DNA of 56,502 nt from Actinomycetota bacterium (GTDB taxonomy: Bacteria; Actinomycetota; Actinomycetes; Nanopelagicales; Nanopelagicaceae). The stretch covers positions 1 to 56,502 of the forward strand of contig JAQBVO010000009.1 of assembly GCA_027728065.1 (NCBI GenBank), in the 5' to 3' direction. The position numbers and the translations under genes are program-made. The first letter of the stretch is position 1; each line of letters begins with the position of its first letter. Of this stretch, positions 1-56,502 are shown in pieces. The notes beneath the pieces were generated by a model. The model ran no database searches and was not told the origin of the DNA. It worked only from the letters and a program-made list of their open reading frames with translations.

Positions 1-54
1 TAGCCCGAGTATTCTCGCGCTCTGCGTAACTGTGTAAGTTTCTGTTTTTGCCAT
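1..54 (-). CDS. Excisionase-like HTH protein, N-terminal part only (runs off the window)
   Basis: Only 18 codons lie in the window, read leftward from an ATG at 54. They begin MAKTETYTVTQSARILGL, which resembles the start of small MerR/excisionase-type helix-turn-helix proteins, where a T-x-x-x-A-A/S-x-x-L-G stretch forms the first helices. AAGGTGG lies about 8 bases upstream of this ATG and supports it as the start; an in-frame ATG at 135 would add 27 residues but has no well-placed ribosome-binding site. It follows an integrase gene on the same strand, which fits an excisionase or element regulator. The 55-277 interval between the two holds nothing else that I recognise. The family call rests on very few residues. 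Confidence 0.45.
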   Translation of the reverse strand, partial: MAKTETYTVTQSARILGL

Positions 55-277
55 AGTTAGGCCACCTTTTTTGATGTATGGACCTTGTTCTTCATAACTA
101 TTTTTCATCGCTGCCTTAACTCTCTCCCTATTCATCCTTTGAATAGGGTGCAAAACCGGCTGCGCTGCACCGTATAACGATTTTCCGCACGGTTTATTCC
201 CGTAATTTGAAAATATTTTAGAATTTTTCTCAAAATTACCTTGCGATACCGTATGGGGGAGTATCCCTTATTCAATT

Positions 278-1399
278 TCAATCAATCAGAAGTTGATTCA
301 AGGCTTCAGCAGCCACCTTTTGTGGCTCTACGGAGTTGTGGACGTAGAGCTTTGAAGTAATTGCACTAGTGGAGTGCCCAAGAGCACGACTTATGGTCTC
401 AATACCCACGCCTTGGCTATACATCAACGTAGCTGCCGTATGTCGCGCATCGTGCAATCGTTTATTCGCTATACCGCATAGTTTTAAGGCCTTTTTCCAC
501 TCGGCATAATCTGTTTTGGGAGATCTAAAGTTTCCAAAGCCATCTGGGAACACAAGATTGTTCTCCATCCAACTTGATTCTGCTCGCAGTTTTAACTGCT
601 CTATCAGGCCCAGGTGGCCTCTTAAGGCCGCTGTAGTTTCCTCCGTAAGAGCAACGAGTCGGGAAGATTTTTCAGTTTTTAGATCTGTAAATACCTGCAC
701 CCCTTCAACCTCTTGAACCTGGCGATGAACCTTGAGAGTGCTGGCACTCAAATCGATATCACTCCAGGTCAGCCCTAGCGCCTCGCCCTGACGCAGCCCG
801 CAGATTAGAGCTATATGTAATCTGGCCCCTAAGTAAGTACCAGAGTAGGTCTTGAGGAGTCGCTTAACCTCTTTGATAGTTAGAGGGCTTATCTCAATTC
901 TCTTTCCTTGTGGGTTACGGACTCTAGTAACAGGATTAACCAGGATGTATCCCTTGTATTCAGCATCTCGAAGAGCTACCGATAAGAGAGCCCGAGCTTG
1001 TTGCTGTGATCGCGGACTCTGACCTGCCTCCCTCATAACTGCAAGCATCCTTGTAATGTCATTGGATAAAAGTTTCTGTAACTCAATCCCACCTATGGAT
1101 GGGTTGATATGGAACCGAGCAAGTGCCAGGTATCTCTTGTAGGTGCTGTGAGCGATATGGAGTTTGTGCTCTTCCTCTAGCCAGCTCACTAAGTAATCAC
1201 CCAGTTGCATCTTTGCTACTGGTAAAGAGTTTTTGCTCAGAATATTTGGCATCAGATCTAGCTTTTCTTTGGCTCTTTTTCTCGATTCTTGAGCTGTAGC
1301 AGCCATTGCGGTTACGACGTGACCTTCACAATGGATAACAGTCCGATATGAATTGCCTACTTTGTAAGTATGGCCTTGCCCATTAGATCTACGCGACAT
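278..1399 (-). CDS. Tyrosine-type site-specific integrase
   Basis: This is a 373-residue phage/ICE-type tyrosine recombinase. The N-terminal part looks like an arm-binding domain followed by a SAM-like core-binding domain around residues 65-150. The catalytic domain shows the expected set: Arg in GLRQGEALGL, His and Arg in HDARHTAAT (about 316 and 319), His in ALGHS (about 342) and the nucleophile Tyr in KLYVH (about 352). I chose ATG 1399 because TGGAGGG lies about 7-10 bases upstream; GTG at 1402 is the alternative. The gene points away from a tRNA-like 3' fragment about 170 bases behind its start, the usual arrangement of an integrase beside its attachment site. The element it belongs to would extend to the left, outside the window. 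Confidence 0.93.
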   Translation of the reverse strand: MSRRSNGQGHTYKVGNSYRTVIHCEGHVVTAMAATAQESRKRAKEKLDLMPNILSKNSLPVAKMQLGDYLVSWLEEEHKLHIAHSTYKRYLALARFHINPSIGGIELQKLLSNDITRMLAVMREAGQSPRSQQQARALLSVALRDAEYKGYILVNPVTRVRNPQGKRIEISPLTIKEVKRLLKTYSGTYLGARLHIALICGLRQGEALGLTWSDIDLSASTLKVHRQVQEVEGVQVFTDLKTEKSSRLVALTEETTAALRGHLGLIEQLKLRAESSWMENNLVFPDGFGNFRSPKTDYAEWKKALKLCGIANKRLHDARHTAATLMYSQGVGIETISRALGHSTSAITSKLYVHNSVEPQKVAAEALNQLLID

Positions 1400-1567
1400 C
1401 ACTATTTCCCTCCACTAGCCAAAAGCCTCTGCTTTTGTGAAAGATAGGAAATAGACGGGGTTCAATTAAGAACTCATACACAATTGATACACAATTCCGA
1501 AGATTCCTAGAACTTGGGCTTGAGCCACGCTCAAATCCTCTAAGTTCTGGAATCCTGGGGTCTCACG

Positions 1568-1616
1568 AGGAGGACTTAAAATCCTCCCAGTGTGGGTTCG
1601 ACCCCCACTCGGGGCA
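1568..1616 (+). other. tRNA-Leu(TAA)-like 3' fragment, probable attachment site
   Basis: The stretch folds as the 3' half of a tRNA. An anticodon arm has stem GAGGA/TCCTC (1570-1574 and 1582-1586) around loop CTTAAAA, giving anticodon TAA. A T arm follows with stem GTGGG/CCCAC and loop TTCGACC (1592-1608), then acceptor strand TCGGGGC and discriminator A at 1616. The matching 5' acceptor strand GCCCCGA and a D arm are absent upstream, and the long variable arm expected of tRNA-Leu is missing, so it is not an intact gene. Beside an integrase it most likely marks the element boundary. The rest of 1400-1743 holds no gene; only the ribosome-binding site of the next gene is clear. Confidence 0.65.
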
Positions 1617-1743
1617 CACTTCATAGATGGATTTAACCCTCTTTAGACAGGTTCATTTGGCCCTGGAAGATTTTTAGCCCTACGATTGTTGTGTAGGAGC
1701 GCTGCCAGAGGTTCTGGCGGCATAGAAGAAGGAGAAACAAGAT

Positions 1744-2532
1744 ATGCGCAGTTCAAACCCTGTTCTTGGACGGGCGTTTAATCAGCGTGGATACGCCGCG
1801 TTTGATCCGAGCACGATTAACTCAGAGTCGGCAGCGCTAGAGAATCTATATAGCGCACCAGCAGCTTCATCATTGCGCACTGGTCGGATGACGATTGATG
1901 ATGTCGTTACACGTACCGGTATTTTATTTGCAGTACTTGTAACAGTTGGTGCAGCGGCATGGACGCTTAACCTCGGTGGCGGAGCGATAATGCTCGGTAT
2001 CTTTGGCGGTTTTGCACTTGCCATGGTAAATATTTTTAGTAAGACGGTAAGGCCAGGATTAATCGTTGCCTATGCAGCCTTTCAAGGTTTAGCACTTGGT
2101 GCAATCAGTCATCTCTACAACTCCGTCTATGACGGGATTGTTAGCCAAGCGATCCTTGTCACTATCAGTGCATTTGCAGGAATGTTGTTTGCCTATAAGA
2201 GCGGACGCATCCGTGTGACACCTAAGTTCACAAAGGTATTAACTACTGCCCTCCTTGGCTACTTAGTACTAGCCCTTGTCTCATTTGTTGCATACCTCTT
2301 CACAGGTTCAAGCGTCTACAACGTAGGTGGACTTGGAATATTAATCGCTACCGCTGGAATGGTTCTTGCAGCATTCTTCTTAATTCTAGATTTTGATCAA
2401 GTTCAAAAAGGGATAGATGCAGGCCTGCCTGAGCAAGAGTCATGGCGTGCAGCCTTTGGTCTCATGGTCACAATCGTCTGGCTCTACCTAGAGGTACTGC
2501 GCTTCTTATCAATTCTGCGTGGTGATGACTAA
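1744..2532 (+). CDS. Bax inhibitor-1/YccA family membrane protein
   Basis: The 262-residue protein has a hydrophilic N-terminus of about 55 residues and then about seven hydrophobic helices, the layout of the actinobacterial Bax inhibitor-1/YccA family (TMBIM fold, pH-sensitive calcium leak in characterised relatives). The N-terminal SNPVLGRAF and the C-terminal ILDFDQVQKGID segment, with acidic residues in the last helices, are typical of the family. An AGAAGGAG ribosome-binding site lies 10-18 bases before ATG 1744. It is monocistronic, ending just before a strong hairpin at 2548-2580. Its cellular role in actinobacteria is not established. Confidence 0.92.
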   Translation: MRSSNPVLGRAFNQRGYAAFDPSTINSESAALENLYSAPAASSLRTGRMTIDDVVTRTGILFAVLVTVGAAAWTLNLGGGAIMLGIFGGFALAMVNIFSKTVRPGLIVAYAAFQGLALGAISHLYNSVYDGIVSQAILVTISAFAGMLFAYKSGRIRVTPKFTKVLTTALLGYLVLALVSFVAYLFTGSSVYNVGGLGILIATAGMVLAAFFLILDFDQVQKGIDAGLPEQESWRAAFGLMVTIVWLYLEVLRFLSILRGDD

Positions 2533-2541
2533 GAGATAGCT

Positions 2542-3774
2542 TTAATCAAAAAGCCTCAGGTTATTTACCTGAGGCTTTTTGCTATCCCCGGATAGATACT
2601 TCGCTCGAGTCTCGGGGATCTGTGTTGCTAACAAGGCGGCGATTGCAAAGACTGCCGTTGATACGACAAATGCGGTGCGATAGGAGTAGATATCTGCCAG
2701 TGCACCCACAATGATGGGACCGACGATCAATCCCGCATCACTGGCCATCGTAGAGCCCGCGATTACCTGCCCACCTCTGCCGCGAATAATATCTCCGACG
2801 AGGCTAGCTGGCGTCGTTGAGAGAAAAGCTCCGCCGACTCCGATAATCGCCATTGCAAGTAAATACATCCAGGAGTTCACAGCCGTTGTTAAAACGATCA
2901 TTCCTATTAAGCCAATCACGGTGCCTATCACAGATGCTACGCGTCGCCCCTTGCTATCTGATAATCGTCCACCACGGAGTAGGAGCGCACCTTGAAAAAT
3001 CGCAGCGAGAGTGAAGCCATATCCAACGATGGCCGTTGTGGCGTTAAGCTCTTCGATAACAAAGATTGGCAGTATTGATGTCCGTAATCCGAAGATGACC
3101 CAACTCACAATAAAGCTCAGTGCAAGTGCGATTCGATAAGGCTTCATTGCAAAGGCTTCACGCACTGTTGTGTGTTCGCCGGTATCTGCATCTTTTTCAC
3201 CCTTATCAATTTTCTCACCCTTGAGAAAAAAGTGAGCAACTGTGCCTGAGATTAAGAGCGTTATCGCGTAAGCAAAGAAAGGGGCACGCAGAGAGATTAA
3301 AGATAATAAGCCACCGATAGCAGGACCTGAAACTCCACCGACTAGGTATGAGCCGTTGTAAACGGCTAGGGCTCGGCCACGGTTTGTATCATCGACAGAG
3401 CGCATCACGACCGATCCTGCCGCAACTGAAAACATCATAGAGCCCAGCCCGCCGGCTGCCCGAAAAAAGAGAAGTTGTTCATAGCTAGTTGATAGCCCGG
3501 CTAGGAAAACAGAGATTGCGACCATAAAGACGCCGCTAGAGAAAACAGCTCTTTCGCCAAATAAATCAACGAGTTTTCCAGAGATAAGACCTGAGACAAA
3601 GCGCGTAATTGCAAATATCGAAATGATTAAACCGATTGCCGCGTTGCTCACGCCGAAAGAACGGGCAAAGACAGGGATGGCAGGTAGGACGATTCCAAAA
3701 CCAACGGCGACAAAGAAAGATGCCGCAACGAGAACTGATATCTCGCGCGGCAGATCTTTAAATGGTGAGCGCAT
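2542..3774 (-). CDS. MFS transporter (drug-efflux type)
   Basis: A 410-residue major facilitator superfamily protein with about 12 hydrophobic segments. After the second segment, the loop GKLVDLFGERAVFSSG fits MFS motif A, and the region near residue 270 (GGRLSDSKGRR) is its repeat in the second half, so both six-helix halves are present. The family expels small molecules using the proton gradient; the substrate cannot be read from sequence. The start ATG 3774 lies 6 bases behind a TAGCCT box (3781-3786) without a ribosome-binding site, suggesting a leaderless mRNA. Unusually, the last 11 codons are encoded by one arm and loop of the terminator hairpin at 2548-2580. Confidence 0.9.
   Translation of the reverse strand: MRSPFKDLPREISVLVAASFFVAVGFGIVLPAIPVFARSFGVSNAAIGLIISIFAITRFVSGLISGKLVDLFGERAVFSSGVFMVAISVFLAGLSTSYEQLLFFRAAGGLGSMMFSVAAGSVVMRSVDDTNRGRALAVYNGSYLVGGVSGPAIGGLLSLISLRAPFFAYAITLLISGTVAHFFLKGEKIDKGEKDADTGEHTTVREAFAMKPYRIALALSFIVSWVIFGLRTSILPIFVIEELNATTAIVGYGFTLAAIFQGALLLRGGRLSDSKGRRVASVIGTVIGLIGMIVLTTAVNSWMYLLAMAIIGVGGAFLSTTPASLVGDIIRGRGGQVIAGSTMASDAGLIVGPIIVGALADIYSYRTAFVVSTAVFAIAALLATQIPETRAKYLSGDSKKPQVNNLRLFD
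2548..2580. terminator. Bidirectional intrinsic terminator
   Basis: A perfect 14-base inverted repeat (AAAAAGCCTCAGGT, loop TATTT, ACCTGAGGCTTTTT) has A and T runs on both sides, so it can terminate transcripts from either strand. It sits 15 bases after the Bax-inhibitor stop codon. On the other strand it lies inside the last codons of the MFS gene, whose stop is at 2542. Confidence 0.92.
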
Positions 3775-3837
3775 TAGCTAAGGCTATCGCCTTTGCTCAT
3801 TTTGTGAGTTTTAGCCTAATTTATGTAAGATAATCGA

Positions 3838-4818
3838 GTGAAGAGTGTGATTGCAGAAAATCTTATCAAAACCTATGACAAAGGTAAGGTCAGAGCGCTA
3901 GATGATTTATCACTCGATGTTGAAGAGGGTACTGTTTTAAGCGTATTAGGCCCCAATGGTGCAGGTAAAACAACAACTGTAAGAATTTTGGCAACTTTAT
4001 TAAGGCCTGATTCAGGTGTAGCAACAGTTGCAGGTATCGATGTTGCAAAACATCCCGACAAAGTTCGAAAGTTAATTGGTTTATCGGGTCAATACGCAGC
4101 AGTTGATGAAACACTCACGGGTTGGGATAACTTAGTGATGTTTGGGCGTTTGCACCATTTGGGAAAACAACAATCTATTAACCTTGCCAATGAATTACTT
4201 GAGAGATTCTCTTTAACCGATAGTGCCCGTCGTGCGATTAAAACCTACTCTGGTGGAATGCGTCGGCGTTTAGATCTAGCCGCCTCTTTAATTGTTCAAC
4301 CTAAAGTTCTTTTTCTAGATGAACCCACGACAGGCCTTGATCCCCGTGGTCGTATGGAGATGTGGAAGGTCATTGAAGAGTTGGTAATGGGTGGGGTTAC
4401 ACTTTTATTAACGACGCAGTATTTAGATGAGGCCGATCAATTAGCCGATGAGATCGCAGTTATCGATCACGGTAAAGTGATCGCCCGTGGAAGCTCAGAT
4501 GCACTCAAGCGGCAGGTAGGCGGAGAGCGTTTAGAGATAACAGTGGAGAGCGATGATGTGGCTAAGGTCCAAGAGATTGTTACCCGTATCAGCAGACATG
4601 CCACACATGTCGACTCTCGAACGGTGAGCGCTCCAGTCTCTAACGGGGCAGGTGCCTTGATTGAGGCGTTGCGGGCTTTGGATGAGTCAAAGATTCATCC
4701 CTTAGATATCGCCTTAAAGCGACCATCCTTAGATGATGTCTTCTTATCATTGACAGGACATGTGGCCGAGGAAACAGTTATAGAACCCGTCAAGAAGAAG
4801 AGAGGGGGCAGATGGTGA
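3838..4818 (+). CDS. ABC transporter ATP-binding protein, DrrA type
   Basis: A 326-residue ATPase subunit of an ABC exporter. It has Walker A GPNGAGKTTTV (about residues 38-48), signature YSGGMRRRLDLA, Walker B LFLDEPTTGLDP and a switch-histidine region (LLLTTQYLDEADQLAD). The roughly 90-residue C-terminal tail with a conserved LDDVFLSLTG segment is characteristic of the daunorubicin-resistance (DrrA) family. The start is GTG 3838, placed 6 bases after a TAAGAT box (3826-3831), so the mRNA is probably leaderless. It overlaps the permease gene by 7 bases (ATGGTGA), so the two form one operon and one exporter. The substrate is unknown. Confidence 0.93.
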   Translation: MKSVIAENLIKTYDKGKVRALDDLSLDVEEGTVLSVLGPNGAGKTTTVRILATLLRPDSGVATVAGIDVAKHPDKVRKLIGLSGQYAAVDETLTGWDNLVMFGRLHHLGKQQSINLANELLERFSLTDSARRAIKTYSGGMRRRLDLAASLIVQPKVLFLDEPTTGLDPRGRMEMWKVIEELVMGGVTLLLTTQYLDEADQLADEIAVIDHGKVIARGSSDALKRQVGGERLEITVESDDVAKVQEIVTRISRHATHVDSRTVSAPVSNGAGALIEALRALDESKIHPLDIALKRPSLDDVFLSLTGHVAEETVIEPVKKKRGGRW

Positions 4819-5609
4819 ACTACGCACTAGCCGACGCCGTTGTCATCACTAAACGCCAGCTACTTCAACTGGCTCGGATCCCAGAGCTACTGGTTTTCTC
4901 CACAATTCAGCCGGTGATGTTTGTCTTACTCTTTCGCTTCGTCTTTGGTGGCTCAATTCAAACCGATCAACCTGGCGGATATGTTCAATTATTGATGCCA
5001 GGGATCTTTGTTCAGACCGTTGCATTTACCTTGGCATCGACGGCAATTGGGCTAGCCGAGGATATGAAGAAGGGCTTAATCGATCGTTTTAGATCACTAC
5101 CTATCTCTCGCGGGGCGGTTGTTATCGGGCGAACCTTTGGCGATGCACTTCTTAATCTCTTGGTGCTAGCAGTCATGGCACTTGCCGGCTTTGCAGTTGG
5201 CTGGCGTCCAACTTCAGGGGTAATGAAGGTATCTCTCGGCTTCTTATTCCTATTTATGTTTGGTTACGCGCTCTCCTGGATTGGAATCTATGTGGGACTT
5301 TCAGTAAAGGAGGCTAGAACTGTTCAAAGTGTGGGCTTCTTAGTTACATTCCCGCTGACCTTCTTATCTAATGCATTTGCACCAACAACTGGAATGCCTC
5401 GTGCTCTCCAGTACTTTGCCGAGTGGAACCCAGTCTCATCGATGGTCGCTGCCTGTCGCCAACTCTTTGGCGTTGAGAACCAGTTTGGCGCAACGGCTAA
5501 TTCGTGGCCAAGTCAGCATCCGCTAGAGACTTCACTGCTCTACATGCTCTTGCTGATGGCTATTTTTATTCCGCTTAGTATCAAGAAGTACAAAAACACC
5601 TCTCATTAG
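4812..5609 (+). CDS. ABC transporter permease, DrrB/ABC-2 type
   Basis: The 265-residue membrane subunit pairs with the ATPase encoded immediately upstream. It has six predicted membrane helices and the ABC-2 features of drug and lipid exporters: an N-terminal amphipathic stretch, then DMKKGLIDRFRSLPISRGAVVIGR after helix two, the region that contacts the ATPase. ATG 4812 overlaps the end of the upstream gene, indicating translational coupling. Its stop (5609) overlaps by 4 bases the stop of greA on the opposite strand, so the two transcription units converge with no room for a separate terminator. Confidence 0.92.
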   Translation: MVNYALADAVVITKRQLLQLARIPELLVFSTIQPVMFVLLFRFVFGGSIQTDQPGGYVQLLMPGIFVQTVAFTLASTAIGLAEDMKKGLIDRFRSLPISRGAVVIGRTFGDALLNLLVLAVMALAGFAVGWRPTSGVMKVSLGFLFLFMFGYALSWIGIYVGLSVKEARTVQSVGFLVTFPLTFLSNAFAPTTGMPRALQYFAEWNPVSSMVAACRQLFGVENQFGATANSWPSQHPLETSLLYMLLLMAIFIPLSIKKYKNTSH

Positions 5610-6082
5610 GCATAGAACTGTGCGGCAACAATCTCTACTGCTATTTCGCGACCATTGGGAGCGGTGTAAGAAACCTTTGCACCAATCTCTGCGCCAATGA
5701 CAGTAGAGCCAAGTGGAGATTTTTCGCTATAGACATCGAGATCACCCGATGCGATCTCGCGCGATCCAAGAAGAAACCTCGTCTCTTCCCCTGCGATAAG
5801 AGCCGTGACGACCATTCCAGCACCGACTTTGCCATCGGCGGTAGGTGGCGGAGTACCTATGTGAGCGTTTTCAAGCATCTGCTTTAACTGGCGGATGCGC
5901 GCCTCCATCTTGCCTTGCTCATCACGTGCTGCGTGGTAGCCGCCATTTTCTTTCAGATCGCCCTCAGCACGCGCGACTTCAATCTTGGCTGTGACCTCTT
6001 TGCGTCCAACGCCTTCAAGCTTTTCTAACTCCGTGCGCAGCCGATCGGCAGCCTCCTGCGTTAGCCAACTCTGTATGCTCAT
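5606..6082 (-). CDS. greA: Transcription elongation factor GreA
   Basis: The 158-residue protein has the two GreA domains: an N-terminal antiparallel coiled coil (residues about 1-75, WLTQEAADRLRTELEKLEG...) with the acidic tip (ARAEGDLKENGGYHAARDEQ), and a C-terminal FKBP-like domain. GreA enters the secondary channel of RNA polymerase and triggers cleavage of backtracked RNA; the D and E of GDLKENGGY are the catalytic acids. ATG 6082 gives a normal family length; a TTG at 6091 would add three residues. A TAGCGT box (6091-6096) lies 8 bases upstream of the ATG. The DUF4307 gene lies just upstream on the same strand, a neighbourhood common in actinobacteria. Confidence 0.95.
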   Translation of the reverse strand: MSIQSWLTQEAADRLRTELEKLEGVGRKEVTAKIEVARAEGDLKENGGYHAARDEQGKMEARIRQLKQMLENAHIGTPPPTADGKVGAGMVVTALIAGEETRFLLGSREIASGDLDVYSEKSPLGSTVIGAEIGAKVSYTAPNGREIAVEIVAAQFYA

Positions 6083-6104
6083 AAGGGGCAACGCTACTAG
6101 GTGA

Positions 6105-6488
6105 TTACTTCAGGCGACAACTTATTACATCGGCATTGACGCCAGGCCCACGCGATTTAACGATAGTAGTGCGCTCAAAGGCGGCTAATCCTGGTCCAAT
6201 CTCATCATCGATCTGGCCAACAATATTCTTGTCGAAATCACGTGCGATAACGGTGCAGATTACGCTCTGATTTTTATCTTGGCGGATCACTGAGTAGCGC
6301 ACCGATATTTCACGCTCTGAGGTAATCGAGTACGAGATAAGCGAGTATCTAATCGCAGGATTTGAATGATGTAGCGCTGCCCACATAAGCCAGGAGATCC
6401 CAATAGCCGCGAAAAAAATCGCTGGCTTTAGCCAACGATTACGTGGCCGCAGCCCATATCGCTGGTTATATGAGAACTCACTGGACAT
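6105..6488 (-). CDS. DUF4307 domain-containing membrane protein
   Basis: The 127-residue protein has a short basic N-terminus (FSYNQRYGLRPRNR), one membrane helix (about residues 20-40) and an extracytoplasmic beta-rich domain. This layout and the neighbour greA match the actinobacterial DUF4307 family, often found between the mycothiol conjugate amidase gene and greA. Function is unknown. I chose ATG 6488 because the predicted CATAAT box at 6495-6500 ends 6 bases before it; a longer frame to 6539 would pass through the divergent gene. It ends 22 bases before the greA start and probably shares its transcript. Confidence 0.8.
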   Translation of the reverse strand: MSSEFSYNQRYGLRPRNRWLKPAIFFAAIGISWLMWAALHHSNPAIRYSLISYSITSEREISVRYSVIRQDKNQSVICTVIARDFDKNIVGQIDDEIGPGLAAFERTTIVKSRGPGVNADVISCRLK

Positions 6489-6502
6489 GGCATGATTATG
6501 GC

Positions 6503-6640
6503 ATGCAAAAAAATATTGAGATGGGTTTGGCAGGCTCAATTACTATCGCACTCTTGGTTATCGCCGTAGTCTTCCTCATGCGCAGTTTCTATAAGCGCTT
6601 AAAGGGCCTAGATCGAAGTGATGACAAGAGCGACACGTAA
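6503..6640 (+). CDS. Small single-pass membrane protein (45 residues)
   Basis: The ORF encodes one strong membrane helix (GSITIALLVIAVVFLMRSFY) followed by a charged tail ending in KGLDRSDDKSDT. Small proteins of this type occur at this position in actinobacteria, divergent from DUF4307, but I cannot assign a function. ATG 6503 is only 14 bases from the divergent DUF4307 start. The end overlaps the SURF1 start by about 20 bases, suggesting translational coupling. Confidence 0.65.
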   Translation: MQKNIEMGLAGSITIALLVIAVVFLMRSFYKRLKGLDRSDDKSDT

Positions 6641-7337
6641 AAAGTTTGCATCTAGAATCGGGGCGATCATCGGTGTTCTCACACTCGCCACCATCTTTGT
6701 CTTACTTGGCCTCTGGCAGTTAGATCGCGCCACCGAACTCAAGGCCAGCCTTGCTCTTGCTAGAACGGTAGATGCAAAAACTATCTCTTTGGACTCTATT
6801 GCAACGCCAAATACTTCCTTAGCCCCTAACGCAATCAACCGCACCGTTAGTTTTAGCGGTCGCTATGTTGGACAGTACAAAGCCGCCAATCAAATAGATG
6901 GAGCTGGTCAGGTCGCTGATTGGGAGGTTGGAGTTATGCAGGTAGGTCAGAGCTCTGCGATTCTGGTTGTGCGCGGATTGTGGTCAGAGCGGAGGCTGGC
7001 CCCAGAGAGTTCTCAATCAGAGAGCGTTACGGTTGAAGGCTTACTGCTCGCATCGCAAACTACAGATAGAGGGCAGAACTCATTGGCCCAGATCTCACGG
7101 TTAGATAGTGCGGTAATCATCGCCGCTACCGATTTAGATTTATATGATGGCTATGTTTTAGCAGGAAGTGAAATCCTAGATGGCGCCCAGGAAGAGCGCA
7201 GCGGCCTTAGCGCCGAGAAACTTCGATCGCGCATCCCAGGCTTCTACTGGCAGCATCTCTCCTATGTGGTGATCTGGTGGCTGATGGCCGCGGTGGTGCT
7301 CTACCTACCCTTTTATCGCCGTAAGGTAGAGCCATGA
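6621..7337 (+). CDS. SURF1 family protein (cytochrome c oxidase assembly)
   Basis: About 238 residues with the SURF1 plan: one N-terminal helix (IGAIIGVLTLATIFVLLGLWQLDRA), a soluble loop domain with GRYVGQY and VVRGLWSE segments, and a C-terminal helix (WQHLSYVVIWWLMAAVVLYLPFY). SURF1 proteins help insert heme a into cytochrome c oxidase. The LGLWQLDRA sequence after the first helix is diagnostic. ATG 6621 is preferred; GTG 6618 is equally possible. It overlaps the preceding small gene and, through ATGA at 7334-7337, the following DUF3817 gene, so all are cotranscribed. Confidence 0.9.
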   Translation: MTRATRKKFASRIGAIIGVLTLATIFVLLGLWQLDRATELKASLALARTVDAKTISLDSIATPNTSLAPNAINRTVSFSGRYVGQYKAANQIDGAGQVADWEVGVMQVGQSSAILVVRGLWSERRLAPESSQSESVTVEGLLLASQTTDRGQNSLAQISRLDSAVIIAATDLDLYDGYVLAGSEILDGAQEERSGLSAEKLRSRIPGFYWQHLSYVVIWWLMAAVVLYLPFYRRKVEP

Positions 7338-7633
7338 AATCAGCCATTCTTCGCTTTCGCATCATGGCCATTATCGCCGGAGTGATGTCGCTACTTCTCT
7401 GGTTTGTCGATATCCCCGTTGCCTATCTATTTGATAATCCAGAGTGGAAGGAAAAAGTAACGTGGATCCCCTTTGTCCATGGCTGGGTCTATGCCGTTTA
7501 TGTTTTAACTGCGATTGAATTCTCCATCAAAGCCCGTTGGCCGATTAGGAAGGTACTGGCACTTGTCTTAGCCGGCACACTTCCTATCGCATCTCTGATC
7601 GCCGAGCGCCGAGTTGTACGCCGCTATCTCTAA
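7334..7633 (+). CDS. DUF3817 domain-containing membrane protein
   Basis: A 99-residue protein with three predicted membrane segments and the family sequence WIPFVHGWVYAVYVLTAIEF, including the conserved HG pair. DUF3817 proteins are small actinobacterial membrane proteins of unknown function often encoded next to SURF1 or prenyl transferase genes. The start overlaps the SURF1 stop (ATGA) and the end overlaps the next gene by 20 bases, so expression is likely coupled to both. Confidence 0.85.
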   Translation: MKSAILRFRIMAIIAGVMSLLLWFVDIPVAYLFDNPEWKEKVTWIPFVHGWVYAVYVLTAIEFSIKARWPIRKVLALVLAGTLPIASLIAERRVVRRYL

Positions 7634-8390
7634 ATTTATAAAGTCACCGATCTATCCATTCTATGAATGGGGCTTAGTTAGGGCGCTAGATTTTTCTAAG
7701 ACCCCGCATCACGTCGGCGTCATTCTCGATGGAAATCGCCGCTGGGCCAAAGCCAATCCCAATCACAGCGATCGGCATGGCCATAAAGCCGGGGCAAATA
7801 AGATTATTGAGTTTCTGGGCTGGTGTGATCAGGCCGAGGTCCGCGTAGTAACTCTGTGGCTCTTATCGACCGATAATTTCAAACGCAGCTCGACTGAGAT
7901 TGAAGAGTTATTGCAGATAATAGGTCTGACGGTCGATGAGTTAACTGCAACGGGGCGTTGGAATATTAAAGCTGTCGGGGCTTTAGATTTACTTCCCGAT
8001 TGGCTACGGCAAAAACTTAGAGATCTTAAGCCGATTCGAGAGGATGGGGTTGAAGTCAACATCGCCGTTAGCTATGGCGGCCGACGCGAAATAGTCGATG
8101 CCGTTAAGAGTTATTTAGATTCGGCTCAGAGCGCAGGTCGCACATTAGCCCAGGCCAAGTCAGAGCTATCTACTGAAGATATCTCCCAGTTCTTATACAC
8201 GGCCGGTCAGCCCGATCCCGAGCTTTTAATCCGCACATCGGGGGAGCAACGCTTGGGCGGCTTTATGTTGTGGCAGAGCGCATCATCAGAGCTTTATTTT
8301 TGTGAGGCATACTGGCCAGATTTTCGTCGCGTCGATTTTTTACGTGCTCTGCGTGCATACTCTCTGCGCCAGCGCCGCTTTGGTTCATAG
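7614..8390 (+). CDS. uppS: Isoprenyl transferase (undecaprenyl diphosphate synthase family)
   Basis: The 258-residue cis-prenyltransferase condenses isopentenyl diphosphate units onto an allylic primer, supplying the lipid carrier for cell wall synthesis. Diagnostic motifs are GVILDGNRRWAKAN near the start (the catalytic Asp follows IL) and, near residues 200-225, PELLIRTSGEQRLGGFMLWQSASSELYF. Actinobacteria often carry two paralogues, one making a short Z-prenyl product, so chain length is not determined here. The only in-frame start near the conserved region is TTG 7614, inside the DUF3817 gene, which implies translational coupling. Confidence 0.93.
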   Translation: MYAAISKFIKSPIYPFYEWGLVRALDFSKTPHHVGVILDGNRRWAKANPNHSDRHGHKAGANKIIEFLGWCDQAEVRVVTLWLLSTDNFKRSSTEIEELLQIIGLTVDELTATGRWNIKAVGALDLLPDWLRQKLRDLKPIREDGVEVNIAVSYGGRREIVDAVKSYLDSAQSAGRTLAQAKSELSTEDISQFLYTAGQPDPELLIRTSGEQRLGGFMLWQSASSELYFCEAYWPDFRRVDFLRALRAYSLRQRRFGS

Positions 8391-8411
8391 GTATTTCTCC
8401 TAGATTTAACG

Positions 8412-8489
8412 ATGGCAGAAGGCGTGTCGAAGGTGCGATGCGCACCGGGTGGTTCTACATTTTTACTATCCGAAGCAGGTCCCAACTAG
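8412..8489 (+). CDS. Possible 25-codon upstream ORF in the phoH leader
   Basis: ATG 8412 opens a 25-codon frame beginning MAEGVSKVRCAPGG and ending at TAG 8489, 27 bases before the phoH start. A TAGATT box at 8401-8406 ends 5 bases before this ATG, so transcription could start at or just after it. There is no similarity I recognise. It may be a chance ORF in the phoH 5' leader. Confidence 0.25.
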   Translation: MAEGVSKVRCAPGGSTFLLSEAGPN

Positions 8490-8516
8490 TACAACTTAAA
8501 TCGAGGAGCTCACCCA

Positions 8517-9833
8517 TTGGCTTCTAAGAGTCCAAACGGTAAGAAGACCTTTGTTTTAGATACCAGTGTTTTGCTGGCAGATCCTGGTGCGCTCTATAAA
8601 TTTGCAGAGCATGAAGTTATTATTCCAATCGCAGTTATTGGCGAGTTAGAGACAAAACGCGATCACCCCGAACTCGGATACTTTGCCAGAGCCGCCCTTC
8701 GCGCCCTTGATGATCTTCGCATTACTCATGGCCGCTTGGATAAAGCACTGAGAGTTACCCCAGAGGGTGGAACCCTGTCGGTAGAGCTTAATCACAACGA
8801 TCTCTCATCACTACCCCAGGGCTTTTTACGCGATGGCACCAATGATTCACGCATACTTGCAATCGCTAAAAACCTCATGGGCGATGGCAAGCGCGTTGTG
8901 CTCGTTACTAAAGATCTACCGCTGCGAGTGAAGGCATCATCGGTAGGTGTTGAGGCCGAGGAGTATTTAGCCGAACTCGTATCTAGTAGCGGATGGACCG
9001 GCATCGCCGAACTATCTGTCGGCTCTAACGTCATCGATGATCTCTATGCATCCGATCACGCAGATCATGAAGCAGCCCACGAACTCCCTGTTCATACGGG
9101 AGTTGTCCTGCACTCTGATCGTAGTAGCGCACTTGCCCGCGTGACTATCGATAAGCAGTTGAAGTTAGTGCGCGGAGATCGCAGCGCCTTTGGTCTACAT
9201 GGTCGCAGTGCCGAACAACGCATTGCACTAGATCTGCTGCTCGATGAATCTGTTGGCATCGTCTCACTCGGCGGCCGCGCAGGAACTGGAAAATCGGCCC
9301 TTGCCTTGTGCACCGGTCTTGAAGCGGTGATGGAGAAGCGCATCCATAAAAAGGTTTTGGTCTTCCGCCCGCTCTATCCAGTCGGTGGTCAGGAGCTGGG
9401 TTACCTCCCAGGTAGTGAGGGTGAGAAGATGTCGCCCTGGGCCCAGGCCGTCTTTGACACATTGGGCGCCCTGGTGAGCCAGGCGGTCATCGATGAGATC
9501 ATCGCTCGCGGTTTAATCGAGGTTCTGCCGCTGACGCACATCCGCGGCCGCTCGCTGCACGACTCTTTTGTTATCGTCGATGAGGCTCAGTCGTTAGAGC
9601 GTGGAGTTTTATTGACCGTGCTCTCTCGAATAGGCCAGGGCTCGCGCGTGATCCTGACCCATGACGTGGCCCAGCGTGACAACTTGCGGGTTGGGCGTCA
9701 TGATGGCATCGTCGCGGTCGTCGAGACGCTCAAGGGCCACCCGCTCTTTGCCCACGTGACCCTGACCCGTTCAGAGCGATCGCCGATCGCCGCCCTTGTG
9801 ACGCAGATGCTTGAGGGTCCCATCGCTGGATAG
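8517..9833 (+). CDS. PIN-PhoH fusion protein (PhoH2 type)
   Basis: The 438-residue protein joins an N-terminal PIN ribonuclease domain (about 10-150: [12 protein letters not shown] with the first catalytic Asp, and the Asp pair in DGTNDSRIL) to a C-terminal PhoH ATPase (about 225-435: Walker [14 protein letters not shown], Walker [11 protein letters not shown], then [14 protein letters not shown]). Studied PhoH2 proteins unwind and cut RNA using ATP. The start is TTG 8517, preceded by GAGGAG 9-14 bases upstream; no ATG lies near the family start. It follows uppS after a 126-base gap that contains its probable promoter (TAGATT, 8401-8406) and a short upstream ORF. Confidence 0.92.
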
Positions 9834-10075
9834 GCCAGAGATAGCCCAAAATCAATCTCACAGTCACATTTCGGATATTTCGGACATTGCCCCATCTGAC
9901 CTGGGCTTTTACTTATCCACAGCGAACTGCCTCTCTGAGAATCTGCGATTTAAGGGGTTTTGAATTTGCCCACCCCACCCCAAGCGGGCAATCTATAGCC
10001 ATTCCCCGCTGTCCATGGAGCCTTATCTCAAGGCCGATTGCTCACGCGCGGGTAAGGGTGAGAGGAAGGGGTCAG
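9834..10075 (+). promoter_or_regulatory. Leader with three serial hairpins before a cell-wall hydrolase gene
   Basis: The 242-base interval has three short stem-loops in a row near its end: AGCGGG/CCCGCT (9983-9988 with 10005-10010), GCCTT/AAGGC (10020-10024 with 10030-10034) and CTCAC/GTGAG (10041-10045 with 10058-10062), the last directly before the AGGAAGG ribosome-binding site. A structured 5' leader is plausible. I could not match it to a known riboswitch class by eye. Confidence 0.35.
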
Positions 10076-10663
10076 ATGAAGCTTCGCGCTAAATACGCAG
10101 CGATCTGGAGCGTGGTCGCCGCCATGCTCGCTCTGAGCTCTGCCCTGCCAAGCGCATATGGCCTTGAGTTTCCTATGACAACTAGTATCGAGCTAGAGAT
10201 CGATACTAAGGCTCTCTCTGCAAATCAGATTCCTGCCTTCACTGCAGCCGCGCTCTATGGATCGATCGATCTGGCCGAGACCCCCATCGGGGCGATTTTT
10301 TCAAGTGAGATGGCCTTGGTCTCATCGATGAGCCTGCAAGTTGAGATGGCTAGAACAATCGAGGGTGCCAAAACCGTTGCTCTAAATATTCTTACGCAGG
10401 AGTATGGAATGAATCAGGCGCAGTTTGAATGTCTGGATAAGCTTTTTACGAGAGAGAGTCACTGGAACTATAAGGCGCGCAATCCTCGCACCGGTGCCCA
10501 TGGAATCCCCCAGGCACTTCCAGCCGAGAGGATGGAGATCATCGCCGATGACTGGCGCCACAATCCAGTGACACAGATTCGTTGGGGACTTCGCTACATC
10601 ACGATTCGCTATGAGACCCCATGCAAAGCCTGGTCTAAGTTTCAACGCAGTAACTACTACTAA
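10076..10663 (+). CDS. Secreted lysozyme-fold (transglycosylase-like) protein
   Basis: A 195-residue protein with a signal peptide (basic MKLRAK, hydrophobic AAIWSVVAAMLALSSAL, then A-Y-G as a likely cleavage region) and a C-terminal lysozyme-like domain from about residue 115. That domain contains FECLDKLFTRESHWNYKA, where the Glu of RESHWN matches the catalytic Glu of SLT/Rpf-like folds, plus TGAHGIPQALPA and a WGLRYI segment. This matches actinobacterial transglycosylase or aggregation-promoting-factor-like proteins that act on peptidoglycan. ATG 10076 follows a good AGGAAGGGG site. The preceding leader is structured (see 9834-10075). Confidence 0.85.
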   Translation: MKLRAKYAAIWSVVAAMLALSSALPSAYGLEFPMTTSIELEIDTKALSANQIPAFTAAALYGSIDLAETPIGAIFSSEMALVSSMSLQVEMARTIEGAKTVALNILTQEYGMNQAQFECLDKLFTRESHWNYKARNPRTGAHGIPQALPAERMEIIADDWRHNPVTQIRWGLRYITIRYETPCKAWSKFQRSNYY

Positions 10664-10680
10664 AGCCTGCGCCTTTTAAC

Positions 10681-12333
10681 TTAGTGCGGTCCTGATTTAA
10701 TCGTTAGCGGTGTGCTTGTCGATGCAAAGAAGTCATTGCCCTTGTCATCGATAACGATAAAGGCTGGGAAATCTACAACATCGATCTTCCAGACCGCCTC
10801 CATTCCAAGCTCTTCAAAATCTAAAAGCTCAACGCGCTTGATGCACTCCAGAGCAAGTCGGGCCGCTGGCCCTCCGACCGAGCCAAGATAGAAACCACCA
10901 TGGCTCTTGCAGGCATCAGTTACCTGCTGAGAGCGATTTCCCTTGGCGAGCATGACCAATGAACCGCCTTTGGATTGTAAGTATTCAACGTATGAATCCA
11001 TGCGACCGGCGGTAGTTGGACCAAAGGAGCCCGATGTATAACCGGCAGGTGTTTTTGCAGGTCCTGCGTAATAGATCGCGTACTTCTTTAAATACTCAGG
11101 CATTGCAGCGCCGTTATCGATCATCTCTTTAATCTTCGCGTGTGCTAAATCTCGGGCAACGACCAGAGTGCCAGTTAATGAGAGCCGTGTTTTAACGCGA
11201 TGTTTGGAGAGCTCGGCGCGGATGTGATCCATGGATTGATTTAAATCAATGGCGACAACGCCATCATCTAGATGCACATCGGTAGTCTCGGGAAGAAAGT
11301 GGGCCGGATCGCGCTCTAGCTCTTCAAGAAAGATCCCCTCTTTAGTGATCTTGGCCTTGGCCTGGCGATCGGCAGAGCATGAGACGGCGATGGAGATCGG
11401 CAGAGATGCACCGTGGCGGGGTAGACGTATAACGCGGACATCGTGGCAGAAATACTTGCCGCCAAACTGTGCGCCGATTCCAAGGCTTCTGGTGAGTTCA
11501 AGAACCTCTTTTTCAAGATCTAGATCTCTAAAGCCATGGCCAGTTGCCGCATCACCTGATGTTGGAAGTGAATCTAAATACTTAGTACTAGCCAGCTTTG
11601 CCGTTTTAACAGTGTGCTCGGCAGTTGTACCTCCGATGACAATTGCAAGGTGATAGGGAGGGCAGGCCGCCGTTCCGATAGAGCGTAGTTTCTCATCCAA
11701 CCAGTTGATAAAAGAGGTCGGATTTAAAATCGCCTTAGTCTCTTGATATAAAAATGATTTATTAGCGCTGCCGCCACCTTTGGCGATAAATAAGAAGTTG
11801 TATTCATCGGCATGCTCGCTATCGGCATAAATCTCAATCTGGGCGGGCAGGTTGTTACCCGTATTTTTCTCCTGCCACGTTGTAATCGGCGCCATCTGCG
11901 AATATCGCAGATTCAACGTGGTAAAGGCATCGTAGATTCCTTGGGAGATTGCGATCTCATCATTTGCCGTAGTTAAAACATGTTGACCCTTTTTCCCCAT
12001 CACAATTGCAGTGCCGGTGTCTTGGCACATAGGCAGGATTCCACCGGCCGATATATTGGCGTTTTTTAAAAGATCGGTAGCGACAAAGCGATCGTTGGGG
12101 GATGCCTCTGGATCTTTAATAATCTGGGCTAACTGTTCTAAATGTGCTGGGCGCAGATAATGGGAAATATCATGGATAGCCTCTGCCGTTAGTTTCTCTA
12201 AAGCCTGCGGCTCTATCTGTAAAAACTCTTGATCTCCGAGTTGTATAACCCGCACGCCATCGCTGCCGATAAAGCGGTATTTAGTCTGATCTTTGCCAAG
12301 AGGCAGTAGTTGCGAGTATGAAAAGTTTGGCAT
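10681..12333 (-). CDS. fum: Fumarate hydratase, class I (iron-sulfur)
   Basis: The 550-residue enzyme interconverts fumarate and malate in the TCA cycle. It is the single-chain class I type: an N-terminal part with the first cluster cysteine in [15 protein letters not shown], a second in [21 protein letters not shown], and a C-terminal beta domain with [20 protein letters not shown]. Class I enzymes carry an oxygen-sensitive 4Fe-4S cluster. ATG 12333 begins [13 protein letters not shown], the normal start; upstream frame belongs to xseB. It lies 5 bases after the xseB stop, so xseA-xseB-fum form an operon. Confidence 0.94.
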
Positions 12334-12338
12334 TGTGG

Positions 12339-12527
12339 TTACGGCTTGGCCGCATCTAACTTCTTTTTTGCGCCATCGAGCCACTCCTGGCAGATTTTTG
12401 CTAATACTTCTCCGCGCTCCCATAGCTTGAGCGACTCCTCTAGCGTTGCACTGCCTGCTTCTAGCGCTGCAACTACCTCTGCTAACTCATCGCGCGCGGT
12501 TTCGTATGAAATGCTCTTATCAACCAT
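12339..12527 (-). CDS. xseB: Exodeoxyribonuclease VII small subunit
   Basis: The 62-residue protein has the XseB pattern [33 protein letters not shown], two helices that bind the large subunit. With XseA it forms exonuclease VII, which degrades single-stranded DNA from both ends. It starts 9 bases after xseA and ends 5 bases before the fumarase start. Confidence 0.95.
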
Positions 12528-12536
12528 GGGATAAAT

Positions 12537-13751
12537 CTACTCCTTCACCGTATTGGCAGTCACTGTGGCATTGGTCTCGCCCTTTGCTAAACGCAGATGC
12601 AGTAAATCTCCAACCTTTAACGCTCTGGCATCGCGCGCAATCTGACCATTTGCTAACTGCACGAGCGAATAGCCACGATCTAATGTGGCCTGAGGCGACA
12701 ATGTACGTATGCGGGCTTTAATGCCAACGAGCTCTTCTTTAGCTAACTTTAACTGGCTACCAAAACTGCGATAGGACCTATCGCGCAGAGCCAGGATGAT
12801 CTCGGCGCGAGAAGTAATCAATAGATGTGGATCTTTCATTACTGGTCGCTCTTTCAAATTAGTAATCCTTGCAAACTCTAAATCGATTAGATTAATTAAC
12901 TTTCGACGGGCGCGATCTCGCAGGCCAGAGATCAACTCAATCTCTTCGCGAATATCTGGCACGACGTGTTTGGCCGCATCGGTCGGTGTGGATGCACGAA
13001 AGTCGGCGACAAGATCTAAGAGTGGTGAATCCTTTTCATGGCCAATGGCGCTAACTATCGGTGTTAGACAGGATGCGGCAAGGCGCACCAAAGACTCATC
13101 GCTAAAGGGCAGTAAATCCTCAAATGATCCGCCACCACGAGTAATGATGATGACATCGACATCGCTATCTGCCTCTAATTCGCGCAGAGCGGCAGATACT
13201 TCGGCTACAGCCGCTGCGCCTTGGACCGTGACCTCGCGGATTTCAAAGAGGACGCTTGGCCAACGCCGCTTTGCGTTTTCAACAACATCTCTCTCGGCAT
13301 CGGTATTGCGACCACAGATGAGACCGACCCTCTTTGGCAAGAGCGGCAGTTTGATCTTTCTGCCTATATCAAATAGACCTTCGGTAGCTAAGAGTGTTTT
13401 CAACGCCTCTAACCTGGCTAGTAGTTCACCGACACCGACCTGCCTGATTTCGCGCGCAGAAAAAGTCAGTGAACCGTTTTTCGTGTACCAACTTGGCTTT
13501 GCATAGATAACAACGCGAGCATTTGCAGGCAGTGGTTTCACTGCGGCAATAACCGATTTATGACACATCACCGACAGGGAGATATCTTCACTAGCATCGC
13601 GCAGACGGATAAAGGCCATCACTCCACTGCGTTCATTGAGTTCACTGATTTCACCTTCGACCCAAATTGGACCTAAACGTTCGACATACTCTTTAATCGC
13701 TTCACTGACTACCTTGACCGTTGCAGGGGCCTGACTTGAAGTTTCGAACAT
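12537..13751 (-). CDS. xseA: Exodeoxyribonuclease VII large subunit
   Basis: The 404-residue subunit has an N-terminal OB-fold domain (about residues 5-100, WVEGEISELNERSGVMAFIRLRD) and the catalytic domain with RVGLICGRNTDAERDVV, IIITRGGGSFEDLLPFSDE and AIGHEKDSPLLDLVADFRASTPTDAA, all strongly conserved in XseA. A TAGGCT box (13758-13763) ends 6 bases before ATG 13751, with no ribosome-binding site, so the mRNA is likely leaderless. It is divergent from ispH with 25 bases between start codons; neighbours xseB and fum follow. Confidence 0.95.
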   Translation of the reverse strand: MFETSSQAPATVKVVSEAIKEYVERLGPIWVEGEISELNERSGVMAFIRLRDASEDISLSVMCHKSVIAAVKPLPANARVVIYAKPSWYTKNGSLTFSAREIRQVGVGELLARLEALKTLLATEGLFDIGRKIKLPLLPKRVGLICGRNTDAERDVVENAKRRWPSVLFEIREVTVQGAAAVAEVSAALRELEADSDVDVIIITRGGGSFEDLLPFSDESLVRLAASCLTPIVSAIGHEKDSPLLDLVADFRASTPTDAAKHVVPDIREEIELISGLRDRARRKLINLIDLEFARITNLKERPVMKDPHLLITSRAEIILALRDRSYRSFGSQLKLAKEELVGIKARIRTLSPQATLDRGYSLVQLANGQIARDARALKVGDLLHLRLAKGETNATVTANTVKE

Positions 13752-13757
13752 GGGATG

Positions 13758-13770
13758 AGCCTAATAGACT
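13758..13770. promoter_or_regulatory. Back-to-back leaderless promoters of xseA and ispH
   Basis: The 25-base gap between the two start codons holds TAGGCT on the minus strand (13758-13763) and TAGACT on the plus strand (13765-13770), one base apart, each ending 6 bases before its ATG. The two -10 boxes are too close for polymerase to occupy both at once. Transcripts starting at the A of each ATG are inferred, not shown. Confidence 0.6.
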
Positions 13771-13776
13771 CGCCTC

Positions 13777-14733
13777 ATGGCCAAGAGAGTTCTCCTTGCT
13801 GCGCCCCGCGGCTATTGCGCAGGCGTTGATCGCGCCGTCATCACAGTTGAAAAGGCGTTAGCTCTCTATGGCGCACCTGTCTATGTGCGCAAACAGATAG
13901 TTCATAACGTTTACGTCGTTGCTTCATTGGAGGCAAAGGGTGCGATCTTTGTCGATGAGAGCGATGAAGTCCCAGAGGGTAAGACCGTTGTCTTTTCAGC
14001 TCACGGAGTTGCACCGAGTGTGCATGCCGAGGCCGCGGCTAGAAATCTCAAAACAATCGATGCAACCTGTCCACTGGTTACAAAGGTCCATCATGAAGTC
14101 CGTCGCTTTGCACAAGAAGATGCCGAGATTTTATTAATCGGTCACCATGGTCATGAAGAGATTGAGGGCACGGCCGGAGAGGCTATTGGACAGGTGCGCG
14201 TTATCGATGGTTTAGATGGTGCACGTACCGTAACTCCTACTCCTGGGAAAAAATTAGTCTGGCTTTCACAGACCACATTAAGTGTTGATGAAACTCTCTC
14301 AGTCGTTGCAATCTTGAAAGAGCGCTTTCCAGATATTCAAGATCCACCTAGTGATGACATCTGTTATGCAACACAGAATCGACAGGAGGCGATCAAAACC
14401 ATTGCCGCTCAGGCGGATTTAGTAATTGTGGTTGGATCCCAAAACTCTTCTAACTCGGTGCGCTTGGCCGAGGTCGCCCTTGAATATGGGGCTAAGGCGG
14501 CGCACTTAGTCGATTACGCCCAAGAGATTCAAGAGCACTGGCTAGATGCAGTGGAGACAATTGGATTAACAAGCGGTGCATCGGTACCTGAAATCCTGGT
14601 CGATGGAGTATTGAGCTGGCTAGCCGAGCGCGGCTATGTCGATGTTGAAACGGTAACTGCGATGGAGGAGTCTCTACTCTTTTCTCTGCCAGCAGAGCTG
14701 CGCAGAGATTTAAAGGCGGCGGGCCAGAGTTAA
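13777..14733 (+). CDS. ispH: 4-hydroxy-3-methylbut-2-enyl diphosphate reductase
   Basis: The 318-residue IspH (LytB) carries out the last step of the MEP pathway, giving IPP and DMAPP. The three cluster cysteines are visible: [22 protein letters not shown] and [11 protein letters not shown]. The conserved His in VFSAHGVAP and His-Glu in [10 protein letters not shown] are also present. ATG 13777 lies 6 bases after TAGACT (13765-13770). The product feeds the prenyl transferase encoded at 7614-8390. It is divergent from xseA, a common actinobacterial neighbourhood. Confidence 0.96.
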
Positions 14734-15141
14734 CTAACTTCTGGCTTTAGATGGCCGCTTCTTTGCCTTAGCGTTAAGAAAGATATACCAGCCATAGATC
14801 GCGCCGATAATTAAAAACGGCGCTTCGCTGGCAAGGGCTGCGACAAGGCCGATAGCGATGCGCGAGAGTGAGAAGCCCTCCAGAATTAGGATCCACAAGA
14901 GTGTATTCGCGGCAAAGGCTAAGGGCGGGGTAACGGTTGCAACATATGTTGTTCCAGGCCGTCCGTAACGGATGCCACCGTAAAAAGATGCCAGAAGAAC
15001 CACGCCGGTAATAACGCCGACGCCTTGGCGCAGCCAGAGTTCGATAAAAGTAAAAAAGCCGATGAAGAAACTCTGCAGCACAACTATGCCCTGCTTCTTT
15101 AAGCCTGGTCCTGTAATAGCAATCCTGCTGCGCTTACTCAT
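14734..15141 (-). CDS. Small membrane protein, DUF6542-like
   Basis: The 135-residue protein has four predicted membrane helices between a basic N-terminus (MSKRSR) and a lysine/arginine-rich tail (NAKAKKRPSKARS). Its pattern (GVGVITGVVLLASFYGGIRYG, then a PPLAFAANTLL helix) and its place between ispH and rmuC match small actinobacterial membrane proteins classed as DUF6542; I am only moderately sure of that label. Function is unknown. The start directly abuts the rmuC stop, so the pair is an operon, and its stop abuts that of ispH on the other strand. Confidence 0.65.
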   Translation of the reverse strand: MSKRSRIAITGPGLKKQGIVVLQSFFIGFFTFIELWLRQGVGVITGVVLLASFYGGIRYGRPGTTYVATVTPPLAFAANTLLWILILEGFSLSRIAIGLVAALASEAPFLIIGAIYGWYIFLNAKAKKRPSKARS

Positions 15142-16296
15142 CTATTCATCCTCTTGCCTAACCTCTTCGGCATCGATGAAATCATCATCGCCATCAATCT
15201 CATCGTTCTTTAACTCTCGCACCGCACCAGGGGCCTCTGGATATTCAATAGCGAGTTTATCTTTATCCCCGCTTACTCCCAAGTTATGAATACGACGGGC
15301 AGGGCTAAGAACCGTCTTTTCAGCCGTTGGAACTAGATCCTCATAGGCCTTAGATGTCGATGTAATCGCTCTTCCAACGGCGACGATCTTGGTGTGGAGC
15401 AGAGTAATGTTTTTTAAGAAGGTACTAGCAACTCTTTGAATCTCATCGGCATTTTCGGCTAATTTATTGCGTGTAAAGATATAGCCGACTGTGCGCAGCA
15501 TCGCCATCATCGATGTTGGCGTAGCAATCGTAACTCCCACTTTAAAGGCCTTTTCAAGGGCCATGGGATCTAAGCGCAGCGCTTCGGATAGGAGGGTTTC
15601 GAAGGGAACAAAGAGAACAACGAAATCAGGCGAGCCTTGAGATTTGTGATAGCCCCGCTTTGCAAGTGCATCTACATGTTTGAGCAGATCCTTGGTGTGC
15701 TGTTGTAATAAATCATCGCGATTACTCTCATTGGCTGAATCAAATGCCTCAATGAAGCGATCAAATGGAAATTTAGAGTCGATAAAGATCTGACTGCCAC
15801 CAGGCATTTTCACGGTGATATCTGGGATACCCGATGAATCGGAGTCGGTTGTAGATTTCTGGCGGAAATATTCCTGCCCTTCACGAAGACCGGCCGCCTG
15901 TAAGAGCAGCTCTAACTGCGCCTCGCCAAACTTTCCGCGGGTTTGATTATTAGATAGCGCTCCAGCGATCTTTTTAGTCTCATCAAATATAGATTCAGAG
16001 GCACGGCGCATCTCAAGGATAGTTGTGTTGAGCACGGCCTCGGCCTCGGTGCGGATTCGATTGGCCTCATGAGATTGTGTGCGCAGTTTTTCAACCGAAT
16101 CTTTCACTGCGTTAAGTTCGGCATTTAACTTAAGGGCCGATTCACTTTTATTACGCTCAGTGGATAACTGTGACTTGTAATCATCGAGCAGGGCGCGATC
16201 GGCAACCGATCCTGTGGTTTTGAGGGCGCGGAGCAAGTAGCCAATCGCAGCTCCGGCGATTAGGCCAATGAGAAGTGTCACTATGTATACGGGCAT
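15142..16296 (-). CDS. rmuC: DNA recombination protein RmuC
   Basis: The 384-residue protein has an N-terminal membrane helix (VTLLIGLIAGAAIGYLLRAL), a coiled coil (about residues 35-105), then the nuclease-like domain with GKFGEAQLELLLQAAGL, DITVKMPGGSQIFIDSKFPFDRF and VVLFVPFETLLSEAL, the RmuC signature with the D-x-K pair of PD-(D/E)XK folds. RmuC limits inversions at short repeats in E. coli. It ends with an acidic tail. The DUF6542-like gene follows with no gap. Confidence 0.94.
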   Translation of the reverse strand: MPVYIVTLLIGLIAGAAIGYLLRALKTTGSVADRALLDDYKSQLSTERNKSESALKLNAELNAVKDSVEKLRTQSHEANRIRTEAEAVLNTTILEMRRASESIFDETKKIAGALSNNQTRGKFGEAQLELLLQAAGLREGQEYFRQKSTTDSDSSGIPDITVKMPGGSQIFIDSKFPFDRFIEAFDSANESNRDDLLQQHTKDLLKHVDALAKRGYHKSQGSPDFVVLFVPFETLLSEALRLDPMALEKAFKVGVTIATPTSMMAMLRTVGYIFTRNKLAENADEIQRVASTFLKNITLLHTKIVAVGRAITSTSKAYEDLVPTAEKTVLSPARRIHNLGVSGDKDKLAIEYPEAPGAVRELKNDEIDGDDDFIDAEEVRQEDE

Positions 16297-16347
16297 GGGG
16301 CTATCGTGGCAGGGGGTACTGACAATTGCCCGTAGGCTCTACCTCTT

Positions 16348-17421
16348 ATGACTTTGTCAATTGGAATCGTCGGCATGCCAAACGTGGGTAAATCCACCCT
16401 CTTTAACGCCCTGACTAAGAACAATGTCCTGGCCGCCAATTACCCCTTTGCAACGATCGAGCCCAACGTTGGAGTCGTAGGCGTACCCGATCCCAGGTTA
16501 GCCGCCCTTGCCACAGTCGTTGGATCCCAAACCCTCTTGCCGGCCGTAGTCTCCTTCGTCGATATCGCTGGAATCGTTAAAGGTGCATCAGAGGGTGCGG
16601 GCCTTGGTAATAAGTTTTTAGCTAATATCCGCGAAACCGATGCGATCTGTCAGGTCATCCGCGTCTTTAGCGATGGCGATGTTATTCACGTCGAAGGCCG
16701 CGTCGATCCGGCGAGTGATATCGAGATTATTAATACCGAATTAGCGCTGGCAGATTTGCAGACGATTGAAAAGGCGCTACCACGTATTGAAAAAGAGGCG
16801 CGCGTGCACAAAGAGCGCCAACAGCTTCTAGATGCCGTGAAAGAGGCCGAGGCCGTGCTCAATACCGGCAAGGCGTTATCCAGTAGCGCAGTGGATTTAG
16901 CACTCATTGCAGATCTACACCTATTAACGGCTAAACCATTTCTCTATCTCTTTAACGTCGATGCACCAGAGTTAAATGATCAAGGGCTGCGTGCCAAACT
17001 ATCGGCACTGGTTGCACCGGCCGAGGCGATCTTTCTAGATGTAAAGACTGAGGCAGAGTTAGCCGAACTTAGCGATGAGGATGCACTCGAACTCTTGCAA
17101 TCTATCGGTCTTCAAGAGCCAGGCCTTGCAACGCTGGCCCACGTTGGCTTTCGTACCTTAGGTTTGCAGACATATTTAACTGCCGGACCTAAAGAGGTTC
17201 GCGCATGGACGATTCATAAAGGTGATACCGCACCGATTGCTGCAGGAGTTATCCATACCGATTTCCAAAAGGGTTTTATTAAGGCCGAGATAGTTTCCTA
17301 CGATAATTTAATTGCAGCCGGTTCGATGGCCGAGGCAAAGGCAAAGGGCAAAGTCCGCATGGAGGGCAAGGAGTACGTCATGCAAGATGGCGATGTCGTT
17401 GAGTTTAGGTTCAACGTTTAA
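16348..17421 (+). CDS. ychF: Redox-regulated ATPase YchF (Obg family)
   Basis: The 357-residue P-loop protein has G1 [16 protein letters not shown]3 [20 protein letters not shown], a central helical insertion and the C-terminal TGS domain ending [13 protein letters not shown]. The NxxE replacement of NKxD (LFNVDAPE) is the reason YchF prefers ATP over GTP. It binds ribosomes and affects stress responses and translation fidelity. It converges with the aminotransferase gene, whose stop is 6 bases away. Confidence 0.95.
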
Positions 17422-17426
17422 TCTTT

Positions 17427-18785
17427 TTAACTAGCCGCGCCCGTGTAGTACTTTCCGATTTCGCTCAGCGCTTTATCAAGCATCTCAAGACCGAGCCGTG
17501 CATCTTCTACTGAGATATTGCAGGGTGGACACAGATGTATGCGGTTAAAGTTATTAAATGGCATCAAGCCATGCTTCTTACAGGCGGCAACTAACTCATT
17601 CATCGCTGGGCTCGATGCACCATAGGGTGCAAGGGGCTCATGTGTTGTGCGATCACTAACTAAATCAACGCCCCAGAAAACTCCAGCGCCACGGATATCT
17701 CCAATTACTTTATGTTTCTTAGCTAACTCTTTAAGGCCAGGTCCTAAGATTTTTTCACCGATCATCGTGGCGTTCTCCAGCATCTTTTCCTCCTTCATGA
17801 CATCGATAGTTGCAACCGCCGTTGCACATGCCAATAGATGGCCCATATATGTCAGACCCCCGGCAAATACTTTTTCATCAAATGTCTTTGATACTGGCTC
17901 GCTAATTACAACGCCGCCTAATTGGATATATCCCGATGTGACACCTTTAGCAAAGGTAATCAAATCTGGAATCACCGTTGAGTGCTGATAGGCAAACCAC
18001 TTTCCAGTGCGACCAAAGCCCGACATTACTTCATCGGCGATCCATAGAATCTCGTACTTATCACAGAGCGCGCGAACGCCTTCGAGATAGCCCTTGGGTG
18101 GCACTAATACACCTGCAGTACCTGGCACTGATTCGATTAAAACAGCGGCGATTGTGTTGGGACCTTCAAAGATTATTGTCTGCTCTAAATGCTCTAACGC
18201 CCTCTTGCACTCTTCGGCCTCATCTTTAGCCCAGAAAGCGGTGCGATAGAGATATGGTCCCCAGAAATGTACGTGACCAAATGCAAATTCATTAGGGAAT
18301 CTACGTGGATCACCCGTTGCATTAATCGCCGCGCCCGTGTTGCCGTGATACGAACGATAGGTGGATAGGACTTTATGTTTGTGTGTATGCATGCGCGCCA
18401 TGCGAATCGCATTTTCAATCCCATCGGCTCCGGCGTTAGTAAAAAATACTTTAGCAAAACGACCACCGGCCAACTCAACGATGCGTTGGGCCGCTTGATT
18501 ACGGGCATCGTTAGCGTGTTGTGGCGCGATAGTTGTTAAGATTTCGGCCTGGGCTTGAATCGCTTTAATTACCTTAGGATGTTGATGGCCGATATTTGTA
18601 AAGACTAACTGCGAAGAAAAATCTAAATAAACCTTGCCTTCATAATCCCAAAAACGCGATCCTAAACTGCCCGCAACGGGCAGAGGAGAGATTGCACCTT
18701 GGGCCGACCATGAGTGAAAAACATACTTGTGGTCTGCTGCACTCACCGCAGCTTGCTTAGCGGGGTCGTTGACTGGTGTATTCAT
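17427..18785 (-). CDS. Class III pyridoxal-phosphate aminotransferase (omega-amino acid type)
   Basis: A 452-residue fold-type I aminotransferase. The PLP lysine is in ITFAKGVTSGYIQLGG; the Asp that holds the pyridine ring is in LWIADEVMSGFGRTG; FFTNAGADGIENAIRMAR is the phosphate-binding region. The TSGY after the lysine matches omega-amino acid:pyruvate and taurine aminotransferases. It is divergent, 70 bases apart, from a CoA-acylating semialdehyde dehydrogenase. Together these could take beta-alanine to malonate semialdehyde and acetyl-CoA; that pathway is inferred from the pairing, and GABA or taurine remain possible substrates. Confidence 0.87.
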   Translation of the reverse strand: MNTPVNDPAKQAAVSAADHKYVFHSWSAQGAISPLPVAGSLGSRFWDYEGKVYLDFSSQLVFTNIGHQHPKVIKAIQAQAEILTTIAPQHANDARNQAAQRIVELAGGRFAKVFFTNAGADGIENAIRMARMHTHKHKVLSTYRSYHGNTGAAINATGDPRRFPNEFAFGHVHFWGPYLYRTAFWAKDEAEECKRALEHLEQTIIFEGPNTIAAVLIESVPGTAGVLVPPKGYLEGVRALCDKYEILWIADEVMSGFGRTGKWFAYQHSTVIPDLITFAKGVTSGYIQLGGVVISEPVSKTFDEKVFAGGLTYMGHLLACATAVATIDVMKEEKMLENATMIGEKILGPGLKELAKKHKVIGDIRGAGVFWGVDLVSDRTTHEPLAPYGASSPAMNELVAACKKHGLMPFNNFNRIHLCPPCNISVEDARLGLEMLDKALSEIGKYYTGAAS

Positions 18786-18855
18786 GAAATCCGCCTATTA
18801 GCTTTTGAGTAGGTCCCTGTGGCGCTATCGTAACGCCTTGAAGTAGATTGCACCT

Positions 18856-20340
18856 ATGAATCAGATTACGCATTGGATCAACGGCGCTTTCGATAGAGAT
18901 AAACCAGAGCGCACGGGAGATATTTTTAACCCGGCCACTGGAGCTATCACCGGCTCGCTCGCCTTTGGTAATGCCGCCACCGTTGATACGGCCGTATCTG
19001 CTGCAACGGCCGCTTTCTCCGATTGGCGCCATAGCTCTTTAACCAAGCGCACACAGGTACTTTTCGCATTCCGAGAATTAGTTGCAAAGAATAAAGAGAA
19101 GATTGCAGCGCTCATTACCGCCGAGCATGGCAAGATATTAAGCGATGCCGCGGGAGAGGTTACACGCGGTCTTGAAGTCGTCGAGTTTGCATGCGGAATC
19201 CCACATCTATTAAAGGGTGGATTCTCTGAAGAGGTCTCAACCGGGGTCGATGTCTATTCAATTCGCCAAGCGTTAGGCCCAGTTGCGATTATCTCTCCCT
19301 TTAACTTTCCAGCGATGGTGCCTATGTGGTTCTTCCCCGTTGCAATCGCCTGCGGAAATAGCGTCATCGTTAAACCATCTGAGAAAGATCCATCGGCTGT
19401 AATGTTTTTTGCGCAGTTATGGAAAGAGGCCGGTCTGCCTGATGGCGTATTTAACGTTGTTCATGGTGATAAAGAAGTTGTCGATGCGCTATTAACGCAT
19501 CCTGGAATTAAATCGATATCATTCGTCGGCTCCACACCTATCGCACGTTATATCTATGAAACTGGAACTAAAGCGGGTAAGCGCGTGCAAGCCTTAGGTG
19601 GCGCTAAGAATCATATGGTTGTTTTGCCCGATTCAGATTTAGAGCTAGCAGCTGATGCGGCAATTAACGCTGGCTTTGGCTCTGCTGGAGAGCGCTGCAT
19701 GGCAATCTCTGCAATTGTGGCAGTCGAACCAATCGGTAACGCACTCGTTGCACGGATTAAATCCCGCATGGCACATATCGTTACCGGTGATGGCACAAAG
19801 GGCTGTGATATGGGCCCACTTGTTACTGCAGTTCACCGTGACAAAGTCGCTGCATATATTGGCGCCGGTGCTAAAGAGGGCGCAACGGTTGTCGTGGATG
19901 GCCGCGAATTAAAAGTGGAAGGTGATGGTTTCTTTCTCGGACCTACTCTTCTAGATCACGTGACTCCAACGATGTCGGTATATAGCGATGAGATCTTTGG
20001 ACCAGTTTTAAGTGTGATCCGAGTCAATACCTACGATGAAGCCTTAAACCTTGTTAACTCACATCAATATGGAAACGGCACCGCAATCTTTACAAACGAT
20101 GGAGGAGCTGCCCGTAGATTTCAAAACGAGGTTGAAGTCGGAATGGTCGGCATCAACGTTGGGATCCCTGTACCAATGGCTTACTACTCATTTGGCGGTT
20201 GGAAGAACTCTTTATTTGGTGACTCACATGCACATGGCAGCGAAGGTGTTCACTTCTTTACTCGCGGCAAAGTTGTTACGAGCCGCTGGTTAGATCCAAG
20301 CCACGGTGGAATTAACTTAGGCTTCCCGCAGAACGATTGA
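18856..20340 (+). CDS. mmsA: CoA-acylating (methyl)malonate-semialdehyde dehydrogenase
   Basis: The 494-residue aldehyde dehydrogenase has the MmsA/IolA pattern: ALGPVAIISPFNFPAMVPMWFFPVAIACGN, FVGSTPIARYIYETGTKAGKRVQALGGAKNHMVV and the catalytic Cys in GSAGERCMAISAIVAV. The loop lacks the general-base Glu of hydrolytic ALDHs, as expected for an enzyme releasing acyl-CoA. ATG 18856 lies 6 bases after TAGATT (18844-18849). The aminotransferase on the other strand probably supplies the semialdehyde substrate; otherwise it could serve valine or inositol breakdown. Confidence 0.93.
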   Translation: MNQITHWINGAFDRDKPERTGDIFNPATGAITGSLAFGNAATVDTAVSAATAAFSDWRHSSLTKRTQVLFAFRELVAKNKEKIAALITAEHGKILSDAAGEVTRGLEVVEFACGIPHLLKGGFSEEVSTGVDVYSIRQALGPVAIISPFNFPAMVPMWFFPVAIACGNSVIVKPSEKDPSAVMFFAQLWKEAGLPDGVFNVVHGDKEVVDALLTHPGIKSISFVGSTPIARYIYETGTKAGKRVQALGGAKNHMVVLPDSDLELAADAAINAGFGSAGERCMAISAIVAVEPIGNALVARIKSRMAHIVTGDGTKGCDMGPLVTAVHRDKVAAYIGAGAKEGATVVVDGRELKVEGDGFFLGPTLLDHVTPTMSVYSDEIFGPVLSVIRVNTYDEALNLVNSHQYGNGTAIFTNDGGAARRFQNEVEVGMVGINVGIPVPMAYYSFGGWKNSLFGDSHAHGSEGVHFFTRGKVVTSRWLDPSHGGINLGFPQND

Positions 20341-20482
20341 CCCACCGCTGATTTCGCGATAATCACTGCAAAAGGTAGGATTGCCCCAGTAAAGGCCGAT
20401 TAATTGGTCTGAAGCAGGTTTCACATCATTGGATAGAGGCAAGGCCTAATAAGGGGCTGGCTTCTTAAGGAGAGTAGTTTTC

Positions 20483-22381
20483 GTGGCCAAGACCCAAGAG
20501 CACCTTAAGAACCTGCCAGTAAAAAAGCGCGAGGATCTACGCAACGTTGCAATCATCGCCCACGTTGACCATGGAAAGACGACATTAGTCGATGCGATGT
20601 TGTGGCAGTCAGGTGCCTTTGCTGCATATAAAAAGCAGGGCGAAGGCCAAGAGCGCATGATGGATTCAATGGATCTAGAGCGCGAAAAGGGAATTACGAT
20701 CCTTGCAAAAAATACGGCCGTTAAGCGCGGTGAGAGAATCGTTAACATTATCGATACACCTGGCCACGCAGACTTTGGTGGCGAAGTAGAGCGTGGATTA
20801 GAGATGGTAGATGGCGTTATCTTGTTAGTCGATGCTTCAGAGGGTCCGCTGCCGCAGACACGCTTTGTTTTACGTAAAGCCCTAGAGAAGAACCTTCCCG
20901 TTATCTTACTTATTAATAAGGTCGATCGTCCCGACTCTCGTATCGCCGAAGTTGTCAATGAGAGCTATGAACTCTTCCTTGATCTAGATGCCAATGAATC
21001 ACAGATTGAATTTCCCGTTGTCTATGCCTCTGCTAAAGCCGGTCGGGCATCACTGACGCGTCCGGCAGATGGAGGCATGCCAGAGGAGACAAACCTGGAT
21101 GTTTTATTTGAGACTATTTTTTCCGCGATTCCTGCCCCCCTCTATCACGAAGGTGCACCGTTACAGGCACATGTGACAAACCTTGACTCGTCACCGTTTT
21201 TGGGGCGTTTAGCTCTATGTCGCGTGCACGAAGGTGTCATTAAAAAAGGTCAAAACGTGAGCTGGATTAAGACCGATGGAACCATCGAACGTGTGAAGGT
21301 CTCAGAACTATTAATTACCGAGGCGTTAGAGCGCGTTCCAGCCCTTGAAGCACATCCCGGCGACATCATTGCGGTGGCCGGTATTGAAACTATTACTTTG
21401 GGCGAGACTTTGGCAGATTTAGAAAATCCATACGCTCTGCCGTTGATCATCGTTGATGAGCCATCGATCTCTATGACGATCGGTATAAATACATCACCAC
21501 TTGCCGGCAAGAGTGGAAAACTGCTGACCGCTCGTCAAGTAAAGAGCCGTCTTGATGCCGAGCTCGTCGGTAACGTCTCATTGCGCATATTAAATACTGA
21601 GCGCCCAGATACATGGGAGGTTCAGGGTCGTGGAGAGCTTCAGTTGGCCGTCCTTGTTGAAATTATGAAGCGCGAAGGCTTTGAATTAACCGTTGGTAAG
21701 CCTCAAGTTGTTATTAAAAAGATCGATGGCAAGATCCACGAACCGATGGAGCGTTTAACAATCGATGCACCAGATGAGTACTTAGGTGTACTTACGCAGT
21801 TAATGGCGTTACGAAAAGGCCGCATGGAGCAGATGGTTAACCATGGCACCGGCTGGATCCGCCTCGATTACCGAGTTCCATCGCGCGGACTTATCGGCTT
21901 TCGCACGGAGTTTTTAACTGAAACCCGTGGAACTGGTTTACTCCACCACGTCTTTGATGGCTATGAGGCCTGGCATGGCGATATCCGCACGCGGGGCACG
22001 GGCTCACTGGTCTCAGATCGCATGGGAACGGTTACATCTTATGCACTCTATGGAACACAAGATCGCGGAAGCATCTTCGTCGAACCTGGCGATGAGGTCT
22101 ATGAAGGAATGGTTATCGGCGAAAACTCACGCAGTGAAGACATGGACGTTAACTGTGTTCGCGAAAAGAAACTTACCAATATGCGCGCATCTGGCACGGA
22201 TGAGTCCGAGCGTTTGATTCCGCCTAAGAAGCTGAACATGGAGGGCGCTCTTGAGTTCTGTCGCGAAGATGAGTGTGTCGAAGTAACACCTGCCGTTGTT
22301 CGTATCCGCAAGGTTGTACTCGATGGTTCAGAGCGTGCACGCATTACTGCCCGTGCCAAGAAGGCAAATCAGAACGCTTAA
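20483..22381 (+). CDS. typA: Ribosome-associated GTPase BipA/TypA
   Basis: A 632-residue translational GTPase. G motifs are [14 protein letters not shown] (G1), [15 protein letters not shown] (G3) and [11 protein letters not shown] (G4), followed by EF-G-like domains II, III and V and the BipA-specific C-terminal domain ([23 protein letters not shown]). BipA binds the ribosome like EF-G and helps 50S assembly and stress adaptation. The start is GTG 20483 with AAGGAG 11-16 bases upstream. The 142 bases before it show no clear regulatory element. Its stop abuts the stop of a toxin gene on the opposite strand. Confidence 0.96.
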
Positions 22382-22382
22382 G

Positions 22383-22763
22383 TTATAACTTAATCGCTTT
22401 CTTTAGTATTACTGCGATCTCAGCAACATCTATATCGCCTTTAGCGATATCAAGAATCATCTTTTCAGCGGCATCAATGGGCATCTTTAAATCTCGGCTG
22501 TTCATGAGGCAGAAGATGCGACCAGCAGACCAAGCAATTCTCTTGTTACCATCAATTAATGCATGATTACGTGCTAGAGAGTGGATGAGTGAGGCTACTT
22601 TTTCTTCAAATGTTGGATAAGCATCCTCACCATAAATAGTGGTCTGTGGTCGCATCGCTGCAGATTCAAGGAGTCCTGGGTCGCGAACTCTAAAATTAGG
22701 GATTAATGATTTACCAATCTCTAGCAGGTCATGAAGATCTAGAAAATCAATTGGCTCACTCAT
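22383..22763 (-). CDS. Doc-type Fic-domain toxin
   Basis: The 126-residue protein is a death-on-curing (Doc) family member. The active-site loop HALIDGNKRIAW begins at His67, matching Hx(F/L)xDGNKRxA of Fic/Doc proteins; the Lys in place of the second Gly is typical of Doc, which phosphorylates EF-Tu rather than adding AMP. The start overlaps the end of the antitoxin gene (ATGA), so the pair is translationally coupled. It sits between two housekeeping genes with almost no spacing, as expected of a small inserted module. Confidence 0.92.
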   Translation of the reverse strand: MSEPIDFLDLHDLLEIGKSLIPNFRVRDPGLLESAAMRPQTTIYGEDAYPTFEEKVASLIHSLARNHALIDGNKRIAWSAGRIFCLMNSRDLKMPIDAAEKMILDIAKGDIDVAEIAVILKKAIKL

Positions 22764-22957
22764 TCAGACAAGCGCTCGAGAAGCCCTGCATCCTCGATAG
22801 CTACGCGTGCGATTGCATCGGCCAAGCGCGCTGGCCGACGAGCGATATAGGCATTGACCGCCGCGAGTGCAGCCTCCTGCATTGAGATGCCATCTTGCTC
22901 GGCAGCGGCTCGAAGAGCGGCGCTCTGTTTAGGGGTAAGACGTAAGTTCATGGCCAT
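22760..22957 (-). CDS. Antitoxin partner of the Doc toxin, ribbon-helix-helix type
   Basis: The 65-residue product begins MAMNLRLTPKQSAALRAAAE, a short beta strand (NLRL) and two helices (TPKQSAALRAAAEQDG, SMQEAALAAVNAYIA), the ribbon-helix-helix plan of CopG-like antitoxins; the C-terminal third (DAIARVAIEDAGLLERLSE) would bind the toxin. The start ATG 22957 lies 6 bases after TACCAT (22964-22969); ATG 22951 is an alternative. A 23-base palindrome covers the promoter (see 22963-22985), consistent with autorepression. The frame extends upstream to 23050, but only through that promoter. Confidence 0.83.
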   Translation of the reverse strand: MAMNLRLTPKQSAALRAAAEQDGISMQEAALAAVNAYIARRPARLADAIARVAIEDAGLLERLSE

Positions 22958-22962
22958 GGGAT

Positions 22963-22985
22963 TATGGTACCAGAGTGGTACCATA
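22963..22985. promoter_or_regulatory. Palindromic operator over the toxin-antitoxin promoter
   Basis: A perfect inverted repeat has arms TATGGTACC and GGTACCATA separated by five bases (AGAGT). The minus-strand -10 box TACCAT (22964-22969) lies inside one arm, 6 bases before the antitoxin ATG. Binding of a ribbon-helix-helix antitoxin here would block transcription. The adnA start codon is 55 bases away on the other side, so adnA expression could be affected too. Confidence 0.7.
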
Positions 22986-23040
22986 CTCCCACCAGGGGCG
23001 CAGAGCTCTTTTGTCACATAGGTCGGGCAAGATAACCACT

Positions 23041-26000
23041 GTGAGTACAACTACCTTTAATCTCGTACGCGGCGGCGCTAAAAAAGCCGAACTCACACTC
23101 TCTGGCGATCAGATCGTGGCAATCTCTCATCGCAGCTCACCATTAGTTGTTATGGGTGGGCCGGGAACGGGCAAGACAACGGTTCTGATTCAAGCCGCCC
23201 TATCTCGCATCAACGCCGGGCAGAGCCCCGATTCGATTCTCCTGCTCACATTTGGTCGAGAGCGCGCATCTGAACTGCGCGATGCGATTGCGCTGGGAAG
23301 TAGTGCGACGATGTTTGAACCCTTAGCACGGACTTTTCACTCGCTTGCATTTTCAATTATCAAGATGAGAGTCAGCGATGGCCCCGAAGCGATTTTGCTC
23401 AGCGGTCCTGAACAAGAGAGCTTCATCAAGGATTTATTGCAGGGCGACATTGCCGATGGTTACCGTCAATGGCCCAAAGATTTACATGTGGCGCTGAGAA
23501 CAAGTGGCTTTGCCCGCGAACTACGGGATTTGATTTTGCGTGCATCAGAGCGCGGAATTACACCAGATCAGTTAGAGGCGTTAGGAAAAACCGAGGGTGA
23601 AAAATACTGGTCTGCGGCGGCCACATTTTGGAAGCGCTATATGGAATCGATGGTGATGCGCGAAATTGGTGCAAGCGATGGCAAGCTACGTATCGATCCA
23701 TCTGAATTAGTCTCGCGTGCTGCGATTCATCTTCACAATAACCCTGAACTCTTGGCTGACCTGCGCTCGCGATTTAAAACAATCATGGTCGATGAGTTTC
23801 AAGAAAGTGATCCTGCCCAGCGCGCACTTCTATCGATGCTGGCCGGTAGTGATGTAATCATCTGCGCCGATGCAGATAGTGCAGTGGGACGATTCCGTGG
23901 CGCAGATCCCGATGGATTAAGGCAGGCCCTTGATCCATATCGCGAGAAAGAGATCTCCTTATCGAGGGTATATCGAAGCGCAAGTGCGATCTTTGAGGTT
24001 GGCCACAGGTACATACAGTCCATGCCAGGTGCTCCTACGACCCGAAAACGCAGCTGCGGCAATAGTGATAAGGGCTCGGTAATGGTCAATCGCTTTAGAT
24101 CTGGGGCAGAGGAGGCGGCCTTTATCGCCCATCAATTTCGTAGCGCGCATCTGCGCGATGGGATCTCCTATAGCGATATGGCCGTTATCGTGCGCACCCC
24201 AGCAACGAGCGCAACCCTATTGCGGCGAGCCTTTTCCCAGGTGGGAATCCCCGTTGCAGGTGAGTTACAGGCGCTAGCAAATAATCCAGCGATCGTACCT
24301 TTTTTATTATTAGCCCGTGTAGCACTCAAACTGCAACCACTGAACTTTGATACTGCCGAACGTTTACTGCTGAGTGAGTTTGGTGGTGCAGATTCAATCT
24401 CACTGCGCCGAATTCGCCGCGCAATGATTACGGCTAGGCCAGATGGTGATCAACGTTCGGGAACAGAGTTATTAATCGACGCGGTCAGTGAGGGTGAGAT
24501 CTTTATTGAAGGCGCGGATTCAATACTGCGTCTGCATCAACTATTGCAAAAGGCTCGAGCCGTTGCCCGTAAAAAATCTGCTATGGCCGATGAACTTCTC
24601 TGGGCGATTTGGGATAGCGCTGTTACAAGTGGTGGAGAGAAGTTATCTCTTGCATGGCGCAATCAAGCACTCCGCCCTGGAGTTCGTGGAGCGGGCGCCG
24701 ACCGTGATCTCGATGCGATGATGCAGCTCTTTGAAAACGCCGCGAGATTTTCTGAGCGCTTTCCAGTATCGGGTCCAGCTGCATTTATTACTCAGATCGC
24801 TAGCGAAGATATCGCAGGCGATGTTATTACCGCCAAAGGAGTCAGACCCGATTTCGTAGAGATAGTGACCGTGCACAGTGCTAAAGGTCGCCAGTGGCAG
24901 GTAGTTGCAATCGCTGGTCTGCAAGAGGGCACATGGCCAAATTTGAAGCGGCGCTCATCGCTTTTGGGTGCCGAGCGTTTAGTAGAGCGAAAGCGCAACC
25001 CCGATCTTCCACGAGATCAGTTAGATATCATCGCCGCTAATGGCTTAATGCAGGATGAGCAGCGCCTGTTTCATGTCGCTCTCACCCGCGCCAAAGGCTC
25101 ACTTTTTATCACCGCTGTGCAGCGCGAGGATGAAGAGCCATCGGCCTTCTTTGAAGCTATCGAGGTGATGGTTAACAAGAGTGATGAGGATGAACCGGTC
25201 ATTACCGAAGTTCCTCGACCCATTACCGCACCTGCCTTGACGGCCGAACTTCGCGCGCAGTTACATGGCCCCAAAGCGCGTGAGGCCGCGGCGATTTTAA
25301 AGAGGATGGGTGATGAGGGAGTTTACTTAGCAAAGCCCGAAAGCTGGATTGGATCGGTTGCACGCAGTACAGATGCGCCAGTTGTTGATCCTGATAAGGA
25401 AGTCATTCTCTCTCCATCTGGCGCTGAGGCCTTTAAAGAGTGTGGCCTCAGATGGTTCCTGCAAAATAATGGTGGCTCCGATGGCGATAGCACCGCACAG
25501 GTTTTAGGCTCTGCCATTCACGCCTTTGCAGCAAAGATGGTTCAAGAGCCAGGAACTACCAAAGAGCAGTTGATTGCAAACCTTGAAAGCTCGTGGAAGT
25601 TAATCGATCCAGATTCAGGATGGGTCAGTGCATCACATCTGGAATCTGCAGTTGAGATGTTAGAAAAATTTGTCGCATACCACAATAAATCAACGCGAGA
25701 TATTCTGGGTGCAGAGCGTGGCTTTAATATCAAGCTTGGTCGAGCCAGAATCAAAGGAAGCGTTGATCGACTCGAGGTCGAGGCCGATGGCTCATTGTTT
25801 ATTATCGATTTTAAAACCGGTGCAACAGCATTGAGTAAAAAAGAGACAGGCGAGAATCTGCAGTTAGCTAGCTATCAATTAGGTATTGCAGAGGGTGGAT
25901 TTAAAGAGGGAGATAGATCTGCCGGTGCTGAACTTGTCTATCTCGGTACAAATACAGCCGGTGCATCAACTCGCCAGCAGTATGCAATTGATGTTGAGGA

Positions 26001-26139
26001 GACTAAGAAAACCATTGAGGGAATCGGTGAAGGCATGGGCGCTGCCACATTCTTTGCCACCATCAATAAGGGCTGTAAAGGCTGCCCAGTGCGCAAATCC
26101 TGCCCGGTTCAAAGCGATGGACGGACGGTGATCTCATGA
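23041..26139 (+). CDS. adnA: AdnA, helicase-nuclease subunit of the AdnAB double-strand-break resection complex
   Basis: The 1032-residue protein is a UvrD-like motor fused to a RecB-type nuclease, the layout of mycobacterial AdnA. Walker A is MGGPGTGKTT (about 38-47), Walker B IMVDEFQESDP, motif V/VI HSAKGRQWQVV and RLFHVALTRAKGSL. The C-terminal nuclease has FIIDFKTGA (motif D-x-K) and a QLASYQL helix; a Cys in FKECGLRWF and three in GCKGCPVRKSC would hold a 4Fe-4S cluster. AdnAB resects double-strand breaks in actinobacteria. GTG 23041 gives the family start; the longer frame from 22975 would enter the toxin-antitoxin operator. ATGA joins it to adnB. Confidence 0.93.
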   Translation: MSTTTFNLVRGGAKKAELTLSGDQIVAISHRSSPLVVMGGPGTGKTTVLIQAALSRINAGQSPDSILLLTFGRERASELRDAIALGSSATMFEPLARTFHSLAFSIIKMRVSDGPEAILLSGPEQESFIKDLLQGDIADGYRQWPKDLHVALRTSGFARELRDLILRASERGITPDQLEALGKTEGEKYWSAAATFWKRYMESMVMREIGASDGKLRIDPSELVSRAAIHLHNNPELLADLRSRFKTIMVDEFQESDPAQRALLSMLAGSDVIICADADSAVGRFRGADPDGLRQALDPYREKEISLSRVYRSASAIFEVGHRYIQSMPGAPTTRKRSCGNSDKGSVMVNRFRSGAEEAAFIAHQFRSAHLRDGISYSDMAVIVRTPATSATLLRRAFSQVGIPVAGELQALANNPAIVPFLLLARVALKLQPLNFDTAERLLLSEFGGADSISLRRIRRAMITARPDGDQRSGTELLIDAVSEGEIFIEGADSILRLHQLLQKARAVARKKSAMADELLWAIWDSAVTSGGEKLSLAWRNQALRPGVRGAGADRDLDAMMQLFENAARFSERFPVSGPAAFITQIASEDIAGDVITAKGVRPDFVEIVTVHSAKGRQWQVVAIAGLQEGTWPNLKRRSSLLGAERLVERKRNPDLPRDQLDIIAANGLMQDEQRLFHVALTRAKGSLFITAVQREDEEPSAFFEAIEVMVNKSDEDEPVITEVPRPITAPALTAELRAQLHGPKAREAAAILKRMGDEGVYLAKPESWIGSVARSTDAPVVDPDKEVILSPSGAEAFKECGLRWFLQNNGGSDGDSTAQVLGSAIHAFAAKMVQEPGTTKEQLIANLESSWKLIDPDSGWVSASHLESAVEMLEKFVAYHNKSTRDILGAERGFNIKLGRARIKGSVDRLEVEADGSLFIIDFKTGATALSKKETGENLQLASYQLGIAEGGFKEGDRSAGAELVYLGTNTAGASTRQQYAIDVEETKKTIEGIGEGMGAATFFATINKGCKGCPVRKSCPVQSDGRTVIS

Positions 26140-29100
26140 GTCTAGATGCCAAGTATTCACCTGAAGAGATCATTGCAAAACTGCAGAAGAGCCAAGTATT
26201 TGGTGCAACGATAACGCCAATCACTACATTTCAATCTGCGATTATTAGTAGCGAGCTTGAACCCTGCCTCGTTATTGCAGGTGCTGGCTCTGGCAAGACG
26301 GAAACGATGAGCAACCGTGTCCTGTACTTAGTTGCCAATGGTTTTGTAACTCCCGATCAAATCTTAGGTCTAACTTTTACGAGAAAGGCCGCAGGAGAGT
26401 TATCGGTACGTGTACGCAAACGTCTGCGACAGTTATCGACGCTACCTGAGTTCAAGCAGATCATATCGAGTGCAACACCAGTGACAACCTATCACTCCTA
26501 TGCCGGCAAACTATTAAGCGAACATGCTATTCGATATGGAATCGATGCCGATGCTGAACCATTAGGAGAGGCAGCGATTTGGCAGATTGCATCCGATGTT
26601 GTACGAAACTGGTCTGATGACTCATATCGCAATCAAAGCGCGGTGAGTACCGTGATTAAAGATTTATTAGGACTTTCTAAATTGATGCTTGAGCATCAAG
26701 TAAAGGCTTGCGATATCGAAGCGATCGGTGATGAAATTCTGCAGGCGCTAGCGCCTTTAGCCGGTGCACGTAACGATGAAGTCCGTGCAGTAGAGCGCGC
26801 AATGCTTCAACGTAACTCGCTCTTGCCGATGGTTGATGCATTTTTACAACGGCGCAAGGCGGCAGGAGAGTTCTCATTCGATGATCAGATGTCACTGGCC
26901 GCCGATATCGCACAAAACTTTAGCGATGTTGGCGTATTAGAGCGCGGTAAATACAAGGTCGTATTACTAGATGAGTATCAAGATACATCCCAATCTCAGG
27001 TACGGATGCTCTCATCGTTATTTGGCAGTTTAGTTGGGCAGAGTGGGCATCCAGTTATGGCCGTAGGAGACCCATCGCAGGCTATTTATACCTGGCGGGG
27101 GGCATCGGCCGGGACGATGGCATCCTTTAGTGAGTATTTTCCTAAGTTAGATTCCCATACAGGATCGGCTCAGTTCACTCTGCCAACAACATTTAGAAAC
27201 GATGTAATGATTTTGGCGGCGGCAAATCGCATAAGCGATGAGATTAAATCAGCCGGTGGGGCCCAAGTTGTGGAGCTACAGGCGCGGAGCGAGGCTGGCA
27301 TAGGTGAGATCGCCTATGGAGTCTTTGAAACAATTGACGGCGAGGCGGCGGCGATAGCCGAGTATGTAAAGAGCAATTGGAGCCCTACCGCCGGTAAAAC
27401 TGCGGCGGTTTTGGTGCGAAAGCGCGCGCAGATTAGCGCCATTGAAAACGCACTATATGCGCACGGGTTACCAGTTGAAGTCATCGGTATCGGCGGGTTG
27501 ATCCATGTACCAGAGGTAGCCGATGTTGTTTCGATGCTCAAGATTATTACCAATCCAGATGCAGGTTCATCTCTTATGCGACATCTAACTGGACCACGGA
27601 TAAATTTAGGCCCACGCGATATTGCAGCCTTAGGAGCTTTTAACCGTGATTGTGCGCGAGCGCTCCATGGCGATTCACAGAGTTTTACCAAGAAGATCGC
27701 TGCCGGCAATCCAGATCAGTTAGAGGCCGATGATCAATTTGCCGGATCGATTATCGATGCATTAGATCAGATCCATAGCGCAAAGAAGAGCGGCTTTAGC
27801 GATATCGGATATCAACGCTTACTGCGCTTTGCCGCCGACCTTAGACGTCTGCGCTCGCGTGCCGGTGGGCAGATTAGCGATCTCATTAGCGAGATCGAAA
27901 ACTATTTAACGTTGGAGAGTGAGATAACGCTGCGCGAAGGATCGCAGACCGGTCGCAGAGATTTGGATCGCTTCTTAGATGAGGCGGCAAAGTTCGAACG
28001 CAGTGGTGGCAGCGTCAGTGCATTTCTGGATTGGCTCGATGTCGCCGCCGATACTGAGGGCGGGCTCAAAGCCGGTGCCCCGCAGGTACGCAGCGATGTC
28101 GTGCAGATTTTGACGGTTCATATGGCCAAGGGCGCTGAGTGGGATCTAGTTGCAGTTCCGGGATTGGCCGAGGGAAGTTTTCCATCAAATAATACGAATG
28201 ATCCAGATAACTGGCTCAAGAATGAGAGACATGTTCCATTTGCCTTACGTGGAGATGCGCGTGAGCTTCCTGAGTTTTCATTACACGGGATCACAAAAAA
28301 CAGCGAGGCTGCAAAGGCGATTAAAGAGTTTGGATCACGGTGTGTTGAAAATATTAAGATGCGAGAGGAGATGCGCCTGGCCTATGTTGCCATTACGCGC
28401 GCTAAATCACATTTAATCTGCACAACCTCGCGTTGGCGTGAAGGTAGCAAACCCGTCGAACCAAGTGAGGTTTTTTATTTAGTTGCAGATATCGCACATA
28501 AACTGGGTGGGTTGTTACTCTGCGATACACCCGCCCCACACGATGGTGCTGAAAATCCAACCCTTGAAAATCCGCTCACCGCTATCTGGCCCTTTGATCC
28601 CTTGGGCGAGCATCGGGCGGCATTTGATGCTGCAATTGAATTAGTAAATAAGAGCCCGGCGCATCCATTAGCCGAAATCAGCGATACCGAGATCACTTCC
28701 TGGATTAACGACGCTCAGGCTTTAATCAGCGAGCAAAAACAACGTGCTAATCCTTTAATTCACGTTGCACTGCCACCGCGGCTTTCAACCTCAACGCTGG
28801 TTGCTCTGCATGCAGATCCAAAGGAGCTTGCATTAAATATTCGCCGTCCAATGCCACGCGGACAGGATCAATATTCGCGCCGTGGAACGGCTTTCCACTT
28901 ATGGGTCGAGCGCCAGTTCACCGATGCCGATACTTTATTTGGCGATGAGTATTTAGATTACTTAGATCCTCTCGATGAGGATTCGAAGTTAGAGGATTTA
29001 AAGAGAGCCTGGCTCTCTAGTGAATTTGCCGCCCGCACACCGGTTCGCGTTGAAGTACCCTTTGAAACAACTATCGCAGGCGTATTAATCCGCGGCCGTA

Positions 29101-29354
29101 TCGATGCCGTTTATGCAACTTCTACAGGCTTTGAGGTCGTGGATTGGAAGACGGGATCTTCACGCTTGGGTGAATCATCGGCAGTGCAGTTAGCGATGTA
29201 TCGCTTAGCGTGGGCAAAGTTATCGGGAGTCGATATCTCAACGGTGAGTGCGGCTTTCCACCATGTACCGAACTCAGTAAGCGATCGCCCAGCTGATTTA
29301 CTGGATGAGGCGGCCTTGATCGCCCTTGTTCAAAGTATTGATAAGCAAGATTAG
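26136..29354 (+). CDS. adnB: AdnB, helicase-nuclease subunit of AdnAB
   Basis: The 1072-residue partner of AdnA has Walker A VIAGAGSGKTETM (about 45-57), GLTFTRKAAGEL (motif Ia), LLDEYQDTSQSQ (motif II), VGDPSQAIYTWRGA (motif III), TVHMAKGAEWDLVAVPGLAEG (motif V) and LAYVAITRAKSHL (motif VI). The C-terminal RecB-like nuclease shows RIDAVYA, VVDWKTG and VQLAMYRLAWAK. In mycobacteria AdnB supplies most motor activity. The start overlaps adnA by ATGA. Its stop overlaps by 4 bases the stop of an EEP-family gene on the opposite strand. Confidence 0.94.
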   Translation: MSLDAKYSPEEIIAKLQKSQVFGATITPITTFQSAIISSELEPCLVIAGAGSGKTETMSNRVLYLVANGFVTPDQILGLTFTRKAAGELSVRVRKRLRQLSTLPEFKQIISSATPVTTYHSYAGKLLSEHAIRYGIDADAEPLGEAAIWQIASDVVRNWSDDSYRNQSAVSTVIKDLLGLSKLMLEHQVKACDIEAIGDEILQALAPLAGARNDEVRAVERAMLQRNSLLPMVDAFLQRRKAAGEFSFDDQMSLAADIAQNFSDVGVLERGKYKVVLLDEYQDTSQSQVRMLSSLFGSLVGQSGHPVMAVGDPSQAIYTWRGASAGTMASFSEYFPKLDSHTGSAQFTLPTTFRNDVMILAAANRISDEIKSAGGAQVVELQARSEAGIGEIAYGVFETIDGEAAAIAEYVKSNWSPTAGKTAAVLVRKRAQISAIENALYAHGLPVEVIGIGGLIHVPEVADVVSMLKIITNPDAGSSLMRHLTGPRINLGPRDIAALGAFNRDCARALHGDSQSFTKKIAAGNPDQLEADDQFAGSIIDALDQIHSAKKSGFSDIGYQRLLRFAADLRRLRSRAGGQISDLISEIENYLTLESEITLREGSQTGRRDLDRFLDEAAKFERSGGSVSAFLDWLDVAADTEGGLKAGAPQVRSDVVQILTVHMAKGAEWDLVAVPGLAEGSFPSNNTNDPDNWLKNERHVPFALRGDARELPEFSLHGITKNSEAAKAIKEFGSRCVENIKMREEMRLAYVAITRAKSHLICTTSRWREGSKPVEPSEVFYLVADIAHKLGGLLLCDTPAPHDGAENPTLENPLTAIWPFDPLGEHRAAFDAAIELVNKSPAHPLAEISDTEITSWINDAQALISEQKQRANPLIHVALPPRLSTSTLVALHADPKELALNIRRPMPRGQDQYSRRGTAFHLWVERQFTDADTLFGDEYLDYLDPLDEDSKLEDLKRAWLSSEFAARTPVRVEVPFETTIAGVLIRGRIDAVYATSTGFEVVDWKTGSSRLGESSAVQLAMYRLAWAKLSGVDISTVSAAFHHVPNSVSDRPADLLDEAALIALVQSIDKQD

Positions 29355-30160
29355 TTAACGTCGATATCGATCTGCAACGGCAAGTGATCGCTAATACCTG
29401 CATGCGGAAAGACGATGTTTCTGACATCTTTAGCGCTCAAGCCTTGCGATAGGAAGTAATCGATCTGCACATTTGGATACCAGCTAGGAAATGTGCGCAA
29501 CGCTGTAAGGGATCTCCAGGTAAAGCCCCGTGCAAAGATAGCAAAGGGGATATTGAGATCTCCCATGATAAGAATCTTGGATTTATCGCTCACGCCTAAG
29601 GTTTTGGACCAGCGTTTGATTTTAATTAGTTGTGCAAAGTTAAAGAATGGAACGAAGGACAAGTGGGTATTAATTACTAGCCAACCATTATCCAAATGTG
29701 CAGCAAGAGCGCTGCGTGGATGATCGCGCACATAAAAGCTTTTCATCTTTCCATCAACGGGAAATGCCATAAGAACCCCGATAGGTGATCTTCTTAAATC
29801 CAAACGATGCCATGAGAGAACTGGGATCTTTGATGCGATTCCGATTCCATAAGCAGGTGGTGCAACCTTACTATTCTCTGTAATTAACTTCTCATCGCTA
29901 ACGGTGGGATTGCGCCAATCATCATCGGGTGAACCCATAAGTGAGGGTGCAAATGCCCAGTGCGCAGCGCCCATCATCGCTGCGATATTTCCAACCTGAT
30001 TGTGAGTTCCAGAGCGCGCTAAAAAGTAATCGATCTCCTGAAGGCCAATCAGATCACTTTGTAGCCGAGCGATTTGCGCGCGCAATAGTGCGCCGTTATC
30101 GGCCGCTTTATCTGGTGGTATCGCTTCTGCGTGCAGCAGATTCCATGATGTTATGCGCAT
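29351..30160 (-). CDS. Endonuclease/exonuclease/phosphatase (EEP) family protein
   Basis: The 269-residue protein has the EEP fold motifs: MRITSWNLLH, DLIGLQEIDY (metal-binding Glu), WLVINTHLSFV, LIMGDLNIPF (catalytic Asp-x-Asn) and GISDHLPLQIDI (catalytic Asp-His). There is no signal peptide, so it is cytoplasmic. Family members cut DNA, RNA or phosphodiesters; the substrate is not predictable here. A TAGCAT box (30167-30172) lies 6 bases before ATG 30160, so it is likely leaderless and divergent from nudC. Location among repair genes fits a nucleic-acid role but does not prove it. Confidence 0.9.
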   Translation of the reverse strand: MRITSWNLLHAEAIPPDKAADNGALLRAQIARLQSDLIGLQEIDYFLARSGTHNQVGNIAAMMGAAHWAFAPSLMGSPDDDWRNPTVSDEKLITENSKVAPPAYGIGIASKIPVLSWHRLDLRRSPIGVLMAFPVDGKMKSFYVRDHPRSALAAHLDNGWLVINTHLSFVPFFNFAQLIKIKRWSKTLGVSDKSKILIMGDLNIPFAIFARGFTWRSLTALRTFPSWYPNVQIDYFLSQGLSAKDVRNIVFPHAGISDHLPLQIDIDVN

Positions 30161-30189
30161 GGGGCGATGCTAGTAGTCTGGCTCCTTAC

Positions 30190-31140
30190 ATGAGCGCACG
30201 AAACCAATCACTCTCACCCATCGATCGCGCCAGCGATATACGCACCGATGCGGCGAAGTTGGCCCTGCTCTGGCGATCGGCCAAGATTTTGCCCGTTATA
30301 GAGGGTCGCATTGGTGCACACGATGGCGCGCTGCGCTTTTTAAACGCCGACAACGTTGAGTCCCTATCGGCCTCATTTGAATCGGGCGAGCGATATTTTT
30401 TAGGACTGGCTCGCGATGGCGCTGTGGCATATTTTGCATGGCGTACATCCTGGATTAATGAGCCAGCAGATGAAGTCCTTAAGTTTGAGGGCTTTAGGAC
30501 TCTGCGCGAAGTAGGTGGAGATTTAGATGAAGTTGATATGACTCTGGCTGTGCATGCCGTTGGATTATGTAACTGGCATGCAACACATCCTCGCTGTTCT
30601 CGCTGTGGAGCCGAAACAGTTAGTGATTTAGGTGGCAGCGTACGGGTATGTGTTCTCGATTCATCCCAGCATCATCCACGCACCGATCCCGCCGTGATTG
30701 TTTTAGTAAAAGATGTCGCCGATCGAATCCTGCTTGGACATCAAAGCATCTGGCCCAATAAACGTTTTTCAACTTTTGCAGGCTTTGTAGAGCCCGGTGA
30801 ATCATTTGAAGAGTGTGTCTCACGCGAAGTATTTGAGGAGGCCGGTGTCTACTGTAACGATATTGATTATTTAGCATCCCAGGCCTGGCCATTTCCAGCA
30901 TCGATCATGATTGCATTCCAAGCCATTACCGATCACCCAGATACGGCCAAGGCCGATGGCGTAGAGATAACCCAGATTCAATGGTTTAGTCGCGATGAGA
31001 TGAAAACTGCGATCGCGAAGGGGGATTTACTACTGCCTCCAACGATTTCAGTTGCACGCAAAATGATTACAACTTGGTACACCGCGAAATCCGGATACCT
31101 GGCCGATGATTTAATCGGCGGAGAGAGTTGGAGACCGTGA
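30190..31140 (+). CDS. nudC: NAD(+) diphosphatase / NAD-capped RNA decapping hydrolase NudC
   Basis: The 316-residue protein has an N-terminal NudC domain, a zinc ribbon (CSRCGAETVSDLGG), a Nudix box GFVEPGESFEECVSREVFEEAGV and the family marker SQAWPFPASIMIAF downstream. NudC splits NADH or removes NAD caps from RNA 5' ends. ATG 30190 (MSARNQSLSPIDR) fits family length; the frame continues upstream only through the divergent gene. A TAGTCT box (30174-30179) lies 10 bases before the ATG. It precedes uvrD2, the same order as in mycobacteria. Confidence 0.94.
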   Translation: MSARNQSLSPIDRASDIRTDAAKLALLWRSAKILPVIEGRIGAHDGALRFLNADNVESLSASFESGERYFLGLARDGAVAYFAWRTSWINEPADEVLKFEGFRTLREVGGDLDEVDMTLAVHAVGLCNWHATHPRCSRCGAETVSDLGGSVRVCVLDSSQHHPRTDPAVIVLVKDVADRILLGHQSIWPNKRFSTFAGFVEPGESFEECVSREVFEEAGVYCNDIDYLASQAWPFPASIMIAFQAITDHPDTAKADGVEITQIQWFSRDEMKTAIAKGDLLLPPTISVARKMITTWYTAKSGYLADDLIGGESWRP

Positions 31141-31152
31141 TCAGCAACTCTC
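31123..31152 (+). repeat. Inverted repeat at the nudC stop
   Basis: Arms GAGAGTTG (31123-31130) and CAACTCTC (31145-31152) are perfectly complementary and span the nudC stop codon, with a 14-base loop. There is no T-run directly after it, so a weak terminator or RNA-stability hairpin is possible. Part of the left arm also belongs to a 14-base direct repeat at 31127-31140 and 31187-31200. Confidence 0.5.
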
Positions 31153-31198
31153 CGCTTTCTTATTTGATCCGCATCGAGCCCACCGGAGGTTGGAGACC

Positions 31199-32875
31199 GT
31201 GAGCAACGATCTTCGCGCCGAGGAGATTCTTCAAGCCCTCGATAACGAACAGCGCGCAGTTGCAGTTGCAACTCGCGGCCCAGTCTGTGTAATTGCAGGG
31301 GCGGGGACAGGTAAAACCCGAGCAATTACACATCGCATCGCATATGCCGCAGCTATTGGAGTAATGGATCCACATAAGACATTAGCGTTGACTTTTACTG
31401 CGCGTGCGGCCGGAGAGATGCGCATGCGCCTTCGCTCATTAGGCGTACCTGCCGTAGCCGCCCGGACGATTCACGCCGGAGCGCTCAAACAACTTACCTA
31501 TTTTTGGCCGCAGGTCTTTGGTGGGCGCACTCCAGATTTGATTACAACTAAGACGGGTTTTGTAACCGAGGCGATTAAGCGCGCAGAGTTAACGGGCGAA
31601 CTAGCCCTTAGCTCGCGGGATCTAATGCGCGATATCGCATCGGAGATCGAATGGGCCAAGGTTTCACAGGTTGCACCATCGGATTACTTATCCGAGATCG
31701 GCAAACGTGCAACCAAGCCACGTATTAACGCCGAACAAATCGCTAAGGTCTACACGGCCTATGAATCGGTCAAGCAACAAGAGCGCGCAATGGATTTTGA
31801 AGATGTGCTACTACTGACAACGGCGATGATCGAACAAGAGCGTGAAGTGCGTGAGCGCGTTCAAGATCAATATCGTTTCTTTACTATCGATGAATATCAG
31901 GATATTTCACCTCTGCAACAACGGCTGATTAATGCATGGCTGGGCTCTCGTCAAGAGATCTGCGTTGTTGGCGATCCAGCCCAGACTATTTACTCTTTTG
32001 CCGGTGCCACACCGGTTTTTCTAAACTCATTTTCACGTCGTTTTCCAGATGCTGAAGTTATTCGTTTGACTACTGGCTATCGATCGACACCTGAAATCAT
32101 TTTCATGGCAAATACTGTTCTGCGCAGATCACAGATGGGGCAAGAGTTAGTGGCTGCCAATAATCATGGTGATAAGCCATCGGTCGATGCCTTTAAAGAT
32201 GAGGGCGCTGAAATCGCTGGCATCGTTGATTGGATTAAGCAGTTACTTACACAGGGTATGCAGGCTCAAGAGATCGCTGTATTGGCGCGAACCAATAACC
32301 AACTCAACGTCCTTGAGCGCGCAATGAATGAGGCGAAGTTGCCCTACCAAGTTCGAAACAGCGAGCGCTTCTTTGATCGCCCCGATGTACGAGAGTTCTT
32401 AAAGTTAGTGCGCAACGCCTCGGTTATTCCAACTCAAGGAGTCTCGTGGCTAGATGAGCTTCGCACATTGGCACAACCCTTTTTGACAGGAGAGCACATC
32501 GATGGAATCGCTGCTCTACTGCATTTGGCGCGCGAACTAGATGGCGATAATGGATTTACACCAAAGAATCTGCGCACATATTTACGTGAGCTAGAGGATC
32601 GAGTTGCGCAAAATAATCCACCGACAATGCCGGTAACAACCCTTGCTACTTTGCATGCAGCAAAGGGGCTTGAATGGGAGCGAGTATTTTTAATGGGTGT
32701 GAGCCAGGGCCTATTACCCCTTGAAAACTCATCAACTAACAGTGATGAGGCATCGATCGATGAAGAGCGGCGCCTGTTTTATGTTGGAATCACCCGTGCC
32801 AAGGTGGATCTACATCTGAGCTATCGCGGTAAGCCCTCACGCTTTCTTATTGAGTCGGGCCTAGTCAGCGCCTAA
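31199..32875 (+). CDS. uvrD2: UvrD2-type superfamily 1 DNA helicase, short form
   Basis: The 558-residue SF1A helicase has Walker A VIAGAGTGKTRA, motif Ia ALTFTARAAGEM, motif II FTIDEYQDISPLQ, motif III VVGDPAQTIYSFAGA, motif IV RLTTGYRST, motif V TLHAAKGLEWERVFLMG and motif VI RLFYVGITRAKVDL. Mycobacterial UvrD2, the closest by context, is about 700 residues with a C-terminal HRDC domain; this protein stops at GKPSRFLIESGLVSA, right after the motor. GTG 31199 follows GGAGG. Its neighbours nudC, adnAB and WhiB7 match the mycobacterial neighbourhood, which supports the name. Confidence 0.85.
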   Translation: MSNDLRAEEILQALDNEQRAVAVATRGPVCVIAGAGTGKTRAITHRIAYAAAIGVMDPHKTLALTFTARAAGEMRMRLRSLGVPAVAARTIHAGALKQLTYFWPQVFGGRTPDLITTKTGFVTEAIKRAELTGELALSSRDLMRDIASEIEWAKVSQVAPSDYLSEIGKRATKPRINAEQIAKVYTAYESVKQQERAMDFEDVLLLTTAMIEQEREVRERVQDQYRFFTIDEYQDISPLQQRLINAWLGSRQEICVVGDPAQTIYSFAGATPVFLNSFSRRFPDAEVIRLTTGYRSTPEIIFMANTVLRRSQMGQELVAANNHGDKPSVDAFKDEGAEIAGIVDWIKQLLTQGMQAQEIAVLARTNNQLNVLERAMNEAKLPYQVRNSERFFDRPDVREFLKLVRNASVIPTQGVSWLDELRTLAQPFLTGEHIDGIAALLHLARELDGDNGFTPKNLRTYLRELEDRVAQNNPPTMPVTTLATLHAAKGLEWERVFLMGVSQGLLPLENSSTNSDEASIDEERRLFYVGITRAKVDLHLSYRGKPSRFLIESGLVSA

Positions 32876-32907
32876 TTTGCAAGGCAAAAGCCCCTGTTGA
32901 CGCTCAG

Positions 32908-32948
32908 ATTTAATTAACTTGCACAAGCCTGTACCCATGCTTTACCCT
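32908..32948 (+). promoter_or_regulatory. Candidate WhiB7-autoregulated promoter
   Basis: A ten-base A/T-only block, ATTTAATTAA (32908-32917), lies one base before a -35 box TTGCAC (32919-32924), followed after 18 bases by -10 box TACCCT (32943-32948). WhiB7 is known to bind AT-rich DNA just upstream of the -35 element together with the housekeeping sigma factor, and to activate its own gene. The predicted transcript would begin near 32955, giving a leader of about 350 bases before whiB7. Confidence 0.5.
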
Positions 32949-33002
32949 TTAGCTTCCTACATTTGTTGGCCAAATGAGGATGAGTCGAAGGGAAGAGCGA
33001 AG

Positions 33003-33161
33003 ATGTTAAATCCATCATTCGTATCAGCAAAGGCATCGCCTTCTGTGCTGATCTCTCCTGCTCACACAACCAATAAGCGCGTATTTTGGCATAGCGCAAA
33101 GCCTGCATTCTACGCAGCGTTTTATGCCGGATACGAGGCAATTGGTGGTTCTACTCGATAA
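33003..33161 (+). CDS. Leader ORF upstream of whiB7 (52 codons)
   Basis: ATG 33003, preceded by AAGGGAAGAG, opens a 52-codon frame beginning MLNPSFVSAKASPSVLIS and ending AGYEAIGGSTR at TAA 33161. It is rich in Ala, Ser and aromatic residues and resembles nothing I recognise. It occupies the middle of the whiB7 leader, and codons 43-46 (33129-33139) form one arm of a possible antiterminator. I read it as a regulatory leader peptide. A stand-alone small protein gene with its own terminator is the alternative. Confidence 0.6.
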   Translation: MLNPSFVSAKASPSVLISPAHTTNKRVFWHSAKPAFYAAFYAGYEAIGGSTR

Positions 33162-33220
33162 TAGTCGATTTAGAACAGAAGCCAAGGGCCTCGAATCCAC
33201 AAAGGATTCGGGCCCTTTTT
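33129..33220 (+). promoter_or_regulatory. whiB7: Terminator/antiterminator switch in the whiB7 leader
   Basis: A strong intrinsic terminator spans 33184-33220: arm AAGGGCCTCGAATCC (33184-33198), loop ACAAA, arm GGATTCGGGCCCTT (33204-33217), one bulged base (T33191), then a T-run. The segment GGATACGAGGC (33129-33139), inside the leader ORF, can instead pair with GCCTCGAATCC (33188-33198) at 10 of 11 positions. The two pairings share the same strand and exclude each other. A ribosome moving normally through the leader ORF would mask 33129-33139 and allow termination; a stalled one would free it and permit readthrough. Confidence 0.65.
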
Positions 33221-33305
33221 CATTACCCGAATACAACTAACTACTACATAGGAACAACCGGAGCACTACCAACGAGAGAGACAAGAGAGAGAAGAGGTGA
33301 GGACG

Positions 33306-33731
33306 ATGAGCGTTCTCTTCAGCGAACTACTGGTACCAGGCTGGGCAGATGAGAAGATCGGTTTGGATGCCGTCACAGGCACCTATAGCGATGGCTCCTC
33401 ATTTAATCTGCCATGCCACACTGCAGATCCTGAGATGTACTTCTCCGAAGATGAGTTAGCCGTTGCCGAGGCTAAGTCGCTCTGCGGTGGATGTCCTGTG
33501 CGCGCACAGTGTTTAGAGGGCGCGCTATCTCGTAAGGAGCCAGCGGGTGTATGGGGCGGCGAACTCTTTGAAGAGGGTCGCATCATTGCCAAGAAGAGAA
33601 AGGCTGGTCGACCAACTGCGACTGAAATCGCAGCTCGCACATCCAGCTCGCCAATTCAAAACATGCCGATGCCACTAGAGGTTCTTTCTCCAACTTCTAG
33701 CCCATCAGAGCGTGAAGAGAGTGCGGCTTAG
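33306..33731 (+). CDS. whiB7: WhiB7-type iron-sulfur transcription factor
   Basis: The 141-residue protein has the four WhiB cysteines (C37 in LPCH, C60 and C63 in LCGGC, C69), the turn GVWGGELFEEG and a KKRKAGRPT AT-hook-like segment. The wording around them (LPCHTADPEMYF, EPAGVWGGELF, then I-I-A-K-K-R) is closest to WhiB7, the activator of intrinsic antibiotic resistance, and uvrD2 is its upstream neighbour as in mycobacteria. It has about 40 extra, Ser/Pro-rich residues after the AT-hook that WhiB7 normally lacks. AGGTGAGG precedes ATG 33306; GTG 33297 is an alternative. Expression probably depends on the leader switch upstream. Confidence 0.82.
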   Translation: MSVLFSELLVPGWADEKIGLDAVTGTYSDGSSFNLPCHTADPEMYFSEDELAVAEAKSLCGGCPVRAQCLEGALSRKEPAGVWGGELFEEGRIIAKKRKAGRPTATEIAARTSSSPIQNMPMPLEVLSPTSSPSEREESAA

Positions 33732-33792
33732 ACTTTTACTTGCGCGATGAAGTATTGAGTTGATCTATTCAAATTGCGATGTGGGCTGGGAT

Positions 33793-34605
33793 TTAGTTCG
33801 CGAACAAGTTTAGATTTGTTAGCGACGGCCACAGGGCAAAGAGAATTGAAATCGGCAGAATAAGAAAGACCACGGGAATCATCATTGATATTTCTGCCTT
33901 GCCCGCTGCATTCATGATGATATTGCGCTGATTAGCGCGGGCTTCGGTTGCATGGCGGGATAAGACCTCAATTAATGGTGCGCCTCGCAAAGTTGCAGTG
34001 ACAATTGCATCTATAAATCTGCGAATCATTACCGACTTCACCCGACGGCCCATGGCATCAAGGCTGGTATGCAACGGCTCGCCAGTGCGCACTGATGAGA
34101 TAACTGTGGCAAACTCTTTTGATAGTTCGCCATTTGCAGACTCGGCAATTCGCAACATCGCACTCATTGGCGTTTCACCGGCGGCGATAGCTAGAGTGAG
34201 CATTTCAACGATAGCTGGGAACTCGGCCTCGATTATTCGTCGACGGTCTTTTACTTGGCTCGTAAGTTCGCGATCGATAATGACATAGATTAAAACTGCC
34301 ATAAGCCCGCTTAGAAGCAAAGCTACAAAGAGCGAATGGTTTGAGATAAGTATTAAGACCGAAACCATTGCCGCGCTAGCTGCACAAAAACCGATTTGTC
34401 GAATTCGAAAATTTTGATAATCCTGCTCGCTGCCTTTTCCCAGCTCTTCCAAGCGCAGATGAATGCCGCTCTTATCACGGCTCTTTCCAACACTAGCTCT
34501 AGCTCCTCGCTCCAACTCTTTAAAGGGATTACCTGCTGAATCAAAGATAAAGAGCAGTCCGCCTGGAATTGCAAAGAGCATTGCTATGGCAATTATTGTA
34601 AACAT
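33793..34605 (-). CDS. tadC: TadC-like inner-membrane platform protein (GspF family)
   Basis: A 270-residue T2SS-F/GspF-domain protein. After an N-terminal membrane helix and a cytoplasmic stretch come two helices, then the F domain (FPAIVEMLTLAIAAGETPMSAMLRIAE, MGRRVKSVMIRRFIDAIVTATLRGAPLIEVLSRHA) and a final helix. In Tad/Flp systems TadB and TadC form the membrane platform that the CpaF motor drives to assemble pili. It begins 9 bases after the tadB-like gene, in one operon with cpaF. The TadB/TadC names follow gene order. Confidence 0.82.
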   Translation of the reverse strand: MFTIIAIAMLFAIPGGLLFIFDSAGNPFKELERGARASVGKSRDKSGIHLRLEELGKGSEQDYQNFRIRQIGFCAASAAMVSVLILISNHSLFVALLLSGLMAVLIYVIIDRELTSQVKDRRRIIEAEFPAIVEMLTLAIAAGETPMSAMLRIAESANGELSKEFATVISSVRTGEPLHTSLDAMGRRVKSVMIRRFIDAIVTATLRGAPLIEVLSRHATEARANQRNIIMNAAGKAEISMMIPVVFLILPISILFALWPSLTNLNLFAN

Positions 34606-34614
34606 TCTTGGTTT

Positions 34615-35328
34615 TTACCTGCTTCCAGTGAAAACGCGGGGTGCTTGAGGTAGACGACCTAAACGATTCATCCATATATATGCAATCGCCGTCATAACCA
34701 ATCCAGCGATCAAAATCCCACCACCGGTTGGAGTTGAGTATGCAGCGGCAGTACTGGGTTGCGTTGATAGCAAGAGAAGCAGGATCCATGGGGCTGCAGC
34801 AGATAGATGTGCTGAGTTTTTAATCCAGCCATGTTTAACTTCGATTTCGCGGCGCAGTGCTAGATCTTGTCGTAGAAAATCTCCAAGCGTGCGCAGAATC
34901 GATAAGAGTTCGCTTCCGCCAAGGGCCTTAGAGATTAATAAGGCTTCAAAAATCTGATCACTTCCGTGGTGGTGAAAGAGCTCTTTTAGCTCGGCAATCG
35001 CTTCGCCGATATCTCCGTGGCGATAGAGCTCGCTACGAAAATTTGTAAATGCTGGTCGTAGTATTTCTGGGCCACGCGTTGAAAGTCCGGCAAGTGATTC
35101 GGTTAAAGACAGACCTGATTGAATTCCAGACATTAAATGATCTATTACTTCCGGCCATGCAGCCACTAGGGCCGATTCATTGTGGAGATTTCTGCTTCGC
35201 AATGTTACGAATGTGATTCCAGCTACGAGTGCGCCAAAGGCGAGTGCAATCGAGATCGCTCCAGTTGCTATAAAGATAACTGCAATTGTTACGGATGAGA
35301 ATGCAGCGCTGCGCAGTTTAATTCTCAT
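34615..35328 (-). CDS. tadB: TadB-like inner-membrane platform protein (GspF family)
   Basis: The 237-residue protein has N-terminal membrane helices, a central F domain (WPEVIDHLMSGIQSGLSLTESLAGL, EALLISKALGGSELLSILRTLGDFLRQDLALRREIE) and C-terminal helices. ATG 35328 overlaps the cpaF stop (ATGA), so translation is coupled; GTG 35340 would lie further inside cpaF. It is the first of two GspF-family genes after the motor ATPase, which is the usual TadB position. Confidence 0.83.
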   Translation of the reverse strand: MRIKLRSAAFSSVTIAVIFIATGAISIALAFGALVAGITFVTLRSRNLHNESALVAAWPEVIDHLMSGIQSGLSLTESLAGLSTRGPEILRPAFTNFRSELYRHGDIGEAIAELKELFHHHGSDQIFEALLISKALGGSELLSILRTLGDFLRQDLALRREIEVKHGWIKNSAHLSAAAPWILLLLLSTQPSTAAAYSTPTGGGILIAGLVMTAIAYIWMNRLGRLPQAPRVFTGSR

Positions 35329-36365
35329 TGACGCCACCAAGAGGTAAGTGGTGAGCCGATTGCAGCGAACTTATCGGCATGGGGAAGCGTCCCAATGCCG
35401 CGGTCGTAGTCAGTGCCATTCCAGATCCAGAGGGTTTCAATCTCGGCGCGATCATTTTCATATCGCCCAGTCAGAGCAGATATCTCTTTAACACGGCGCA
35501 TTCCGCTTTGATCGAGGGATAGATGAACAATCAAATCAAAGGCCGATGCAACTGTTGGCGCGATGAATTTATGAGAGATATTTTCACCGGCTAATAGAGG
35601 TAGCGTCTGCAGTTTGATAATCGCATCACGGGGAGAGTTAGCGTGCAGTGTGCCCATGCCGGGAAGCCCCGAGTTAAGTGCAATGAGAAGATCTAGCGCC
35701 TCGGCCTCACGGACTTCACCAACAATGATGCGAGATGGGCGCATACGTAAGGACTCTTTAATTAATCGGCGTAGCGGAATTTCGCCTTCGCCCTGCAGAT
35801 TTGCGCTGCGGGTTTGAAGTGCAACGACATCGGGAAGTTGTGGGCTTAACTCAAATACTTCTTCAATCGTAACTACCCGCTCGGTGCGTGGGATTGCACT
35901 GGCTAGAGCGTTGAGCATTGTGGTCTTTCCCGCCTGCGTTCCTCCGCTAACTAAAATATTTAACCCTGCGCGTACCGAGTTCTTAAGAGCCGTTGCAATA
36001 AAATCGCTCATGACGCCGCGTTCGACTAAATCATCACAATCTAAGTTACGCATCAGATGCTTTCGAATATTAACTGCCCAGTGTTGAGCGGTGATTTCAG
36101 GGATTGCAACATGCAAGCGACTGCCATCGGGTAGGCGTACATCCACAAATGGGTGTGAGAGATCTAAGCGACGACCGCTCCACATCAGAGCGCGTTCGAC
36201 GATATTGCGAACCTCCTCATGTGTGAGTAGAAGATTTGTTAACTCGCTCTTGCCAGAGCGGGCGATAAAGATGCGCTCGGGGGAGTTAATCCAAATCTCT
36301 TCAACCGTTGAGTCCTTCATAAAGGCTGCGATAGCACCGAAAGTAATATCTATATCTAGATCCAT
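35325..36365 (-). CDS. cpaF: CpaF/TadA secretion ATPase
   Basis: A 346-residue type II/IV secretion ATPase. Walker A is VSGGTQAGKTTMLNAL; the Asp box (TIEEVFELSP), Walker B (RIIVGEVREAEALDLL) and His box (GMGTLHANSPRDAI) are all present, so it should be an active hexameric motor for Flp pili. The N-terminal part is shorter than in many CpaF proteins. TAGATT (36372-36377) ends 6 bases before ATG 36365, suggesting a leaderless operon mRNA cpaF-tadB-tadC. No pilin, prepilin peptidase or TadE/F gene is in the window, so the rest of the pilus system must be elsewhere or absent. Confidence 0.92.
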   Translation of the reverse strand: MDLDIDITFGAIAAFMKDSTVEEIWINSPERIFIARSGKSELTNLLLTHEEVRNIVERALMWSGRRLDLSHPFVDVRLPDGSRLHVAIPEITAQHWAVNIRKHLMRNLDCDDLVERGVMSDFIATALKNSVRAGLNILVSGGTQAGKTTMLNALASAIPRTERVVTIEEVFELSPQLPDVVALQTRSANLQGEGEIPLRRLIKESLRMRPSRIIVGEVREAEALDLLIALNSGLPGMGTLHANSPRDAIIKLQTLPLLAGENISHKFIAPTVASAFDLIVHLSLDQSGMRRVKEISALTGRYENDRAEIETLWIWNGTDYDRGIGTLPHADKFAAIGSPLTSWWRQ

Positions 36366-36410
36366 GTGGGGAATCTAGGTCTGTCACAGAGCGTTACGTT
36401 GGGCTTAGGA

Positions 36411-36893
36411 TCAATGCGTGGATAAAGGGGCGAGATCCAATCGATTCAGTAGCTCTAGCGCGCTCTCGCCCCGCAGCGATGTAGCCATGGAGAGGGAGAT
36501 TTGTAGGGTTTCATTCACGCACAGTGATGGAGTTGAGCCAAGACGTGTGATCAACTGCTGCGCGGCTATCTCTCCATCACTCATTAAAATTACACACTCA
36601 TTGACCCCTAAGCGGCCAATGCAATCATGGCTGCGTGTGAGGGTGCGCAGCTCGCAGGAAAAACGCAGAATATCTTCGGCACCAACTGTAGATGCACCTT
36701 CTTTGACGAGCTTTCTTTCAAAGCTTATCTTTACAACGCTAAAACTAATCTTAGTGCGCCTAGAGAGTGCGACTTCACGCCGCAGTTGTTCATAGAAGAA
36801 TGCAGGAGCGGCTAAATGTGTCTGCGAATCATGGATTCCATCATGAGAGAAGAGTGGGCCACCTTGGTCTGCATGAGTTAATCTGGGCTCCAT
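36411..36893 (-). CDS. Degenerate GGDEF-domain protein
   Basis: The 160-residue protein is a single diguanylate-cyclase-like domain. FFYEQLRREVALSRRTKISFSVVKISF resembles the first helix and strand, DILRFSCELRTLTRSHDCIGRLGVNECVILMSD the helix and hairpin where active cyclases have GG(D/E)EF; here the loop reads GVNEC, so catalysis is unlikely. It ends 45 bases before cpaF on the same strand and might regulate the Tad operon, but this is inference. Start ATG 36893 shares its CATG with the divergent gene's start; TTG 36911 is the alternative. Confidence 0.68.
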   Translation of the reverse strand: MEPRLTHADQGGPLFSHDGIHDSQTHLAAPAFFYEQLRREVALSRRTKISFSVVKISFERKLVKEGASTVGAEDILRFSCELRTLTRSHDCIGRLGVNECVILMSDGEIAAQQLITRLGSTPSLCVNETLQISLSMATSLRGESALELLNRLDLAPLSTH

Positions 36894-37269
36894 GAAACAG
36901 GATCCTGCCAAGGCGGCTAAGGCTCGGGCAGTAGTGGCATCCCTACTTATTCTTGAAGCGGTGATTATCGCTGGCCTTGGTCTATGGTTAATTTTCTTGG
37001 CCCTGAGCGCTGATAGCTTTGAATCGCTACCTCTGCTTGGTGATCTGCTATTTGTGGCCGCAGGTAGCGGTGGATTGGCAGCCTCTGCAATGGGATATCG
37101 ACGTGGAAAATACTTTGGTCGAGCTCCTGCAGTGCTTGCTAATTTAATTGCGCTAGGTGTTGTCTCCTATCAAGTTCAGGCTGGGTTATGGATAGCTGCA
37201 ATCCCATTGGCGCTACTGGCTAGTGCGACATTAATCGCAGCTCTTCGAGCGATACCAACTAGTGAGTAA
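36892..37269 (+). CDS. Small four-helix membrane protein, unknown function
   Basis: The 125-residue product has about four hydrophobic helices: VVASLLILEAVIIAGLGLWL, a segment after ESLPLLGDLLF, APAVLANLIALGVVSYQ and LWIAAIPLALLASATL. I do not recognise a named family, though actinobacteria have many such proteins. TAATCT (36879-36884) lies 7 bases before ATG 36892, so the mRNA may be leaderless. Its start codon overlaps that of the divergent GGDEF-like gene, so each promoter lies inside the other's coding sequence. Confidence 0.7.
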   Translation: MKQDPAKAAKARAVVASLLILEAVIIAGLGLWLIFLALSADSFESLPLLGDLLFVAAGSGGLAASAMGYRRGKYFGRAPAVLANLIALGVVSYQVQAGLWIAAIPLALLASATLIAALRAIPTSE

Positions 37270-37281
37270 GTGGTTGAATTC

Positions 37282-38751
37282 TTAAAGTGCATCTTGAGAC
37301 TTAGCTTCTGTGGTTGCAAATGATCGAGTTTTAATTTTATGTCGTAAGGCAAAATAGCCCATAACTTGTAAGAATAGACTTAAAGGCATTGTTGGTATCC
37401 GATAGCGGTGATCGCCAACAGTCCCCATTGCTACTAGCCAAGAGACCACAATCGGCGCGATTGTTACATAAGCGATGTGCCTGTAAATATCCTTCATTGA
37501 TCGGAGCCAAAAAAAGCCAATAAACATGAGCGAAATGCAACTCAGCATCCAAACAAATGAAATTACCTTACTGACAGAGTTAGTAACAAGGGTATATCCC
37601 TCTGTACTACTCGTCGCGATATTTACAATAGGATTTATTTTGAGCCAAGGGTTACGCGCCATTGTTCCATTTCCAAGTGGACCGTACCAAGGTGACCAGA
37701 AATAGAATCCCTTATTAATAAATAGGCGAACTGCCTTTACGGGATGAGTTACGTACCATTTGATAACACATTTCACGAGATCACTATCGGAAACAACAGT
37801 CTTCGGCGCAATCGGTTCACATGGTACTGTCGGACCAGTACGTCCGTATCCACCTGAAGTCTCGTCTCCAGCACCATGAGCCATATTGCTACCGAGAATG
37901 GTTGCGATTACTGCCTGACCAACAGATTGAATATTGCGTTGGACCGTAACTGCTGGCGCAATAGCCATAACCCCAATGACTCCAGCGAGAATGGCAACCT
38001 GAACTTTGCGACTCTTGTACATCAGCGCCCATACAATAGTAATTACAGTTGAGGTTAGAATCCAGCGCGGCTGTATAAATGATGCAAGAGCCGAGAAGGC
38101 TCCAACACCAAGGATGCAGAAAAGAAATTTACGGTTGCAATCAATTCGTTTGGACATAATTATTATGCCCGCAATCATTAACATACAAGATGAGAGTAAA
38201 CTCTCATATCCAACTACGAGTGTACTTAAGGAAAGTGTCGGATTAAAGGCAATTACGAGACTAATAAGAAAAATGTAGGGCTGTAATCTTGTGTGGCTGA
38301 GTTGTTTGACAAAGTAGTAACTTGCATAGGCATAAAATGCACTCTGAAAAAAGGAGAGAAGCCAAACAGCATTGACGAGAGAAAACTTGGCAATGAGCCA
38401 GATCAAAATTGGATAGCCAGATGGCATGTATGAGAGGACACTGACATCGGAAAAGTAACCCTGTTTAATCAGTCCATCGGCACCCTGGAGCCAACTTATT
38501 CCATCAGAGCCCAACCAGCCGCCAGAAGGTATATTGGTAAGAACAATTATTTTAATGAGTAAGGCAAGTAAGGGAATCACAACGATAGAGGTATTGAGCT
38601 TATTGATTTTTTTGTCCTGGCCCTGGCGAGCCGATTTTGAATTACTAGCCAAAAAAAAGACACCCCCAAAGTAGAGAAGTAAAGTATGAACCCTAATATT
38701 GATTTTTTCCACAAGGCTCGATGAGTACAACGAGCTGAGTTGGCACTCCAT
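37282..38751 (-). CDS. Multi-pass membrane protein, GT-C glycosyltransferase-like
   Basis: The 489-residue protein has roughly ten membrane helices and an early loop WLGSDGISWLQGADGLIKQGYF with acidic residues, where GT-C transferases (using lipid-linked sugars) place their catalytic Asp. Its C-terminal part has YRIPTMPLSLFLQVMGY, like ArnT/PMT-type proteins whose last loops read H-R-Y-R-x-P. I call it GT-C-like, not a specific enzyme. ATG 38751 follows the SDR stop by 6 bases; TTG 38652 behind GGGGGTG is another possible start and would remove an unlikely N-terminus. Confidence 0.68.
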   Translation of the reverse strand: MECQLSSLYSSSLVEKINIRVHTLLLYFGGVFFLASNSKSARQGQDKKINKLNTSIVVIPLLALLIKIIVLTNIPSGGWLGSDGISWLQGADGLIKQGYFSDVSVLSYMPSGYPILIWLIAKFSLVNAVWLLSFFQSAFYAYASYYFVKQLSHTRLQPYIFLISLVIAFNPTLSLSTLVVGYESLLSSCMLMIAGIIIMSKRIDCNRKFLFCILGVGAFSALASFIQPRWILTSTVITIVWALMYKSRKVQVAILAGVIGVMAIAPAVTVQRNIQSVGQAVIATILGSNMAHGAGDETSGGYGRTGPTVPCEPIAPKTVVSDSDLVKCVIKWYVTHPVKAVRLFINKGFYFWSPWYGPLGNGTMARNPWLKINPIVNIATSSTEGYTLVTNSVSKVISFVWMLSCISLMFIGFFWLRSMKDIYRHIAYVTIAPIVVSWLVAMGTVGDHRYRIPTMPLSLFLQVMGYFALRHKIKTRSFATTEAKSQDAL

Positions 38752-38757
38752 AAATAT

Positions 38758-39477
38758 TTACCAGGGAACGATTTGATTGTCCTCCCACAAAACGCCAGTA
38801 GTATCTCCAGGATTAAATTCGCGGGTTGCAAGCCAGATCGCAGTTGCTGCGCCCTCTGCTGCACTGCGCGGTGCATCGGGGCCACCCATATCTGTTCGTG
38901 AATGGTTGGGACAGATTGCATCGACTAAAAGACCGCGGGAGCCTAATCCTGTCTCATGTGCCAGATTTCGTACAAGTGCATTTACTCCAGCTTTGCTAAC
39001 TCTGTATGGAGCAAGGCCTCCAGCATTTCCTGGCCCAGACATTCGACCCAAGCATGCTGAGTAGATAATTATTCGACCCTCTCGCGCCGCAGCCATCGCA
39101 GGTGCTAATCCGTTGACGATTGTGAAGACCGAGTCGAGATTTATCGCCATCACACGCCGCCACTCTTGATCTGTGCTCTTAAGAACCTTAGACATCTTTT
39201 CACTCATCACCCCATGGGCCAGCATTAAAATCTGCGCCGTTGGTTGTTGCTCGGCAATTAAATCCACCACTATCCGTGTTGCCTGCAGATCTTGCAGATC
39301 AACTGCATAGGTAGTAAATCTTTGATCTGCAAACTCACTTTCCAGAGCGAGCTTGGCACTGGATAGGCCGCTCTCATTCTTTGAGATCATCACAAGGTCA
39401 TAGCCGGCAGCGGCTAGCCCACGTGCACTTTCAAATCCCAGGCCACGGCTTGCACCTGTAACCACTGCCAGAGCCAT
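38758..39477 (-). CDS. Short-chain dehydrogenase/reductase (SDR)
   Basis: The 239-residue SDR has the cofactor motif TGASRGLGFESA (TGxxxGxG) near the N-terminus, ILMLAHGVM in the NNAG position, the catalytic Ser in IIIYSACLGR and the Tyr-x-x-x-Lys in YRVSKAGVNALVRNLA. The substrate is not predictable. ATG 39477 gives the usual start, 5 residues before the glycine motif. It is transcribed with the downstream GT-C-like gene. Confidence 0.88.
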   Translation of the reverse strand: MALAVVTGASRGLGFESARGLAAAGYDLVMISKNESGLSSAKLALESEFADQRFTTYAVDLQDLQATRIVVDLIAEQQPTAQILMLAHGVMSEKMSKVLKSTDQEWRRVMAINLDSVFTIVNGLAPAMAAAREGRIIIYSACLGRMSGPGNAGGLAPYRVSKAGVNALVRNLAHETGLGSRGLLVDAICPNHSRTDMGGPDAPRSAAEGAATAIWLATREFNPGDTTGVLWEDNQIVPW

Positions 39478-39509
39478 GGGCAAACTCTGCCCCAGATTTC
39501 TCTTAGGTG

Positions 39510-39547
39510 CACAGTGAGTTGCACTGTGGTCAATCTCGCCGTATCAG
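39510..39547 (+). promoter_or_regulatory. Dyad and candidate promoter upstream of kgd
   Basis: A perfect dyad CACAGTG-N5-CACTGTG (39510-39528) overlaps a possible -35 box TTGCAC (39519-39524), followed after 17 bases by TATCAG (39542-39547). This would be a plausible operator for the 2-oxoglutarate dehydrogenase gene at 39622. The -10 box is a weak match. Confidence 0.35.
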
Positions 39548-39621
39548 CGCTACATCTAGCCTTAATCGGGTGTGCCATGCCCGATAGGCTTGACCAACTC
39601 ACGCCAAGAAGGAGTTCGCCA

Positions 39622-42600
39622 GTGTCGGCACAGGATTTTGGTGCAAATGATTGGCTCGTCGATGAGATGTACGAGCATTATTTAGCAGACCCTTCATCCG
39701 TTGACCCTGCATGGGTTGAGTACTTTAAAATTAATAAGCCAGGTACTCCAGCGGCCCCAATATCTGCACAACAATCCCCGCCGCCGGTTTCAAAGGGAGT
39801 TCCCCCAGTTCCTAAAAGGCAACAGGTTGCCCCAGCCGTTCCTCCCGCAGTGCCTGTGCAACAAGTGCCTGTGCAACAAGTGCCTGTGCAACAAGCGCCC
39901 GTGCAACAACCAATCGTTAGAGATGCGGCAACACGTCAACCAACTCCTGCAGATCCAGTCGTTAAACCAGTTCCAGTTTTAATAACACCGAGTGCATCAA
40001 CGCTCGAACCTATTCGTGGAGTATCTGCCCGTGTAGTTCAATCTATGGAGGCATCGCTCTCAGTTCCAACTGCCACCTCAGTGCGCGCAGTTGCAGCAAA
40101 GTTAATGATTGATAATCGAATCGTCATTAACAATCATCTCAAACGTGCGCGCGGTGGTAAAACATCATTCACTCATATCATCGCTTATGCCATGATTAAA
40201 GCGGTTCGTGCGATGCCAGAGATGAACTCATTTTTTGGCGAACTCGATGGCAAAGCTGCGATAGGACATCCTGAACACATCAATTTAGGTATCGCAATTG
40301 ATTTAGCAAAGGCCGATGGGTCGCGTCAATTATTAGTGCCATCGGTTAAGGGCTGTGAATCAATGGATTTCGCACAGTTCTGGGGCGCATACGAGGCGGT
40401 TATTAAGAAAGCGCGCAGCGGCGCACTTACTGTCGATGACTTTGCCGGCACAACAATGTCTATTACCAATCCAGGCACTCTCGGTACGGTTCATTCGGTA
40501 CCGCGCCTTGTTGTGGGCCAGGGTTTAATTCTTGGAGTTGGCGCACTTGATTACCCTGCCGAATTTCATGGCACTAGCGAGGAAACTCTGGCCAGAATGG
40601 CTATTAGTAAGGTCGTCACACTTACTAGTACATATGACCACCGAGTTATTCAAGGGGCACAATCCGGTGATTTCCTGCGCCGGATGAATGATTATTTACT
40701 AGGTGCCGAAGGTTTTTTCGATGAGATCTTTGCCGCCCTTCGCATCCCATACGAACCAATCCGGTGGGCGATCGATTTCGAGTTTGGTAGAGATGAGCAG
40801 ATCAGTAAGACGGCTCGAGTTCAGCAGTTAATTGCGGCATATCGAACCTTTGGCCACTTGATGGCCGATGTCGATCCATTGGAATATAAGCAGCGCTCTC
40901 ACCCAGATCTAGATGTCGTCACTCATGGCTTAACACTCTGGGATCTCGATCGTGAGTTCGCAACTGGTGGATTTGGCGGCGCATCTTTTATGCCTCTGCG
41001 CAAGATTTTAGGAATTCTGCGCGATTCGTACTGCCGCACAGTGGGCGCCGAATTTATGTATATAGAAAATCGGCAAGAGCGACAATGGTTACAGACCCAT
41101 CTCGAAGTTGGTACACAAAAACTGGCTCCGGAAGAGAATTTACGAATCCTGCACAAACTCAACAGCGCCGAAGCCTTTGAAACTTTCCTGCAGACTAAGT
41201 TTGTTGGACAGAAGCGTTTCTCGCTTGAAGGCGGAGAGTCAGTAATCCCATTGTTAGATGCGGTTTTATCTAGTGCTGCCGATCAAGGTTTAGATGAAGT
41301 CTGTATTGGAATGCCACACCGTGGGCGGTTGAATGTACTGGCAAATGTCGCAGGTAAATCACATGGCCAGATTTTTCAAGAGTTTCAGGGCCATTACGCA
41401 GAAAACCAGGTACAAGGCTCTGGTGATGTGAAGTATCACTTAGGCACAGAGAGCATCTTTACCTCTTATAGCGGTGCAACTACCAAGATTTATTTAGCGG
41501 CTAATCCCTCACATCTTGAGGCGGTTAATCCAGTTCTAGAGGGCATTGTCCGTGCTAAGCAAGATAAGTTAAATATTAAAAATGCTTACTCAGTTCTTTC
41601 GATTTTACTCCATGGCGATGCAGCCTTTGCCGGACAGGGAGTTAACGCTGAACTCCTGCAGATGTCACAGCTAGCTGGATATCGCACAGGCGGCACAATC
41701 CATGTAATTATCGATAATCAAGTTGGTTTTACTACATCTCCAAATGCAGCGCGTACGTCTAGGTATGCAACTGATTTTGCAAAGATTATTCAGGCCCCTG
41801 TTTTCCACGTTAATGGCGATGATCCCGAAGCCTGCGTGCGTGTTGCACTCCTGGCCTTTGAATATCGTCAAAAGTTTAATAAAGATGTTGTTATCGACAT
41901 GCTCTGCTACCGACGTCGCGGCCATAATGAAGGTGACGAGCCAAGCTTTACTCAACCGCTGATGTACAAATTGATTGATGCAAAACGTTCAACACGTACG
42001 TTATATATCGAAGCCCTTATTGGCCGCGGGGATATAACTTCTGAGCAGGCAGAAGAGGTCGCACGCGATTATCAGAGCCAATTAGAAGCCGTGTATGCAG
42101 CCGTTAACAATTTGGAGGCTGAGAGTGATCCCAATTTTAAAGCCCCAGTTGCACCCGATGCAGATGAGATTGTTACCTCCATTAGTGAAGCTCTGGCGCG
42201 AGAGATCGCTGCTACACAGTCGGCCGTTCCTGAAGGATTCAACGTTCACCCTAAGTTATTGCCACAGTTAGCAAAGCGCGTTGAATCTCTCAACAATGGC
42301 TCGATCGACTGGTCGACCGGTGAGATGCTCGCATTCGGCTCACTCCTCAAGGAGGATCGACCAATTCGCCTAGCCGGTCAAGACGTACGCCGTGGGACAT
42401 TTAGTAATCGCCATGCCGTCATTATTGATAAAGAGAATGGCAATGAATGGACACCGCTTCGCGCACTCAATAGCGATGAAAACCATTTCTTTGTTATCGA
42501 CTCATTGCTTAGCGAATATGCAGCGATGGGCTTTGAGTATGGCTATAGCGTTGAACGCGAAGATGCATTAGTGCTTTGGGAGGGTCAGTTTGGTGACTTC

Positions 42601-43332
42601 GCCAACGGTGCCCAAACAATTATCGATGAGTTCATCTCATCTGCCTTACAGAAATGGGGGGAGCGCTCTTCACTTGTCCTGCTACTTCCGCATGGTTATG
42701 AGGGTCAAGGCCCAGACCACTCATCTGCGCGCATTGAACGTTACTTGCAGTTGTGCGCTGAACAAAACATGACCGTTGCTCAACCATCTTCGCCGGCTTC
42801 CTACTTTCATTTACTGCGCTGGCATGCAAAAAATCCTACTCGCCGCCCCCTCATTGTATTTACTCCAAAGTCAATGCTCCGCCTGAAAGCTGCAGCATCT
42901 GCACTCTCAGATTTCACTACTGGCCACTTCCGTCCAGTAATCGGTGATGGATCAGTAGAGAATGCATCACGCGTTATTTTCTGCTCAGGAAAGATTTATT
43001 ACGATTTAGTCGCCGAGCGTGCCAAGTTGAATGAAACATCAACGGCGATTATTCGCGTAGAGCTTTTGTATCCACTACCTATCGATGAGATGCTTGCAGA
43101 GGCCGATAAGCATCCACATGCTAATCTGCTCTGGGTTCAAGATGAGCCTGCAAATCAAGGCCCATGGTCACATGTTGCACTGTGCACATCCGGACAGCAT
43201 GGTGGACATGGATTTGGCTCACGTATCTTGCGCCGTATTTCAAGGCGTGCAACGGCATCTCCTGCAACTGGAAACCTTCACTTACATGAGGATGAACAAA
43301 AAGCCTTAATGCTCGAAGCCTTTACGCGCTAA
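39622..43332 (+). CDS. kgd: Multifunctional 2-oxoglutarate decarboxylase/dehydrogenase E1-E2 (Kgd)
   Basis: The 1236-residue protein is the actinobacterial fusion of an acyltransferase-like E2 domain and SucA-type E1. An N-terminal E1 segment (FGANDWLVDEMYEHYLADPSSVD) is followed by a Pro/Gln-rich linker, an E2 core (about 110-350, with TSTYDHRVIQGA), then the thiamine-diphosphate E1 domain (MPHRGRLNVLANVAGK; the HGDAAFAGQG and GFTTSP segments). There is no lipoyl domain. It converts 2-oxoglutarate in the TCA cycle with a separate lipoyl-E2 and E3. GTG 39622 with AAGAAGGAG 8-15 bases upstream fits the family start; the frame runs upstream without support. Confidence 0.95.
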   Translation: MSAQDFGANDWLVDEMYEHYLADPSSVDPAWVEYFKINKPGTPAAPISAQQSPPPVSKGVPPVPKRQQVAPAVPPAVPVQQVPVQQVPVQQAPVQQPIVRDAATRQPTPADPVVKPVPVLITPSASTLEPIRGVSARVVQSMEASLSVPTATSVRAVAAKLMIDNRIVINNHLKRARGGKTSFTHIIAYAMIKAVRAMPEMNSFFGELDGKAAIGHPEHINLGIAIDLAKADGSRQLLVPSVKGCESMDFAQFWGAYEAVIKKARSGALTVDDFAGTTMSITNPGTLGTVHSVPRLVVGQGLILGVGALDYPAEFHGTSEETLARMAISKVVTLTSTYDHRVIQGAQSGDFLRRMNDYLLGAEGFFDEIFAALRIPYEPIRWAIDFEFGRDEQISKTARVQQLIAAYRTFGHLMADVDPLEYKQRSHPDLDVVTHGLTLWDLDREFATGGFGGASFMPLRKILGILRDSYCRTVGAEFMYIENRQERQWLQTHLEVGTQKLAPEENLRILHKLNSAEAFETFLQTKFVGQKRFSLEGGESVIPLLDAVLSSAADQGLDEVCIGMPHRGRLNVLANVAGKSHGQIFQEFQGHYAENQVQGSGDVKYHLGTESIFTSYSGATTKIYLAANPSHLEAVNPVLEGIVRAKQDKLNIKNAYSVLSILLHGDAAFAGQGVNAELLQMSQLAGYRTGGTIHVIIDNQVGFTTSPNAARTSRYATDFAKIIQAPVFHVNGDDPEACVRVALLAFEYRQKFNKDVVIDMLCYRRRGHNEGDEPSFTQPLMYKLIDAKRSTRTLYIEALIGRGDITSEQAEEVARDYQSQLEAVYAAVNNLEAESDPNFKAPVAPDADEIVTSISEALAREIAATQSAVPEGFNVHPKLLPQLAKRVESLNNGSIDWSTGEMLAFGSLLKEDRPIRLAGQDVRRGTFSNRHAVIIDKENGNEWTPLRALNSDENHFFVIDSLLSEYAAMGFEYGYSVEREDALVLWEGQFGDFANGAQTIIDEFISSALQKWGERSSLVLLLPHGYEGQGPDHSSARIERYLQLCAEQNMTVAQPSSPASYFHLLRWHAKNPTRRPLIVFTPKSMLRLKAAASALSDFTTGHFRPVIGDGSVENASRVIFCSGKIYYDLVAERAKLNETSTAIIRVELLYPLPIDEMLAEADKHPHANLLWVQDEPANQGPWSHVALCTSGQHGGHGFGSRILRRISRRATASPATGNLHLHEDEQKALMLEAFTR
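39850..39909 (+). repeat. Four 15-base tandem repeats in the Kgd linker
   Basis: Three identical copies of GTGCCTGTGCAACAA (39850-39864, 39865-39879, 39880-39894) and one with two changes (39895-39909) encode V-P-V-Q-Q repeats in the linker between the N-terminal segment and the E2 domain. Being in multiples of codons, copy-number slippage would lengthen or shorten the linker without a frameshift. Confidence 0.95.
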
Positions 43333-43368
43333 TTGATGAAATAAGAGCCAAGTAATAACTACGAGCGC

Positions 43369-43692
43369 TCAGTTGGGCTTGTAACTGTTTTTGTTTTTCT
43401 TGATCCTGAGTTTGACGATACCAACGATCTGATTACCTGGAATCCAACCCCAGGTGCGCGAATCTGTACTTTGCGGATTATCTCCTTCGACCCAGTAATT
43501 TCCAGAGTGAGCCTTTTGAATCCGCTTAATAAGAAATATGCCGGGGCGCTCCTCGCGCTCTATTACTGCGATACTGCCCAGAACTGCGCGATCAAATGGT
43601 CGGTGCACCCAAAGGACCAGTAGCCAATCACCGTGGCTAAAGGTCGGCTCCATTGAAGAGCCTTCGACCCTGACTGTGCCAAATTTGCTCAT
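43369..43692 (-). CDS. sodX: Nickel superoxide dismutase maturation protease
   Basis: The 107-residue S26-family signal peptidase-like protein has the Ser motif VEGSSMEPTFSHGDWLLV and the Lys motif GIFLIKRIQ, the catalytic dyad, then a GDNPQSTDSR box typical of S26 enzymes. It lacks a membrane helix. The adjacent divergent sodN gene shows its role: it removes the SodN propeptide so that His becomes residue 1 and can bind nickel. Start ATG 43692 is 58 bases from sodN. Confidence 0.92.
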   Translation of the reverse strand: MSKFGTVRVEGSSMEPTFSHGDWLLVLWVHRPFDRAVLGSIAVIEREERPGIFLIKRIQKAHSGNYWVEGDNPQSTDSRTWGWIPGNQIVGIVKLRIKKNKNSYKPN

Positions 43693-43703
43693 GGGCGGTA
43701 GTC

Positions 43704-43732
43704 TGTCACCAGTCAGAGATGGACGCGATAAT
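43704..43732 (+). promoter_or_regulatory. Candidate sodN promoter
   Basis: TGTCAC (43704-43709) and GATAAT (43727-43732) are 17 bases apart and lie just before the AAGGGGAG ribosome-binding site of sodN. It is one of the few genes here with a conventional leader and strong ribosome-binding site, which fits an abundant protein. Confidence 0.5.
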
Positions 43733-43750
43733 TTTTAAGGGGAGAAAAAC

Positions 43751-44140
43751 ATGTTTGCACCAAAGACAACTGTCTACGCACACTGCGATCTTCCATGCGG
43801 TGTTTACGATCCTGCGCAAGCAAAAATCGAAGCACTGTCCGTAAAGGCATGCATGGAAAAGTACGCAGCAAATACAGATGCAGATTTCCGATCACGATCG
43901 GTTGCAATCAAAGAGGAGCGCTCGCATCAAGTCAAGGAGCACTTATGGGTTCTTTGGACTGATTACTTCAAGACACCACACTTTGAGGCATACCCACAGC
44001 TGCACTCACTCTTTAATGATGCAACAAAGCTTGCAGGCGCTGCAGGTACCAAGGGCACTCAAGATGTTGCTGTTGCAGATAAGTTAATTGCAAAGATTGA
44101 GGAGATTGCAGAGATTTTCTGGGCCACTAAGAAGACCTAA
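43751..44140 (+). CDS. sodN: Nickel-containing superoxide dismutase
   Basis: The 129-residue precursor has a 10-residue propeptide (MFAPKTTVYA) and then HCDLPCGVYDP, the nickel hook. His1, Cys2 and Cys6 of the mature protein bind nickel after cleavage by the protease encoded next door. The rest is a four-helix bundle that forms a hexamer in known structures. AAGGGGAG lies 9-16 bases before ATG 43751. Ni-SOD replaces iron or manganese enzymes in many aquatic actinobacteria, saving iron. Confidence 0.97.
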   Translation: MFAPKTTVYAHCDLPCGVYDPAQAKIEALSVKACMEKYAANTDADFRSRSVAIKEERSHQVKEHLWVLWTDYFKTPHFEAYPQLHSLFNDATKLAGAAGTKGTQDVAVADKLIAKIEEIAEIFWATKKT

Positions 44141-44149
44141 TAGCCAGAG

Positions 44150-44560
44150 CTAACCCTCTTTAATTAAATTAAGGGCGGCGGTACGGGCGAGAAATGATAC
44201 TCGCTCAACTGTCGCTCTTTTAATGAGTGCGGCAGCAACTTGTCGCTCGCCCTCATAGATTTCGCATTCAAAGGTTAACTCTTTATTTTCAACTTCAATG
44301 CAGCGCGATGTTGCACGAAGCTCGGCGCCGATTTGCGCGGGGCTCAGTGAGATAATCTCAATACTGATTGCAATAGTCGTCTCGCCAACCTCTAAATACT
44401 CATCAAGTGAGATGACTGCAGCATGCTCCATAAGATTTACAAGAGGTGACTGGGCAACAATCGGTAGATCACCAACTCCCATGGCAACGCAAGTATCACC
44501 TGGACGCACCGTCATTACAGAAAAACCAACTGCGCCAATAATCTCTTCGGCGAGCTTCAT
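44150..44560 (-). CDS. Hotdog-fold thioesterase-like protein
   Basis: The 136-residue protein has the hotdog helix NLMEHAAVISLDEYLEVGETTIAIS and strand pattern of the fluoroacetyl-CoA thioesterase-like group, with Glu and His near residues 45-46 that could act in catalysis. A cytoplasmic acyl-CoA thioesterase is likely; the substrate is unknown. It ends an operon after the anti-sigma gene, 3 bases apart, so its expression would follow redox stress if that operon is autoregulated. Confidence 0.78.
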   Translation of the reverse strand: MKLAEEIIGAVGFSVMTVRPGDTCVAMGVGDLPIVAQSPLVNLMEHAAVISLDEYLEVGETTIAISIEIISLSPAQIGAELRATSRCIEVENKELTFECEIYEGERQVAAALIKRATVERVSFLARTAALNLIKEG

Positions 44561-44563
44561 TAC

Positions 44564-44974
44564 TTACTTCTCACCTGTGTTTGGGTCATCATTGAGATAT
44601 CGAATCTCTTCTGTATGTTCAATAGTGATTTCTCGATGCTCAATATTGCCAAACTCATCTATCTCAATTGAAATCTCAGTCATTGTAAACTCAGTGGTAA
44701 CACCCGAGGTGAATGAGGCAGTCATTTGGCTATGTATCTGCTGATAAATCGAATCATGAAGTGCTACCGGTGCCACCTCGCAGCATGTTCTGCGTAAAAC
44801 ATCTTGCATCAAACTATGTATCATTTTCTCATGAGCCAGTTCAGCGGCGCAGTGTGGGCAGCCCGCAAGATGAATTTCAATACTTTGAATCATTGGTAGA
44901 TCGGTATCTCCTTCGAGCAAGAGCACGAAGGAGTTAAGAATCTGATTACATGGAAGTATTTCGTACTGGCTCAT
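44564..44974 (-). CDS. Zinc-binding redox-sensing anti-sigma factor, RsrA-like
   Basis: The 136-residue protein has the ZAS pattern of anti-sigma factors: C9, H35, C39 and C42 (HLAGCPHC), then a C64-C65 pair. These line up with the six zinc and redox residues of Streptomyces RsrA and mycobacterial RshA. In those, disulfide stress oxidises the cysteines, releasing zinc and the sigma factor. The C-terminal extension beyond about residue 90 (Thr/Glu-rich, [21 protein letters not shown] split over strands) is longer than in RsrA. ATGA overlap couples it to the sigma factor gene. Confidence 0.87.
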
Positions 44975-45606
44975 GGAGTTTCCTCCTTGGTGGCAGTATC
45001 TGCTGGAGCGCCCTTAGGTGTTTTGACCGAGTATCCAAGATCCTTCGCATACTCAGTTAACCGCTCGCGCAGCTGTTTTCTTCCCCGGTGCAGACGTGAC
45101 ATAACGGTTCCCGCTGGAACCCCAACGATTTCGGCGATCTCTTTATATGAAAATCCCTCAACATCGGCAAGATAAACGGCGATACGAAACTCCTCTGGAA
45201 TCTCATTTAACGCTCGCTTGATATCGCTATCTGGAAGGTTTTCAAGGGCTTCAACCTCTGCAGATTTTCCGAGATTACTCGTATGTGATGCCGCATCGGC
45301 TAACTGCCAATCTTCGATCTCTCCACCAGAGATCTGCGGGCGCCGTTGATTCTTACGGTATGTGTTGATAAATGTTGTCGTTAAAACGCGATATAGCCAG
45401 GCCTTTAAATTTGTACCAGGTTCAAATTGATGGAAAGAGGCAAAGGCTTTTAAATACGTATCTTGCACCAAATCTTTTGCATCATGCGGATTCTTTGTAT
45501 ATCGCAGCGCAGCGGCGTATAACTGGTTTGTAAAGATAAGGGCATCTCTCTCGAAGCGGATGGCACGATCCGCCGAGCTCTCTTTAACTAAATCAGTTGA
45601 TGTCAT
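44971..45606 (-). CDS. sigH: ECF RNA polymerase sigma factor, SigR/SigH type
   Basis: The 211-residue ECF sigma factor has region 2 ([51 protein letters not shown] as an uninterrupted domain around residues 30-80) and region 4 ([45 protein letters not shown], residues about 135-185). These match SigR/SigH, which drives thiol-oxidative stress genes with GGAAT-N18-GTT promoters. The next gene encodes its RsrA-like inhibitor. I did not find a convincing GGAAT promoter in the short gap upstream, so autoregulation may act from further away. Confidence 0.88.
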
Positions 45607-45624
45607 CGCAGCAAAAGGCTATCG

Positions 45625-46356
45625 CTAAAACAGGGTTTCCGGCTCTCCCAATTCAATGCGTGCCGTTAACTCTTGTGAATTATTGTTAACAGAGTTCACG
45701 GTGCTAGAAACTGGGTGGGCGATAACAATTGAGGCAGGGGAATCAACGACCATGAGCGCTCTGAGATTTTCAACCTCTCTATTCTCTGGATTGAGCCATT
45801 GGCTCCAACGATCATGTGGCATAAAGACCGGCATGCGGCTATGGATTTCTGCTAAATCCCCCTGCGCCTCTTGTGTGATAATCGATGCGCTTTGAATGAG
45901 GGCTCCACCAGGTGCGGACCAACTACTCCAAATTCCGGCGATTGGTAACTGCCCTCCATTTTTTGCCGAAATATAAAAGGGCTGTTTCGGTGCAAATCTA
46001 CCCAGAGCCGTTGCCCACTCGTAGTATCCCTGCGCCGGAATTATGCAGCGCCTAGATTTAAATGCCTCTTGAAATGTTGGCTTCTGATGAATCGATTCAC
46101 TGCGAGCATTAATGGCTCGCGACTGTGAAGCCTTTGCCTCGTTTAGATCGCGCAACCATGGAGCAATCAATCCCCATGAGACAACGGCCAATGCATTTTT
46201 TTGGTGATCATCTGAGTCAACTCGGAGAATATAGATGGGGTTTGTCGCTGCGATATTCCAGTTTGCCGGCAAAGAGTGCGCGGGTGAACTACCGCTCACC
46301 TCAAATTGCTCAATAAGTTCGCGCATATCGGCAGATTGCGCATAACGGCCACACAT
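45625..46356 (-). CDS. SRAP/HMCES-type abasic-site crosslinking peptidase (YedK family)
   Basis: The 243-residue protein starts MCGRYAQ, where Cys2 becomes the N-terminal residue and forms a covalent bond with abasic sites in single-stranded DNA. NARSESIHQKPTFQEAFKSRRCIIPAQGYYEW and the later HSRMPVFM contain the other conserved residues (Asn, Glu, His). It protects stalled forks from strand breaks. TATCCT (46363-46368) lies 6 bases before ATG 46356, overlapping the -10 box of divergent aroA. The sigma factor gene follows 18 bases after its stop on the same strand. Confidence 0.93.
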   Translation of the reverse strand: MCGRYAQSADMRELIEQFEVSGSSPAHSLPANWNIAATNPIYILRVDSDDHQKNALAVVSWGLIAPWLRDLNEAKASQSRAINARSESIHQKPTFQEAFKSRRCIIPAQGYYEWATALGRFAPKQPFYISAKNGGQLPIAGIWSSWSAPGGALIQSASIITQEAQGDLAEIHSRMPVFMPHDRWSQWLNPENREVENLRALMVVDSPASIVIAHPVSSTVNSVNNNSQELTARIELGEPETLF

Positions 46357-46362
46357 ATAGAA

Positions 46363-46372
46363 AGGATAGACT
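46363..46372. promoter_or_regulatory. Overlapping leaderless promoters of the SRAP gene and aroA
   Basis: TATCCT on the minus strand (46363-46368) and TAGACT on the plus strand (46367-46372) overlap by two bases, and each ends exactly 6 bases before its ATG. The 22-base gap has no ribosome-binding site for either gene. Confidence 0.6.
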
Positions 46373-46378
46373 TAAGCA

Positions 46379-47683
46379 ATGAATAAAAACGACGCTCACT
46401 GGCCCGCGATTTTTCGCGGCGCAAAGCCAGTTGATATCTCAGTCGTTATTCCAGGATCAAAATCTGTGACAAATCGTGCATTGATTTTGGCTGCGCAGGC
46501 CGACTCTCCATCTCTTCTTCGACGGCCCTTAATCTCGCGAGATAGCCAACTCATGGTGCAGGGTTTACAAGCACTTGGAATTGGGATTGTGCAAGTCGAT
46601 GCATTACACGATGGGCTACCGCAGTATCAGTTGAGGGTAACTCCCGCTTCGATGCGAGGACCTGCACAGATCGATGTTGGAAATGCTGGGACCGTCATGC
46701 GTTTCTTGCCACCACTTGCCGCCCTTGCAACTGGTGAGATCTCATTTGATGGCGATCTGCGATCACATGAGCGTCCCTTAGGCCCAGTTATCAAAGCCCT
46801 TGAAGCCCTTGGTGTTTCGATCGAACACGGTGGTCGCTATAGCTTGCCGTTAAAACTTCATGGCAAAGGCAAAATCTCCGGTGCAGCGATAACAATCGAT
46901 GCCAGTGCATCAAGTCAGTTTGTATCTGCACTGCTATTAGTTGCGCCTAGTTTTGAAAATGGCATCACGATTACCCATGAAGGTAGTGCGCTGCCATCTA
47001 TGCCACATATAAATATGAGTGTTGAGATGCTACGTGGATTTGGCGCAGTCGTTAACGTTAATAGTCAGGCCCACAGTTGGTCGGTTAAACCAGGCACATT
47101 GCACGGCCGTGAGTTAGTAATCGAGCCAGATCTTTCAAATGCCGCAGCATTTTTATCGATTGCAATGCTCTGCGGTGGAAGTATCACCGTTGCAGATTGG
47201 CCAAGTAAGACAACGCAGCCGGGAGATCAGTTGCCCTCGATTCTCTCTGAAATGGGTGCGCAGATTTCGATGAGTGAGAAAGGATTAACTCTCACCGGTA
47301 CTGGCGTAATACATGGTATCGATATTGATTTACACGAGGTTGGAGAGCTCACACCATCCATCGCTGCACTGGCAGCACTTGCAGATTCACCATCACATCT
47401 TCGAGGCATTGCCCATCTCCGTCTGCATGAAACCGATCGATTAGCTGCTTTAACACGTGAAATTAATGCATTAGGTGGAAAAGTTGAAGAACATGACACT
47501 TGGCTACATATAACCCCAGCACCATTACATGCTGGAGTTTTCCATACTTATGATGACCACCGATTGGCAATGGCAGGTGCGGTGATTGGATTAGTAGTAC
47601 CGGGTGTTGAAGTTGAAAACATTGCAACTACTCGTAAAACCCTTCCAGATTTTCCAGGTTTATGGAGCTCGCTTCTTATATGA
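46379..47683 (+). CDS. aroA: 3-phosphoshikimate 1-carboxyvinyltransferase (EPSP synthase)
   Basis: The 434-residue enzyme joins phosphoenolpyruvate to shikimate 3-phosphate, the sixth step to chorismate. Motifs: PGSKSVTNRALILAA, DVGNAGTVMRFLPPLAA, ASASSQFVSALLLVAP and, near the end, DDHRLAMAGAVIGL, with catalytic Asp and Glu in LRLHETDRLAAL. It is the first gene of aroA-rsgA-hisN-copA, an order common in actinobacteria for the first three. A TAGACT box 6 bases before ATG 46379 suggests a leaderless mRNA. Confidence 0.96.
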   Translation: MNKNDAHWPAIFRGAKPVDISVVIPGSKSVTNRALILAAQADSPSLLRRPLISRDSQLMVQGLQALGIGIVQVDALHDGLPQYQLRVTPASMRGPAQIDVGNAGTVMRFLPPLAALATGEISFDGDLRSHERPLGPVIKALEALGVSIEHGGRYSLPLKLHGKGKISGAAITIDASASSQFVSALLLVAPSFENGITITHEGSALPSMPHINMSVEMLRGFGAVVNVNSQAHSWSVKPGTLHGRELVIEPDLSNAAAFLSIAMLCGGSITVADWPSKTTQPGDQLPSILSEMGAQISMSEKGLTLTGTGVIHGIDIDLHEVGELTPSIAALAALADSPSHLRGIAHLRLHETDRLAALTREINALGGKVEEHDTWLHITPAPLHAGVFHTYDDHRLAMAGAVIGLVVPGVEVENIATTRKTLPDFPGLWSSLLI

Positions 47684-47702
47684 GAACACGGGTAGATAGA
47701 GA

Positions 47703-48725
47703 ATGAGTCCACGTCAATACGATGAGTCCGATGCGCGTATTAGACCGGCTCGCAGTACTCGCCCGCGCAGCAAAGATCGTCCAACTCATGACGCTTCGAT
47801 AACTGCGCTAGTAACAACCGTTGATCGTGGCCGACAAAGATGCATTACCGAGGATGGATTAGTTCTTACCGCGATGCGCGCTCGCGAGCTAGGGCCTAAA
47901 TCAGTTGTTGTCGGAGATGTTGTTTCCCTAGTTGGAGATGTGAGCGGAACTGCGGGTAGCTTGGCGCGGATTGTGGCCGTGAAGGAGCGACGTAACTCTC
48001 TGAGTCGAACTGTCGATGATGCCGCACAGGTGGAGCGCACTATCGTTGCAAATATTGATCAATTGGTAATCGTAGTCGCTGCAACAAACCCACAGCCGCG
48101 AAGAGGCTTAATCGACCGCTTTTTAGTATCGGCATTTACAGAGGGTATTACTCCAAAGCTAGTCGTAACAAAAAGCGATCTAGGAGAGATCCCAGATTTT
48201 TTAGCCGAGTATTCAAAGTTGGATGTTGAGATTGTCTATACCGCAATTAAAAGCCAATCGCGCGAGAGAGATTTACAGGCTTTGCACTCGATGCTCGAAG
48301 GAAAAATCTCAGTATTAGTTGGACATTCAGGTGTTGGAAAATCAACTTTAATTAACGCATTAGTCCCTCAGGCCCAGCGCGTAACAGGTGATGTGAATAC
48401 CGCAACTGGTCGTGGGCGTCATACATCATCGAGTGCGATCGCCCTGCCGCTTGCAGGCAGCGATGGTTGGATTATCGATACCCCCGGAATCCGTGCCTTT
48501 GGTCTATCGCATATCGATACACGTCGAATCGTCGATGCATTTACCGATTTATCGCAGGTGGCGGCAAACTGTCTATCTAACTGCTCACACTCGGAGAGCT
48601 CGTGTTCTCTCAACGCTTGGGCTGCACCAGATGGAGCCGTAGATACTCAACGAACTGCGCGCCTAGCCAGTCTTCGCTCATTGCTGGCCGTCAAAGATCA
48701 AGCCGCACAAGAGGATGAGGAATAA
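47703..48725 (+). CDS. rsgA: Ribosome small-subunit GTPase RsgA
   Basis: The 340-residue circularly permuted GTPase has an N-terminal OB domain (about 30-115), then NKxD-like TKSDLGE before G1 GHSGVGKSTLINAL and G3 DTPGIRAFGL, the permuted order of RsgA. The C-terminal zinc site is C-x3-C-x-H-x4-C (CLSNCSHSESSC). RsgA checks late maturation of the 30S decoding centre. It has a basic N-terminal tail (SARSTRPRSKDRP-like). It lies 19 bases after aroA. Confidence 0.94.
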   Translation: MSPRQYDESDARIRPARSTRPRSKDRPTHDASITALVTTVDRGRQRCITEDGLVLTAMRARELGPKSVVVGDVVSLVGDVSGTAGSLARIVAVKERRNSLSRTVDDAAQVERTIVANIDQLVIVVAATNPQPRRGLIDRFLVSAFTEGITPKLVVTKSDLGEIPDFLAEYSKLDVEIVYTAIKSQSRERDLQALHSMLEGKISVLVGHSGVGKSTLINALVPQAQRVTGDVNTATGRGRHTSSSAIALPLAGSDGWIIDTPGIRAFGLSHIDTRRIVDAFTDLSQVAANCLSNCSHSESSCSLNAWAAPDGAVDTQRTARLASLRSLLAVKDQAAQEDEE

Positions 48726-48737
48726 GATTGTCGAACT

Positions 48738-49541
48738 ATGACAAGTGATTCTGCACGCTATGCCGATGATTTAGCTTTGGCGCATCTGCTGGCAAATCTT
48801 GCCGATTCAATCGCATTGGATAGATATCAATCCTTGGATTTAGTAGTTACAACCAAACCAGATAACACACCCGTGACCGATGCCGATCGCGCAGTTGAAA
48901 CGGCAATCCGCCAGATGCTTGCCCAGCACCGCCCCAGCGATGGTTTAGTCGGTGAAGAGTTTGGCAGCGATATATCTGGTGCTAAACGTTATTGGGTTAT
49001 AGATCCAATCGATGGAACAAAAAACTTTATGCGTGGGGTCCCAACGTGGGCATGCTTAATCGCCCTGATTGAAGTGGCCGACGATGGGACATCTGAAACC
49101 GTTGTTGGAGTTGTAAGCTCGCCTGCTCTCTCTCGTCGTTGGTTTGCATCGTGGCATGCCGGGGCTTTTGTAACATTTCATGGCACTACTAAAAAGATTT
49201 TAGTCTCACAGGTTGGATCCCTTGCCGATGCATCGATTTCATACTCAGATTTCAACGGCTTCAATGATCGCCTTGTTCCATTTCAAAATATGCTAGCTGC
49301 GGCTTGGCGCACTCGTGGGCTAGGAGATTTTTGGTCGCATATGTTAGTTGCAGAGGGCGCAGTCGATGTGGCGATCGAACCAACGCTTGCACTCTGGGAC
49401 ATGGCGGCTCTTGACATTATTGTGCGCGAGGCCGGTGGGAGATTTACCAATACGGCCGGTCAATCTGGCCCGTTTGGTGGCAGCGGAGTTTCAACTAACG
49501 GTATATTACACAGCGCCGTGATAGATAATCTAAATCTATGA
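48738..49541 (+). CDS. hisN: Histidinol-phosphatase, inositol-monophosphatase family
   Basis: The 267-residue IMPase-fold enzyme has metal-binding motifs VGEEFGSD, IDPIDGTKNFMRGVPTWACLI and WDMAALDIIVREAGGRF. In actinobacteria the copy beside aroA and rsgA is histidinol-phosphate phosphatase (HisN), which performs the penultimate histidine step; other IMPase activities cannot be excluded. It is 12 bases after rsgA and overlaps copA by ATGA. Confidence 0.87.
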   Translation: MTSDSARYADDLALAHLLANLADSIALDRYQSLDLVVTTKPDNTPVTDADRAVETAIRQMLAQHRPSDGLVGEEFGSDISGAKRYWVIDPIDGTKNFMRGVPTWACLIALIEVADDGTSETVVGVVSSPALSRRWFASWHAGAFVTFHGTTKKILVSQVGSLADASISYSDFNGFNDRLVPFQNMLAAAWRTRGLGDFWSHMLVAEGAVDVAIEPTLALWDMAALDIIVREAGGRFTNTAGQSGPFGGSGVSTNGILHSAVIDNLNL

Positions 49542-51781
49542 GCAGTGTTCTAGAACCAACAACCCTTTTAATCGAGGGCATGACCTGCTCATCCTGTGTT
49601 AATACCGTTGAAAACTCCCTTAACTCCATCGATGGTGTGAGTGCGACGGTTAACTTTGCAACCCAGACCGCCCATATCCTGGCTGTAGCCGATTTGGATG
49701 TACAAGCTTTAATTAGGGCCGTTGAAAAAGCTGGTTATAAAGCCGAACTTCTTGGCGATAATCAATCAGTAACACTGCACAGCAAGAAGTCAGCGCGTGC
49801 ACTTATCTTTGCCCTTATTTTTGCAGTACCAGCGGTGACAATCTCTATGGTTATGGATTGGCATCACCACATTGATATGTGGATGATCGCACAGTTGGAT
49901 TCACTTGCAATCGCACGACCCTTGTATTCACCAACTGCATGGCTCGTAATCGCACTAAGTACACCAGTAGTTTTATTCGTTGCTTGGCCGATTCATCGCG
50001 CAGCGTTGCACAATTTAAGACATCCAACCATGGATAACTTGATCTCACTCGGTTCAGTTGCCGCCTTTACGTGGTCGATATATGCCAATGCAACTGGTGT
50101 GGGAGATGTATATACAGAAGTTGCAGCGGGCGTAATCTTGTTAGTGATCCTCGGACGTTTCTTAGAGACCCGTGCAAAGGCACGAGCAGGAGCTGCCCTC
50201 ACATCTCTTTTAGCCTTAGCTAGTAAAGAAGTGACAATCGTGCGCAATGGCTTCCCACTCATTGTTCCGATTGAGCAGGTGCAGATTGGGGATGAGTTTG
50301 AAGTACTTCCAGGTGCACGCATCGCAACCGATGGCATTGTAGTTAAGGGCCAAAGCGCTATCGATAACTCGATGCTCACGGGTGAGTCAAAGCCAATTGA
50401 TGTTGGCCCAGGCTCTTACGTGATTGGCGCATCACTCAATCACAACTCTCGCTTAATTGTTCGGGCCACACGGGTTGGAAGTGATACAGAGTTGGCCCGA
50501 ATTACCGCGATGGTGATTAGTGCACAGGGCACAAAGGCACCGATACAACGTTTAGCCGATCGCATCAGCGCAGTCTTTGTCCCAATCGTCTTACTTATCT
50601 CTATCGCAACATTTCTGGGTTGGTTCTATAGCGATCACTCATTAACTAGGTCCATCTCTGTAGCGATAACTGTCTTAGTAATCGCATGTCCATGCGCCCT
50701 TGGCTTAGCAACTCCCGTGGCATTGCTTGTCGCATCAGGGCGCGGAGCTGGGCGAGGAATAGTGCTACGCGAACCCCGTGTTCTTGAAATCGCCCGCAGT
50801 ATCGATACCGTCGTATTTGATAAGACTGGGACCTTGACACAAGGTGTTATGAATGTACAGGAGTGCAGGATTTCAAGGGCGGCCGGCACTGTTCTCGGTG
50901 GCTCATTTGCTTCCTTGATTAACGAAACAATGATTCTCTCTTCAGCGCTAACTATTGAATCGCAGAACTCTCATCCAGTTGCAGTTGCAATCACTCGTTA
51001 CGCTCTGGCTCAAGGTGCAAAAAACTATAGTTGCACCGAGTTTGCGGTGACCCCAGGCTCTGGCGCTGCAGGTCGTGTCAATCTAGGAGCACAATCACCA
51101 GTTGTCTTAATCGGCTCACCGGCAGCCGTTGCACATAGCTGTACTGATTTTAACTCCGAATTAAAATCGGCGATTGCCGATGGCCATGCCGCTGGATTAA
51201 CCGTTTCAGTTCTTGCATGGGATGGTGTTGCACTTGCAGTCTTTGCCGTGGGTGATCAATTAAAATCCGATGCCGCGCAAACAATTAATCAAGTACGTGC
51301 CATGGGAATTACTCCCTGGTTAGTAACGGGCGATAGCGCCGAGGTCGCAGCATCGGTTGCTTCTACCGTTGGCATAGATGAGGCTCATGTTCGCTCTGGC
51401 GCATTGCCTGAATCCAAGTTAAAGATTGTCGAGCAGTTAAAATCCGAAGGCCACACCGTGTTAATGATTGGCGATGGAATAAACGATGCCGCTGCGCTAA
51501 CGGCTGCAGATCTATCGATGGCTATGGGAACTGGTACCGATACTGCAATTAATAGCGCTGATATCACCTTGATCAACACTGGGCTGGGCAGTGTCATCTC
51601 TGCACTTAAGCTCTCAAAGAAGACTCTTCGCATAATTCATCTAAATATGGGTTGGGCCTTGATCTATAACGTTATAGGCCTGCCAATCGCCGCTGCAGGT
51701 CTGCTTCGACCAATCTATGCCGCCGCGGCAATGGCCCTGTCATCGCTCTTTGTTGTAACGAACTCACTGCGCATCAAGTAG
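49538..51781 (+). CDS. copA: Copper-type P1B ATPase
   Basis: The 747-residue heavy-metal pump has one N-terminal metal-binding domain (GMTCSSCVNTVENSL, Cys pair), eight membrane helices, the actuator loop with LTGESKP, the membrane CPC (VIACPCALGLATPVALLVASG), phosphorylation DKTGTLTQG, the SHPVAVA nucleotide-binding motif and GDGINDAAAL. CPC with the N-(x)n and M-x2-S helices near the end indicates copper(I) transport. It overlaps hisN by ATGA; the copper regulator or chaperone genes often linked to it are not in the window. Confidence 0.93.
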   Translation: MSSVLEPTTLLIEGMTCSSCVNTVENSLNSIDGVSATVNFATQTAHILAVADLDVQALIRAVEKAGYKAELLGDNQSVTLHSKKSARALIFALIFAVPAVTISMVMDWHHHIDMWMIAQLDSLAIARPLYSPTAWLVIALSTPVVLFVAWPIHRAALHNLRHPTMDNLISLGSVAAFTWSIYANATGVGDVYTEVAAGVILLVILGRFLETRAKARAGAALTSLLALASKEVTIVRNGFPLIVPIEQVQIGDEFEVLPGARIATDGIVVKGQSAIDNSMLTGESKPIDVGPGSYVIGASLNHNSRLIVRATRVGSDTELARITAMVISAQGTKAPIQRLADRISAVFVPIVLLISIATFLGWFYSDHSLTRSISVAITVLVIACPCALGLATPVALLVASGRGAGRGIVLREPRVLEIARSIDTVVFDKTGTLTQGVMNVQECRISRAAGTVLGGSFASLINETMILSSALTIESQNSHPVAVAITRYALAQGAKNYSCTEFAVTPGSGAAGRVNLGAQSPVVLIGSPAAVAHSCTDFNSELKSAIADGHAAGLTVSVLAWDGVALAVFAVGDQLKSDAAQTINQVRAMGITPWLVTGDSAEVAASVASTVGIDEAHVRSGALPESKLKIVEQLKSEGHTVLMIGDGINDAAALTAADLSMAMGTGTDTAINSADITLINTGLGSVISALKLSKKTLRIIHLNMGWALIYNVIGLPIAAAGLLRPIYAAAAMALSSLFVVTNSLRIK

Positions 51782-51812
51782 CACGGCGAGATTTTTGCAC
51801 TTTTGAAACTAG

Positions 51813-51886
51813 TAGTGGGGGCAGGATTTGAACCTACGACCTCTGGGTTATGAGCCCAGCGAGCTACCGAGCTGCTCCACCCCGCG
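51813..51886 (-). tRNA. tRNA-fMet (CAT), copy 1, with an acceptor mismatch
   Basis: Read from 51886, the 74 bases fold as initiator tRNA: acceptor CGCGGGG, D arm, anticodon stem GGG/CCC around CTCATAA (anticodon CAT), T arm GTAGG-TTCAAAT-CCTGC, discriminator A. C1 faces T72, an unpaired first position as in initiator tRNAs, and the anticodon stem has three G-C pairs. The 3' strand reads CCCCACT, so C3 faces A70, while the copy at 56397-56470 has CCCCGCT with a normal pair. This copy may be impaired. Confidence 0.92.
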
Positions 51887-51915
51887 TTGGTATCGGCATT
51901 CTTAGGCGTTGAATA

Positions 51916-51960
51916 GATAAAGACCAAATCCACGTAGAAAACGTGAATCCGGCCTTTATC
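51916..51960. repeat. Imperfect hairpin beside tRNA-fMet copy 1
   Basis: GATAAAG (51916-51922) pairs with CTTTATC (51954-51960), with an inner stem CACGT/ACGTG (51931-51935 with 51941-51945). It lies between the UPF0182 fragment and the tRNA, and could be a terminator left from the fragment's former gene. The T-run is weak. Confidence 0.4.
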
Positions 51961-52001
51961 GAAGCGATCTCTTTGGGAGATTTATTTAAATCTGCGGCGC
52001 T

Positions 52002-52246
52002 TTACTTCTTTACTTGGGCAGCTATCGCTGAAGCGATTGCAGATTTCAAATGATCTTGCGCACGACCGTATGCAGCAAAGTCACCAATTGCGAGGGCCGC
52101 TTGTCCATCTGCCAACGCTTGTTTAGCGCTAGCTAGTGCACTAGCCAGAGAGTCATTAGTTGTTCCAATAGCGGTCAGTGTTCCACCTGAGGAAGTTGTA
52201 CCGGAGTTACCACCGAATACTTGATCAAGTGCTTTTAACAGCCATG
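52002..52246 (-). pseudogene. C-terminal fragment of a UPF0182 (COG1615) membrane protein gene
   Basis: Read leftward, about 80 codons end at TAA 52002. The translation begins near KALDQVFGGNSGTTSSGG and continues with SALASAKQALADGQAALAIGD and FAAYGRAQDHLKSAIASAIA. LDQVFGGNSG followed by a Gly/Thr-rich linker and an Ala-rich helix with GDFAAYGRAQ is the typical C-terminal tail of the roughly 900-1000 residue actinobacterial UPF0182 proteins. The membrane part is missing: the frame is lost at about 52246. It looks like the remains of a truncated gene copy. Confidence 0.72.
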
Positions 52247-52536
52247 GCCAATATCTCGCGAGAGCGCACAGATCGCTACTCTAAACTGCGTAGTGCTCAG
52301 ACCAAAAAACTTCTCACAACGGGTAAGGCGAAAATCGAGATGTCCTATATTGGCGGGTAAGAATCACTCGGAAGCGACAAGTTCGGACTCCACTTCCAAA
52401 GAGTAAGTGGTTGAATTTAATTTGGATCTTCACCGAGTCAATCATGGTCATAATTATTTTCGCGATAGCTGCACGACCACTCTTCCTCGAACCAATTGCA
52501 TCTCTTAACGGAAAACTTAGCAGCAGATAAATCGCT
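52247..52536. other. Interval without a recognisable gene
   Basis: The stretch holds only short frames: plus-strand ATG 52244-52360 (38 codons, MANISRERTDRYSKLRSAQT...) and plus-strand ATG 52444-52530 (28 codons, one hydrophobic helix MVIIIFAIAARPLFLE). The second frame stays open upstream to about 52327 without a clear start. Neither has a good ribosome-binding site or a family I recognise. It reads like decayed coding sequence between the UPF0182 fragment and the DUF2237 gene. Confidence 0.4.
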
Positions 52537-52929
52537 TTAGAGAAGTGAGCTTGGATCTGAGGGAACATCCATCGAGTTAGCAAGCAGGGCTTCAATAGAT
52601 ACATACGGTGCAGCTGCTTCATTGGTGGCAGCAAGGACAACGCCGGTTGGAACACCGTCATTAATTGCTTGTTGCCATCGTCCCGCACATACTGCCCACC
52701 GATCCCCCGGTTTTAGCCCTGGGAATCCATATTCGGGCACGGGTGTTGATAAATCATTGCCAACGCGCTTTTGATGGGCTAAGAACTCGGCACTGACAAC
52801 TGTGCAGACAGTGTGGCTCCCCAGATCCTCTGGTCCAGTGTTGGCATAGCCATCGCGATAGAAGCCGGTGAGTGGATCGAGGCTGCAGATCTCTAACTCT
52901 CCGCCGACAATATTCTGTTGTGGCTCCAT
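52537..52929 (-). CDS. DUF2237 family protein
   Basis: The 130-residue protein matches the DUF2237 pattern closely: LEICSLDPLTGFYRDGYANTGPEDLGSHTVC, EFLAHQKRVGNDLSTPVPEYGFPGLKPGDRWAVCAGRW and GVVLAATNEAA, given here as separate conserved blocks. Function is unknown; the conserved Cys, Asp and His residues suggest metal binding or catalysis. ATG 52929 begins MEPQQNIVGGELEIC. It stands alone in a poorly packed region, with no gene in 52930-53064. Confidence 0.88.
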   Translation of the reverse strand: MEPQQNIVGGELEICSLDPLTGFYRDGYANTGPEDLGSHTVCTVVSAEFLAHQKRVGNDLSTPVPEYGFPGLKPGDRWAVCAGRWQQAINDGVPTGVVLAATNEAAAPYVSIEALLANSMDVPSDPSSLL

Positions 52930-53064
52930 AAGAGTAAGTATGATACAACAGAATGGAAATAACTAATCGATGAATTGGAACATACCTGTTGCGCATCGAA
53001 GTTGATAATCGCATCATTACATAGTTGGAGGTGCGGTAATTATTAGGACGGTTAGAATCGAGCC

Positions 53065-53145
53065 ATGTTCTTAGATATCTATACTGACGAGATTATTGGT
53101 CGTGCAATTTTTACTCGGATATTGGTTGGACCAGAATCACAATGA
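53065..53145 (+). pseudogene. Truncated TatB-like stub translationally fused by overlap to mrp
   Basis: A 26-codon ORF starts MFLDIYTDEII and continues to ILVGPESQ before a stop. TatB proteins begin with nearly this pattern: MF-x-I-x-x-x-E-L/I, one membrane helix and a hinge VGPE(R/K)LP. Here the ORF ends right after the hinge, so the amphipathic helix and tail of TatB are absent, and charged residues (Arg at two places) interrupt the helix. TAGAAT (53053-53058) lies 6 bases before ATG 53065, and the stop overlaps the mrp start (ATGA). It may survive as a leader that drives mrp translation. Confidence 0.6.
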
Positions 53146-54266
53146 CGGTAATAGAGCAGATTAATGGCGCGCTAGCGCAGGTTAAAGACCCGGAACTGCA
53201 CCGCCCACTCCCAGATTTGGGGATGGTCGAATCAGTAACATTTTCTGATGGGGTAGCGCACATCAAGATTTTACTTACAATCTCTGGTTGCCCCATGCAG
53301 GATCGACTTCGCACCGATGTCACGGCGGCGGTTACTAACATTTCTGAAGTTGCACGAGTTGAGGTAGAACTTGGGGTGATGTCAGAGGAACAACTTAATA
53401 ATGTTAAAAAAATTCTGCGTAATGGTCGCGAAAAATTCATTCCATTTAGTCAACCAGATTCGCGGACGAGGGTGATTGGCGTTGCATCAGGTAAGGGCGG
53501 TGTTGGTAAGTCCTCCCTGACAGTCAATCTTGCCGTTGCAACTGCCCAAAAAGGTTTGAGTGTTGGAATTCTTGACGCTGATGTCTATGGACATTCGATT
53601 CCGCGCTTAATGGGTTTGATAGGTCTGCGTCCTACCGCTCTGGACCGATCAATGTTTATCCCACTGGAAGCTTTCGGTGTAAAGGTTGTTTCAATGGAGA
53701 TGTTTAAGAATGAACGTTCTGATGTAATTGCTTTTCGGGGCCCTCTTTTGCATAAATCATTGGAACAACTGCTCGCAGATGCCTACTGGGGTGATTTGGA
53801 CATTCTCTTTATTGATTTACCACCAGGCACTGGCGATCTTGCCATGTCACTGGGGCAACTAATTCCCTCCTCTGAAGTTCTCATTGTGACTACACCACAA
53901 ATAGCAGCATCTGAAGTGGCTGAGCGTTCTGGTCGGCTCGCGCACATACTCAAGCAACATGTCATTGGCGTTATCGAAAATATGTCAGATTTTACTTCCC
54001 CTATTTCTGGTGAATTAATTTCACTTTTTGGTACCGGCGGAGGCGAAACAACTGCAGAGAGTCTCTCCAAATTATTTGGCATCGAAGTTCCGCTGCTGGG
54101 AAAGATTCCTTTCAATTTGGAGTTGCGTACTGGCGGTGATGCTGGCACTCCTGTTGTGCTACAAAATCCAGAATCGGCGGCAGCGATAGTAATTGCTAAG
54201 ATAGCCACGCAAATAATTGTGAGAAGTAAATCTTTAGTAGGCCGCCAGTTGGGTATTACTACGTGA
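53142..54266 (+). CDS. mrp: Mrp/ApbC-type iron-sulfur cluster carrier ATPase
   Basis: The 374-residue protein has an N-terminal DUF59/MIP18 domain (about 5-90, VKDPELHRPLPDLGMVESV, ISGCPMQDRLRTDV) and a ParA-like ATPase with deviant Walker A SGKGGVGKSSLTVNLA, DADVYGHSIPRLMGL and DILFIDLPPGTGDLAMSL. The C-terminal CxxC of many Mrp proteins is absent (ENMSDFTSPISGE), as in other actinobacterial members. Mrp delivers 4Fe-4S clusters to apoproteins; local users would include IspH, fumarase, AdnA and WhiB7. Its start overlaps the TatB stub. Confidence 0.93.
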   Translation: MTVIEQINGALAQVKDPELHRPLPDLGMVESVTFSDGVAHIKILLTISGCPMQDRLRTDVTAAVTNISEVARVEVELGVMSEEQLNNVKKILRNGREKFIPFSQPDSRTRVIGVASGKGGVGKSSLTVNLAVATAQKGLSVGILDADVYGHSIPRLMGLIGLRPTALDRSMFIPLEAFGVKVVSMEMFKNERSDVIAFRGPLLHKSLEQLLADAYWGDLDILFIDLPPGTGDLAMSLGQLIPSSEVLIVTTPQIAASEVAERSGRLAHILKQHVIGVIENMSDFTSPISGELISLFGTGGGETTAESLSKLFGIEVPLLGKIPFNLELRTGGDAGTPVVLQNPESAAAIVIAKIATQIIVRSKSLVGRQLGITT

Positions 54267-54304
54267 TTTCCTTGAGAATCACTCGATGAGTGGAATTTTT
54301 CACG

Positions 54305-56308
54305 ATGACTAATCGCCTAAGCCTTGCTACAAGTCCATATTTGCAGCAACATGCCACCAATCCGGTTCACTGGTGGGAGTGGTCTGATGCGGCATTCGCT
54401 GAAGCGAGCAGACGTGATCTGCCAATTTTTCTCTCCATTGGATACTCCGCCTGCCATTGGTGTCACGTCATGGCTCATGAATCATTTGAAGATATAAATA
54501 TCGCGAACTTTCTCAACGAACATTTCATCAGCATTAAAGTCGATCGCGAAGAGCGCCCAGATATTGATGCGGTCTACATGCAAGCAACCGTGGCCCTTAC
54601 CGGACATGGCGGTTGGCCGATGAGCGTTTTATTAGATCAAGAGGGCCGCCCCTTTTATGCAGGAACTTATTTCCCTCCTACTCCACATCACGGCCTGCCA
54701 TCATTTATGCAGGTGCTGCATGGAATTCAAAAAGCATGGGCAGAAAGGCGCACCGAGATTTACACAACTGCGGTAAAAATTATTGAATCGCTGCAAACTC
54801 CCACGCTGCAATCAGGGGCGCTGCCATCTGCCGAAGATTTTCAGAGCGCAGTTACAGCACTGGTGCGCGATTTCGATTCTGTGAATGGTGGATTTGGCAA
54901 TGCACCAAAATTTCCTCCCTCAATGTTGTTGGAGTTTTTATTACGCGAACACGCTAGATCCGGTAACTCGCAGGCGTTAACGATGGCAGAGAGAACGCTT
55001 ACCGCAATGGCACGCGGCGGTATATACGACCAACTGGGCGGAGGATTTTCGCGGTACTCAGTCGATAGTAAATGGGTAGTACCGCATTTTGAAAAAATGT
55101 TATATGACAATGCACTCTTACTGCGCGTATATACGCACTGGTGGCGTATATCGGATTCTGAGCTGGCTCGTCGCATTGTCTATGAAACCGTAGAGTTCAT
55201 GCTGCGCGAACTTCGTACTGATCAGGGCGCCTTCGCATCTGCCCTTGATGCCGATACGGAAGGCGCCGAAGGTACCTATTATGTATGGAGCATTGAAAAA
55301 TTAATTGACGTTCTCGGTGAGTGCGATGGGCGGTGGGCCAGCGAAGTTTTACATGTCACGGGCGAAGGCAGCTTCGAGCATGGCTTATCAACGCTCCAAC
55401 TGTTGAATGATCCAAGCGATCAAGTGCGGTGGAGTCAGATTAAACAGCAACTTTTCACTGCCCGTAATCTTCGTCCGCGCCCAAATCGTGACGACAAAGT
55501 AGTGGCAGCATGGAATGGGTTGGCTATTGCAGCCATTGCCGAAGCGGGGGTGCTCTTTAGCCAAACATCGTGGATTGCCGCAGCAGAGAGCGCTGCAGAT
55601 CTCATTGCCAAGGTGCACCTGAATGAAACTGGGCAACGATTGCTGCGAACTTCGCGAGATGGCATGGCAGGTTCAAGTTGGGGCGTTTTAGATGACTACG
55701 CAAATGTGGCAGAGGGATTTCTTGCACTCTATCAAGTGAGCGGAGTTGAAAAATGGATACTCCTAGCTGGAAAGTTTCTGGATACCATTCTTCTTCACTT
55801 CGATGATAGTGAAGATGGATTCTTTGATACCGCCGATGATGCGCCATCGTTGGTAGGCAGACCAAAGAGCATCTCTGATAATGCCGAACCCGCTGGCTGG
55901 CTGGCGAGTGCGAATGCGCTACTGACTTATGCCGCCCTCACAGGGGAGAATAATTATCGAATCCGGGCAGAAGCTGCCCTGGCAAAGATCACGCCATTGA
56001 TAGCACGTGCGCCGCGCGCTATTGGCTGGGGCTTAGTGGCGGCAACCGCCTTGCTCGACGGACCAAGACAGGTAGCAATTATTGGACCAGCGGGTGAGGC
56101 GAGCGATGAATTGTGGCATCGCGCTTGGAAGAGCACCGCACCTGGCGCCGTCATTGCTCGCGCTTCGCCGAACGTGAACCCAACGGTCGGACTGCTTAAA
56201 AATCGCCCCATGGTTGGTGATCACCCAACTGCATATGTTTGCCGTGGTTTTGTCTGTGAACTACCAACCACGGATCCCACTGAATTAACGCAGATACTAC
56301 GAAAGTAG
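54305..56308 (+). CDS. YyaL/SSP411-type protein with thioredoxin-like and (alpha/alpha)6 domains
   Basis: The 667-residue protein starts MTNRLSLATSPYLQQHATNPVHW, followed by the DUF255 thioredoxin-like domain with YSACHWCHVMAHESFED and KVDREERPDIDAVYM, then a helical six-hairpin glycosidase-like domain (GGIYDQLGGGFSRYSVDSKWVVPHFEKMLYDNA). These are the marks of the YyaL/SSP411 family, whose function is unsettled. ATG 54305 fits the conserved start; GTG 54290 would add five residues. It lies 38 bases after mrp and may be cotranscribed. Confidence 0.93.
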   Translation: MTNRLSLATSPYLQQHATNPVHWWEWSDAAFAEASRRDLPIFLSIGYSACHWCHVMAHESFEDINIANFLNEHFISIKVDREERPDIDAVYMQATVALTGHGGWPMSVLLDQEGRPFYAGTYFPPTPHHGLPSFMQVLHGIQKAWAERRTEIYTTAVKIIESLQTPTLQSGALPSAEDFQSAVTALVRDFDSVNGGFGNAPKFPPSMLLEFLLREHARSGNSQALTMAERTLTAMARGGIYDQLGGGFSRYSVDSKWVVPHFEKMLYDNALLLRVYTHWWRISDSELARRIVYETVEFMLRELRTDQGAFASALDADTEGAEGTYYVWSIEKLIDVLGECDGRWASEVLHVTGEGSFEHGLSTLQLLNDPSDQVRWSQIKQQLFTARNLRPRPNRDDKVVAAWNGLAIAAIAEAGVLFSQTSWIAAAESAADLIAKVHLNETGQRLLRTSRDGMAGSSWGVLDDYANVAEGFLALYQVSGVEKWILLAGKFLDTILLHFDDSEDGFFDTADDAPSLVGRPKSISDNAEPAGWLASANALLTYAALTGENNYRIRAEAALAKITPLIARAPRAIGWGLVAATALLDGPRQVAIIGPAGEASDELWHRAWKSTAPGAVIARASPNVNPTVGLLKNRPMVGDHPTAYVCRGFVCELPTTDPTELTQILRK

Positions 56309-56324
56309 GAAGAGTTCGGTACTC

Positions 56325-56366
56325 CAAAAAAATGCGCACCACTGGTTTTAGGCCAATGGTGCGCAT
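56325..56366 (-). terminator. Intrinsic terminator after tRNA-fMet copy 2
   Basis: The hairpin has arms ATGCGCACCA (56332-56341) and TGGTGCGCAT (56357-56366), with an inner TGG/CCA pairing. On the minus strand it is followed by seven T (56331-56325), so it ends the tRNA transcript. On the plus strand there is no T-run, and it lies 23 bases beyond the YyaL-type gene. Confidence 0.85.
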
Positions 56367-56393
56367 GTACTCACTTGGAGAGTTAGTTTCTGA

Positions 56394-56470
<77 letters not shown>

Positions 56471-56502
56471 TCGGTTGCGCAATCCTATGTGCCAAAGAGA
56501 TA

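Follow-up and report, generated by a model that had tools for sequence, protein, structure and literature searches.

The 56,502-nucleotide window analysed here, a whole contig (JAQBVO010000009.1, assembly GCA_027728065.1) of a Nanopelagicaceae bacterium, a small-genome and probably freshwater actinobacterium, carries directly upstream of a second mrp gene a 26-codon ORF that, judged by its sequence, is an in-frame relic of tatB. Very likely a second tatB-mrp unit was acquired horizontally, its redundant tatB was deleted in frame, and the promoter and translational coupling survived. The unit would have come from a related actinobacterium and been set next to a tRNA-Met gene, between the genes for a P-type ATPase and a DUF255 protein, with the loss of about 231 bp from tatB following afterwards. 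The event itself, apparent gene transfer with partial decay, is an ordinary one with an unusually exact anatomy.

The ORF (53065–53145, forward strand) encodes the 26-residue product MFLDIYTDEIIGRAIFTRILVGPESQ, which reads in frame as TatB residues 1–22 followed by the last four codons. It scores 20.0 bits (E 1.3e-4) against a profile built on 131 different products of intact tatB genes; the maximum is 9.2 bits in 2000 shuffles and 4.0 bits for any other of the 1660 window ORFs. At the DNA level, positions 53034–53135, covering promoter and stub, align at 75.5% identity to the promoter and start of tatB in L075, an actinobacterial MAG from Hainich that does not belong to the genus set, and positions 53131–54264 align at 77.5% to the end of the same tatB and its mrp. 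Profile score and DNA alignment together establish homology to the TatB N-terminus and, with the geometry of the deletion, rule out an unrelated small ORF. A Pfam scan of the stub returned no family, the curated cut-off for TatB not being reached, and the characteristic TatB architecture of uncharged transmembrane helix, hinge, amphipathic helix and C-terminal region is lacking: relative to L075 tatB, 77 of 103 codons are gone. Frame, start and hinge residues are retained, and two arginines lie within the former membrane helix, where none of the 142 intact TatB proteins has a charged residue. Compared with an identical deletion construct of L075, the stub differs at 11 residues, these two arginines among them. 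The most likely reading is that the stub cannot serve as a working TatB and no longer yields a membrane protein. The portion of the literature on tatB with mrp or on truncated tatB that a limited search covered holds no such stub, which is not proof of absence.

The stub joins the first 22 TatB codons to the last four. If tatB is cut from the proline codon of VGP[ED] to that of DP[DE], 26 codons, the observed length, are predicted to remain in 142 of 142 intact genes, since the first proline comes after 22 codons and the second opens the final four. The two window pieces aligned to L075 overlap by five bases, CCAGA (53131–53135, forward strand), at the deletion junction. In the L075 gene the same 5-mer bounds the missing 231 bp on either side, in register: it occurs once in the VGPE codons and once, in frame, in the DPDLL codons, and removal of one copy with the intervening DNA leaves 26 codons. 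In-register repeats of at least five bases occur in 57 of 142 intact tatB genes (34 5-mers, 18 6-mers and 5 7-mers) and of only two or three bases in the other 85. Recombination or slippage between the short repeats at the VGPE and DPDLL codons may have produced the deletion; since the scanned parts of L075 tatB contain ten other repeats of 5–6 bases, one of them longer than CCAGA, the 5-mer alone proves no mechanism. The start of tatB, its promoter and its overlap with mrp would have been kept throughout. The original prediction, which had seen in this ORF a TatB remnant whose start was joined to mrp by an internal in-frame deletion that spared promoter and stop-start overlap, is borne out in all these points. 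Both signals can be read from the window sequence: TAGAAT, a −10-like box of the leaderless promoter type (53053–53058, forward strand), lies 6 nt before the stub ATG, and the TGA stop overlaps the mrp start in a 4-nt ATGA (53142–53145, forward strand).

The consequence drawn for protein export fared differently. The locus had been treated as the tatB-mrp locus of the genome, leaving the Tat system to find another TatB or to work without one; it is in fact a second copy. The suggested search of the genome for tatA, tatB and tatC found all three: an intact 101-codon tatB lies on contig 15 (G000:C15:132203-132508) directly upstream of the native mrp (C15:132505-133623), and tatA and tatC are neighbours on contig 1. 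That this genome has lost TatB is thereby excluded. An intact tatB elsewhere combined with absence of the stub from the relatives examined had been named beforehand as telling against the proposal; this combination is what was found, and it overturns the Tat consequence while leaving the TatB origin of the stub standing. Unimpaired aerobic growth of Corynebacterium glutamicum strictly depends on TatB as well as on TatA and TatC (PMC4383559), so an intact tatB copy is to be expected here. With a complete tatB and mrp elsewhere, the protein-export system is probably unaffected, and Tat most likely relies on the contig-15 tatB. As a separate observation, tatA gives two matches of identical score in the relative G014, at a distance of 1.5 kb (G014:C1:649445 and 650943).

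An mrp match at E ≤ 1e-100 is present in 129 of 135 genus genomes, and two full mrp genes in one of the 135, the window's own, many of the others being incomplete drafts. Of 146 mrp loci, 144 have an intact tatB upstream (142 recognised by script, the other two, G129 and G146, by eye), one has the window stub and one runs into a contig end (G071). Besides the two copies described here, the count draws on 125 other genomes of the genus and on 19 named records that overlap with these genomes in part; outside the count stand G027, G072 and G108, with partial mrp, and 6 genomes with no match.

The stub lies in a region flanked by two near-identical tRNA-Met genes 4.6 kb apart (51812–51886 and 56396–56470, both on the reverse strand), which belong to a 93-nt direct repeat with 92% identity; the contig ends 32 nt past the second. 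The order in the window is a copper-type P-ATPase gene (49538–51781, forward strand), the first tRNA-Met, the end of a large membrane-protein gene (52005–52241, reverse strand), a DUF2237 gene divergent from the stub (52537–52929, reverse strand), the stub, mrp, a thioredoxin-domain (DUF255) gene (54305–56308, forward strand) and the second tRNA-Met. The relative G116 lacks the insert: there, 64 bases separate the ATPase gene from the DUF255 gene, and tRNA-Met comes next. Direct tRNA repeats beside DNA that is absent from a relative are what a tRNA-associated insert displays. Among the best 29 of 67 ATPase loci in other relatives, tRNA-Met follows downstream in 22, with an intervening ORF in 4; 6 end within 300 bases, and 1 (G076) shows other ORFs, its 1497 bases being free of tRNA. 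No integrase turned up among the main genes and the six insert ORFs that were scanned with Pfam.

The membrane-protein fragment corresponds to C-terminal residues 866–945 (80 residues) of a gene that lies beyond tRNA-Met in relatives and whose main copy is on contig 14; at 79.6% identity over 113 columns to that copy, the fragment is a distinct one. Of the 101 genus genomes sampled, 2 carry the DUF255 gene and 1, the window's own, the DUF2237 gene; DUF2237 has no match in the genomes of L075, L076, L077, L078 and L088 or in G116, G099 and G060, and a viral-contig scan gave one distant DUF2237 at 49%. A search of positions 52234–53060 in six genomes yielded no convincing match beyond the segment itself (best E 0.08). 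As DUF2237 is missing from the L075 genome and this segment is unmatched there, the insert is a mosaic, and the source of the transfer indirect. A signal-peptidase remnant suspected by eye near 52411–52530 was discarded, Pfam giving nothing.

The draft state of the genome (45 contigs) invites the suspicion of an assembly artefact, in which DNA of another species was spliced into the contig and the stub is really that species' own, all the more as the window, itself an entire contig, stops just past a repeated tRNA-Met and the mrp of the block is not of the host clade. We regard this as improbable. Clade DNA lies on both sides of the block, the ATPase being 85% identical to that of G099 and the DUF255 protein 86% to that of G116; the join to the DUF255 gene falls outside the repeats found, so that a chimera needs two false joins; and the divergence of the tRNA-side fragment from the contig-14 copy argues against a simple assembly fork. 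Even then the stub would still be a tatB relic, merely in another genome. Mis-binning of the whole contig is excluded by the ATPase, which has one match in its own genome at E ≤ 1e-200 and its nearest relative, among 81 genomes, in G099, and by the synteny with G116.

To return to the apparently acquired and partly deleted unit, the signals it retains are typical of the locus. TANNNT occurs 4–9 nt before the start of 126 of 141 intact tatB genes and in 8 of 141 equal-size control stretches, and Shine-Dalgarno (SD)-like motifs precede 3 of 141 tatB and 0 of 133 mrp genes, counts drawn from related and hence not independent sequences; none precedes the window mrp. The 4-nt tatB/mrp overlap (ATGA, in a few cases GTGA) is found in 135 of 146 loci, the window locus included. 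At 8 further loci the script had placed the mrp start elsewhere, and the tatB stop in the mrp frame forms ATGA in 7 and GTGA in 1; at the remaining 3, where the script had found no tatB, G129 and G146 show ATGA by eye and G071 is cut off. ATGA overlaps commonly couple translation, and strict coupling held for 13 of the 14 pairs tested in one study (PMC6728339). The stub-mrp pair has two sequence marks of a coupled pair, the overlap and the lack of an own SD-like motif before the downstream gene. With promoter and overlap retained, the likeliest role of the stub is that of a leader for mrp; we infer from these sequence signals that it most likely acts only as a translated leader ORF, at whose stop terminating ribosomes would pass to an mrp that has no SD-like motif, and that the pair may currently be expressed.

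Might the stub instead be a working Tat mini-protein or regulator under selection? Its frame, start and hinge residues are kept, and translation would follow if the leaderless signals are as active here as they seem to be in relatives. Such a function is nonetheless very unlikely, given the two arginines in a helix that is uncharged in 142 of 142 intact TatB proteins, the loss of the regions beyond the hinge and the full TatB present in the genome. The divergence, moreover, fits neutral change, 22 substitutions having altered 11 amino acids (P(≤11) 0.15). Neutral simulations leave the 26-codon frame uninterrupted in 65% of runs with 22 substitutions, in 81% with 11 and in 87% with 7; a frame that survives drift in 65–87% of runs provides no evidence of selection on the stub.

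The gene served by this putative leader, mrp (53142–54266, forward strand), is open and full-length, encodes a Mrp/NBP35 ATPase with the Walker A motif GKGGVGKS intact, and shows both expected Pfam domains (PF10609, E 2e-78; PF01883, E 1e-17). Its nearest relative is that of L075, with 78.0% protein and 77.7% DNA identity; the source of this MAG, Hainich, is presumably a groundwater site. The next nearest, L077, reaches 76.1% and 70.0%, respectively. L075 did not turn up among the 135 genus genomes, where the best non-self match is 75%. In a 49-row tree, drawn from 144 aligned copies, the window mrp groups with L075 (SH-aLRT 84) on a long branch, and the native mrp lies near G116, G067 and G099; in an earlier 33-row tree without L075, the window mrp stood beside two genus groups (80/90). 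The viral-contig scan revealed no relative of the window mrp. An in-genome duplication of the native tatB-mrp with subsequent decay, and no transfer, would suit the presence of both copies in one genome and a fast-evolving window copy capable of distorting the tree, but is highly improbable: AU tests, in which long-branch effects may still play a part, reject the window mrp with the native copy (p 0.0001) and with the native clade (p 0.0005), DNA identity is 77.7% to L075 against 66% to the native copy, and the promoter region too aligns to L075.

The apparently acquired Mrp also departs from its relatives in a functional motif. SPIS (53997–54008, forward strand; placed by alignment, with coordinates from the sequence) stands where 125 of 144 aligned Mrp copies have CxxC; the 19 without it include the native copy (DPTT) and those of G116 and G099 (both DPAT). 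In the members that have been studied, CxxC holds a bridging [4Fe-4S] cluster and cannot be dispensed with (PMC6345978). The window protein lacks one defining mark of the family and is still classed as a Mrp homologue, with Fe-S carriage doubtful. With six outgroups, 41–52 amino-acid changes fall on the window mrp and 15–19 on L075; four-fold sites are less uneven, at 23–26 versus 14–23. In the control comparison of the native contig-15 mrp with G116 the counts are 20 v 8, 23 v 7 and 12 v 9 with three outgroups; as the native gene is also fast with two of the three, some of the acceleration may be genome-wide. The dN/dS of the window mrp versus L075, the one comparison used because synonymous rates were saturated or undefined for most pairs, is 0.13, indicating that constraint remains.

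It is tempting to speculate, although we consider it rather doubtful, that the transferred Mrp lost CxxC (SPIS), the host Mrp lost it differently (DPTT), and the decayed tatB is a mere coupling leader that keeps a spare Mrp made. If so, Mrp in this clade would work without the bridging cluster, and a dead gene would be retained purely as a translation device. Quite apart from this speculation, the locus points to at least two losses of the cluster-binding cysteines among Mrp proteins, a proposition open to testing. It also offers a clean snapshot of decay after apparent gene transfer in a small-genome bacterium, in which the deletion, the parts kept and an intact reference can all be read, and it does away with the tempting but mistaken idea that TatB was lost.

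Comparison with known systems places these features in perspective. The stub resembles actinobacterial TatB of the TatABC translocase in its N-terminus, promoter type, stop-start overlap and, with respect to the relatives examined, its place upstream of mrp, whereas its helix is broken by two arginines and all that lay between the hinge and the last four codons is deleted. The window Mrp is like the Mrp/NBP35 (ApbC) Fe-S carrier ATPases in its Walker A motif, its FeS_assembly_P and NUBPL-type domains and its full length, and differs from them in having SPIS for CxxC, a motif that the native Mrp (DPTT) likewise lacks. The junction matches termination-reinitiation coupling at ATGA overlaps, both in the ATGA itself and in the missing SD-like motif before the downstream gene; the difference is that the upstream ORF here is a decayed gene, so that the device would have outlived the protein.
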